From a virus, in IMG/VR virus record IMGVR_UViG_3300032294_000591, positions 1 through 31,886 of that record: 31,886 nucleotides of DNA; one strand, written 5' to 3'. This document shows positions 1 through 31,886 of this stretch, in pieces (the first letter of the stretch is position 1; every line of letters begins with the position of its first letter). Below the pieces are notes generated by a model. That model saw nothing but the letters and a program-made list of their open reading frames with translations, did not search any database and was not told the origin of the DNA. Made by a program: the position numbers and the translations under genes.

Positions 1-103
1 GTTGTTCATTGGAATATGCTTCCTCAATGTTTATTCTGCAATCAGTTTGAGATAAATCAAAGTCAAACTTTGCATCATTGTTTTGTTTGTAATACTTCGC
101 CAT
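1..103 (-). CDS. 5' fragment of the PD-(D/E)XK-like nuclease gene (duplicate of right end)
   Basis: These are the first 34 codons (MAKYYKQNND...) of the gene complete at 31339-31866. It is cut by the window edge and duplicated only because of the terminal repeat, so it should not be counted as a separate gene. It shows that in the circle the nuclease gene follows the 159-aa gene with a 17-base gap, in one leftward transcription unit. Confidence 0.9.
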   Translation of the reverse strand, partial: MAKYYKQNNDAKFDFDLSQTDCRINIEEAYSNEQ

Positions 104-117
104 TTTTTATAAGTTTT
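98..117 (-). repeat. 20-bp repeat at nuclease translation start
   Basis: On the minus strand this reads AAAACTTATAAAAAATGGCG, including the ATG of the nuclease gene. The identical 20-mer recurs at 1420-1439, also on the minus strand, in the loop of a large hairpin. A related string (AAACTTA then AAAATGGCG) begins the rightward 79-aa gene at about 1055-1071. Confidence 0.9.
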
Positions 118-120
118 ATT

Positions 121-600
121 TTATGGATACTGTATTCTGTATCTCTTTATTTTACCACCTTCAACTTGATGTGACATACGAAATCCTTGTTGAATTGGAC
201 GAAGTTCACAATCACGATGTAATTCAAATACACCAGGTTTTTCTACTAATTCAATCAAATACTTTTGGAATTTTTTTCCTACGTGTTCGTAGTCTTTTAC
301 TTCCATAATTCTTTTGATTGTTGAATAGTAAGTAGTATCAGGTATAAATGGTTTATTATCCGTTGATGATACTAAATCATTGTTGGATGTTAATTTAATT
401 TCATTGGATCCAACCTTCGGTGTTTCATTCAATTTGTTTTGTAGTTCAAATACTTCGGTTGTTAACTTTAATATTTGTTCTTTCATAACCAATTGAGTAC
501 CAGTTAATTCTGCAATTGCTTTCTCCAACATAAATATTTTTGTTGAAGTATTGGATTTGTTTTCAGCAGTTTTGTCCAATAATTGTTCTAATGTTTCCAT
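121..600 (-). CDS. Unknown 159-aa protein, coiled-coil N-terminus, first gene of leftward operon
   Basis: I do not recognise the family. Residues 1-62 look like a heptad-rich, charged coiled coil (METLEQLLDK... then ELQNKLNE), followed by a Ser/Asn/Thr-rich linker (about 63-88) and a compact basic C-terminal part (about 89-159) ending KIKRYRIQYP. This could be an oligomerising DNA-binding protein, but no helix-turn-helix is clear. The start at 600 is supported by a perfect host-type promoter whose predicted transcription start is only about 17 bases upstream. As the first gene of the leftward unit, next to the DnaA-box-like repeats and just before a nuclease, a replication or early-regulation role is possible; this is inference from position only. 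Confidence 0.75.
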   Translation of the reverse strand: METLEQLLDKTAENKSNTSTKIFMLEKAIAELTGTQLVMKEQILKLTTEVFELQNKLNETPKVGSNEIKLTSNNDLVSSTDNKPFIPDTTYYSTIKRIMEVKDYEHVGKKFQKYLIELVEKPGVFELHRDCELRPIQQGFRMSHQVEGGKIKRYRIQYP

Positions 601-616
601 ATGTTATCTGTTTTAA

Positions 617-654
617 TTTAAGTCAAATATAAGTAACCTTTTCCATTATACAAA
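617..654 (-). promoter_or_regulatory. Bacteroidetes-type housekeeping promoter for the leftward operon
   Basis: On the minus strand the -33 element TTTG (plus-strand CAAA, 651-654) is followed by exactly 19 bases and then TATATTTG (plus-strand 624-631). This is a full match to the Bacteroidetes sigma-ABfr consensus TTTG / TAnnTTTG. Transcription would start near 617, giving a roughly 17-base A/T-rich leader for the gene starting at 600. Confidence 0.85.
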
Positions 655-712
655 ATATTATACCGTTTTTGTATGGGCACAATTCGTCCTCCCTATGGTT
701 TTCATACCAGTT

Positions 713-721
713 TTATCCACA
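713..721 (+). promoter_or_regulatory. DnaA-box-like 9-mer TTATCCACA
   Basis: This is an exact match to the DnaA-box consensus TTATCCACA, inside a 12-base repeat (AGTTTTATCCAC) that recurs 131 bp away at 840-851. It could recruit host DnaA. It also overlaps the decayed reading frame, so chance or former coding constraint cannot be excluded. Confidence 0.5.
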
Positions 722-843
722 CCCAATAATCTTCCTCAAACCAGTCTATGTTGGTTATGTTACCTCCAACAATTGCCCCATATTTGAGTTACGAATTACT
801 GACCTTTTTTGTAGCAGGTATGTCTATTATCTCTATTTGAGTT

Positions 844-852
844 TTATCCACC
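844..852 (+). promoter_or_regulatory. Second DnaA-box-like 9-mer TTATCCACC
   Basis: It matches 8 of 9 bases of the DnaA-box consensus in the same orientation as the box at 713-721, with the same preceding bases (AGT). Spacing is 131 bp, so the two would lie on roughly opposite faces of the helix unless the DNA bends. Confidence 0.4.
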
Positions 853-1065
853 TGTAAGACCCTTACTGATGCACGGAATAATTACTAACGTGTCTATCTT
901 AAATCCCTGGGGGCGATAGCCTTCCTTTTTCTGTCAGAAGACCTACAATGATAAATATATCCTTAAAATACCAAAAGACAAAATTTTGATAACTATTTTA
1001 ATAAATATTTTTTTATTCGGATATTTATATGTAATATTGCATATAATAAATTATTAAACTTAAAA

Positions 1066-1305
1066 ATGGCGATTATGAGTACAAACAACAATGTTCAAGA
1101 AGTTATCTGTAGACAATCTCAATTAAAATTCGTACTGGATTACACAAGTAATCTTGGACTAAAATTAACACTAAAAGATACAATAGCACTTACGGAAGTG
1201 ATGATTGACTATTGTCAAAATGGCTGGAACGCCGAATTGAAGAAGAGGATTGCGGCGTGTGATGAATTTGTTCAGTCTCAACTTAAAGAGTTGATGATTG
1301 ACTAA
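1066..1305 (+). CDS. Small helical protein, unknown function (rightward)
   Basis: The 79-aa protein (71-76 aa if translation starts at the second ATG, 1075, which gives MSTNNNVQEV) is probably all alpha-helical, with the segment LGLKLTLKDTIALTEVMIDY followed by a charged helix. It has three cysteines, no membrane segment and no catalytic motif that I recognise. It is the first gene on the plus strand and opposes all the structural genes, the position typical of early or regulatory phage genes. The start at 1066 is favoured because its leader resembles that of the nuclease gene (AAACTTA...AAAATGGCG). A hairpin terminator follows about 20 bases after the stop. Confidence 0.75.
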   Translation: MAIMSTNNNVQEVICRQSQLKFVLDYTSNLGLKLTLKDTIALTEVMIDYCQNGWNAELKKRIAACDEFVQSQLKELMID

Positions 1306-1323
1306 CCCAACAACAGTTTATCT

Positions 1324-1357
1324 TGAGGGTTAGTGTGGTGATACTACCCTCATTTTA
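1324..1357 (+). terminator. Hairpin terminator after the 79-aa gene
   Basis: TGAGGG (1324-1329) pairs with CCCTCA (1347-1352); after a one-base bulge TAGT pairs with ACTA, and the stem is followed by TTTTAAAC. The stem is moderately stable and the U run is short, so termination may be partial, with read-through to the 45-aa gene. Confidence 0.5.
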
Positions 1358-1386
1358 AACTTTAATATATATACTTATAAAGACAT

Positions 1387-1464
1387 TGCTACCGGCTGGT
1401 TGTTACTCCTATTTGATAACGCCATTTTTTATAAGTTTTGTTCAACCGCTGGTAGCACCTTTTT
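1387..1464 (+). promoter_or_regulatory. Large bulged hairpin with 40-nt loop and trailing U run (H2)
   Basis: The left arm (1387-1402, TGCTACCGGC then GGTTG) pairs with the right arm (1443-1457, CAACCGCTGGTAGCA): about 15 pairs with a single bulged T (1397) and one G-U. CCTTTTT follows. The 40-base loop contains ATAAGTTTT (1431-1439), perfectly complementary to AAAACTTAT (1526-1534) located 5 bases before the ATG of the 45-aa gene. The loop also carries the 20-mer shared with the nuclease start. It looks like a cis-regulatory RNA or attenuator. Confidence 0.6.
1420..1439 (-). repeat. Second copy of the 20-bp nuclease-leader repeat
   Basis: The sequence is identical to 98-117 (and 31861-31880). 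On the minus strand it would start a tiny reading frame, MALSNRSNNQPVAMSL, ending in a stop about 50 bases on. This frame is too short to call a gene. The copy lies in the loop of hairpin H2. Confidence 0.85.
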
Positions 1465-1465
1465 C

Positions 1466-1516
1466 TATCAATAATGGTTCGGCGCTGAGTTTCTACTCTG
1501 GCGCCCCTTATTGATA
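1466..1516 (+). promoter_or_regulatory. Second stable hairpin upstream of the 45-aa gene (H3)
   Basis: TATCAATAA (1466-1474) pairs with TTATTGATA (1508-1516). Inside, GG pairs with CC, GGCGC (1481-1485) with GCGCC (1501-1505), and GAGT with ACTC around a TTCT tetraloop, about 20 pairs in all. It ends 22 bases before the start codon of the 45-aa gene. It is GC-richer than its surroundings, which argues for selection on RNA structure. Confidence 0.6.
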
Positions 1517-1538
1517 ATCACACTTAAAACTTATTGTT

Positions 1539-1676
1539 ATGTCAAAGACAACAGATTGGTATTTAGAATTAGAAGAAAACGGTATGCTTTCACTTTATAT
1601 TTCAACAACTATGTTTCATAATGAAGATGTAGAAGAGGTTGAAAGTGAAGAAGTTAAAATAGAAGAAATTAGTTAG
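1539..1676 (+). CDS. Small acidic protein, 45 aa (rightward)
   Basis: The frame from the ATG at 1539 encodes 45 residues (MSKTTDWYLE... ending EEVKIEEIS) with a strongly acidic C-terminal half and no cysteine, membrane segment or known motif. It ends at a TAG 41 bases before a strong terminator. The leader AAAACTTATTGTT resembles other starts in this genome and is complementary to the loop of hairpin H2, so translation may be controlled by RNA folding. Acidic mini-proteins of this kind in phages are sometimes DNA mimics or host-takeover factors, but nothing here proves that. Confidence 0.6.
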   Translation: MSKTTDWYLELEENGMLSLYISTTMFHNEDVEEVESEEVKIEEIS

Positions 1677-1717
1677 TCGTTGTTTATTTTGTGTTCATTT
1701 TGTTTTTACTAACTAAT

Positions 1718-1743
1718 AAGGGCCCCAGATCGGGGCCCTTTTT
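1718..1743 (+). terminator. Strong intrinsic terminator at the convergent junction
   Basis: AAGGGCCCC (1718-1726) pairs perfectly with GGGGCCCTT (1732-1740) around the loop AGATC and is followed by T5 on the plus strand. It ends the rightward unit. The same stem read leftward would slow transcription leaving the 146-aa gene, although the U run on that side is poor. Confidence 0.9.
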
Positions 1744-1750
1744 AATATCG

Positions 1751-1762
1751 TTTCACGTGAAA
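1751..1762. promoter_or_regulatory. parS-like palindrome TTTCACGTGAAA
   Basis: This is a perfect 12-bp palindrome lying between the convergent terminator and the stop codon of the leftward 146-aa gene (stop at 1764). With its left flank it reads GTTTCACGTGAAA, i.e. 13 of the 14 inner bases and 13 of 16 overall of the chromosomal parS consensus TGTTTCACGTGAAACA bound by ParB/Spo0J. No ParA or ParB is encoded here, so any function would use host ParB. An E-box-like palindrome for another regulator is the alternative. Confidence 0.5.
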
Positions 1763-1763
1763 T

Positions 1764-2204
1764 TTATTCGTCCCACTTACCTTTGCATATAGCATAGGCT
1801 TGTCCTTCTTCGGTATATTCAGCTGATATTTCAGAGATACATCTACTGATGTAAGTGTTCTCATCTTCACCACCCTGTGGACCAGGAATAACAAATGATT
1901 GCTTTGATTGTTCTTCAACCTTAACACAGTTTGGAACCATACGTCCATCCTTTTCTTTAAGACCAATTGGTTCATAACCTTCCCAACAAACGCCTTCAAG
2001 ACTATCACCTTCAGCAAATGATTTCTTCATTGCAGCTTTAATAGCACCACAAACTTTCTTTGCAGTCTCTTCATCACCATATCTAGCGATTTGGTCAGCA
2101 AGACAATCTTCCCAGGGATATGCTTCCATTTCGGATGGTTTTGCATTCTTTAAGTCGATGCTAAACTCTTTGTAAACTTTCTTTAGTATTTCGTAGTTAC
2201 TCAT
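1764..2204 (-). CDS. Conserved-type phage protein with Cys motifs, 146 aa, unknown function
   Basis: The protein has three recognisable blocks: YPWEDCLADQIARYGDEETA followed by KKVCGAIKA (about 29-57), a central EGYEPIGLKEKDGRMVPNCV (about 74-93), and a C-terminal block with CISEISAEYTEEGQAYAIC and GKWDE (about 122-146). Blocks of this style, with spaced Cys and a terminal 'A-I-C...W', recur in phage head-associated proteins as small stand-alone or fused domains; I know no proven function. Its ATG overlaps the preceding stop (TAATG), suggesting translational coupling. It is the last gene of the leftward structural unit. Confidence 0.75.
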   Translation of the reverse strand: MSNYEILKKVYKEFSIDLKNAKPSEMEAYPWEDCLADQIARYGDEETAKKVCGAIKAAMKKSFAEGDSLEGVCWEGYEPIGLKEKDGRMVPNCVKVEEQSKQSFVIPGPQGGEDENTYISRCISEISAEYTEEGQAYAICKGKWDE

Positions 2205-2419
2205 TATAATGTTTTTTTAAATTGTCCGTATGTCAACGATTTATTATTTAACTTTACGCTGTCAAAATTTTGATTAATCCATTTTATTAATACCGTACCA
2301 TCAATTGAATTTTTTGAATTATCATTTAATTGTTCATATACTCTGTGAATATATTTTGCTTTGTTAAATCCTTCTAATTCACTTTCCAATGGGTGGGGTA
2401 AGTTTGTACTGTCTATCAT
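2204..2419 (-). CDS. Small protein, 71 aa, unknown function
   Basis: The protein is short, soluble and mostly helical (MIDSTNLPHPLESELEGFNK...), ending in YGQFKKTL. I do not recognise it. It overlaps the upstream gene by 4 bases (ATGA) and the downstream gene by 1 base (TAATG), so it is clearly a translationally coupled member of the late operon. Its place after the connector and the TM/coiled-coil gene, where lysis genes commonly sit, makes a lysis accessory conceivable. No peptidoglycan-hydrolase motif is visible. Confidence 0.7.
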   Translation of the reverse strand: MIDSTNLPHPLESELEGFNKAKYIHRVYEQLNDNSKNSIDGTVLIKWINQNFDSVKLNNKSLTYGQFKKTL

Positions 2420-2673
2420 ATCTTCTGTCTTTTTAATTGTTTGTTTTCCTTATATAGTTCTTCAACCTTCTTTTCAAGGTCCTGTATCTTTATGTTTAAT
2501 GCGTGTATTTCTTCCTTCAAATCATCAATGATATTCTTGTATAGTCCAATTGATAGTTCCAAATTACGTAACACCTGATTGTCAGTCTCAGCGTTACTTC
2601 TTCTTCTACCAACGAACCAACCAGCAATACCAGTTAAGGCGTTTGAAATGATTAATAATATTTCTGTATTCAT
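2416..2673 (-). CDS. Membrane-anchored coiled-coil protein (holin- or spanin-like), 85 aa
   Basis: From MNTEILLIISNALTGIAGWF, residues 3-20 form one hydrophobic segment followed by the basic stop-transfer GRRR. From about 30 to 82 there is a heptad-patterned coiled coil (LKEEIHALNIKIQDLEKKVE). An N-in/C-out single-pass helix with a long coiled coil fits a holin-type or inner-membrane spanin-like lysis protein, or a membrane anchor. A longer frame starts at 2718 but overlaps the connector gene. The ATG at 2673, 2 bases after that gene's stop (2675), puts the hydrophobic helix at the N-terminus and is preferred. Confidence 0.65.
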   Translation of the reverse strand: MNTEILLIISNALTGIAGWFVGRRRSNAETDNQVLRNLELSIGLYKNIIDDLKEEIHALNIKIQDLEKKVEELYKENKQLKRQKI

Positions 2674-2674
2674 A

Positions 2675-3286
2675 TTAATAACAATCTTGACAAGGAGGGT
2701 TCTCGTGTTCAATCTCACTGTATACTGGCATATTCAAATTCTTGTATGACCAACCAGTTCTGCTAACCTTATTTAGATAAATTCCATTTACGTACTTCTC
2801 ATTACGTGCTGGCATCATACCATCGATAGTAGAAGAAGATAAGTATTGAGGGAATTTATTTTGACCTCTACCAGTTAATAGATAATCCTGTAGTCTAGTC
2901 ATATAAAAATCTGCACGCTGATTTTGGATTGAACGAAGGTATTTCATTGTGTCAGTATCAACAGCTGTTGCTGATTCCATTTCGCCCTGTACAATGGCCC
3001 TATTCATCGTTCTATAGTGAAGATGAGGGATTGCTTCAGCATATGCTTTTTGTATCAAATACGGGGCTATATAATCGTTTACAAGGGTTAATTCATCAGC
3101 GTTGAATGTGTTACCAGTAGCTGATACTTGACTCAATAAATGGTCATAGAATTTTGTACCCAATAACGTTTGTAGATGAATGTCCTGTGCAATCTGTACT
3201 TCTGCTTTAAGCACATCCATATCAACGTTTTTGTTGATATTGGTGAATGCTTTTAATTTAATTTCTGATATTAATAATACTCCCAT
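2675..3286 (-). CDS. Head-tail connector/adaptor protein (DUF6712-like)
   Basis: The 203-aa, mainly helical protein begins with MGVLLISEIKLKAFTNINKN and QIAQDIHLQTLLGTKFYDHL, then VNDYIAPYLIQKAYAEAIPH. This N-terminal pattern (an early 'tNi...' turn, 'dihl..lLGtkly..l' and a helical bundle ending in an aromatic-rich segment) is typical of the adaptor proteins that follow the portal in Bacteroidetes siphophages. The C-terminus ends PPCQDCY. It starts 3 bases after the portal gene. I assign it to the connector ring between portal and tail from family resemblance and synteny. Confidence 0.7.
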   Translation of the reverse strand: MGVLLISEIKLKAFTNINKNVDMDVLKAEVQIAQDIHLQTLLGTKFYDHLLSQVSATGNTFNADELTLVNDYIAPYLIQKAYAEAIPHLHYRTMNRAIVQGEMESATAVDTDTMKYLRSIQNQRADFYMTRLQDYLLTGRGQNKFPQYLSSSTIDGMMPARNEKYVNGIYLNKVSRTGWSYKNLNMPVYSEIEHENPPCQDCY

Positions 3287-3288
3287 AG

Positions 3289-4794
3289 TTATTTGTATTG
3301 ATATTCTTCTTCACCTAACCAAGTGTCCATTTCATCATCAGTGAATCCGTATCCACTTTTAAGCATATTGGCAGCTTGTTCACGGCTTATTTTACCTTTA
3401 TTATATTCGCGTATGATACGCATCATTGATTGATATTCACGTCCTTTAAGACCCTTAATATGTTCATTAACACCTTGTGCTTCTGCAGCAACCGGCGTTA
3501 CAATATCTGTTGTGTTAATTTCAGCAACAACTGGAACAACATCACCTGATGGAGTAGCATCTAGATTTACTAATGCGCGTATCTCATTTGGTGTCATTGA
3601 CTCAAGAACTTTGTTTGCAACCAATGGTGATAATGAATTAATACCATCCAATACTTTTTGTGCATTGTCTGTTGCACTTGTTGTATTATCAGCTTGATTA
3701 TTGAATATAGATAATGGTTTAATTTCAAATATGGTAGGCTTACCTGTTTTCATCGATACCAACTTATTAAACGTAGGTAACAGTTCTGCTTGATATGGTA
3801 AGATAACCATCTTACGGAAGTATTCAGAGTGTTCAACAATCTCATTTGCAGCACCCAATTTACCTGATGTTGTTACCGCAAATAACTCACCAGATGAAAC
3901 TCTATGACCCGCCATAATTGAACGGATAATATCGTCATATATTTGTTGATAATAAGCATCATTTGCGCCGGCTGGTATTTGTGTAATCTCTGGTGCAACT
4001 TCTTTGCTTTCATTGAATGATACAATTGCTTGACCAGCATTATCTGTACCACCATATTGTTCTTCCAAACCTCTTACAATAATACGCATTTCTTCCTCAC
4101 CTGGTTGACCATTGTTATAGTTAATCCAAAGTGATGGCATCATACCACGTTGTAAGTTATTCTTATGGAAGTTCTTAATCTCAATATCAATTTGTATAGC
4201 AGCCATAGCACCAGAATAATCTGGGTTAGGATAGTAGCTATTTGATGGTTGATATTGTTTATAATAATATACTTGAGAAGCATCTTTAGCATCAGCGCTA
4301 AATGCATCATATTCTGTTATCTCAAACTTTCTTGTATTTGACCAATCAGCACAGTAATAATACTTTTCAATCTCATCTGACTCAGGTACAATTTTACCAC
4401 TTCTTACACGGCTAAAATCAAGGTGATATATTTCAGCAATTGATTTTCTATCCTTTGACCATATAACATTTAATGCATAACCACCAAATAGAACTAAGTC
4501 CAATGCGCATTTCTTCATTACATCGTGAACGTTCTCTTTTGGATTGATTAAATTTATGGTGGCCATTGGGTTATTTAATGATACAATACCATCACCCATA
4601 ATTTGTTCTACCTTTGATGTAACAATTGCTTTATGCATTGCACAGTTAAGATATTGTCCAATTAGATATTGTGGCATAAGATTGCTTTCACCATAATAAA
4701 CCCAAGGGCTTCTTTGAAATACTTCAGAGAAGATGGGTAATGATGCTGATTTAAACTCAACCTTATGTAGTTTCTTATTTGTATTTTCGTTCAT
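3289..4794 (-). CDS. Portal protein
   Basis: The 501-aa protein has the size and layout of a portal: an N-terminal region (PIFSEVFQRSPWVYYGESNL), a wing/stem region with DLVLFGGYALNVIWSKDRKS and IAEIYHLDFSRVRSGKI, the segment SGELFAVTTSGKLGAANEIV resembling the helix-rich crown and clip of portals, then a C-terminal extension (about 440-501) with GREYQSMMRIIREYNKGKIS and a helix ending DTWLGEEEYQYK. It should form the dodecameric DNA gate at one capsid vertex and dock TerL. It is encoded far from terL, after the capsid genes, which is unusual order. Confidence 0.85.
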   Translation of the reverse strand: MNENTNKKLHKVEFKSASLPIFSEVFQRSPWVYYGESNLMPQYLIGQYLNCAMHKAIVTSKVEQIMGDGIVSLNNPMATINLINPKENVHDVMKKCALDLVLFGGYALNVIWSKDRKSIAEIYHLDFSRVRSGKIVPESDEIEKYYYCADWSNTRKFEITEYDAFSADAKDASQVYYYKQYQPSNSYYPNPDYSGAMAAIQIDIEIKNFHKNNLQRGMMPSLWINYNNGQPGEEEMRIIVRGLEEQYGGTDNAGQAIVSFNESKEVAPEITQIPAGANDAYYQQIYDDIIRSIMAGHRVSSGELFAVTTSGKLGAANEIVEHSEYFRKMVILPYQAELLPTFNKLVSMKTGKPTIFEIKPLSIFNNQADNTTSATDNAQKVLDGINSLSPLVANKVLESMTPNEIRALVNLDATPSGDVVPVVAEINTTDIVTPVAAEAQGVNEHIKGLKGREYQSMMRIIREYNKGKISREQAANMLKSGYGFTDDEMDTWLGEEEYQYK

Positions 4795-4797
4795 AAA

Positions 4798-5163
4798 TTA
4801 TTCGATATAAATGTAGTTCTCATTATTCTCATTATCCGATTGATATGTTGTAAAGAATGGTTCCTCTTGTGTTCCATTAAGTTCAGCTATACCTGTAAAC
4901 ACCAATGAGGTTCCATTACCATATACTTTTAATTGGTATTGTCCCTCATAGTTTAAATCGTCTGTAGCCAAATCTATTACTACCTCGCAATATCTTATGT
5001 TCTCAGCAAACTGTGCTGGGTTTGATACATTGATTAAATAGCTTTTTGACTCTTGTGACATTATATGAACAAATGTAAATGTATATCCAGTATAATCAAC
5101 TCGTGAATTATTGTTGATATTCATCGTTAATTCATTCGTTTGTCCTTTTTGTAAAATTAGCAT
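4798..5163 (-). CDS. Small beta-rich structural protein, 121 aa, unknown function
   Basis: The chosen start is the ATG at 5163 (MLILQKGQTNELTMNINNNS). The frame stays open upstream to 5304, but that part runs through a terminator hairpin and overlaps the preceding gene. The sequence alternates hydrophobic and polar residues in beta-strand fashion, with an Asn/Glu-rich end (NENNENYIYIE), suggesting an immunoglobulin-like or beta-sandwich decoration or tail component. It is the first gene after the 5207-5234 terminator and abuts the portal gene (3-base gap), so it may be the first cistron of a separate transcript. Function not established. Confidence 0.7.
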   Translation of the reverse strand: MLILQKGQTNELTMNINNNSRVDYTGYTFTFVHIMSQESKSYLINVSNPAQFAENIRYCEVVIDLATDDLNYEGQYQLKVYGNGTSLVFTGIAELNGTQEEPFFTTYQSDNENNENYIYIE

Positions 5164-5206
5164 ATATAAGTCCTTATAATAATAAATATAAATTTTTACA
5201 AAATGA

Positions 5207-5234
5207 AATAGAAAAGGGCGCAGATCGCGCCCTT
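5207..5234 (-). terminator. Intrinsic terminator downstream of the tail tube/structural gene
   Basis: AAGGGCGC (5214-5221) pairs with GCGCCCTT (5227-5234), 8 perfect pairs with loop AGATC. On the minus strand the stem is followed by TTTTCTATTT. It separates the highly expressed capsid/tube genes from the portal module. The loop is the same as in the 1718-1743 terminator. Confidence 0.85.
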
Positions 5235-5284
5235 CTCTTACAGATAGATATATGGATTTACAACGTAAAGTTGTCAAACTTGGA

Positions 5285-5824
5285 TTATCCAACGATAGTA
5301 GCACCAGTAAATACTGAAGCTAATGCACCAGAGATAACTCTAGCTGGTTCTTGTTCTTGACCTGTGAAGATAAGTTCAAAACCGTTTCTATCGCCTAATG
5401 CTGTACCAGTAGCAGCAGAACCACCACTTAAGTACATACCGTTTACTTGACCTAAGTAATATTGAACATCATTTTGGTCAATAGCGATGATTTGGATAGC
5501 ATCGTTTTGTGATAAGATTTTAACTTGGTTTCTCTTATCTTGGTCATACTTGAAGAATACTGCAGTCAATACTTGTTCAAAAAAGATTGTACCATTCTCG
5601 AAAGATTTGGTAACATTTTGAGATAAGCTTGATGTGTTTCTCTTCAATTCAAAACCATAGATACTTGTTCCAGTAACAGAAGTAGCGCCAGTAATAGCAC
5701 CTGTAGCGTTGTAAGTTAAACCAGTTACTTGACCAGTCGCACCACCAACGATATAGATTTTTTTAATACCACCAATTCCGTCCGAACATCCAAGTGCCAA
5801 TCCTGAAGATATAAAGCAACTCAT
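5285..5824 (-). CDS. Major structural protein, probably tail tube (or capsid decoration)
   Basis: The 179-aa beta-rich protein starts MSCFISSGLALGCSDGIGGI and has a Gly/Thr-rich loop (VGGATGQVTGLTYNATGAIT), a central SSLSQNVTKSFENGTIFFEQ and a C-terminal segment with GDRNGFELIFTGQEQEPARV. An 'MSC...G..l.C.dg.GG' N-terminus is a pattern I associate with an abundant structural protein of Bacteroidetes phages. It lies directly after the capsid gene, bracketed by two hairpins, as expected for a highly expressed virion protein. The tail tube is the best guess, because no other gene fits that role; a capsid decoration protein is the alternative. Confidence 0.6.
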   Translation of the reverse strand: MSCFISSGLALGCSDGIGGIKKIYIVGGATGQVTGLTYNATGAITGATSVTGTSIYGFELKRNTSSLSQNVTKSFENGTIFFEQVLTAVFFKYDQDKRNQVKILSQNDAIQIIAIDQNDVQYYLGQVNGMYLSGGSAATGTALGDRNGFELIFTGQEQEPARVISGALASVFTGATIVG

Positions 5825-5859
5825 AATATTTTATAATTTAATTGTTTTCGTTTATTAAT

Positions 5860-5880
5860 AAGCGGGCCTTTCACCCGCTT
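5860..5880 (-). terminator. Hairpin between major capsid and tube genes
   Basis: AAGCGGG (5860-5866) pairs with CCCGCTT (5874-5880). On the minus strand only a weak A/T run (CTTATTAATAAA) follows, so this is likely a partial terminator or mRNA 3'-end stabiliser that tunes capsid against tube expression. On the plus strand a better T run (TTTGGTTTTT) follows and could stop antisense transcription. Confidence 0.55.
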
Positions 5881-5895
5881 TGGTTTTTAGTTATA

Positions 5896-6861
5896 TTACA
5901 CTAAGTTGTTTGTAGCGAAATATGCTGTGCTACCGAACAATGCGATTTGCGCACCGTAGTTGTAGTTAGCACGGAAACGTACTTCATTGAAGTCTTTAGA
6001 GTACCAAACTTCCATTGACTCGTGGTCAGACAATAAGTCGAAACCAACGATTGTGTAAGCTTTTGGTCCAATAACAACTTGGTTAGAACCAGCTAAACCG
6101 ATAGTTGGAACCACCTTAACGTTTGTGTTAGGATGCATAGCTTCCATATTACCGTTAATTTCAGTTGAACCAATGTAGTTAGTGAAGAAGTTAGCACGAG
6201 TTAATGCTTGTACATACAAACGGAAGTTTGCATAAGACATATACACAACTAAGTCTTCTCTTGACATAGCGTCATCAGAAAGAACGTTGATTAATTTGTC
6301 AACCTCAGTGATTGGGTTACCAGATACACCGTAAGCTGCAGAACTTGAGAAAGTTACACCACTTGAGTTAGCAACACCAGTTGTACCAGTAGAGATTAAT
6401 GATTTGAAACCATTGAAGCAATCTCCACCACCTGTAGTAGCTTGCCATAATTTTTGTTCAATTCTTTGTTGAATTTGTTTAACTTTTAAATCAGCAATGA
6501 TATTTTCAAATGGAACTGAAGTTTCAGTCTCACCTGGTTGTAATAACATTGATTGATAAGTTGGATATAAATCATCAGGACATAATGATTCGTTTACTCT
6601 TTCAGGACATACAGTGATGCTTCTTTGAGTAAAAGTCGTTGTTCCAGATGCATTCCATCCACAAGCACCAGCTTGGAAAGCAGGCGCAGAATCCAACAAG
6701 TTTAATTGTTGAGTTCCTTTGATACCAAGACGTACAGTTGCGTACTTTGGAGTTGTAGCACCAATTAATGCCTTTGCCAACAATTCGCCTCCCAGCTGGT
6801 CTGTGAAGCCAGTTATTGAAGACACAACGTAGCTAAAATTTTCTTTTGATAAATTTTTCAT
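5896..6861 (-). CDS. Major capsid protein
   Basis: The 321-aa protein starts MKNLSKENFSYVVSSITGFT and continues with GGELLAKALIGATTPKYATV, an HK97-like arrangement of N-terminal helix, extended loop (about 90-130) and a beta-rich spine/A domain (NTNVKVVPTIGLAGSNQVVI). It ends with SMEVWYSKDFNEVRFRANYN, resembling the closing strands of HK97-fold capsid proteins from Bacteroidetes phages. No separate cleaved delta domain is obvious, which fits with a dedicated scaffold gene just upstream. Position after protease and scaffold supports the call. Confidence 0.85.
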   Translation of the reverse strand: MKNLSKENFSYVVSSITGFTDQLGGELLAKALIGATTPKYATVRLGIKGTQQLNLLDSAPAFQAGACGWNASGTTTFTQRSITVCPERVNESLCPDDLYPTYQSMLLQPGETETSVPFENIIADLKVKQIQQRIEQKLWQATTGGGDCFNGFKSLISTGTTGVANSSGVTFSSSAAYGVSGNPITEVDKLINVLSDDAMSREDLVVYMSYANFRLYVQALTRANFFTNYIGSTEINGNMEAMHPNTNVKVVPTIGLAGSNQVVIGPKAYTIVGFDLLSDHESMEVWYSKDFNEVRFRANYNYGAQIALFGSTAYFATNNLV

Positions 6862-6880
6862 TTTTAATAATATTTTATTT

Positions 6881-7624
6881 TTATTTGTTGTTATTTCTTA
6901 ATCTCATAATTCCAGCGACAATATCGTCCTGTCCACCTGAGTTAATTTTATTAAAGTCTGTTTTACCATCAGCTATCTTTTTTGCTGCTGGTTCTTTTTT
7001 GAATGCTTCAAAGTTTTGTTCAACAGAAGACATTTTCTTCTCCATTGAGGCCATCTTTTCTGACATTCTTTTGATAAATTCTTTTAGCATATCCATCAAT
7101 TCAACTTGTTCAGGAACACCTACTTGGTCATCCACTGCTGGAACCACTTGTTCGGCTTCTACTTCTTCCATTTCTGGCATTTCAATTTTAACAATAACAC
7201 CATCTTTGGTTTCTACCTTACTACCATCTTCCAGTTCGTGAACTGCATCTGGTGCTGGTACTTCACCTTCTTGGGTTACTACTACTACTTTTGCGCCTTC
7301 TACTAAAGAATCTCCTTCAACTTTGATTTGAGTACCGTCTGCTAATTTTGCGTCCAAGAAAATTTCTTTAACTGCAACTAATTTACCGTCTTTAACTTCG
7401 ATTTCGAAGTTTTCTTTTAAACGAAATATTCCATCTTCTAAAGCAACTTGTTCAAACGTATCATTAATTTTGGTGATACTCTCACCTACTTTTAATTCTT
7501 TTGCTTGAAGTATTGTCTCATCTTGTAATTTGAAAGATGCTAGAACAGTTTCGTCAGACATAAAACCGAATTGCTTCATTAAATTTTTAATCTCTTGAAT
7601 AGCTTTTTTGCTGTTTGTTGACAT
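6881..7624 (-). CDS. Capsid scaffolding protein (putative)
   Basis: The 247-aa protein is very acidic. After a helical N-terminus (MSTNSKKAIQEIKNLMKQFG) come repeating short beta units rich in Asp, Gly and Glu (about 75-145; for example LADGTQIKVEGDSLVEGAKV and LEDGSKVETKDGVIVKIEMP). A coiled coil follows (about 175-215; FIKRMSEKMASMEKKMSSVE), then a C-terminal tail ending MRLRNNNK. Low complexity, high charge, a C-terminal coiled coil and a position between prohead protease and capsid all fit a scaffold. No sequence family proves it. Confidence 0.65.
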   Translation of the reverse strand: MSTNSKKAIQEIKNLMKQFGFMSDETVLASFKLQDETILQAKELKVGESITKINDTFEQVALEDGIFRLKENFEIEVKDGKLVAVKEIFLDAKLADGTQIKVEGDSLVEGAKVVVVTQEGEVPAPDAVHELEDGSKVETKDGVIVKIEMPEMEEVEAEQVVPAVDDQVGVPEQVELMDMLKEFIKRMSEKMASMEKKMSSVEQNFEAFKKEPAAKKIADGKTDFNKINSGGQDDIVAGIMRLRNNNK

Positions 7625-7661
7625 AATTCTATTTTTATTTTATTGAGTTTATTTATAGTCT

Positions 7662-7698
7662 CTATTAGTAAATATATAAATCCGTATTTATTTCCAAA
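7662..7698 (-). promoter_or_regulatory. Candidate promoter for scaffold and capsid genes
   Basis: Minus strand: TTTG (7698-7695), an 18-base spacer and TATATTTA (7676-7669), 7 of 8 matches to TAnnTTTG. It would start near 7662, 38 bases before the scaffold ATG. The -7 box is identical to that of the candidate at 31205-31242. The TTTG sits one base after the stop of the 48-aa gene. Confidence 0.5.
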
Positions 7699-7845
7699 TT
7701 ACGTTATTGAGAACTTAACAATTTTATCGTTGTGTTCTGATTGAAGGTTATAAATCGTTGCTTCAAGTTCACTTATATCGTTAATTCTAACCGACTCAGG
7801 TTTACCTGATGATGGGTTTTCCCATTCGATTGCGTATATATACAT
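7699..7845 (-). CDS. Small protein, 48 aa, coupled to the protease gene
   Basis: The ATG at 7845-7843 overlaps the stop of the 636-aa gene (TAATG), so the two are translationally coupled. The product (MYIYAIEWENPSSGKPESVR... ending KIVKFSIT) looks like a small alpha/beta fold: a strand with aromatic residues, a turn and an amphipathic helix (ISELEATIYNLQ). No known motif. Tiny proteins at this place between protease and scaffold may be capsid accessory factors, which is inference from position only. Confidence 0.6.
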   Translation of the reverse strand: MYIYAIEWENPSSGKPESVRINDISELEATIYNLQSEHNDKIVKFSIT

Positions 7846-9755
7846 TAGTCTTTTATGTTACTTAAAATTTTAGCCACTTGTTGTAGGAACATTTCTTCTT
7901 TTGCAAACTTTGCTATCTCCTCAAAATAACCAGATACACTGAAGCCTTTCAATTCGCCAGCCTTTATCTTATTCCATACGTTGTCATTTCTCACCTTCAT
8001 TGCAACGAACCAGGTACCGATTGGAAGGTCAGCATATCCGTATTTGTTTGCTTTATCTTCATCATATTCTTTAATCCAAGACTCATAAACGTAAACGTCT
8101 TGAATAGCTTTACCATTATGCATCTCATCATTATTGTCAAGATACTTGTTACGCATATACTTTTCAGCAATCAATTTAATTGTCTCTGCTGAGAAGAATA
8201 CATAGTATGGGTTACCATCAACATCCTTACGGAATATCTTTAAGTCTGGTATCATAGCTGGCCCAATAACAATTCTCTTTTCATCATCAGCTTGGAATTG
8301 TTGCTTAGACATATTAGTCTTGTTTAATTCTTCCAATTTGTTTTGTGCCCACTCAATACCGGCTGTTCCACCCCAAGCATCCCACATAAGACCACCACAT
8401 CCTTCTGAATATGGTACATCTTTATTCTGTGCGTGTCTAGCAAATGAAGCCATTCTTGATATGGTTTCCTCTGATATTGGTTCTCCTTTAGCCAATTGAT
8501 TAGCACGCGCTTTACCAACTGGTGTACCACAAGAACCCCACCCATTTTTCTCAGCCCAATCCAATGCGCGTTTAGCAGCATTTTTAGCCGATTCTGGATA
8601 GTCTGTGTATGACTCGAACCCAATCTTCTTTCTTTTCTTTTTAGGGTAAATTCCGGGGTCTGTGTAGCCAACAATGCTACCTACATCATAACCCATATCT
8701 TCTTTAAGATAAGACGCAATCTTTTCTATGTGTCCATCCATATATGATACATCGTGTATCATCCCACTCTCTTCGTCTATCTCGTGGATAATATCTTTAA
8801 AATCATCAACCAGGATAACTGCTTCTTCATATTGATGTTGTGTTGCAGCTTCTGCTTTGAGTACTTCAGACTCAATTCTAAACACGTTGTCAGCCACTTG
8901 TGCTGCACTTCTAATCATACCTATTGTATCATCATCATTATCCATTGATATTAGGTGTTCAAAGGTTGCTTGTGCACCAGGACATATTTGGAAGAACCTT
9001 GTATGGTATCCATATACGTTTACATTAGGTGCAACTATTTCCATCTTTTGTTTTGCTAATCCTAGGTTTCTAATGGTTGATGGGCTTGGATTATTTAATG
9101 TTCTTTCTGTAACGGTCTCTGGTTGTGGATAACCTAATATGTCAAACTCACCACCTAAATCAGTTGGGAATATACCATCTGATAATATTTTACCTTTGTT
9201 AACTGACGCCTTATTTACAATTGTAGCATCTTTTCTATAACGGATTTTACCCCAGATATGTCTACAATTGTAACCACCACGCCATACTAATGCAGAAGAA
9301 CCTTCGTCATTTCTCAATGCTTCCATCTCTTCAACACGCCACACGTAATTCTTATTAATTAAATTAGAACAAAACTCTCTTGTTGTAGGTATAATAGCTG
9401 CTTGGCTGATATTGGGTCTAAGCATATATTTGTATCTAACAAGAAACTCAGGGTCGTCCCATTCAGAATCAGCATTGGGATTGGTAGCAAATTTATTCTT
9501 ACCATCCATAAATTCAATAGCATCAATTACATAACCTTGGTCAAATAATGTTTGTTCGTCCTCAGCTTTATCGATAAGCATTTGAACATACTTTCCATCT
9601 TCACCATCAGGGATATGAAATTCGTGCGATTTTTGTTTATTGAAAGCAATCCAGTTAACTTCGATCGCTGGTTCATCAACCAGCGATATTTGGTCTACAC
9701 CAGATATTTCATCATCATCTTCTATTTTCAGTTCAAATATTTTATCTTTTCTCAT
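7845..9755 (-). CDS. Head morphogenesis / XkdF-like prohead protease fusion protein
   Basis: The 636-aa protein has several modules. The N-terminus (about 1-175) ends in TTREFCSNLINKNYVWRVEE and a Cys-His motif, WRGGYNCRHIW, resembling regions of phage head-morphogenesis proteins. The middle (about 385-475) has NAAKRALDWAEKNGWGSCGT, ISRMASFARHAQNKDVPYSE and CGGLMWDAWGGTAGIEWAQN, a domain I know only from phage head proteins. The C-terminus (about 495-620) matches the XkdF-like serine protease pattern: MHNGKAI, VYESWIKEYDED, LPIGTWFVAMKV and GELKGFSVSGYFEE. The His and the Ser of GFSVSG are the likely catalytic residues. It lies immediately upstream of scaffold and capsid genes, and its leader has the AAATTTATATTT motif. 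Confidence 0.75.
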   Translation of the reverse strand: MRKDKIFELKIEDDDEISGVDQISLVDEPAIEVNWIAFNKQKSHEFHIPDGEDGKYVQMLIDKAEDEQTLFDQGYVIDAIEFMDGKNKFATNPNADSEWDDPEFLVRYKYMLRPNISQAAIIPTTREFCSNLINKNYVWRVEEMEALRNDEGSSALVWRGGYNCRHIWGKIRYRKDATIVNKASVNKGKILSDGIFPTDLGGEFDILGYPQPETVTERTLNNPSPSTIRNLGLAKQKMEIVAPNVNVYGYHTRFFQICPGAQATFEHLISMDNDDDTIGMIRSAAQVADNVFRIESEVLKAEAATQHQYEEAVILVDDFKDIIHEIDEESGMIHDVSYMDGHIEKIASYLKEDMGYDVGSIVGYTDPGIYPKKKRKKIGFESYTDYPESAKNAAKRALDWAEKNGWGSCGTPVGKARANQLAKGEPISEETISRMASFARHAQNKDVPYSEGCGGLMWDAWGGTAGIEWAQNKLEELNKTNMSKQQFQADDEKRIVIGPAMIPDLKIFRKDVDGNPYYVFFSAETIKLIAEKYMRNKYLDNNDEMHNGKAIQDVYVYESWIKEYDEDKANKYGYADLPIGTWFVAMKVRNDNVWNKIKAGELKGFSVSGYFEEIAKFAKEEMFLQQVAKILSNIKD

Positions 9756-9784
9756 ACTATTAAATATAAATTTTTGTTAACAGA

Positions 9785-9913
9785 TTATCTACCCTGTCCA
9801 CGGTATTTCTTAGGCTTCTGACTTTTTGGTCCATATGACTTTTTACCATTAGGTTGACTCTTACGTTTTCCGAAGCTAATTTTCTTTACTGATTGTGATT
9901 TTCCTTTTGCCAT
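9785..9913 (-). CDS. Tiny highly basic protein, 42 aa
   Basis: The frame from the ATG at 9913 starts 1 base after the tape-measure stop codon and encodes MAKGKSQSVKKISFGKRKSQ...RGQGR. It has 12 Lys and 3 Arg in 42 residues and no Asp or Glu at all, with Ser, Gly, Gln and Pro between the basic residues, so it must be disordered and strongly nucleic-acid-binding. It is encoded between tape measure and prohead protease, so an internal head protein, a DNA condenser or an RNA-binding assembly factor is plausible. None is proven. A spurious frame is unlikely given its tight fit between the two genes and its composition. Confidence 0.6.
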   Translation of the reverse strand: MAKGKSQSVKKISFGKRKSQPNGKKSYGPKSQKPKKYRGQGR

Positions 9914-9914
9914 A

Positions 9915-12314
9915 TTATAATGTTGATAGGTCCTTTAACCTAGCTTGTTTTTGTTGTGCTGATGTTAATTCGTTTTCAACAACATAAGTCTTCATAATCA
10001 TAGGTTGTTGACTTACTGCTGGTTGATTTACTGCTGGTGCATCTGGTCTTGCCCCACCAACTGCGTTACTAGAGAATGATGTTCCTCCACCCATTTGGTT
10101 CATCATTGATAACATAGGTGCAAACATTGATACTGCGCCTCTTGTCATAACTGCTTCACCACCTTCTGCTTCAATCATTACACCACCTTGTGCGTGTCTT
10201 GGTCCATTAATCATACCACCATCAGCATAGTTTTTACCAAGGTTTGCTGCGCTTGAACCAGAACCACTACCACCACCACTACCACCTTCAAATGTAGTAG
10301 AGTTAATTTTATTGATTTGTTGTCCTGTTTGGAACGCAACAATACCAATTCTTATAGTTTTTAAGATACCATCTAAAATAACGTTACCTACTGCTGGTGC
10401 TGCCAATATATTAATAATTGCCGATGCTGCACTCATAAGTGCTGATGCTTTTTGAAGTTTCTTTCTTTTTTCAAACGCATCCTTACTTGTTTTTGCTTCT
10501 TCATCATAGCTACTTGCTAATGCATTAGTAAAATTACCAATCTCCCCAATGATTTGACCAATCTGTTGTGCCTTTTGATTAACTTCATTTCTTCTTAAAT
10601 CCTCACGTAACTTAGCATATTTTTCCTCAATTGCGGTTTTCATTGCTTCAGTTAATTCAACACTCTCTAATTCTCTTTGTTGTGCTGCATTTAATATAGC
10701 TAATTGATTAGCCCAATATTCTTCTGTACCTTGTCTCAAGGCTTCGCCTTTGATCTGAAGGAACCTTAATTCATCATCAAGCTTCTTTAATCTCTTATCC
10801 TCATCTTCTTTAGCTTTATCGTCATCAATCTTTTTAAGGTCATTATTTAAAGCAATTGTGGCGTTTTTAATTGCTGTATTATATTGTTCTTCACTGATTA
10901 ATTTGTCCGCTAATGCTTTGTCTAAATCCTTTTTGGTTTCATCAAAACCTTTTTGTCTTTCTGCTTTTGCTTTAAGTTGAGTATCAGCAATTGCGCTAAC
11001 CTCAATATCCCTAAGCTTTTCGGTAAATTCTCTTACTTTTTCTAATCTCTCTTCTTCCTTCTTCTTATCCTCATCGTCACGTTTTATCTTTAAATCGTCT
11101 GCTTTTGCATTATACTTCATTGTAACCTGTGCAAGCAATTGATTTTTCTTCTCTTGTGAAATTAATAACTCATTAATCTTGGCTTCCTCATCAGCTTTTT
11201 GATTTAATAATTCTTGGTCTTGACGTTTTCTCTCATCTTTTATTGCAAGCGCCGCGTTCTCTTGTTGCAAATCCAATAGCATATCAGCAGCTGTTTTTCT
11301 ATCTGCAGCTACCTTTTGTTGATGTGCTTGTTGTGATTGTAATAATTTTTCTTGTGCTTGTTCTTGTTGTTTACGTTCTTCAGCTACATTATTATAACCT
11401 AAAACTAAATAAGCACTATATGCATCTTTTCTCGCTTTTACCTTATCATCTAAATCTTTTTGAAGTTTTTTCTTGTCTTCTTGACTAGCGGCTGCATATT
11501 TTTTATTAAATTCTTTTACCGCTTGAACTTCAGCATCATAAGCAAGAGTATAATCGTTATATGATTGTTTTAATGTGGCATCTCTAATTTCTTTTTCAGA
11601 CTTGCCAGCAGCTTTCATTGCAGCAATTGTTTCAGCGTTTCTACGTTTTACAGATGCTTTATTTAATTCTAATAATTCATTTTGACTTTCAAGTTCACGA
11701 TTTAATCTATCTGTTGCAGCTGCTGCCTCATCTTCGCCAGTAGCCATATCATATAATGCACTAGCTGCCAAGCCTAATAATACAACTAAGGCACCGATAC
11801 CAGTTGCAGTCAACGCTGCAGCAAATGCCCTAGCACCCGTAGCAGCAGCTTGTTCACCAACACCAACAGCCACAAATGACTTAGCTAACGCATTGTTTAA
11901 TACAGTATATATTTTAGTAATACCACTAGCTTTACCTATATTTGAAGCAATATCTTTAAAGTCATTTAAGGTCTCACCTAATTGGAACTTTAAGTCTTTG
12001 AATGAGAATGATGTGAATAGTTTTAAGCTACCAATTGCACTATCAACAGTACCAGCAAACGCACCAACAGGACCAGGTAGTAATGACAAACTACCAAACA
12101 AGTCTCTTGACTTAGCGGTAGTAGTCTCCATTCTATCTCTTACATCACCTAACTTGGTAGATAGTAATTCAAATTCCTTGGTACCCTCTTTGGTCCTATT
12201 TAACTCTTTGGTTAATTCTCTAAATTGTTGCTTTAAGTTCAACGTAGCATCTACTGCTACATCAATCGGTTTACCATCAACATCGAGAACTATCTCAATT
12301 TTTTTCTTAGCCAT
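9915..12314 (-). CDS. Tail tape measure protein
   Basis: The 799-aa protein has an N-terminal coiled coil (about 25-70), a hydrophobic membrane-like segment (about 163-188, TATGIGALVVLLGLAASALY), and a very long charged coiled-coil rod (about 195-615) full of Lys, Glu, Asp and Gln. A second hydrophobic stretch follows (about 623-660), then a Gly/Ser linker and the C-terminal sequence YADGGMINGPRHAQGGVMIE, AEGGEAVMTRGAVSM, which is characteristic of siphophage tape measures. It sets tail length: at about 0.15 nm per residue, roughly 120 nm. The hydrophobic parts probably insert into the host membrane during DNA entry. No lysozyme or peptidase domain is evident. Confidence 0.9.
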   Translation of the reverse strand: MAKKKIEIVLDVDGKPIDVAVDATLNLKQQFRELTKELNRTKEGTKEFELLSTKLGDVRDRMETTTAKSRDLFGSLSLLPGPVGAFAGTVDSAIGSLKLFTSFSFKDLKFQLGETLNDFKDIASNIGKASGITKIYTVLNNALAKSFVAVGVGEQAAATGARAFAAALTATGIGALVVLLGLAASALYDMATGEDEAAAATDRLNRELESQNELLELNKASVKRRNAETIAAMKAAGKSEKEIRDATLKQSYNDYTLAYDAEVQAVKEFNKKYAAASQEDKKKLQKDLDDKVKARKDAYSAYLVLGYNNVAEERKQQEQAQEKLLQSQQAHQQKVAADRKTAADMLLDLQQENAALAIKDERKRQDQELLNQKADEEAKINELLISQEKKNQLLAQVTMKYNAKADDLKIKRDDEDKKKEEERLEKVREFTEKLRDIEVSAIADTQLKAKAERQKGFDETKKDLDKALADKLISEEQYNTAIKNATIALNNDLKKIDDDKAKEDEDKRLKKLDDELRFLQIKGEALRQGTEEYWANQLAILNAAQQRELESVELTEAMKTAIEEKYAKLREDLRRNEVNQKAQQIGQIIGEIGNFTNALASSYDEEAKTSKDAFEKRKKLQKASALMSAASAIINILAAPAVGNVILDGILKTIRIGIVAFQTGQQINKINSTTFEGGSGGGSGSGSSAANLGKNYADGGMINGPRHAQGGVMIEAEGGEAVMTRGAVSMFAPMLSMMNQMGGGTSFSSNAVGGARPDAPAVNQPAVSQQPMIMKTYVVENELTSAQQKQARLKDLSTL

Positions 12315-12318
12315 AATA

Positions 12319-12522
12319 TTATACGTTTAAACTTTCAACCATTTGGTTTAAAAATGCTTTGTGTAGTAATTCTTTGTTCCCCTTAAGTAAATTAAACTGT
12401 GGAACAGGAATTTCAACATTGGCAAGTTCTTCTTTTTTATCAATCATTTGTTGTTTATAATCAGTTAAACTAACGTCTGATAAATTTAATTTTGTTTCGT
12501 CTATATATATATCTATATTCAT
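12319..12522 (-). CDS. Small protein upstream of tape measure, 67 aa
   Basis: The product (MNIDIYIDETKLNLSDVSLT...FLNQMVESLNV) begins with a short beta strand and continues as amphipathic helix. It is unknown to me. It ends 4 bases before the tape-measure start. In canonical siphophages tail assembly chaperones sit here, but this protein is short and shows no frameshift, while a better chaperone candidate lies at 25071-25897. It may be a tape-measure partner or a small tail-tip component. Confidence 0.65.
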   Translation of the reverse strand: MNIDIYIDETKLNLSDVSLTDYKQQMIDKKEELANVEIPVPQFNLLKGNKELLHKAFLNQMVESLNV

Positions 12523-12534
12523 AATTTATATTGT

Positions 12535-13602
12535 TTAACATTGTACTGATGAAAATGCTGTTATTTGTCCTGTTGATGAATTAACATCCCAATTCGCACC
12601 ATTCATAAATACATTTGTAAATCCAGTTAATGGTGTTGGTCCTGATGTACTAACATATACAAAACATCCAATACCAAATGAACCAGGGGCACAATCTGAG
12701 TAGAATGTTCTAGAATTTATACCAGCATCATTACAAGCATCTGCAACACTATTACCTCTACCAGAGTTATCATATTGACTTAAACCACCTGGTAATGTCG
12801 CTGTAGGAGTTGGGGTTGGAGTTGGTGTTACACAAGTTCCACCACATTGTGTTCCTTGACCTGTGATTGTAAATTCAGCCAAATTAGCAAATGGGAAACC
12901 ATAAGTAACTGAATTTTGTTGGATACATTCTGGAATAATTTTATTACCTGTAGTTGTATATTCGTGGTATTGTTGTGTACCATTACACAATGTCCATTTA
13001 ACCCAACCAGTATCAGTTACATTCAATGTTACACCAGATACACAACATATTCCTGACGTTGCTGTTGGTGTTGGCGTAGGTGTAGCCGGTAACGGTGTCG
13101 CTGTTGGGGTTGGTGTTGGAGGTGTAATTGAACTAATTGTCAATTGAAGACATACTGGGAATATACATCTATGACCAATAAATCTCATTTCAAAATAATA
13201 CGTTCCATTAGTAAAAGAAGTTACACCCATTTGTGATGGGGTAATGGTAAAAGTAGAACCTGTTTCACTAAATGTAGTTGCACTTATATTTCCATTACCT
13301 CTACTTTGAACTAACCTCCAAGGCTTATAATAGCTTTGACCAGGAACAATACAATGTATTGAATATATAGCTAAAAGATTACTATTTCTAATAAACGGTT
13401 CAGCATTATTTAAAGCCCAGGTTGTATTATGCGTAAAGGTAATTCCTGTTGATGTTACCGTTGTTGCACTGAAATTAGTTACCGTTCCTGATACACAATT
13501 ATTGTTTATATCGTGTACAATCTCAACATCATATTCAGCAACATTATCATTTGGATAAATGAAATTTTCGTTTATTATCTGCTTTATATATTTCCTTCCC
13601 AT
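12535..13602 (-). CDS. Modular receptor-binding / tail-tip accessory protein with Pro-Thr linkers
   Basis: The 355-aa protein has an N-terminal beta-rich domain (about 1-158), then a Pro/Thr linker (about 160-182, PTPTPTATPLPATPTPTPTA), a Cys-rich beta domain (about 184-258, starting GICCVSG), a second linker (about 260-270) and a C-terminal domain (about 273-355; NSVADACNDAGINSR, FGIGCFVYVSTSGPTPLTGF, ending in Cys). Disulfide-prone small domains on Pro/Thr stalks are typical of exposed receptor-binding proteins. The linkers match those of the neighbouring 1592-aa protein in sequence, suggesting shared or recombined modules. Start at 13602 has the leader TATATTTATTAATATG. Confidence 0.65.
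   Translation of the reverse strand: MGRKYIKQIINENFIYPNDNVAEYDVEIVHDINNNCVSGTVTNFSATTVTSTGITFTHNTTWALNNAEPFIRNSNLLAIYSIHCIVPGQSYYKPWRLVQSRGNGNISATTFSETGSTFTITPSQMGVTSFTNGTYYFEMRFIGHRCIFPVCLQLTISSITPPTPTPTATPLPATPTPTPTATSGICCVSGVTLNVTDTGWVKWTLCNGTQQYHEYTTTGNKIIPECIQQNSVTYGFPFANLAEFTITGQGTQCGGTCVTPTPTPTPTATLPGGLSQYDNSGRGNSVADACNDAGINSRTFYSDCAPGSFGIGCFVYVSTSGPTPLTGFTNVFMNGANWDVNSSTGQITAFSSVQC
12799..12832. repeat. Pro/Thr-linker microrepeat (copy a)
   Basis: Plus strand: degenerate GGTGTTGGAGTT-type hexamer units encoding alternating Thr-Pro on the minus strand, in the 355-aa protein. Confidence 0.8.
13055..13124. repeat. Pro/Thr-linker microrepeat (copy b)
   Basis: A second run of GGTGTTGG-like units in the 355-aa gene. 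Unit length is six bases, so slippage would keep the frame and only change stalk length. Confidence 0.8.
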
Positions 13603-13640
13603 ATTAATAAATATATTTTATTTCTTGTTTAAATTTCAAA

Positions 13641-16600
13641 TTAAGGATTTATCCTCACCAATCCGTATCTTGATGTTCCGTTATATGTGCTGAAGTTACC
13701 GCCAATTAATAATTTATTATCACTTTGTATTGCAATTCTTCTTACCCCACTATAAGTTGCTGGGGATGTTGCAAACCCTGTTCCAACACTAAAGGTTGCA
13801 TCATAACTACCATTTGAAGTAAGTTTAACTAAACCTCTACTTGAATTACCGTTATAGTTATCAAAATCACCAGCTACATATATCGCACCTGTAGAACTAA
13901 TTACAACTTTTCTAAATTGGTCACCTTGTGCTGTATTACCAGAAGTAAATGTTAATCCTGATGTAACACCACTAAATGAGGCGTCTCTTGTACCATCAGT
14001 ATTTAATCTTATGATACCAGGTGCACTAATACCAGAGTATGATGTAAAGTATCCTACAACAATTATTTTACCATCAGATTGAATAGCCACACCTGATGCA
14101 TCAGCATCAAATCCTGTTCCGGTAGTAAAAGATGTATCGGTTGTATAACCAGTTGTTATTCTTCTTATACCTCCAGTAAAGCCAGATGATGGTGTACCTA
14201 CTTGTATAACTTTACCATCTGTTTGTTCAGCAAAATCAAATGTTTTACCAGTAGCACTTGTTGCTGGACCAGTGAACCAAATATTACTATCTTGTGCAAT
14301 AATATGTCCTCTTGATGTATTGCTGAATTTTCTAATCTTCCAAGGATTAGTATTTAATTCTTGCCAAACTGAACTATAAGCAAAACCACTTGTAATGTAT
14401 GCTGTTTTAATTGGATTGACAAATGCTATTGGTGTTGGTGCGGTTCTACTCCATTGTGTCCAACTTCCCCCAACATAGTAACCTGAACCACCAATTTGTG
14501 AGTCAGCAGTTGTACATCTGTCATCAATTGGTGCATAATTAAATAAATGTGATAGTTGATATTGCACCGTTCCAGAATAATTTAATAATGCAGCACCAGA
14601 AGATGATGTTATATTTTGGTCAACCGAAACTAAAATATCTGTTGAATTTAATATATTAATATCCCAAGTATCTTCTTGATATGTAAATGAGGTATCAATT
14701 ATTGCTGGTACTGGTGTTGCAGTTGGTGTCGGTGTAGGTGTACTAGTAGGTGTAGGTGTAGGTGTAGCACTAGGAGTCGGTGTTGGACTAATTGTAGGTG
14801 ATGGACTAGGAGTTGGTGTAGGTGCTATTATTGTTCTACCAGTAACTCTATACTCAAAGTTATAATCTTGTGCAATTGTGGTTGCTGTAAATACTACACT
14901 TAATGCAGTACTGGTTCCAGTAACACCAGTTATATATGTATCTCTAATACCCATATCTCCTCCTTGGTCATCAGTAGTATAATCTCTTCTAATTACATCT
15001 AATGATGAAGCTGTTGATGGTACATTTTCCCTTGATATGGTAATAACAACCACGTCTCCAGGATTTAAATTTGTTGAATATAAATTATCTACCTCTGTAA
15101 AATGAATATCTCGAAGTAGATTATTTACAAAAACATTATAATTATCAATACCTCTATCACGAATTAACTCATCAAATGTCATAATCAACGAACCTAACAT
15201 TGGTGGTGTAGGAGTTGGGGTTGGGCTAGGTATAGCAGTAGCTGTTGGTGTTGGTGTAACCGCTGGACCATAGTATGTTGATGAACCTACTGGTATTGTA
15301 TAAGTCGATGCTGCTGCATTAAATTGTGCACAGTCTTCAAATAAATTATATACAATTTGAGTTGAACCATATGCATAACTTGGCCAATTAGTTTCATTTA
15401 AATCTGCACCTTCATTATTACTAAATAATTTAGGCCATAACTTATCATAAATTCTATTTATACCACTAGCATTATAATTGTCTTCAGTTACTTCATAAAT
15501 TGTGTATGGTACATAATCACCACCATCTTGTCCAAAATCTCTAACTGAACTTGTAAATCCTGTCAAAGGAGTAACACTGGCATTGTTTAAAATACCAATT
15601 GAATAGTCATAGAATACTGACCATCCATAAGACGTTCCACTCAATGATGGATTAGTCATATCAGTTTTAAACTTGAATACTGTACCAGGATTATCACAAT
15701 AATAATACTTAAAATATCTAGTTGGATATTCATTCACCACATTATTGTATTGAATTAACTCAACCTTTGTTAATTCTGGATTAGTTAAATTAAAACCATT
15801 TATTTTATTCCAAGTGAAATATTGGTCTTTAACTTTAATTATATCGTTAGCATTAAGGTTCTCAATATCAGATAGCTTTAGATCAAAGAACCCATTTAAA
15901 AATCTTGTATTTTTATTATATAAATTGTTTATTCTATTTGAATAGAATAGACTGTATGCGTCATTATCAGTGTACACATCAAATGGTGTTACACCTAAGT
16001 CAACTGGTTGTTCTGAATTAAATAAAACAGATATTGAATCATTATTAATTTTATTTGAATCAGGATTACCTATTGGCATTGTATGGCTTACAACAGGAGA
16101 TACAAATCTACCTCTTGGATTAGTACCATTTGAAGCAGCCACATATACTTGGTTTGTTAAGAAAGCACCACTAAAAGGTAATGCTTCACCTAATGTATCT
16201 AAAAATATATTATAAAAACCTAAATGATAAAACAGTTTAGGCTTCGTTTTAACGCCCTTATATTGCCAAGTGACCTTCTCTGTTCCTCCACTTGTTTGAG
16301 ACGAACTAGACGCAGCGTAATTGATTCCTAGAGGTAGTTTAATCTCACCGTTAGGTGCTGTATCTGGTGTATCCCATTGTCTCAATAATTCTGCTGAGAA
16401 TATTGTATCAATCTTTTTTGTTTGTGATTTAAAATCAGTTTGATTGTATACAAAGTTTTGACCATATATTCTGTTGTTTTGGTCCTTAAATGTTTTGTTA
16501 CCATAATCACCGTCCTCTAAATCTGTAAGGATAAGTTCAGACTCAACATAGTTTTGTGCTGGTTCAACTGTAAATCCTTTGTCATATGATAGTTTATTTG

Positions 16601-18419
16601 TCCAATCATATATGTTACCAGTACCAATATAATATGAGTATGGTTCTATTTTTATCTCAGTTGGTCTATCAGGATTTGGAACAAATACAAGGTTGAACTT
16701 TTTTGCTATCGATGATAGTAAATCAATTTGTTTTATATTTGGGTCTATTACTAAACCAAAATCTACATAATCACCATCAACAAATAATTTTGTTGTATTT
16801 GGTGTGCTAGGTGTATAGGATAAAGATGCTGGTGAAATTCCTACATTACCAGTTGTTAAATCAACAAAGTTTTGTTTATACTCTAAACTAAACGGACAAC
16901 CACTTCCACAATCAACATATTGATTACTCACCCAGGAATAAGTTGTTCCAGTTGTATTTGCTGGTATTGTAACAGGAACTGTAGTATCAAATGAACCACC
17001 ACTACAAGGAAACTCCCTAAATGCTAAATTCAAATTAATATCTTCTGAACATAAACAAGGCGTTCCTGTTCCAGCTTTAACTACATATATTGTATATGTT
17101 CTATCTGTTTTAAAATATTGTGTACCACAAGGAAATTCACTACTATCTACATATGTCTCAACAATAATAACATTAACACCCTGTAATGCTAATGTTTGAG
17201 GTACTGGTGTTTTATATGAAAATTTAGTTGCATCAGAACTAAAATATCCATACATATATAACATCTTAAACCAAGGTGTGTTGAAAAAGTCAGAGTCAAT
17301 TGTATAACCATACGTCTTGAACATTAACTGTATTAAGTTTTTAATGTTCAATGCTGGTTTTAATTGGTTATCTAATAAACCATCAGCAAATGAATTTAAT
17401 CTATATCTTTTAACTCCAGCAGCATATGCTGCAGCAGCTGATGCAAAGGAACCAACAATTGTTGATGTATATAATCTTGTTTGTCCAGATGTTGTTGCAC
17501 CACTTAAATTAACAGTATCTCCACTATATTCATATCCGTTATGAACAATTGGATAATAATATGATGGAGGATTGTCAAATGAATAAGGATTGTTATCCCA
17601 ATTTTGAACTTCAAATTTATCAAATTCGTGATTGATACCATATTGTGTATCAGTAAAATCCAAATCCTTTAATAAGTTATTTCCTATCTTACCATATAAA
17701 TCAGCCACACTTGAGAACAATGTTACATCATACTCAATTTTGCTATTCAACACGGAGATTCTATTTAGTTTTAAATAACCATTAAAATATGACTCATCGT
17801 TAACTAAAACACTACAAGGCACTCTTGCCAATGGATTGAAGTACAATGTATCTACATCCACGTTAAAAAAGCTTTCAAAGAACCTATTGTTCTTTTTACT
17901 TCCTGGTAATTGTAATCCAATTGAATAGTCTGAGTTACGTTTAGCAATATCTTGTAATTCAGCAAATGATTTATTTATGGTGATTGGTATATCACTATAT
18001 AAGTCTAATAATTCATATTTATATACAACTTCAACAGTTTCAACAAAATATAAGTTAATTATTTTACTACCAGTATTACTAAAATATAATTGAACAATAT
18101 CTGTATCGTTTACATTAATTGTTCCTGACACCGATGTATTTGAATCATATCTTTGTGATACACCATTAACATATAATTGAAGTGCACCTGTACCAGAATA
18201 TTCATAATACAAAATACCGCTTCTATCATTAATACTAAAAGTAAATTCAGAAACACCTGTTGTTGTTCCAGTATAAGGGTCATTAGCTGTACCAGTTCCA
18301 GAATATAAAATACCAAATGTATCACCAGTTATTACAGAAGTAAAACCTGATTGAACTGTAATTGTATTATCTGGTATGTTAGTTTGAACACGTAAAACTG
18401 TCTGTTGTTGTGTAGCCAT
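13641..18419 (-). CDS. Tail hub / tip protein with Pro-Thr stalks and C-terminal delta-60 repeats
   Basis: The 1592-aa protein starts with a beta domain (about 1-130). The next region, including INKSFAELQDIAKRNSDYSI, SYFNGYLKLNRISVLNSKIE and FSSVADLYGKIGNNLLKDLD, looks like the hub domain of baseplate/tail-tip proteins (gp27-like). A long middle part has many Cys and Tyr. Pro/Thr linkers lie at about 1052-1074 and 1198-1240. The end (about 1385-1592) carries delta-60-type repeats: AIQSDGKIIVVGYFTSYSGI, GLVKLTSNGSYDATFSVGTG and AIQSDNKLLIGGNFSTYNGT. These should form a beta-propeller that may bind host glycans. It would sit at the tail tip as hub plus adhesin. Confidence 0.75.
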   Translation of the reverse strand: MATQQQTVLRVQTNIPDNTITVQSGFTSVITGDTFGILYSGTGTANDPYTGTTTGVSEFTFSINDRSGILYYEYSGTGALQLYVNGVSQRYDSNTSVSGTINVNDTDIVQLYFSNTGSKIINLYFVETVEVVYKYELLDLYSDIPITINKSFAELQDIAKRNSDYSIGLQLPGSKKNNRFFESFFNVDVDTLYFNPLARVPCSVLVNDESYFNGYLKLNRISVLNSKIEYDVTLFSSVADLYGKIGNNLLKDLDFTDTQYGINHEFDKFEVQNWDNNPYSFDNPPSYYYPIVHNGYEYSGDTVNLSGATTSGQTRLYTSTIVGSFASAAAAYAAGVKRYRLNSFADGLLDNQLKPALNIKNLIQLMFKTYGYTIDSDFFNTPWFKMLYMYGYFSSDATKFSYKTPVPQTLALQGVNVIIVETYVDSSEFPCGTQYFKTDRTYTIYVVKAGTGTPCLCSEDINLNLAFREFPCSGGSFDTTVPVTIPANTTGTTYSWVSNQYVDCGSGCPFSLEYKQNFVDLTTGNVGISPASLSYTPSTPNTTKLFVDGDYVDFGLVIDPNIKQIDLLSSIAKKFNLVFVPNPDRPTEIKIEPYSYYIGTGNIYDWTNKLSYDKGFTVEPAQNYVESELILTDLEDGDYGNKTFKDQNNRIYGQNFVYNQTDFKSQTKKIDTIFSAELLRQWDTPDTAPNGEIKLPLGINYAASSSSQTSGGTEKVTWQYKGVKTKPKLFYHLGFYNIFLDTLGEALPFSGAFLTNQVYVAASNGTNPRGRFVSPVVSHTMPIGNPDSNKINNDSISVLFNSEQPVDLGVTPFDVYTDNDAYSLFYSNRINNLYNKNTRFLNGFFDLKLSDIENLNANDIIKVKDQYFTWNKINGFNLTNPELTKVELIQYNNVVNEYPTRYFKYYYCDNPGTVFKFKTDMTNPSLSGTSYGWSVFYDYSIGILNNASVTPLTGFTSSVRDFGQDGGDYVPYTIYEVTEDNYNASGINRIYDKLWPKLFSNNEGADLNETNWPSYAYGSTQIVYNLFEDCAQFNAAASTYTIPVGSSTYYGPAVTPTPTATAIPSPTPTPTPPMLGSLIMTFDELIRDRGIDNYNVFVNNLLRDIHFTEVDNLYSTNLNPGDVVVITISRENVPSTASSLDVIRRDYTTDDQGGDMGIRDTYITGVTGTSTALSVVFTATTIAQDYNFEYRVTGRTIIAPTPTPSPSPTISPTPTPSATPTPTPTSTPTPTPTATPVPAIIDTSFTYQEDTWDINILNSTDILVSVDQNITSSSGAALLNYSGTVQYQLSHLFNYAPIDDRCTTADSQIGGSGYYVGGSWTQWSRTAPTPIAFVNPIKTAYITSGFAYSSVWQELNTNPWKIRKFSNTSRGHIIAQDSNIWFTGPATSATGKTFDFAEQTDGKVIQVGTPSSGFTGGIRRITTGYTTDTSFTTGTGFDADASGVAIQSDGKIIVVGYFTSYSGISAPGIIRLNTDGTRDASFSGVTSGLTFTSGNTAQGDQFRKVVISSTGAIYVAGDFDNYNGNSSRGLVKLTSNGSYDATFSVGTGFATSPATYSGVRRIAIQSDNKLLIGGNFSTYNGTSRYGLVRINP
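14706..14825. repeat. Pro/Thr-linker microrepeat (copy c, longest)
   Basis: About 120 bp of imperfect GGTGTA/GGTGTT units on the plus strand, encoding a Pro-Thr-Ser stalk just before the C-terminal domains of the 1592-aa protein. Confidence 0.85.
15201..15260. repeat. Pro/Thr-linker microrepeat (copy d)
   Basis: A further Pro/Thr linker in the 1592-aa gene, with the same hexamer type as copies a to c. It provides homology for recombination between copies. Confidence 0.8.
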
Positions 18420-18422
18420 ATA

Positions 18423-20003
18423 TTAAAATCCTTTATTTACAAAGAATGTATCTGCGTACTTCAATGTTATTCTATACTTATTTAATTTCTTGTGCTTCTT
18501 TGTGATTGTCTCCACCTCAGTTGATAATACTTGTACAGGTCTTAAATCTTTATACACCTTATCTTGTCTATCAATTTGTGAGATAAAATCAGGTCTCATC
18601 TCATACACTTGTGGTGAATAAAACAATTGTTCTAGCCAATTACCATATTCAACATTTAAATAGTCTGACTCAAGTACAATCTCTCTATCTACATCTGTTG
18701 CAAACGTTTTAACTGTTCTACCATAATCCCTATCTGCTGATTGAATATTGGTTGCGTAATATCTTGAGTCATATGATTGTCTACTTATCTTCTTGGTGTC
18801 TTGACGGTATCTAGTGAACGTGAAGTAATCATATCCACCACGCGCATTTAAGAACGCAAGACGAGTATCTTCTGGACCACAGTTGGTATCAACATAGAAA
18901 TAGAACGCTTCTGATACAGGTCCTACTGGCCCTAGATTAATTCTAAAAGATTGTCCTGTTGGCCAAGAATAGAATAATTGCACTCTATAATATGCCACAT
19001 CGTTCCAGTTTACTGTAGCAAATATGTTTGTTATATCTGCAGGTCCACAAGGTAAAGCAAATATTTGTAGTGTATCTGTGTTACCTGTTGGTGATGCCCA
19101 AGTTGTTCCAGAGAAATTAAGTTGTTGTTCAAAGTAATTTATCTGTGTATTATCTTCATCATAAAACTCAAACACCGCAAAGTCAGCTTCTATCACTTGT
19201 CTATCTCCTGTCTGTCCGTTTAGGTAATATAATACGTAATTTTCATTGGATTGTATATATTGAATGCGTGATGCATCAGTTAAAAATCTAGCTGTCTCAG
19301 ACATCTCTGGTACACTTGGATAGTCCATTAGGTACTGTGACATAGGGCTATATGTTCGATACCTATCAACGGTATTGATTGTTAATCCTGTGCCTATTAC
19401 GGTGCCTAATTCTTGGTCAAAATTCTGTAGTATTAGTTTGTCATTCATTTGGAATGAACCACCTACATAATCAAAATCACCACCTGTATTTGTAAATCCT
19501 GATGCAGTAAATCCTGTCGATGTTGCGCACAATGGAATGTCTGTAAAATGCACAAAAGAAGTTTGTGGGTTACCTGTATAACTTGTAACGACTGTTGTGC
19601 CACTCAAATATCTATAACCATACAACATATTAATAGTTGCACTATTAGGGTATGGATTATTCCAGTTAATTTGCTGGGTTGTTGCATACCAATCGTTTAA
19701 CCAATAGTAAGAATAGTGTTGTGACTCAATATAATTTGATAAATAATCATATGGTCTTATGTTAAATCTGTATGTGTATGTTGAACCTGATTGACTAACA
19801 TTATATGGAACAATTGACATCCTTCCAACCTTTTCTAAGTCAGCATACAAATCAACATCCAATTCCATAGACGATTGATATGTATCACCAGTTACAACAA
19901 CCTCATATGTTCCACCTCTTTGGTAGACCATATCTGTTGACCTTCTTATTTGCGTATTGCTATTTAACCCGTTAGAGTATAGTCTTTGGTATCCAAATGC
20001 CAT
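18423..20003 (-). CDS. Distal tail / baseplate structural protein
   Basis: The 526-aa beta-rich protein is rich in Tyr, Asn and Thr (for example SGSTYTYRFNIRPYDYLSNY; YYRVQLFYSWPTGQSFRINL). Its C-terminal quarter has RQDTKKISRQSYDSRYYATN, DREIVLESDYLNVEYGNWLE and YRITLKYADTFFVNKGF. This end, with strands for ring contacts, resembles distal-tail-like proteins that sit between tube and hub. It is followed 4 bases later by the 1592-aa hub gene and preceded, with a 2-base gap, by the gp10-like gene. I place it in the tail tip by synteny and composition; I cannot name a family with certainty. Confidence 0.6.
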   Translation of the reverse strand: MAFGYQRLYSNGLNSNTQIRRSTDMVYQRGGTYEVVVTGDTYQSSMELDVDLYADLEKVGRMSIVPYNVSQSGSTYTYRFNIRPYDYLSNYIESQHYSYYWLNDWYATTQQINWNNPYPNSATINMLYGYRYLSGTTVVTSYTGNPQTSFVHFTDIPLCATSTGFTASGFTNTGGDFDYVGGSFQMNDKLILQNFDQELGTVIGTGLTINTVDRYRTYSPMSQYLMDYPSVPEMSETARFLTDASRIQYIQSNENYVLYYLNGQTGDRQVIEADFAVFEFYDEDNTQINYFEQQLNFSGTTWASPTGNTDTLQIFALPCGPADITNIFATVNWNDVAYYRVQLFYSWPTGQSFRINLGPVGPVSEAFYFYVDTNCGPEDTRLAFLNARGGYDYFTFTRYRQDTKKISRQSYDSRYYATNIQSADRDYGRTVKTFATDVDREIVLESDYLNVEYGNWLEQLFYSPQVYEMRPDFISQIDRQDKVYKDLRPVQVLSTEVETITKKHKKLNKYRITLKYADTFFVNKGF

Positions 20004-20004
20004 A

Positions 20005-20490
20005 TTATATTCCTTCTATTGCGTTTATTAAGTCTTCTATGGCAGCGCCTTCTAGAAGATTTATTATTTCTGTGTCTTCCAATATTGAATCAATTGCAAC
20101 ATCATACCAGTTTGATGGTCTAATACCAAACTTCTTGATGTTCTTTTGTATTCCAAATGCGAAGCTTCTGTTAGTGATAAATCTACCTTTTTTATCTCTA
20201 CCTTTCAAGCCTCTACTTCTAATCCATTTTTCAATGGCATCAATTGGAACACCCTTCTTTCCAGGTAATCTTCCTGACTGAACCCATTGTCCATAATCAT
20301 TCATTGACATTTGAAGATATGATACATCACCTTTTTCTTGTGCTGTTACTTCAATGCTGTTCTTCAATGAACCGGATGCCACCTTATTTGATAAGCCTTT
20401 GTATTTACCAAAGCCAAATGGATAGCGTCTTTCTTCTAACGCTTTCTTAAACTTGGCTTCAATAATAGGTGCTATCTCGTCTAAATTCAT
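20005..20490 (-). CDS. HK97 gp10-like tail completion protein
   Basis: The 161-aa basic protein has a helical start (IAPIIEAKFKKALEERRYPF), SLKNSIEVTAQEKGDVSYLQ and then MNDYGQWVQSGRLPGKKGVP followed by IDAIEKWIRSRGLKG. The order 'L..S......y......Y...v..G..P......i..W' is the hallmark of the HK97 gp10 / tail-completion family, which joins the tail to the head connector. A short C-terminal helix follows (YDVAIDSILEDTEIINLLEG). Its start overlaps the stop of the fibre gene by one base at 20490, so translation is coupled. Confidence 0.7.
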   Translation of the reverse strand: MNLDEIAPIIEAKFKKALEERRYPFGFGKYKGLSNKVASGSLKNSIEVTAQEKGDVSYLQMSMNDYGQWVQSGRLPGKKGVPIDAIEKWIRSRGLKGRDKKGRFITNRSFAFGIQKNIKKFGIRPSNWYDVAIDSILEDTEIINLLEGAAIEDLINAIEGI

Positions 20491-23400
20491 TATCTAACTT
20501 GGTTTACTGTTAAGATTATTGATGGTGAACGAGGTATGTTTCCTGTTGCTGCCACAGTTTCAAATGAAGTATTATTGCTATCTGATTGATAAGCCAATTC
20601 ATAATAAGAACCTGATGTAGCGGTATCCCATAAGTTCAACGCTAATACATCTTTATGGTTTGAAGGAACGGTTATATATGTTGCTGTGTCTGCCACATTT
20701 GAACCATTTTTCTTTAACCATATTGCTATATTACCTTCACCTGAACCTTGTGATATTTGCGTACTAAATTGAATGTTATAAGTTCCACTTCTATCAACAA
20801 GAACTTTTGAACCACTATTAGTTAATTGAACTGAGTTAACGTTTAATGATGTATCAAATATAAATGAACCACTAGTGTTTGCAGTCGCTGTATATGACCC
20901 TGTTGAATAGAACGCACCTACACCCATCAATGCTGGTAATGCATCTAATGGTGTTGCTTTAGTTAATTGACCTGTACTATCTGTTGTTACAAAAAATGAA
21001 CCTGTTGATGTTGGTAAATTGCTTACACTTAATGAACCTGTTACAATTGTTGCATCAGAATTTAAATTAATTCTTCTTGTACCATTATCATTAACTGTTT
21101 CTATTTGTGTTGTTGTACCAGCATATGTTGCACCAAATCTTGTTCTAGTAGATAAGCTACCTGTGTTAACAATTTGGTCAATAAATGATTGTGTTGTTAT
21201 TTGTGCTTTATCATAGTTAGTATATTGGAATGTTTGGTTATCACTACTATATCTTAATGCTGCTAAGTTTGAAGCTGGACTACTATTGAATGGATTACCA
21301 TCAAATTGCAATCTTTGTGTTTGCATTGTACCACTTACATATAATGGTGTGGCAGCAGCTAATGAACTTGACATTACTGTTTCACCAAGAATATTAACAC
21401 TACCAGTAATTGTTGAATTACCTTTTATATCAAATGAACCAGATACACCAACCAATGAACCAGAAGTTACATATAAACCTGTTCTTCTATTTCCTACTGC
21501 TGTACCAGTACCTACAGCAAAAACTATTTGTTGTGAGTCACTTAAAGTAGTAGTATCATTATATCTACCAAAGAATGCTGAACCACCATTATTAAGTGCG
21601 TTTGATGCTGAAACAATTAAGTTTTGACCATATACAATTGTACCATATAAATGTGCTTCAGCACCTACTTGAGATGAACTTACTGCTGTATTAACACCAC
21701 CAATAATATTTGAGGTAATGTTTCTTCTATTTGTTGGGTTTGAACCTGAAACCCAAACACCATTTGCTTGACCAATTACAAGGTTACTACCTAATGTTAA
21801 TCCATTATTAGTTGCGGATACTGAACTTGAAACTAAGTTAGTAACTGTAAATGCAGCACCACCAATAATATTATTTGTTGTTGTTATTGATGAACTAATA
21901 TGATTTAAAAATAAACCTGAACCACCAAAATAGTTTTGTTGTATTGTTGTTAAGAATGGTAAAGTTATATTGTTTGCTGTCGTTGTAACAGGACCAACAT
22001 TTATATTTTGAATATAATTTAATGAACCACTTTGATGATTTATTGTAACAGCAGCTTGAACGTTATTGTTAGTAAATTGTGGTACTCCTAAAGAACTTGT
22101 TGTAAATGCAAAGGCTACTGCAGCATTTAAATTACTATTATTTATTGATGGTCTAAGAATAGATGATGTAGTAAGAGTTGGATAGGTATTAACAAAATTA
22201 ACAGCACCATTAAGATACCCATATGTTCCCGCTGTAACTAAAGTATTAGCCCTATTACCACCAGCTAAAATAATATTATTTGAACCTGATATTACAATTG
22301 AACCAGTTTGTCCGTTAGGTAATTGACCATTACCACCAAGACCAGTTGATGTACCAAATATTAAATTTGATTGCGAAACTGGTAATGATGCTGAAATATA
22401 ACCAAATGGTACCGCTAAAGAACTTGAACTTTGCGCTTCTGTAAGTATTCTAATTAAACCATCGTTTAATGTGTTTGTGATTAAACTACCTGATATTGTT
22501 TCATTACCTCTAAGATTTAATGGACCTAATATGTTTACACTACCTGTAACTGTTGTGTCACCTTTAACATCTAATTCAACACCAGCAGAACCACTCATTA
22601 TAACTGAACCAGTGATTAATACATCACCCTTAACATCTAATTCAATACCAGCAGAACCGCTTAGAATTACACTACCTGTAATTGATTGTGTTCCAGCTGC
22701 CGAACCTGTAGTAATTAAACCTGTTCTATTAATGTCATTTGCATAACTAGCTGTCACCGCATTTTGTGCTTGTGATGCACTTACAGCATTTTGTGATTGA
22801 CTAGCAGATACTGCGTTCTGTGCTTGAGACGCTGATAAAGCATTTGAAGCAAATGATGCTGTACCTTGTAATGACCCTGTAATACCACCTGTTACTTTTA
22901 ATGTTCCTGTAACTTCTGTGTTACCATCAATACTAACCCATTGATTAGAACCAGTACGTAAAAGACTTATTGATGGACCACCACTATTAAGTATTAAATC
23001 CCCACCACCTTGAGTACCTATAATTAAATCTCCACCTGTAGTCCAATTTGAAATATTATCTACTCTTAAATTACCTGATGGTATATTAACATCACCAACT
23101 AATGTTTGTGTATCATCTGATGCGTCACCTAATTGGTTTGAACCACTTGAGTATATTACTGAGGCAGTTTCAAATACTGTTGTTACATATGTGAACGATG
23201 CTGATGTGGCTGTAATAGTTCCACCAACATTTAAACTCCCTGTGATCTGCTGGGTTAAACCAGCAGAACCTGTGGTGATTAAACCATTTCTATTGCTATT
23301 TGAACCAGTGTCAATTGTTAAATTAAATTGAGAACCGTTACCTTTTGTGAAGGTTAATACGTTACCTGATGCACTTCCTGTAATCAAGAATGAACCAGAC

Positions 23401-24026
23401 TCTGTTTCAGTTACGTAAGAAGCAGTTGCTGCAATTAAAGAATTAACCTTTGCGTCATTACTACTCGTGTATGCGTTAAACGAACCTGTATCAAGTTTTT
23501 GGTTAATTTGATTTTGTAAGCTAGCTGTGGCGCTTTCTAAGCTATTCAGTCTTCCGTTTGTAGAAGATGTATAAGCATTGAAAGAAGAAGTTAATGTATA
23601 TGAATTTAAAGATGATGTACTAGCAAATGAACCAGTAACACCCTCTATTGATGTTAATCTATTGTTTTGTGCTAAGTCTGTACTAGCTATGCTTTGCGAA
23701 AGCGCAGTAAGCGATGAAGTAGTAGCATAAGACCCAGTAGCACTAATAAGTGAATTGACCCTATTATCATTGCTTGAAGTATATGAATTGAATGATGATG
23801 TAGTTACCAATGAACCACTATCAACAGTTATTCCAGTTAAGCCAGAACCATCACCACGAAATGAACCAGTTATTACAACAGAACTTGTTGATGCTAGCAT
23901 TGGTATTTTGTTACCAAGACCATCTGTTACGTATTGTAACGTAGCTGTTACACCAGTATTACTGTTATCAAGCTTTAATAAACCTTGATAGGACTGACTT
24001 ACATATTGATTAGTTAAATTACCCAT
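20490..24026 (-). CDS. Long tail fibre with repeat shaft and jelly-roll-like tip
   Basis: The 1178-aa protein is made of Ser/Thr/Gly/Asn/Ala-rich repeats. The N-terminus MGNLTNQYVSQSYQGLLKLD is a likely attachment domain. Shaft units follow: SASQAQNAV three times in a row, and two copies of TGSV-L/M-SGSAG-ELDVKGD-near 420-480. The trimeric beta-helical middle is full of Asn and Ser (about 600-850). The C-terminal domain (about 1035-1178, AIWLKKNGSNVADTATYITV, LNLWDTATSGSYYELAYQSD) looks like a C1q/TNF-type jelly roll, probably receptor-binding. The position between the duplicated-domain tail protein and tail completion gene suits a side or tail fibre. Confidence 0.8.
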   Translation of the reverse strand: MGNLTNQYVSQSYQGLLKLDNSNTGVTATLQYVTDGLGNKIPMLASTSSVVITGSFRGDGSGLTGITVDSGSLVTTSSFNSYTSSNDNRVNSLISATGSYATTSSLTALSQSIASTDLAQNNRLTSIEGVTGSFASTSSLNSYTLTSSFNAYTSSTNGRLNSLESATASLQNQINQKLDTGSFNAYTSSNDAKVNSLIAATASYVTETESGSFLITGSASGNVLTFTKGNGSQFNLTIDTGSNSNRNGLITTGSAGLTQQITGSLNVGGTITATSASFTYVTTVFETASVIYSSGSNQLGDASDDTQTLVGDVNIPSGNLRVDNISNWTTGGDLIIGTQGGGDLILNSGGPSISLLRTGSNQWVSIDGNTEVTGTLKVTGGITGSLQGTASFASNALSASQAQNAVSASQSQNAVSASQAQNAVTASYANDINRTGLITTGSAAGTQSITGSVILSGSAGIELDVKGDVLITGSVIMSGSAGVELDVKGDTTVTGSVNILGPLNLRGNETISGSLITNTLNDGLIRILTEAQSSSSLAVPFGYISASLPVSQSNLIFGTSTGLGGNGQLPNGQTGSIVISGSNNIILAGGNRANTLVTAGTYGYLNGAVNFVNTYPTLTTSSILRPSINNSNLNAAVAFAFTTSSLGVPQFTNNNVQAAVTINHQSGSLNYIQNINVGPVTTTANNITLPFLTTIQQNYFGGSGLFLNHISSSITTTNNIIGGAAFTVTNLVSSSVSATNNGLTLGSNLVIGQANGVWVSGSNPTNRRNITSNIIGGVNTAVSSSQVGAEAHLYGTIVYGQNLIVSASNALNNGGSAFFGRYNDTTTLSDSQQIVFAVGTGTAVGNRRTGLYVTSGSLVGVSGSFDIKGNSTITGSVNILGETVMSSSLAAATPLYVSGTMQTQRLQFDGNPFNSSPASNLAALRYSSDNQTFQYTNYDKAQITTQSFIDQIVNTGSLSTRTRFGATYAGTTTQIETVNDNGTRRINLNSDATIVTGSLSVSNLPTSTGSFFVTTDSTGQLTKATPLDALPALMGVGAFYSTGSYTATANTSGSFIFDTSLNVNSVQLTNSGSKVLVDRSGTYNIQFSTQISQGSGEGNIAIWLKKNGSNVADTATYITVPSNHKDVLALNLWDTATSGSYYELAYQSDSNNTSFETVAATGNIPRSPSIILTVNQVR
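22556..22680. repeat. Two-copy direct repeat of about 60 bp in the fibre gene
   Basis: The plus strand has ACATCTAATTCAAYACCAGC followed by AGAACC at about 22568 and again at about 22637, each with flanking similarity. It encodes tandem ILSGSAG..LDVKGD shaft units in frame. Such repeats allow in-frame gain or loss of shaft units. Confidence 0.75.
22755..22848. repeat. Tandem SASQAQNAV-coding repeat in fibre gene
   Basis: Three to four near-identical 27-base units encode the nonapeptide SASQ(A/S)QNAV on the minus strand. Synonymous differences between copies show they are old enough to have diverged while keeping the protein repeat. Confidence 0.8.
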
Positions 24027-24047
24027 AGTTATTTAAATATTTTTGTT

Positions 24048-25052
24048 TTATACATTTTTCCAATCTTTACCTATAGTGTTCCATAGTTCAGCCAATTCAA
24101 ACCATTTCTGACCAACTGTAAACGGTCTCTCTGGTAGTACACATCTATTGTAATCGAATGGTTGAGTTAAGGTGATGTTCATTGACCATCCACATAAAAC
24201 AGTCTCAAACCTTTCTAAAAATGGTTCAAGTGTTGCACCCCACTCAGTCTCGTATTCTGATAAATATAACACAGTGTATACGTCTTTGCATATTTCCAAG
24301 GTGTCACTTAATACTTCTTGCTGGTCTGAATAATCATCTTCTATCCTATCTGCTATTATTATTGTAAAATTTATTGTTAGTTGGTTCTCAGATAATATGG
24401 TGTCAGCCGGTAATACATACATCCTTGTATATAATGGTTCCTTCTTTGTTTGGACATCCATTGTTAATTGAGTTATATCACCATACCCAAATGAATTAAC
24501 TTGTTCGTGTGCAATCGCTATATCCTCCAAATCGTCAACCACCTGTTTGTAGTTTACATAATTTACAGATACTGGTAAGGTAAGACCTGATATTGGTAAC
24601 ACACAACTGTCATAATCAAATGGTTGATTGATTGTAATGTTTAATGTCCAGCCACCTAAAATTGTTTCAAACCTTTCTAGGAATGGTGTTACATTAGGCC
24701 CCCAAGCTGGTTCATAATACAAAGTAAAATCACCATATTGTGCTGTATATGATTGGTATAGTATAGTAAAAACGTCTTTGGCTATTTCTAGCGTGTCAGA
24801 CATTACATCTCTTTGATTTGAGTAATCATCATCAATCCTGTCCAGGATAATAATTGAGAACTGATATGTTAAAACGTTTTGATTTAACACAGTCTGACCA
24901 GGCACCACATACATTTTGGTATATCTTGGTTCCTGTTTGGTCTCAATATCCATTGTGATTTGCGTAATGTCACCAACACCATATGAGTTAATCTGTGGAT
25001 GATGGTACGCAATCCCCTTAAAATCCTGTAATATTTGATAATAATTTGTCAT
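24048..25052 (-). CDS. Tail protein with two tandem copies of one domain (tail-terminator-like?)
   Basis: The 334-aa protein consists of two clearly homologous halves (about 3-153 and 167-306). Shared landmarks include INSYGVGDITQITMDIETK versus VNSFGYGDITQLTMDVQTK, ILDRIDDDYSNQ versus IADRIEDDYSDQ, and PFLERFETILGGWTLNIT versus PFLERFETVLCGWSMNIT, each ending PFDY..CVLP. A C-terminal tail (about 311-334) is unique. The fold looks alpha/beta with strands, like tail-terminator or neck-ring proteins, and the position after the chaperone fits. A duplicated ring subunit could form a pseudo-hexameric trimer. The function is inferred. The leader holds AAATTTATATTT. Confidence 0.65.
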   Translation of the reverse strand: MTNYYQILQDFKGIAYHHPQINSYGVGDITQITMDIETKQEPRYTKMYVVPGQTVLNQNVLTYQFSIIILDRIDDDYSNQRDVMSDTLEIAKDVFTILYQSYTAQYGDFTLYYEPAWGPNVTPFLERFETILGGWTLNITINQPFDYDSCVLPISGLTLPVSVNYVNYKQVVDDLEDIAIAHEQVNSFGYGDITQLTMDVQTKKEPLYTRMYVLPADTILSENQLTINFTIIIADRIEDDYSDQQEVLSDTLEICKDVYTVLYLSEYETEWGATLEPFLERFETVLCGWSMNITLTQPFDYNRCVLPERPFTVGQKWFELAELWNTIGKDWKNV

Positions 25053-25070
25053 CTATAATAAAATATAAAT

Positions 25071-25897
25071 TTATTTATTTTGTTTCTTCAAATGTTGTTC
25101 TTGTAATTTGGCCTGAACCATATCGTGCTGTATCAAAAAGGTTAACTGGTTTAATATCTCAATCAACGGTTTTTCGAGGATAACTTCGTGTTTTGTAATA
25201 TCATTTCCAGTAACTCTGTTGATGACCACGTACCATCCGAACGTTTTTTGAAAATGAGAAACCATATCATCTTGCGCATCATCCATAAAAGCTTTATCTT
25301 CGTCCATATCGATAATGTCTGAATCGAAGACAACTGGGTATAACTTGAGTATTTGTTTACGAAGTTGATAAAAAAAAACTGCGCTGATATTATATACTTC
25401 ACATCTAGGTCTTTTTTAAACAGTTCTGCACGCTGTTTCATCTTTTCCACATCATACTTCTCTATCTTAAAATCGTGTTCTGACTTTTCCTCCACTATGG
25501 GTCTGTACATAATTGCTGCTAGGATATGCAATAGGTCCAATAACTCTTCTGGCTTCTTGGTTGAGATGGTGTCCATATCCACAAATTCAGCAAAACTTAG
25601 GTCCTTCCAATTAGGAAAGAAACCATAGTGAACACCATTTAAAATAAATCTATCTTTAAATGGAATGTCCTTTCCAGTTGGAATTAATGACATAACATAA
25701 TTAGCCAAATAGCTAACCTCTTGATAGTCTGCTTGAATTAAATCCTCAACTGGTGCATCAGTCATTATGTTTAATAGCTTAGCAGCGAAATAGTCATCAC
25801 TGAATAAGTCTTTAATCTTGTATATCTTTGCATATTTGTCTATGCTGATTATGTCAGGAAGTACGTATTCCTTTTCATCAATTTTAAATTTAACCAT
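25071..25897 (-). CDS. Tail assembly chaperone, full-length product of a -1 frameshift at a T9 run
   Basis: The upstream frame (176 codons, MVKFKIDEKEYVLPDIISID... LSFAEFVDMDTIS... LLHILAAIMYRPI) runs into T9. Slipping back one base continues 99 codons (YQLRKQILKLYPVVFDSDII... FGWYVVINRVTGNDITKHEV) to the stop at 25071, giving a 275-aa fusion. The two parts together match a known chaperone-like pattern of 'F-E-F-D-T ... MYRPI ... GWY..I....DI.K', which in related phages I recall as one reading frame. The 99-codon part has no stop between the T run and its end. It is either a programmed frameshift producing two chaperones, as in many long-tailed phages, or a sequencing indel. Confidence 0.65.
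25163..25897 (-). CDS. Tail assembly chaperone, zero-frame product (244 aa)
   Basis: This is the product if ribosomes do not slip. After residue 176 (the third Phe of the T9 run) it reads 68 residues (starting INFVNKYSSYTQLSSIQTLS) that look like an out-of-frame shadow of the -1 frame rather than evolved protein: they are low in charge pattern and share their DNA with the conserved-looking FGWY...DITK segment. That raises the possibility that the true gene is a single frame with a homopolymer error. It starts 4 bases after terL ends. Confidence 0.55.
   Translation of the reverse strand: MVKFKIDEKEYVLPDIISIDKYAKIYKIKDLFSDDYFAAKLLNIMTDAPVEDLIQADYQEVSYLANYVMSLIPTGKDIPFKDRFILNGVHYGFFPNWKDLSFAEFVDMDTISTKKPEELLDLLHILAAIMYRPIVEEKSEHDFKIEKYDVEKMKQRAELFKKDLDVKYIISAQFFFINFVNKYSSYTQLSSIQTLSIWTKIKLLWMMRKMIWFLIFKKRSDGTWSSTELLEMILQNTKLSSKNR
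25370..25378 (-). other. Slippery T9 run (frameshift site)
   Basis: On the minus strand the codons CAG TTT TTT TTT ATC contain the heptamer T TTT TTT, a valid X-XXY-YYZ slippery site. The -1 frame after it stays open for 99 codons. A weak stem, TCTTCG pairing with CGAAGA, lies about 45 bases downstream; this is too far to be a standard stimulator, and no closer hairpin is obvious. Confidence 0.65.
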
Positions 25898-25901
25898 ATA
25901 T

Positions 25902-27233
25902 TTATATATAAGCCATTGAGTATCGACCTGTGGCTTTCAGGTTTTTTATTTCATAGTACATTCGCATCATCAATGCATCGGAAATATCTGGTGATTTACC
26001 AAGAACTTTCTTCATATCATCTTTTGACCCTACCTGTACCTTATTATCTTTATCTACGTCTTTTAATTTAACTGCTAATAACTCCTGTGTCAAGTCATCA
26101 ACCATTGATGTGTCCAATACGTTTAGACTAATCTTCCCTTCTTTAAATAGTTCAGATAGTTTTACATAACACTGTGATTTGAGGTTAGCAAAGTTTTGGT
26201 TGTGTAATGCTTTTGAGTTGTTAACAAAGTCTGTTCCCCTTAAAATATCACTAACAGGTCCTCCGACACCATCAGCATCAATAATAACATTCTTTGGATG
26301 CACCCCGTATTTCGCTATTAGATTGCTTATTTCGGACGATAATTCAACTGCTGATAGTTTGGTATAGACAAGCACCTCAACGACCGTTAAACCCACCCAT
26401 ACACAAGCCACAGACCTATCTGTTCCAAACCTCGCTACGTCTAATGATATATATTTCTTTTCATCTGCTTTTGGTGCGTGTTTAAATATGGCTGCTGATA
26501 CATCATCAAAGTCAAATAGACTATCTGCTTCCATCTCATAATTCCAATCACCTTCTAGTAGTCTTCGTCTTTGACCTGGTGGTAATGACTTAAGCATCTC
26601 AATGTAAGATGCTGGTAAGTGTGGGTTATCTAGTGGTAATGCTGGGACAAATGCTTTGTTCTCATCCAATGTGTTATCACTGAATGGTAAATAGAATACT
26701 TTCTTTAGCCATACTTGTCCAGGGTTACACGTCATTAATATCTTTGGTATTAAATTAAATTCATTTAGTTTGAAACGAATACGTGATTTAAGGATATTGT
26801 ATGCCAGTTGTGGGATTTGTGCAGCTTCATCTACGAATACTGCTGATAGTTCAAGACCACCTAAGCTGTCATAGTTGGGGTCACTAGGTTGATATGCTAA
26901 ATCTTTTAGCACAATCTCACTCTTGTTGAAGAATGTTATTACATTGGATTGTCCATTGTATGTATAGTGGTCACCTGACTTTAAATCCATTGCGTGAAGT
27001 GTTTCAAACAAGGTGTTTAATGTGGTTAGCTTTAATTGTTGCAACACTGTTCTACCGATTAGACAACGGATGCCATTATACTTTAAACATAGTGTAACAA
27101 TCCACAAACAACCAAGCCAAGATTTTCCAGCGCCTGCGGATCCACCGTACAGAATTTCATTAGTTTTATCATCGAATAATAATTTCCACGCTATGGATTG
27201 TTTTTTAGTTAGATTTATATCAATTGTGGACAT
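25902..27233 (-). CDS. terL: Terminase large subunit (TerL)
   Basis: The 443-aa packaging ATPase/nuclease has Walker A GGSAGAGKS (30-38), Walker B VFVDEA (132-137) and coupling motif TCNP (168-171). The RNase-H-like nuclease has its acidic residues in LDVARFGTDRS (D265), IIDADGVGG (D319) and SPDISDALM (D416/D419). All key residues are present, so it should be active. It uses ATP to translocate DNA through the portal and cuts concatemers. Its start overlaps the glycosyltransferase stop by 14 bases, so TerS and TerL are separated by an extra gene. Confidence 0.95.
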   Translation of the reverse strand: MSTIDINLTKKQSIAWKLLFDDKTNEILYGGSAGAGKSWLGCLWIVTLCLKYNGIRCLIGRTVLQQLKLTTLNTLFETLHAMDLKSGDHYTYNGQSNVITFFNKSEIVLKDLAYQPSDPNYDSLGGLELSAVFVDEAAQIPQLAYNILKSRIRFKLNEFNLIPKILMTCNPGQVWLKKVFYLPFSDNTLDENKAFVPALPLDNPHLPASYIEMLKSLPPGQRRRLLEGDWNYEMEADSLFDFDDVSAAIFKHAPKADEKKYISLDVARFGTDRSVACVWVGLTVVEVLVYTKLSAVELSSEISNLIAKYGVHPKNVIIDADGVGGPVSDILRGTDFVNNSKALHNQNFANLKSQCYVKLSELFKEGKISLNVLDTSMVDDLTQELLAVKLKDVDKDNKVQVGSKDDMKKVLGKSPDISDALMMRMYYEIKNLKATGRYSMAYI

Positions 27234-27804
27234 ATAGTATTCTGTTTACCTTCTTCATCTTTGTGTGTTTAAACTTATGCATATACTCCTCAACGAAATA
27301 CCAGTCAGCCCATTCTTGATTTGTTTTTAATTTAATCTTTTGTGCCAGATTTGTTTTAAGCATAAAGCACCCAATATCAATTTGACCAAAGTTTAATTTA
27401 GTTTTAACTGGAATATATTGTCTGTCAGTCCAGTTATGAACCATATCACAATACACAAAGTGCTGGTCCTTTCCTTCATTTAGCATTATATCAACAAATT
27501 CTGGTACATAATAATTATCTTCACCAGTCATTAGCACCCATTCTTCTGTGGCATTATCAACACCATATTGTCTTGGAGTATGTCCCCAATCATTATGTCT
27601 GTCTTCTAATACCGTAACTCTAATTCTTGGGTCATCAAAAAAATCAATCATCTGTTCCATTCGTTTTAAAAAGTCTGGTTCAGGACAGTCAGCAACAATA
27701 TGTGCTTTCCAATTTGGATTTGACTGCGCAATTAGCGAACTAACGGTGGCTATCAGATGGTTTATTCTGTTGTATGTTGGTATAACAAATTCAATTTTTT
27801 TCAT
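27220..27804 (-). CDS. Glycosyltransferase, GT-A fold (family 2-like), inserted between terS and terL
   Basis: The 194-aa protein starts MKKIEFVIPTYNRINHLIAT, the N-terminal nucleotide-sugar binding strand and loop of GT2-like enzymes. TGEDN (93-97) takes the place of the DxD metal motif, and WADWYFVEEYMH near the C-terminus fits the acceptor-side helix. It is shorter than typical GT2 enzymes (about 250-300 aa) but otherwise intact. It could glycosylate virion proteins, phage DNA or host surface sugars (superinfection exclusion). Since it is soluble, with no membrane segment, a cytoplasmic or virion substrate is likely. It sits where no canonical gene belongs, the pattern expected of a moron-like acquisition. 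Confidence 0.8.
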   Translation of the reverse strand: MKKIEFVIPTYNRINHLIATVSSLIAQSNPNWKAHIVADCPEPDFLKRMEQMIDFFDDPRIRVTVLEDRHNDWGHTPRQYGVDNATEEWVLMTGEDNYYVPEFVDIMLNEGKDQHFVYCDMVHNWTDRQYIPVKTKLNFGQIDIGCFMLKTNLAQKIKLKTNQEWADWYFVEEYMHKFKHTKMKKVNRILYVHN

Positions 27805-27851
27805 ATATCTATCTTAAAAACGAAACATTGCTAACATTTTTAGCAAAAAAA

Positions 27852-28244
27852 TTATTCAGTTATGTTAATGTTGATGGCTATTGGTTGACCGTTGCTGGTT
27901 AGGTCTACTTTCTTTGTAGCTTCTAGTCCCATTATCTTTGCTAGGTCAGCCAAGGTTTCTCTCTCAACTCTTTTATTATTATCTTCTCTGGCGCGTTTTA
28001 ACAGGTCATACAGCTGGTTTAAATGGTCTTGGAGTACTTCTTCACTGTTGCGTTCGAAACGTTCTTTAAGACGCACTCTAGCCTCTTTCCAGTAGTTCTC
28101 AGCCATTCTTGCTGTGATATTAAATTCCTTTGCTGCTTTCTCCTTAAATTCATTATAGGACAAATGTTCGTATAGCATCATCTCAAAGACACGTTGCATA
28201 CGTTCTTCCATCTGTACAGCTGTTGATTTTTGTTCTTTACTCAT
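27852..28244 (-). CDS. terS: Terminase small subunit (TerS), putative
   Basis: The 130-aa helical protein has a helix-turn-helix-like region (about 18-56; FEMMLYEHLSYNEFKEKAAK, EFNITARMAENYWKEARVRL), a coiled-coil oligomerisation region (about 60-105) and a C-terminal beta tail ending QPIAININITE. This is the standard layout of TerS, which binds the packaging site and stimulates TerL. It is in the right neighbourhood, separated from terL by the glycosyltransferase. The leader TATATTTATTAGTATG precedes its ATG. Confidence 0.75.
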   Translation of the reverse strand: MSKEQKSTAVQMEERMQRVFEMMLYEHLSYNEFKEKAAKEFNITARMAENYWKEARVRLKERFERNSEEVLQDHLNQLYDLLKRAREDNNKRVERETLADLAKIMGLEATKKVDLTSNGQPIAININITE

Positions 28245-28258
28245 ACTAATAAATATAA

Positions 28259-28600
28259 TTATCCTTTTACTCCTCTTATTAAGTTGTACCTGTGTCTTAG
28301 TCTGCGTTCAATTGTTGCACCGCAAGCGCTACACCCAGTTGGTAGTTCTTCACCGAATATGGATTTATGTACCCATTCGATAAACTTTAAATCTGTTTCA
28401 TTTGGTCTTCCCACCATTAAGTCTAATGCTAGCTTAATGTCTTGTTCTGTTGGACCGATTGGTTCTATCTCAACAGGTTCTGGTAGTGCTTCAACAGGTT
28501 GGTCTGCTTTCTTCTTACAGTCTTTGCATCCACGTTTCTTCTTGAGTGGATTTGCTAATGCTTCTTTCTTTAGTTCTTCTAATCTTTGTAGTTCGTCCAT
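28259..28600 (-). CDS. Zinc-binding-type small protein with two Cys pairs, 113 aa
   Basis: CKDC (about 25-28) and CSAC (about 91-94) could together bind one zinc ion, although they lie about 63 residues apart. The N-terminus is a basic helix (MDELQRLEELKKEALANPLK), the middle is Pro/Glu-rich (PVEALPEPVEIEPIGPT), and the end is basic (TIERRLRHRYNLIRGVKG). A packaging- or transcription-related DNA-binding role is possible because it sits directly upstream of terS with 14 bases between them. No family recognised. Confidence 0.65.
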   Translation of the reverse strand: MDELQRLEELKKEALANPLKKKRGCKDCKKKADQPVEALPEPVEIEPIGPTEQDIKLALDLMVGRPNETDLKFIEWVHKSIFGEELPTGCSACGATIERRLRHRYNLIRGVKG

Positions 28601-28603
28601 ATA

Positions 28604-29230
28604 TTAATAATTGTCTTTATTGTTGAATGGGTCGTTAGCCCACTTATTTAATTCTTCTGCGTGTAACTGTTCTGGGGTTTGTGCTTTGCTTGTTCTTTCT
28701 TTTACTGTTACTGATGGTTTAAATGCATACAATACACCTTGATAGTCTATGTCTAAGTGTGGGAATTTGTAGTATGTTAATTCATAACCATTATCCTTTA
28801 ATAGTCGTTCACAGGATACCAAACAAGATAGGTTGTGATACTCAATACCAATATGGCGCGTATTAGCCAGATACTCTGGATTTAAGCCATTCAAAAATAG
28901 TTCTGACCCTTCTATATCAATCTTTAATACATCGGGCTTGTAATAGCCCAAATACAGTTCAAACTTCTCGATACGGTCAACGTAGTCCTTGATGTTAATA
29001 AAGTTCTTTACATTGAAGTTATTCTTATACCATTGGTATGATTCTTCTGATGGGTCCACACCTATCACCAGCTTTGCTTTATTGGTTGACCAGTGCATTG
29101 GTGTTGGCATATGTTCATTGTTATTAATACCGCATCCTAGATCCAGGATGATTTTACCTTCAATCGGTAGAAAGCCCCAGTGTTCAACAGGGTTCTCTGT
29201 GTGTATAATTCCTTTTGCAATTCGTTCCAT
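28604..29230 (-). CDS. SAM-dependent methyltransferase, FkbM-like
   Basis: The 208-aa class I methyltransferase has motif I LDLGCG (29-34), GVDPSEES (57-64) for the acidic ribose-binding loop, and LKIDIEGSE (102-110), the signature of the FkbM family of O-methyltransferases (often acting on sugars or sugar-linked compounds). It shares the operon with a glycosyltransferase, so the two may together make a methylated glycan on a virion protein or host surface. A DNA methyltransferase is unlikely, as there is no target-recognition domain and no NPPY/DPPY or PC motif. Confidence 0.8.
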   Translation of the reverse strand: MERIAKGIIHTENPVEHWGFLPIEGKIILDLGCGINNNEHMPTPMHWSTNKAKLVIGVDPSEESYQWYKNNFNVKNFINIKDYVDRIEKFELYLGYYKPDVLKIDIEGSELFLNGLNPEYLANTRHIGIEYHNLSCLVSCERLLKDNGYELTYYKFPHLDIDYQGVLYAFKPSVTVKERTSKAQTPEQLHAEELNKWANDPFNNKDNY

Positions 29231-29232
29231 AA

Positions 29233-29748
29233 TTATTTCTTGAGTTGTTCTAATATGTTTAATTTAATTTCAGCTTTTGATTGCTTTATATATGTTGATA
29301 CGGAGGTTAGTGGTATTCCAGTTTGCTTTGATACTTTGCTTAATGAACCGAGTGTCATATATAATTCAAATAATGATTTATGAAACCAATTAAGGTCACA
29401 GAACTGTTCTTCTAATATAACCAATAATTGTTCTTTTTCAAAGCTTTCCTGTTCTGCTTCCATATCAAGTATCTCCTTTAGGTCCACGTACTTTGCTGAC
29501 TCTCTCCTTATTCGGTAATAGAATGGGGAGGTATTTGAATACCAGTTAGTTCGCATAATGGCCACGATGTAGTACTTGATTTGGTTATCAGTATATTTGT
29601 TTAATATTATTTCGTCCTTGTCATATATCTGGATGATACATTCATGTAGCAATTCCTGACTTAATTGATTGCCCTTTGTAATCTTCTTGGCAATGTTTAA
29701 AAGTTCGTAGTAATTGTTGGTTAAATACAGTTCTATTTCTTTACGCAT
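29233..29748 (-). CDS. Sigma-70-family-like factor (ECF-type), putative
   Basis: The 171-aa protein has a region-2-like N-terminal part (about 1-85; LLNIAKKITKGNQLSQELLH, IIQIYDKDE, QIKYYIVAIMRTNWYSNTSP with the aromatic melting residues) and a region-4-like C-terminal HTH (about 125-165; ELYMTLGSLSKVSKQTGIPL, TSVSTYIKQSKAEIKLNIL). The two-domain size and order fit a minimal sigma factor. It could redirect host polymerase to late phage promoters. The Zn/HTH gene sits two genes upstream in the same operon, which supports a regulatory module. Confidence 0.7.
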   Translation of the reverse strand: MRKEIELYLTNNYYELLNIAKKITKGNQLSQELLHECIIQIYDKDEIILNKYTDNQIKYYIVAIMRTNWYSNTSPFYYRIRRESAKYVDLKEILDMEAEQESFEKEQLLVILEEQFCDLNWFHKSLFELYMTLGSLSKVSKQTGIPLTSVSTYIKQSKAEIKLNILEQLKK

Positions 29749-29998
29749 TAATAAGCATTTGTATGTCCCTTAAGACTGCAGCAACCTCATAATTCTCTTC
29801 CTCCACGTTTGTCTGGATACTGCTGTCCAAAAGTTTATCAAGTATCATAAATCTATCATACTCTGGTTTTGCACTTCTGTTAAGCGCATCAATCATCACC
29901 TCAAATAGACCAAGACAAACACTGTGCTTTTGTTCTTCAGTCATATTCAAGTAATCATTTGGTATCTCTATCTCTCCGATTTTTGTTCTTGTTTTCAT
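29741..29998 (-). CDS. Small protein with a UVR-like motif, 85 aa
   Basis: The C-terminal segment NVEEENYEVAAVLRDIQMLI matches the UVR motif (A...E.YE.AA.lRD.I..L) known from UvrB/UvrC and ClpC-type proteins, where it mediates protein-protein contact. The N-terminus is a short helical domain. An excision-repair role is not implied; it is a small adaptor-like protein. It overlaps the upstream gene by 44 bases and the downstream gene by 8. If translation instead starts at the ATG at 29944 (MTEEQKHSV), the upstream overlap disappears. Confidence 0.65.
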   Translation of the reverse strand: MKTRTKIGEIEIPNDYLNMTEEQKHSVCLGLFEVMIDALNRSAKPEYDRFMILDKLLDSSIQTNVEEENYEVAAVLRDIQMLINA

Positions 29999-30860
29999 TT
30001 GTTTCTTTATACATTTTAATTAATGTCATTGTTCTCCTTATTATATATGCTACTTTGCTAGCATCAAAATCCTCGTACTTCTTTACTACCTCATAAAACT
30101 TTAAACCACCTTTAAAATAATCAAGCTGTATCTTTTTAATTATTTCCGGTGTAAATATGGGGTTAAACCTTTTTAATACAACTGTTGGTATTTTATCATA
30201 TTCTGTATTTTGTTTAAAATGTTTTTTACGTATAGTTGTTGTCTTTGGTGTTGGGATGACTTTCGTTTGTTTATTACTACCTCTCACCACCGAGTTGAAG
30301 TATTTTATATAACCTTCGGCCTTATCTTTATGTATGTTGTATTTTGCAGCTATATCAGCATACTTCATATTTTCAATATAATAGTCATACAGGATTTTGT
30401 TAATGGTTTCTTCTGTTACTACATTTTGTACATTCTTTGTTTTGTAGTTAACTCTTTTGTAGGTAAATTTTGGTGGGTCTTCTTTTGTGAAAGTTAATTT
30501 TGGTGGTCTAACTTTTTTTGGGGTTGGTGTCCATACTCCAATAAACTCACCGTCCTTTGTCTTCTTAATGTTGTCATACCATATACCCTTTTCTTCATTG
30601 AACTTCCATCCCATCATTTTCATAAATGTAAATGTTATTTCTTTCTGGTCTGCATCTTTATATTTGTTTGGTGTAGCCAATACCTTTTCACTTCCGGCGT
30701 TACCTCTTTCTTCTGCACTTTTTCTTCTAGCATTCTCTCTATCACATTCTTTGCAATCAGGACAAGATAAATTGTATCTACCCGTCTTCTCACTAACGTA
30801 GTAATAGAAATATTCTATTGATAAATACTCCCCACAAGTTCTGCATTCTCTGTACTCCAT
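29955..30860 (-). CDS. Zinc-finger and double helix-turn-helix protein, putative transcription regulator
   Basis: With the start at the ATG at 30860 (MEYRECRTCG) the protein is 301 aa. A longer frame starting at 30917 runs through a terminator stem, so I reject it. Cys 6, 9, 33, 36 and 39 form a zinc ribbon like the N-terminal finger of many phage HNH proteins, but no HNH catalytic residues follow. Two related HTH-like segments follow (149-188, ILYDYYIENMKYADIAAKYN; 237-278, IQLDYFKGGLKFYEVVKKYE), each starting 'TPE/TEE..I.KI..DY', joined by Lys/Arg/Pro-rich linkers. A DNA-binding regulator is the best reading. Confidence 0.6.
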   Translation of the reverse strand: MEYRECRTCGEYLSIEYFYYYVSEKTGRYNLSCPDCKECDRENARRKSAEERGNAGSEKVLATPNKYKDADQKEITFTFMKMMGWKFNEEKGIWYDNIKKTKDGEFIGVWTPTPKKVRPPKLTFTKEDPPKFTYKRVNYKTKNVQNVVTEETINKILYDYYIENMKYADIAAKYNIHKDKAEGYIKYFNSVVRGSNKQTKVIPTPKTTTIRKKHFKQNTEYDKIPTVVLKRFNPIFTPEIIKKIQLDYFKGGLKFYEVVKKYEDFDASKVAYIIRRTMTLIKMYKETNENKNKNRRDRDTK

Positions 30861-30884
30861 ATAATATAAATATATCGTTATTAA

Positions 30885-30927
30885 GCAAAAATCCCGCCTG
30901 GCAGTAGGAGGGGCCATTAGCGGGATT
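30885..30927 (-). terminator. Intrinsic terminator after the 76-aa gene
   Basis: AATCCCGC (30890-30897) pairs with GCGGGATT (30920-30927) with an inner TGGC/GCCA pair of arms. On the minus strand T5 then GC follows the stem (GCGGGATTTTTGC). It closes the short 76-aa transcript and insulates the Zn/HTH gene, which then needs its own start. Confidence 0.85.
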
Positions 30928-30960
30928 ATTTAACCATTATTAGAACTGATATTAAATATA

Positions 30961-31191
30961 TTATATTTCGTGTTCAGTGTCAAGAGTGAAAAAGTGTTTT
31001 TGCTTTTCCTCTGGTAACAAGCTGTAAAACTTAATTATGTGCTTCTGTATGTTGGAACGTTCTTCAGGCTTCTTGTCAATTATTTTGACAATGTAAGCAT
31101 TCTTTTCTTCCTTACTCATTGCGTGGAATTGTGGTAATGAAGGTTCATTCTCTTCTACCAACCATCCGTTAAAATCAATCATTCTGTTCAT
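30961..31191 (-). CDS. Small unknown protein, 76 aa
   Basis: The product (MNRMIDFNGWLVEENEPSLP...FFTLDTEHEI) is soluble and helical with alternating Lys/Glu, and includes LPQFHAMSKEEKNAYIVKII. I see no cysteine, membrane segment or catalytic motif. It is monocistronic: its own promoter candidate (31205-31242) and its own terminator (30885-30927) isolate it from neighbours, as expected for an early host-takeover gene. Function unknown. Confidence 0.7.
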   Translation of the reverse strand: MNRMIDFNGWLVEENEPSLPQFHAMSKEEKNAYIVKIIDKKPEERSNIQKHIIKFYSLLPEEKQKHFFTLDTEHEI

Positions 31192-31204
31192 TGCTTTTAA
31201 TTTT

Positions 31205-31242
31205 ATATATATAAATATAATAAAAAAAGTTGATAAAACAAA
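31205..31242 (-). promoter_or_regulatory. Promoter for the 76-aa gene, fused to the preceding terminator
   Basis: Minus strand: TTTG (31242-31239), 19-base spacer, TATATTTA (31219-31212), 7 of 8 to the host consensus. The TTTG is the U tract of the upstream terminator, so the two signals overlap. Confidence 0.6.
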
Positions 31243-31271
31243 AAGACCCCAAACATCTCGTCTGAGGTCTT
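31236..31271 (-). terminator. Strong intrinsic terminator after the nuclease-like gene
   Basis: A 12-pair stem (AAGACCTCAGAC pairing with GTTTGGGGTCTT, two G-U) with loop GAGAT, spanning 31243-31271, is followed on the minus strand by TTTGTTTTATC. It ends the first leftward transcript (159-aa gene and nuclease). Confidence 0.9.
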
Positions 31272-31338
31272 AGTCGCGAACCATCAGATTCACGGTGTTG
31301 GTATAAACTAATATATAGATTTATTTTCGTAATACAAA

Positions 31339-31866
31339 TTATTTAACAGATTTTTTTATTCTGTATTGAATATAATTTGCTGAATTAATCCATTCAAGGT
31401 ATAACTCCATAAACAATGGTACGTTGATAACCATACCCAAACACTTTGGATTGTATTCAACACTGCTATCCTTTAAATTGAATTTCTTCTTACCGTGTAA
31501 ATCCTGTAACTTTTTCCTATTGATGTAAAGGTATTTAAGGAATACTAACGGAACAACAACAACCATTTCGTGACAAGTTAAAACATAGTTGGTAGCTTCT
31601 GATACCAATAGTCCTGAATTAAAATATTCACCATAATCATTTATTGTTTTATCCCATTTTGCTAACCTGTATTCAAGATAAAAATTACCTGTATTCTTTG
31701 CCATATTTTGACACTTAACCTCAATGGTTGAACACAGAAATTCATCAAGTATAATCAGTGATGGTTGTTCATTGGAATATGCTTCCTCAATGTTTATTCT
31801 GCAATCAGTTTGAGATAAATCAAAGTCAAACTTTGCATCATTGTTTTGTTTGTAATACTTCGCCAT
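31339..31866 (-). CDS. PD-(D/E)XK-like phage nuclease, putative
   Basis: The 175-aa protein has a core SLIILDEFLCSTIEVKCQNM: an Asp/Glu strand followed by the E-V-K of a PD-(D/E)XK active site, then MAKNTGNFYLEYR and GLLVSEATNYVLTC, a pattern I know from small phage and restriction-like nucleases of this fold. A long Leu/Lys C-terminal half follows. It may process recombination or replication intermediates, or degrade host DNA. It is the second gene of the leftward unit, 17 bases after the 159-aa gene across the circle junction, and it ends before a strong terminator. Confidence 0.55.
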   Translation of the reverse strand: MAKYYKQNNDAKFDFDLSQTDCRINIEEAYSNEQPSLIILDEFLCSTIEVKCQNMAKNTGNFYLEYRLAKWDKTINDYGEYFNSGLLVSEATNYVLTCHEMVVVVPLVFLKYLYINRKKLQDLHGKKKFNLKDSSVEYNPKCLGMVINVPLFMELYLEWINSANYIQYRIKKSVK

Positions 31867-31886
31867 TTTTTATAAGTTTTATTTTA
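31764..31886. repeat. Terminal direct repeat, right copy
   Basis: Identical to bases 1-123 and contains the 5' end of the nuclease gene. It closes the genome into a circle of about 31,763 bp. Confidence 0.95.

Follow-up and report, generated by a model that had tools for sequence, protein, structure and literature searches.

The locus examined here raises the question of whether two stable hairpins, lying close to two small viral genes, act on the gene that follows them or belong to an RNA in its own right. The window, meaning the whole stretch of DNA that was analysed, is the complete IMG/VR record IMGVR_UViG_3300032294_000591 (31,886 bases). Positions 1-123 and 31764-31886 constitute an exact 123-base terminal repeat and, the ends being identical, the genome is probably complete and either circular or terminally repeated. 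A Bacteroidota host is suggested by the terminase, whose closest match is that of Flavobacterium phage 11b (47% identity). The minus strand carries nearly all of the genes; among those on the plus strand are the 79-aa and 45-aa genes, which flank the hairpin denoted H2.

Hairpins around the 45-aa gene and the proposed cis switch

The plus-strand features of this region are as follows.

1066-1305, plus strand: 79-aa gene, function unknown, which is usually the gene upstream of the RNA, with homologs in 50 IMG/VR loci
1323-1353, plus strand: H1, the hairpin after the 79-aa gene (GAGGG...CCCTC), kept in relatives as a terminator with a GGTGT loop
1366-1381, plus strand: AT-rich promoter-like stretch TATATATACTTATAAA, weak in the window; relatives have TATATTTAT at this place
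1387-1457, plus strand: H2, body of the putative small RNA, with an outer helix pairing 1387-1396 and 1448-1457
1420-1439, plus strand: 20-nt loop segment that is a perfect antisense match to the region where the 175-aa gene starts
1421-1426, plus strand: GCCATT, the conserved unpaired core of the loop, antisense to AATGGC; conserved in the family and within the best match of the held-out model R1
1460-1464, plus strand: T-run after H2, the tail of an intrinsic terminator, read from the window and also present in family members
1466-1516, plus strand: H3, a hairpin with a GAGTTTCTACTC apex, kept in the relative L005 and outside the wider family
1539-1676, plus strand: 45-aa gene, the target proposed in the first-pass annotation, 51% identical in L005

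The outer pairs of H2 have a predicted probability above 0.99, and the 191-nt region folds at -51.7 kcal/mol (z -4.7), a value equalled by none of 200 shuffles; H2 folded alone yields a z of -4.3. Both hairpins fold as the first-pass annotation had described, and they are stable beyond chance, far more so than shuffled sequence. The CCTTTTT in which H2 was said to end is also present, with the GC-rich stem running directly into the T-run as in an intrinsic terminator.

The same annotation had interpreted the locus as a cis-acting switch, in which the loop of H2 would pair with the leader of the 45-aa gene, enclose H3 and block that gene. The 9-nt complementarity behind this proposal is real, ATAAGTTTT (1431-1439) being the exact reverse complement of AAAACTTAT (1526-1534). 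Alone it is not strong, since this particular 9-mer recurs in the AT-rich genome: 1.3 occurrences were expected in the window and four were found, two of these being one terminal-repeat site. The nearest relative, L005, was obtained through a search of IMG/VR with the 175-aa protein (74% identical) and shows the same gene order as the window, with the 79-aa gene, H1, H2, H3 and the 45-aa gene. Its H2 retains the stem and carries GCCATTTTTTAT in the loop and, despite the retention of H2, H3 and the 45-aa gene, both 9-mers are absent. The predicted duplex of loop and leader is weak (-7.6 kcal/mol in the window versus -3.0 in L005), and most family members have neither H3 nor the 45-aa gene near H2. 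The zero probability that ViennaRNA assigns to the loop-leader pairing was set aside, because the pairing forms a pseudoknot with H2 and the two are not scorable jointly. The absence of both partners from L005 leaves the cis switch unsupported, and we consider it barely credible. The 9-bp match proved to be a fragment of the 20-base match between the loop (1420-1439) and the start of the 175-aa gene. Of the small regulatory RNA originally suggested, the terminator-ended RNA stands in kind and the cis target on the 45-aa gene falls.

A reading of H3 as a mimic of a Cas12a repeat (TTTCTACT) was also rejected, because the GTAGA half is absent from the sequence, and it is further undercut by GTTTCTAC being the commonest terminator apex in these phages. 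GTTTCTAC forms the apical loops of terminator-like hairpins in L005, L193, L251, L264, L281 and L289; in the window it caps H3, which carries no T-run.

A recurrent hairpin downstream of the 79-aa gene

Relatives were gathered from IMG/VR by searching with the 79-aa protein, which yielded 13 and later 50 viral loci. An H2-like hairpin is present in most of the 50, usually 92-121 nt downstream of the 79-aa gene, and hairpins of the same design occur just downstream of that gene in about 30 different phages. A pattern search that combined box, loop and T-run and made no use of the protein found six further members, three of which again encode the 79-aa gene just upstream. Applied to 2.7 Mb of fetched DNA, a strict descriptor, whose members were filtered for an AT-rich box of the general TATATTTAT kind, returned 29 distinct members together with two repeats from alignment files. 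A third pattern scan produced known members only, and a scan with the pattern ATTGCTACCGGCTG gave L005 as the sole relative among the loci followed up. In L240 (694-906, plus strand) and L251 (1287-1493, minus strand) the small RNA follows another gene of about 70 aa, which is alike between the two and comparable in size to the 79-aa gene.

The members share an ordered design consisting of the AT-rich TATATTTAT box, a GC-rich stem of 8-14 bp, a loop of about 40 nt containing TATTC and a near-invariant GCCAT, and a T-run. In an alignment of 27 sequences, TATATTT, which is part of TATATTTAT, and GCCA are invariant. As a control for the choice of GCCAT, 485 5-mers were counted where centred in terminator hairpins within 600 nt downstream of the 79-aa gene; GCCAT ranked top, occurring in 26 of 37 dereplicated regions (mean 2.0), and TATTC, in 20 of the 37, was among the highest of the 5-mers that do not overlap it. 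Eleven regions gave no strict match, and of these L265, L267, L269, L281 and L301 still show a copy by eye, with a short stem, cut by the contig end or located further away. GCCAA replaces GCCAT in L292. Downstream of the 79-aa homologs of L304 and L305 there is a hairpin that lacks GCCAT, TATTCAT being retained in L304, and these may be divergent members.

The stems vary strongly in sequence, with 26 different outer arms among the 29 members, and pairing is kept while the sequence changes. In a subset of closely related members, pairing holds in 94.6% of stem cells and two pairs have changed on both sides; all slid controls score lower. As the stems were found by demanding pairing, the diversity of the arms is suggestive, and counting the stems that covary is in part circular. 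The stems stay unaligned when the whole family is aligned with MAFFT, and the family model therefore describes sequence only, with no structural covariance; when built with the window and L005 excluded, this model (R1) found H2 as its best match in the window, at a modest E of 0.01. The GCCAU is unpaired in most predicted folds of the loop. A minus-strand peptide starting from the ATGGC in the loop was considered and discarded, as its open frame is not conserved among members.

In 27 relatives the box precedes the stem by about 5 nt; it resembles the Bacteroidota -7 promoter element, TAnnTTTG (PMC7366714). It is degenerate in the window and L005, such that transcription there could also start from the promoter of the 79-aa gene. 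TATATTTAT is also enriched throughout the window (8 copies versus 1.7 expected), as a phage-wide element, with copies at 959, 5190, 13615, 24268, 25897, 28257, 30874 and 31219. Several of these are followed by an ATG within about 6 nt, which suggests leaderless or near-leaderless transcripts.

That H2 is simply a transcription terminator with a large loop would account for the GC-rich stem and the T-run. We consider this quite improbable, given that the 79-aa gene is already followed by a separate terminator hairpin, H1, and that neither a 40-nt loop with an invariant GCCAT nor a dedicated upstream box would be expected to persist in a bare terminator. Very probably, H2 is a terminator-ended, non-coding small RNA whose loop is suited to covering a translation start. 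The apex of H1, GGTGT, itself recurs (e.g. GGTGTGGTGTACC) in L008, L010, L142, L193, L198, L220 and L286, as a second conserved element beside the small RNA.

Searches of Rfam 15 revealed no family above the gathering threshold for the whole window and five relatives, and no match up to an E of 5 for positions 1300-1560. Nor is the element described in the titles and abstracts listed for open papers on phage or Bacteroidetes structured RNAs. With a recurring hairpin design and no match in Rfam, H2 has the appearance of a separate small RNA that ends in a terminator and belongs to an unlisted family; the family itself looks like a previously undescribed one, of about 70 nt, in viruses of Bacteroidota-type bacteria.

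Upstream of the 79-aa gene, L005 and L012 encode a replication-initiation-like protein on the other strand, which places the small RNA near a replication module. The window has a 465-nt gap at 601-1065, with DnaA-box-like sequences TTATCCACA near 713 and TTATCCACC near 843; in L005 the replication-initiation-like gene, absent from the window, occupies the matching place.

Translation starts as possible targets of the loop

The longer complementarity involves two further features.

31339-31866, minus strand: 175-aa gene, the proposed target (phrog_13596, function unknown), with homologs in 6 of 34 relatives
98-117, identical to 31861-31880 in the terminal repeat, minus strand: proposed pairing site AAAACTTATAAAAAATGGCG, reaching from the leader of the 175-aa gene through its ATG to its second codon

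The loop segment 1420-1439 is an exact 20-nt copy of 98-117/31861-31880, for which 0.02 occurrences would be expected even with up to 3 mismatches allowed; in 100 randomised genomes, antisense runs of the loop reached at most 14. The predicted duplex with the 175-aa start (-29.7 kcal/mol) is by far the best among all gene starts scanned in the genome and has a z of about -5.9 relative to the loops of other phages. Long complementarity to a start encoded elsewhere is characteristic of trans-encoded antisense RNAs and, in this phage, it extends over 20 exact nucleotides. A match of 20 nt, as against 9 nt for the 45-aa leader, points to the 175-aa gene, and the RNA would then act in trans.

The conserved architecture of the RNA, its conserved position and the 20-nt complementarity are direct observations. 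The best explanation, in which we place about as much trust as doubt, is that H2 is a trans-acting antisense RNA that blocks translation starts, its target in this phage being the 175-aa mRNA. A discrete plus-strand RNA of about 75 nt would be transcribed from the AT-rich stretch just upstream, or from the promoter of the 79-aa gene, and would be ended by its own terminator. The stem would clamp a large single-stranded loop, directed as antisense against starts in which an A-rich leader precedes AUGGC; AAUGGC, to which GCCAUU is complementary, is a frequent start context in these phages. A 20-base duplex between the loop and the 175-aa mRNA, spanning its leader and start codon, would then stop ribosome initiation. 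Transcription, intracellular pairing and repression are what we infer from these features, as is any biological role, such as the timing of early and late genes.

Judging from the sequences compared, the target is clear in this phage only and is not shared by relatives. The L005 loop shows partial complementarity to its own 175-aa start (-15.1, rank 2 of 30 loops), and in the five other phages with a 175-aa homolog the loops have no complementarity of note to its start. The 175-aa gene therefore fails as a common target of the family outside the window and L005, and no ortholog ranks high across phages as a single common mRNA target. The 175-aa family itself has invariant residues E49, K51, N61 and E65 (E-x-K ... 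N-x3-E), reminiscent of PD-(D/E)XK nucleases; an AF2 model of the protein was of low confidence (62), gave no usable fold match and did not confirm this likeness.

Another candidate target is the neighbouring 79-aa gene. It probably encodes 76 aa from the second ATG (1075), a start preferred because the first ATG is out of frame in L005. An AF2 model of a family member shows three helices (pLDDT 87) and no fold match in the PDB, and its confident matches in BFVD are uncharacterised phage proteins only; a search of 84,980 bacterial and archaeal species genomes gave no homolog, and neither did the cultured phage collection. The RNA could mainly control this upstream mRNA through its AUGGC start, creating a local feedback loop. 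Own loops pair better with their own 79-aa start than do swapped loops after dereplication (p about 0.006 for duplex energy and 0.047 for ungapped matches). In addition, among 19 phages with ATGGCA or ATGGCG starts, the base beside GCCAU follows the Ala codon at its third position in 18, relatedness not being removed from this count; it is C in both ATGGCG phages (the window and L303) and U in 16 of the 17 ATGGCA phages. The effect is, however, small and sensitive to relatedness, and the preference over other ATGGC genes is slight (p 0.04). Moreover, several phages have ATGTC at the start of the 79-aa gene and GCCAT is conserved there too, which suggests a role beyond the 79-aa mRNA. Overall, a weak signal in relatives points towards the 79-aa mRNA start, and local feedback is a tentative possibility.

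The main rival to the antisense reading is a protein-binding role, in which H2 would be a structured RNA whose UAUUC and GCCAU bind a protein, perhaps the 79-aa product, or a host RNA, with the 20-nt match secondary or accidental. It would fit the conservation of both motifs while the flanking loop bases vary, the tight linkage of the RNA to the 79-aa gene and the lack of an mRNA target common to the phages. The exact antisense match at a start codon lies far beyond chance, however, and L240 and L251 carry the RNA after a different small gene; that the 79-aa model has no known PDB fold also counts against it, if weakly. We consider this role rather less probable than the antisense reading.

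Translation initiation in Bacteroidota-type hosts relies little on Shine-Dalgarno sequences. A broader form of antisense action, which we rate as fairly improbable, is that the RNA family is widespread and its invariant GCCAU acts against start codons in general, masking the AUGGC starts of numerous phage and host mRNAs that depend weakly on Shine-Dalgarno sequences, in which case translation initiation would be redirected during infection.

Relation to known RNAs and significance

If H2 acts as an antisense RNA on the 175-aa start, it would work most like the engineered paired-termini antisense RNAs (PTasRNAs; Nakashima 2006, as described in PMC3694883), which are directed against the translation start and stabilised by being held between inverted repeats. 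Unlike these man-made molecules, H2 comes from a natural family whose loop core is conserved, and it uses a terminator as its clamp. In phage P4, processing of a primary transcript yields CI RNA, an immunity antisense RNA that pairs with seqA and seqC and thereby terminates transcription prematurely (PMC4825925). RNAs of this type pair with leader sites in their own operon and cut short the transcription of replication genes. H2 resembles CI RNA as a small phage RNA with proposed base pairing on phage transcripts and differs, on a comparison by description, in that the hairpin supplies its own terminator and its loop is antisense to start codons. Membership of the PTasRNA or P4 CI class is not claimed. 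A further likeness, again by description, is to GibS, a trans-acting host sRNA of Bacteroides (PMC7366714): both are stand-alone intergenic RNAs with seed regions and the host groups are related, although GibS is relatively unfolded and H2 is a phage hairpin.

With these results, a large group of uncultured Bacteroidota-type phages gains a recurring RNA gene that is so far unlisted and, for one of the phages, a concrete candidate pairing of 20 bp over a start codon. If the antisense action is true, the RNA would be a natural counterpart of the engineered paired-termini antisense RNAs, and would represent a rare case of phage-encoded RNA control in hosts with little Shine-Dalgarno dependence.

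Follow-up and report, generated by a model that had tools for sequence, protein, structure and literature searches.

Programmed −1 frameshifting at a conserved T run probably yields two putative tail assembly chaperones with alternative C-terminal extensions encoded by the same phage DNA

We describe here a gene, found in a 31,886-base stretch of viral DNA (the window, meaning the whole stretch analyzed), that very probably encodes two tail assembly chaperones from a single start codon. Comparison with related loci shows that the slippery site and the gene order are conserved, and that the two frames are both open and under selection. According to this model most ribosomes would pass the T run in the zero frame, generating a 244-residue short form, whilst a minority would slip back one base on T_TTT_TTT to give a form of about 275 residues with a helical −1-frame domain, in the manner of lambda gpG and gpGT. 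If the analogy with lambda holds, the N-terminal part common to both forms would coat the tape measure, and recruitment of the tail tube protein would fall to the −1 domain. In the window's branch, that of flavobacteria-type phages, the short form would in addition carry its own conserved C-terminal extension of 68 codons, on 208 nt that also encode the first two thirds of the −1 domain. The features concerned are as follows.

25163..25897, minus strand: zero-frame product of 244 residues, in which codons 1-176 form the shared N-terminal domain and are followed by a 68-codon zero-frame C-terminal extension
25370..25378, minus strand: T9 run, read in the zero frame as CAG TTT TTT TTT ATC
25376..25370, minus strand: slippery heptamer T_TTT_TTT within the T9 run, present in all 130 distinct relatives whose sequence covers the site
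25071..25370, minus strand: −1-frame C-terminal extension of 99 codons plus stop, with the conserved domain GW[FY]..[VIT]N[RK]...ND..KH...EVLNQLS
25163..25370, minus strand: dual-coded overlap of 208 nt, comprising two open frames with purifying selection on each
25902..27233, minus strand: terL (terminase large subunit), directly upstream of the frameshift gene; best named match Flavobacterium phage 11b at 47% identity
24048..25052, minus strand: next gene downstream, 334 residues, containing an internal duplication and belonging to the conserved synteny
9915..12314, minus strand: tape-measure-like protein of 799 residues, the presumed chaperone client (PHROG 1506 tape measure, E 2e-5)

The preliminary description of this DNA had proposed that a gene read up to TTT TTT TTT continues, after a −1 slip on the T9 run, through 99 further codons ending at 25071, and this arrangement is confirmed on the minus strand. 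The −1 product would be about 275 residues long. Without the slip, the zero frame stays open for 68 codons. The T9 run is the sole A/T homopolymer of at least 8 bases in the window. Likewise, the window's predicted genes contain 59 in-frame X_XXY_YYZ heptamers, of which only the T_TTT_TTT at 25376..25370 precedes a −1 frame that stays open past 33 codons. An internal start for the −1 reading frame, at the ATG at 25307, was rejected on alignment inspection, as this ATG is missing from some relatives. When folded alone the −1 domain is predicted to be all-helical, with a mean pLDDT of 78; fold searches with this predicted structure returned no match.

The site is strongly conserved. A first IMG/VR search with the zero-frame protein as query recovered 78 related loci. 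Since such a query may favor loci with an open zero frame, the searches were repeated with the −1 domain alone, with a profile, and with the upstream parts of two divergent members. Over all loci, T_TTT_TTT is present in frame in each of the 130 distinct contexts spanning the site, as T9 in 110, T7 in 19 and T10 in 1; four loci listed without the heptamer end before the site. The codon preceding TTT TTT is TTT, ACT, TCT, CTT, CGT or AGT, so that the encoded residue varies (Phe, Thr, Ser, Leu or Arg) whilst the third base is T in every case. This is the pattern expected if it is the heptamer, and not the protein, that is being conserved. TTC accounts for 28% of the Phe codons upstream of the site, and the in-frame X_XXY_YYZ heptamer is thus kept beyond coding need. 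Both frames are open past the site in all relatives. Within the window's branch the zero extension spans 62-87 codons (68 in most) and the −1 extension mostly 95-100. The order terL, frameshift gene and same next gene is found in 163 of the 189 loci with room upstream. No host or prophage relatives were confirmed in genome contigs. Taken together, the heptamer in 130 of 130 contexts and the two open frames bear out the proposed programmed −1 frameshift, which on this comparative evidence we regard as almost certain.

The preliminary description had offered the alternative that the gene has a single frame, broken by an indel from sequencing or assembly. Homopolymers are classic sites for such errors, and the −1 domain taken alone resembles an ordinary protein. 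Nevertheless, the frame breaks at the same codon in two isolated Nonlabens phages and in 130 distinct loci drawn from many metagenomes, and the zero-frame sequence past the run is conserved and selected. No single-frame version of the gene emerged among the relatives found. The occurrence of the same slippery site in the 130 relatives and the two isolates rules out the indel explanation for practical purposes.

The shift is most likely ribosomal. As a heptamer, T_TTT_TTT is of the standard type for tandem slippage. The competing mechanism is transcriptional slippage, in which RNA polymerase would add or drop a U on the T9 run, producing mixed mRNAs and hence two products without any ribosomal shift. 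A T9 run falls within the length range at which bacterial RNA polymerases slip, it is present in 110 of the 130 loci, and in this window it is the only long homopolymer. However, 19 of the 130 loci, in several separate branches, have T7 only, where slippage is expected to be weak, and the constant feature is the in-frame heptamer rather than the length of the run. The T7 contexts thus favor ribosomal shifting, and we consider transcriptional slippage improbable. In E. coli U_UUU_UUU was reported to be less shift-prone than A_AAA_AAG (PMC5009743). A weaker site is counted against the frameshift model, though it fits a −1 product made in the minority.

The absence of an obvious stimulator hairpin, remarked on from the sequence at the outset, agrees with our consensus folding, in which RNAalifold recovered no conserved structure and no two-sided compensatory change downstream of the site. 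Folding of the single sequence gave a z-score of −0.59 for a downstream RNA stimulator. Stimulators, whether a downstream stem-loop or pseudoknot or an upstream Shine-Dalgarno sequence, often accompany canonical −1 sites but are not essential to them. The terL match to Flavobacterium phage 11b (47%) and the relationship to the P12024 phages, which infect a marine flavobacterium, make a Bacteroidota host probable. Bacteroidia ribosomes sequester the anti-Shine-Dalgarno sequence (PMC9976891), and an upstream Shine-Dalgarno stimulator is therefore not expected. A U_UUU_UUU site lacking a conserved hairpin, in phages of probable Bacteroidota hosts, would provide a simple natural system in which to study how ribosomes indifferent to Shine-Dalgarno sequences undergo −1 shifts.

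The zero-frame extension had been taken for a shadow of the −1 frame. This reading does not hold, because the extension is open and conserved in every relative and is under purifying selection at the amino acid level. We carried out recoding tests with 19 divergent representatives of less than 75% identity. Under synonymous recoding of the −1 protein, the mean probability of the zero frame staying open for so long was 0.005 per sequence (log10 of the product, −53); the reciprocal test gave 0.009. We compared third-position differences across 18 disjoint sister pairs: in the −1 frame these amounted to 0.153 within the overlap and 0.381 within the −1-only tail (Fisher p 8e-22), and in the zero frame upstream to 0.259. 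Compared with the −1-only tail, the overlap uses single −1-silent changes approximately threefold less often, and the ones used are conservative in the zero frame. For −1-silent transitions in the overlap, the mean zero-frame BLOSUM62 score was 0.03 for the changes used and −0.68 for those available (p 0.0006); for transversions the corresponding values were 0.38 and −1.56 (p <5e-5). The rarity and the conservative nature of these changes together indicate that both C-terminal extensions are selected. An invariant zero-frame Trp illustrates the constraint at a single position: it restricts the overlapping −1 codon to ATG, GTG or TTG, including at positions where other codons would be the norm for Val or Leu.

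Along the overlap, the constraints from the two frames seem to be partly separated. Within −1 codons 10-40 the zero-frame third position is the fastest-changing or nearly so, whilst in −1 codons 40-50 and past the overlap it is the −1 third position that changes fastest. A marine branch served as a control, and here the −1 third-position difference was only mildly reduced (0.18 in the overlap against 0.267 outside). Strong dual coding thus looks to be specific to the window's branch.

Could the zero-frame extension still be a passive shadow, with only the −1 extension mattering and the apparent constraint arising from an RNA element in the overlap? The net charge and hydropathy of the extension match the prediction from −1 composition, and the overlap is weakly constrained in the distant marine branch. 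Against this, stops are avoided in the zero frame, the zero-frame changes are conservative, zero-frame third positions change faster in −1 codons 10-40, and there is no conserved RNA structure. We judge this explanation very unlikely, and consider with high confidence, from the substitution patterns, that both endings are under selection. A selected basic character of the zero-frame extension was also considered and rejected: −1 synonymous recoding predicts the same charge and hydropathy, which are thus by-products of −1 composition and provide no evidence of function. The preliminary description had treated conserved zero-frame sequence after the run as an argument against a frameshift. Homologues do have such sequence, but their −1 frame is conserved as well, which indicates dual coding and not a choice of one frame or the other.

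Two products sharing an N-terminal domain by way of a conserved frameshift site are predicted, from the two open frames, in all 130 loci. The gene sits in the tail/terminase block with conserved synteny, yet lies 12.8 kb from the tape-measure-like gene. Structural comparison of N-terminal residues 1-76 with the HK97 tail assembly chaperone (2ob9) gave a weak match (Z 3.0, rmsd 4.3 over 74 residues). In a second-look alignment against 190 chains, 2ob9 was the only PDB chain with a Z of at least 2 to the shared N-terminal domain. This is the best structural match of the 76 residues and is too weak to prove homology. A BFVD search matched a protein annotated as tail assembly chaperone ctCpR1 (E 0.04). 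Pfam and PHROG family searches yielded no chaperone label and no informative label, and Foldseek against the PDB with the 244-residue form gave no significant match. The two-product architecture, the synteny of the tail block with its gp10-like gene, and the weak HK97 match nevertheless point to a tail assembly chaperone. The original assignment to this class is accordingly retained as probable on architecture, synteny and a weak fold match, though no curated family label accompanies it.

The position of the gene, recognized from the start as unusual, is indeed so: it begins 4 nt past the end of terL, with 12.8 kb between it and the tape-measure-like gene downstream. This placement next to terL and far from the tape measure, together with the lack of a curated family match, would suit a protein that has the same two-frame architecture but is some other tail or head assembly factor, and not a chaperone of the lambda G/GT type. 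However, a shared N-terminus to which a −1 frameshift adds a domain is characteristic of tail chaperones, the synteny with a gp10-like tail gene is conserved, and the weak fold matches are to the HK97 chaperone and (at E 0.04) an annotated tail assembly chaperone. A different assembly factor is on balance unlikely, and the chaperone assignment remains our preferred reading.

Lambda gpG/gpGT and the other tail assembly chaperones that long-tailed phages produce by −1 frameshifting (PMC5009743) likewise have one start, an abundant short form and a longer −1 form, and their heptamer is also located near the end of the shared N-terminal domain. Chaperones of the G/GT type are characterized by binding to the tape measure, by an extension that binds the tube protein, and by their absence from virions. 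The present gene differs from these lambda-type systems in lying directly after terL instead of just upstream of the tape measure, in using the slip site T_TTT_TTT, and in a short form that runs on for 68 codons in a conserved, selected extension. In the SEA-PHAGES set of actinophages used to train PRFect, the distance from slip site to zero-frame stop averages 26 nt (PMC10885494), whereas in the present gene this distance is about 205 nt, which code in both frames.

The more distant relatives retain the slip site but differ in the length of the zero extension. The marine branch mentioned above (loci L184-L202, about 30% identity) has GTT TTT TTT TGC at the equivalent codons, and so the same T_TTT_TTT heptamer, with a −1 domain carrying a WGWY motif. 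Its gene order is terL, frameshift gene, a single-copy 153-residue gene and gp10-like. Unlike in the window, the zero extension is of 39 weakly constrained codons and the −1 extension of 84. Through these marine relatives we reached the Nonlabens (Persicivirga) phages P12024S and P12024L. P12024S has CTT TTT TTT TAT near the end of gp38, which directly follows terL, and its −1 frame runs on into gp39, annotated separately as hypothetical; a second record, almost identical and with the 35,652-base length of P12024L, has the same arrangement. The window-family profile matches P12024S gp38 with an hhalign E of 1.5e-7. Like the window, these phages combine a homologous N-terminal domain, a T9 run at the same position after terL and a −1 domain downstream, but their zero extension is only about 25 codons. 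The P12024S record gives gp38 and gp39 as two hypothetical proteins and notes no frameshift. In the one annotated relative that we examined closely, the second half of the gene has thus been split off as hypothetical. The best reading of P12024S gp38 and gp39 (locus L246, 12013-12707) is as a single frameshift gene, and they could be re-annotated accordingly.

A structural relative in Flavobacterium phage 6H, R9VW65, was assigned to gp10 by its length of 191 residues, with weak sequence support. In this phage (locus L247, 10000-10927) the −1 frame closes at once after T_TTT_TTC. An unannotated 305-nt gap after phage 6H gp10 holds an open reading frame of approximately 100 codons in the −1 frame.

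From these comparisons we lean towards a view in which the window's branch has two alternative functional C-terminal domains on the same DNA, that of the short chaperone having been overprinted on an ancestral −1 domain, such that frameshifting would choose between two specialized chaperones and not simply append a domain to a truncated form. A domain would then probably have been born here by overprinting, and the related branches have weak constraint or a short overlap. In the usual picture the short chaperone is simply the long form minus its extension, whereas here the short form has its own conserved ending over 208 shared nt, making a separate role for the short chaperone testable. A dual-coded chaperone overlap of this kind was not found in the open-access literature, our coverage of which was incomplete.

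Several neighboring genes merit description. The product of the 24048-25052 gene (PHROG 30964) consists of two tandem copies of a domain of approximately 150 residues and is possibly a tail terminator-like protein; its marine counterpart is a single 153-residue copy (locus L186, 4754-5215). Positions 12535-13602 and 13641-18419 of the window encode two large structural proteins with TPTPTAT-type proline-threonine repeats, which are probably linkers in fiber or surface proteins. Directly or closely upstream of terL, at 27220-27804 and 28604-29230, are glycosyltransferase-like and methyltransferase-like genes, so described from reading their translations.
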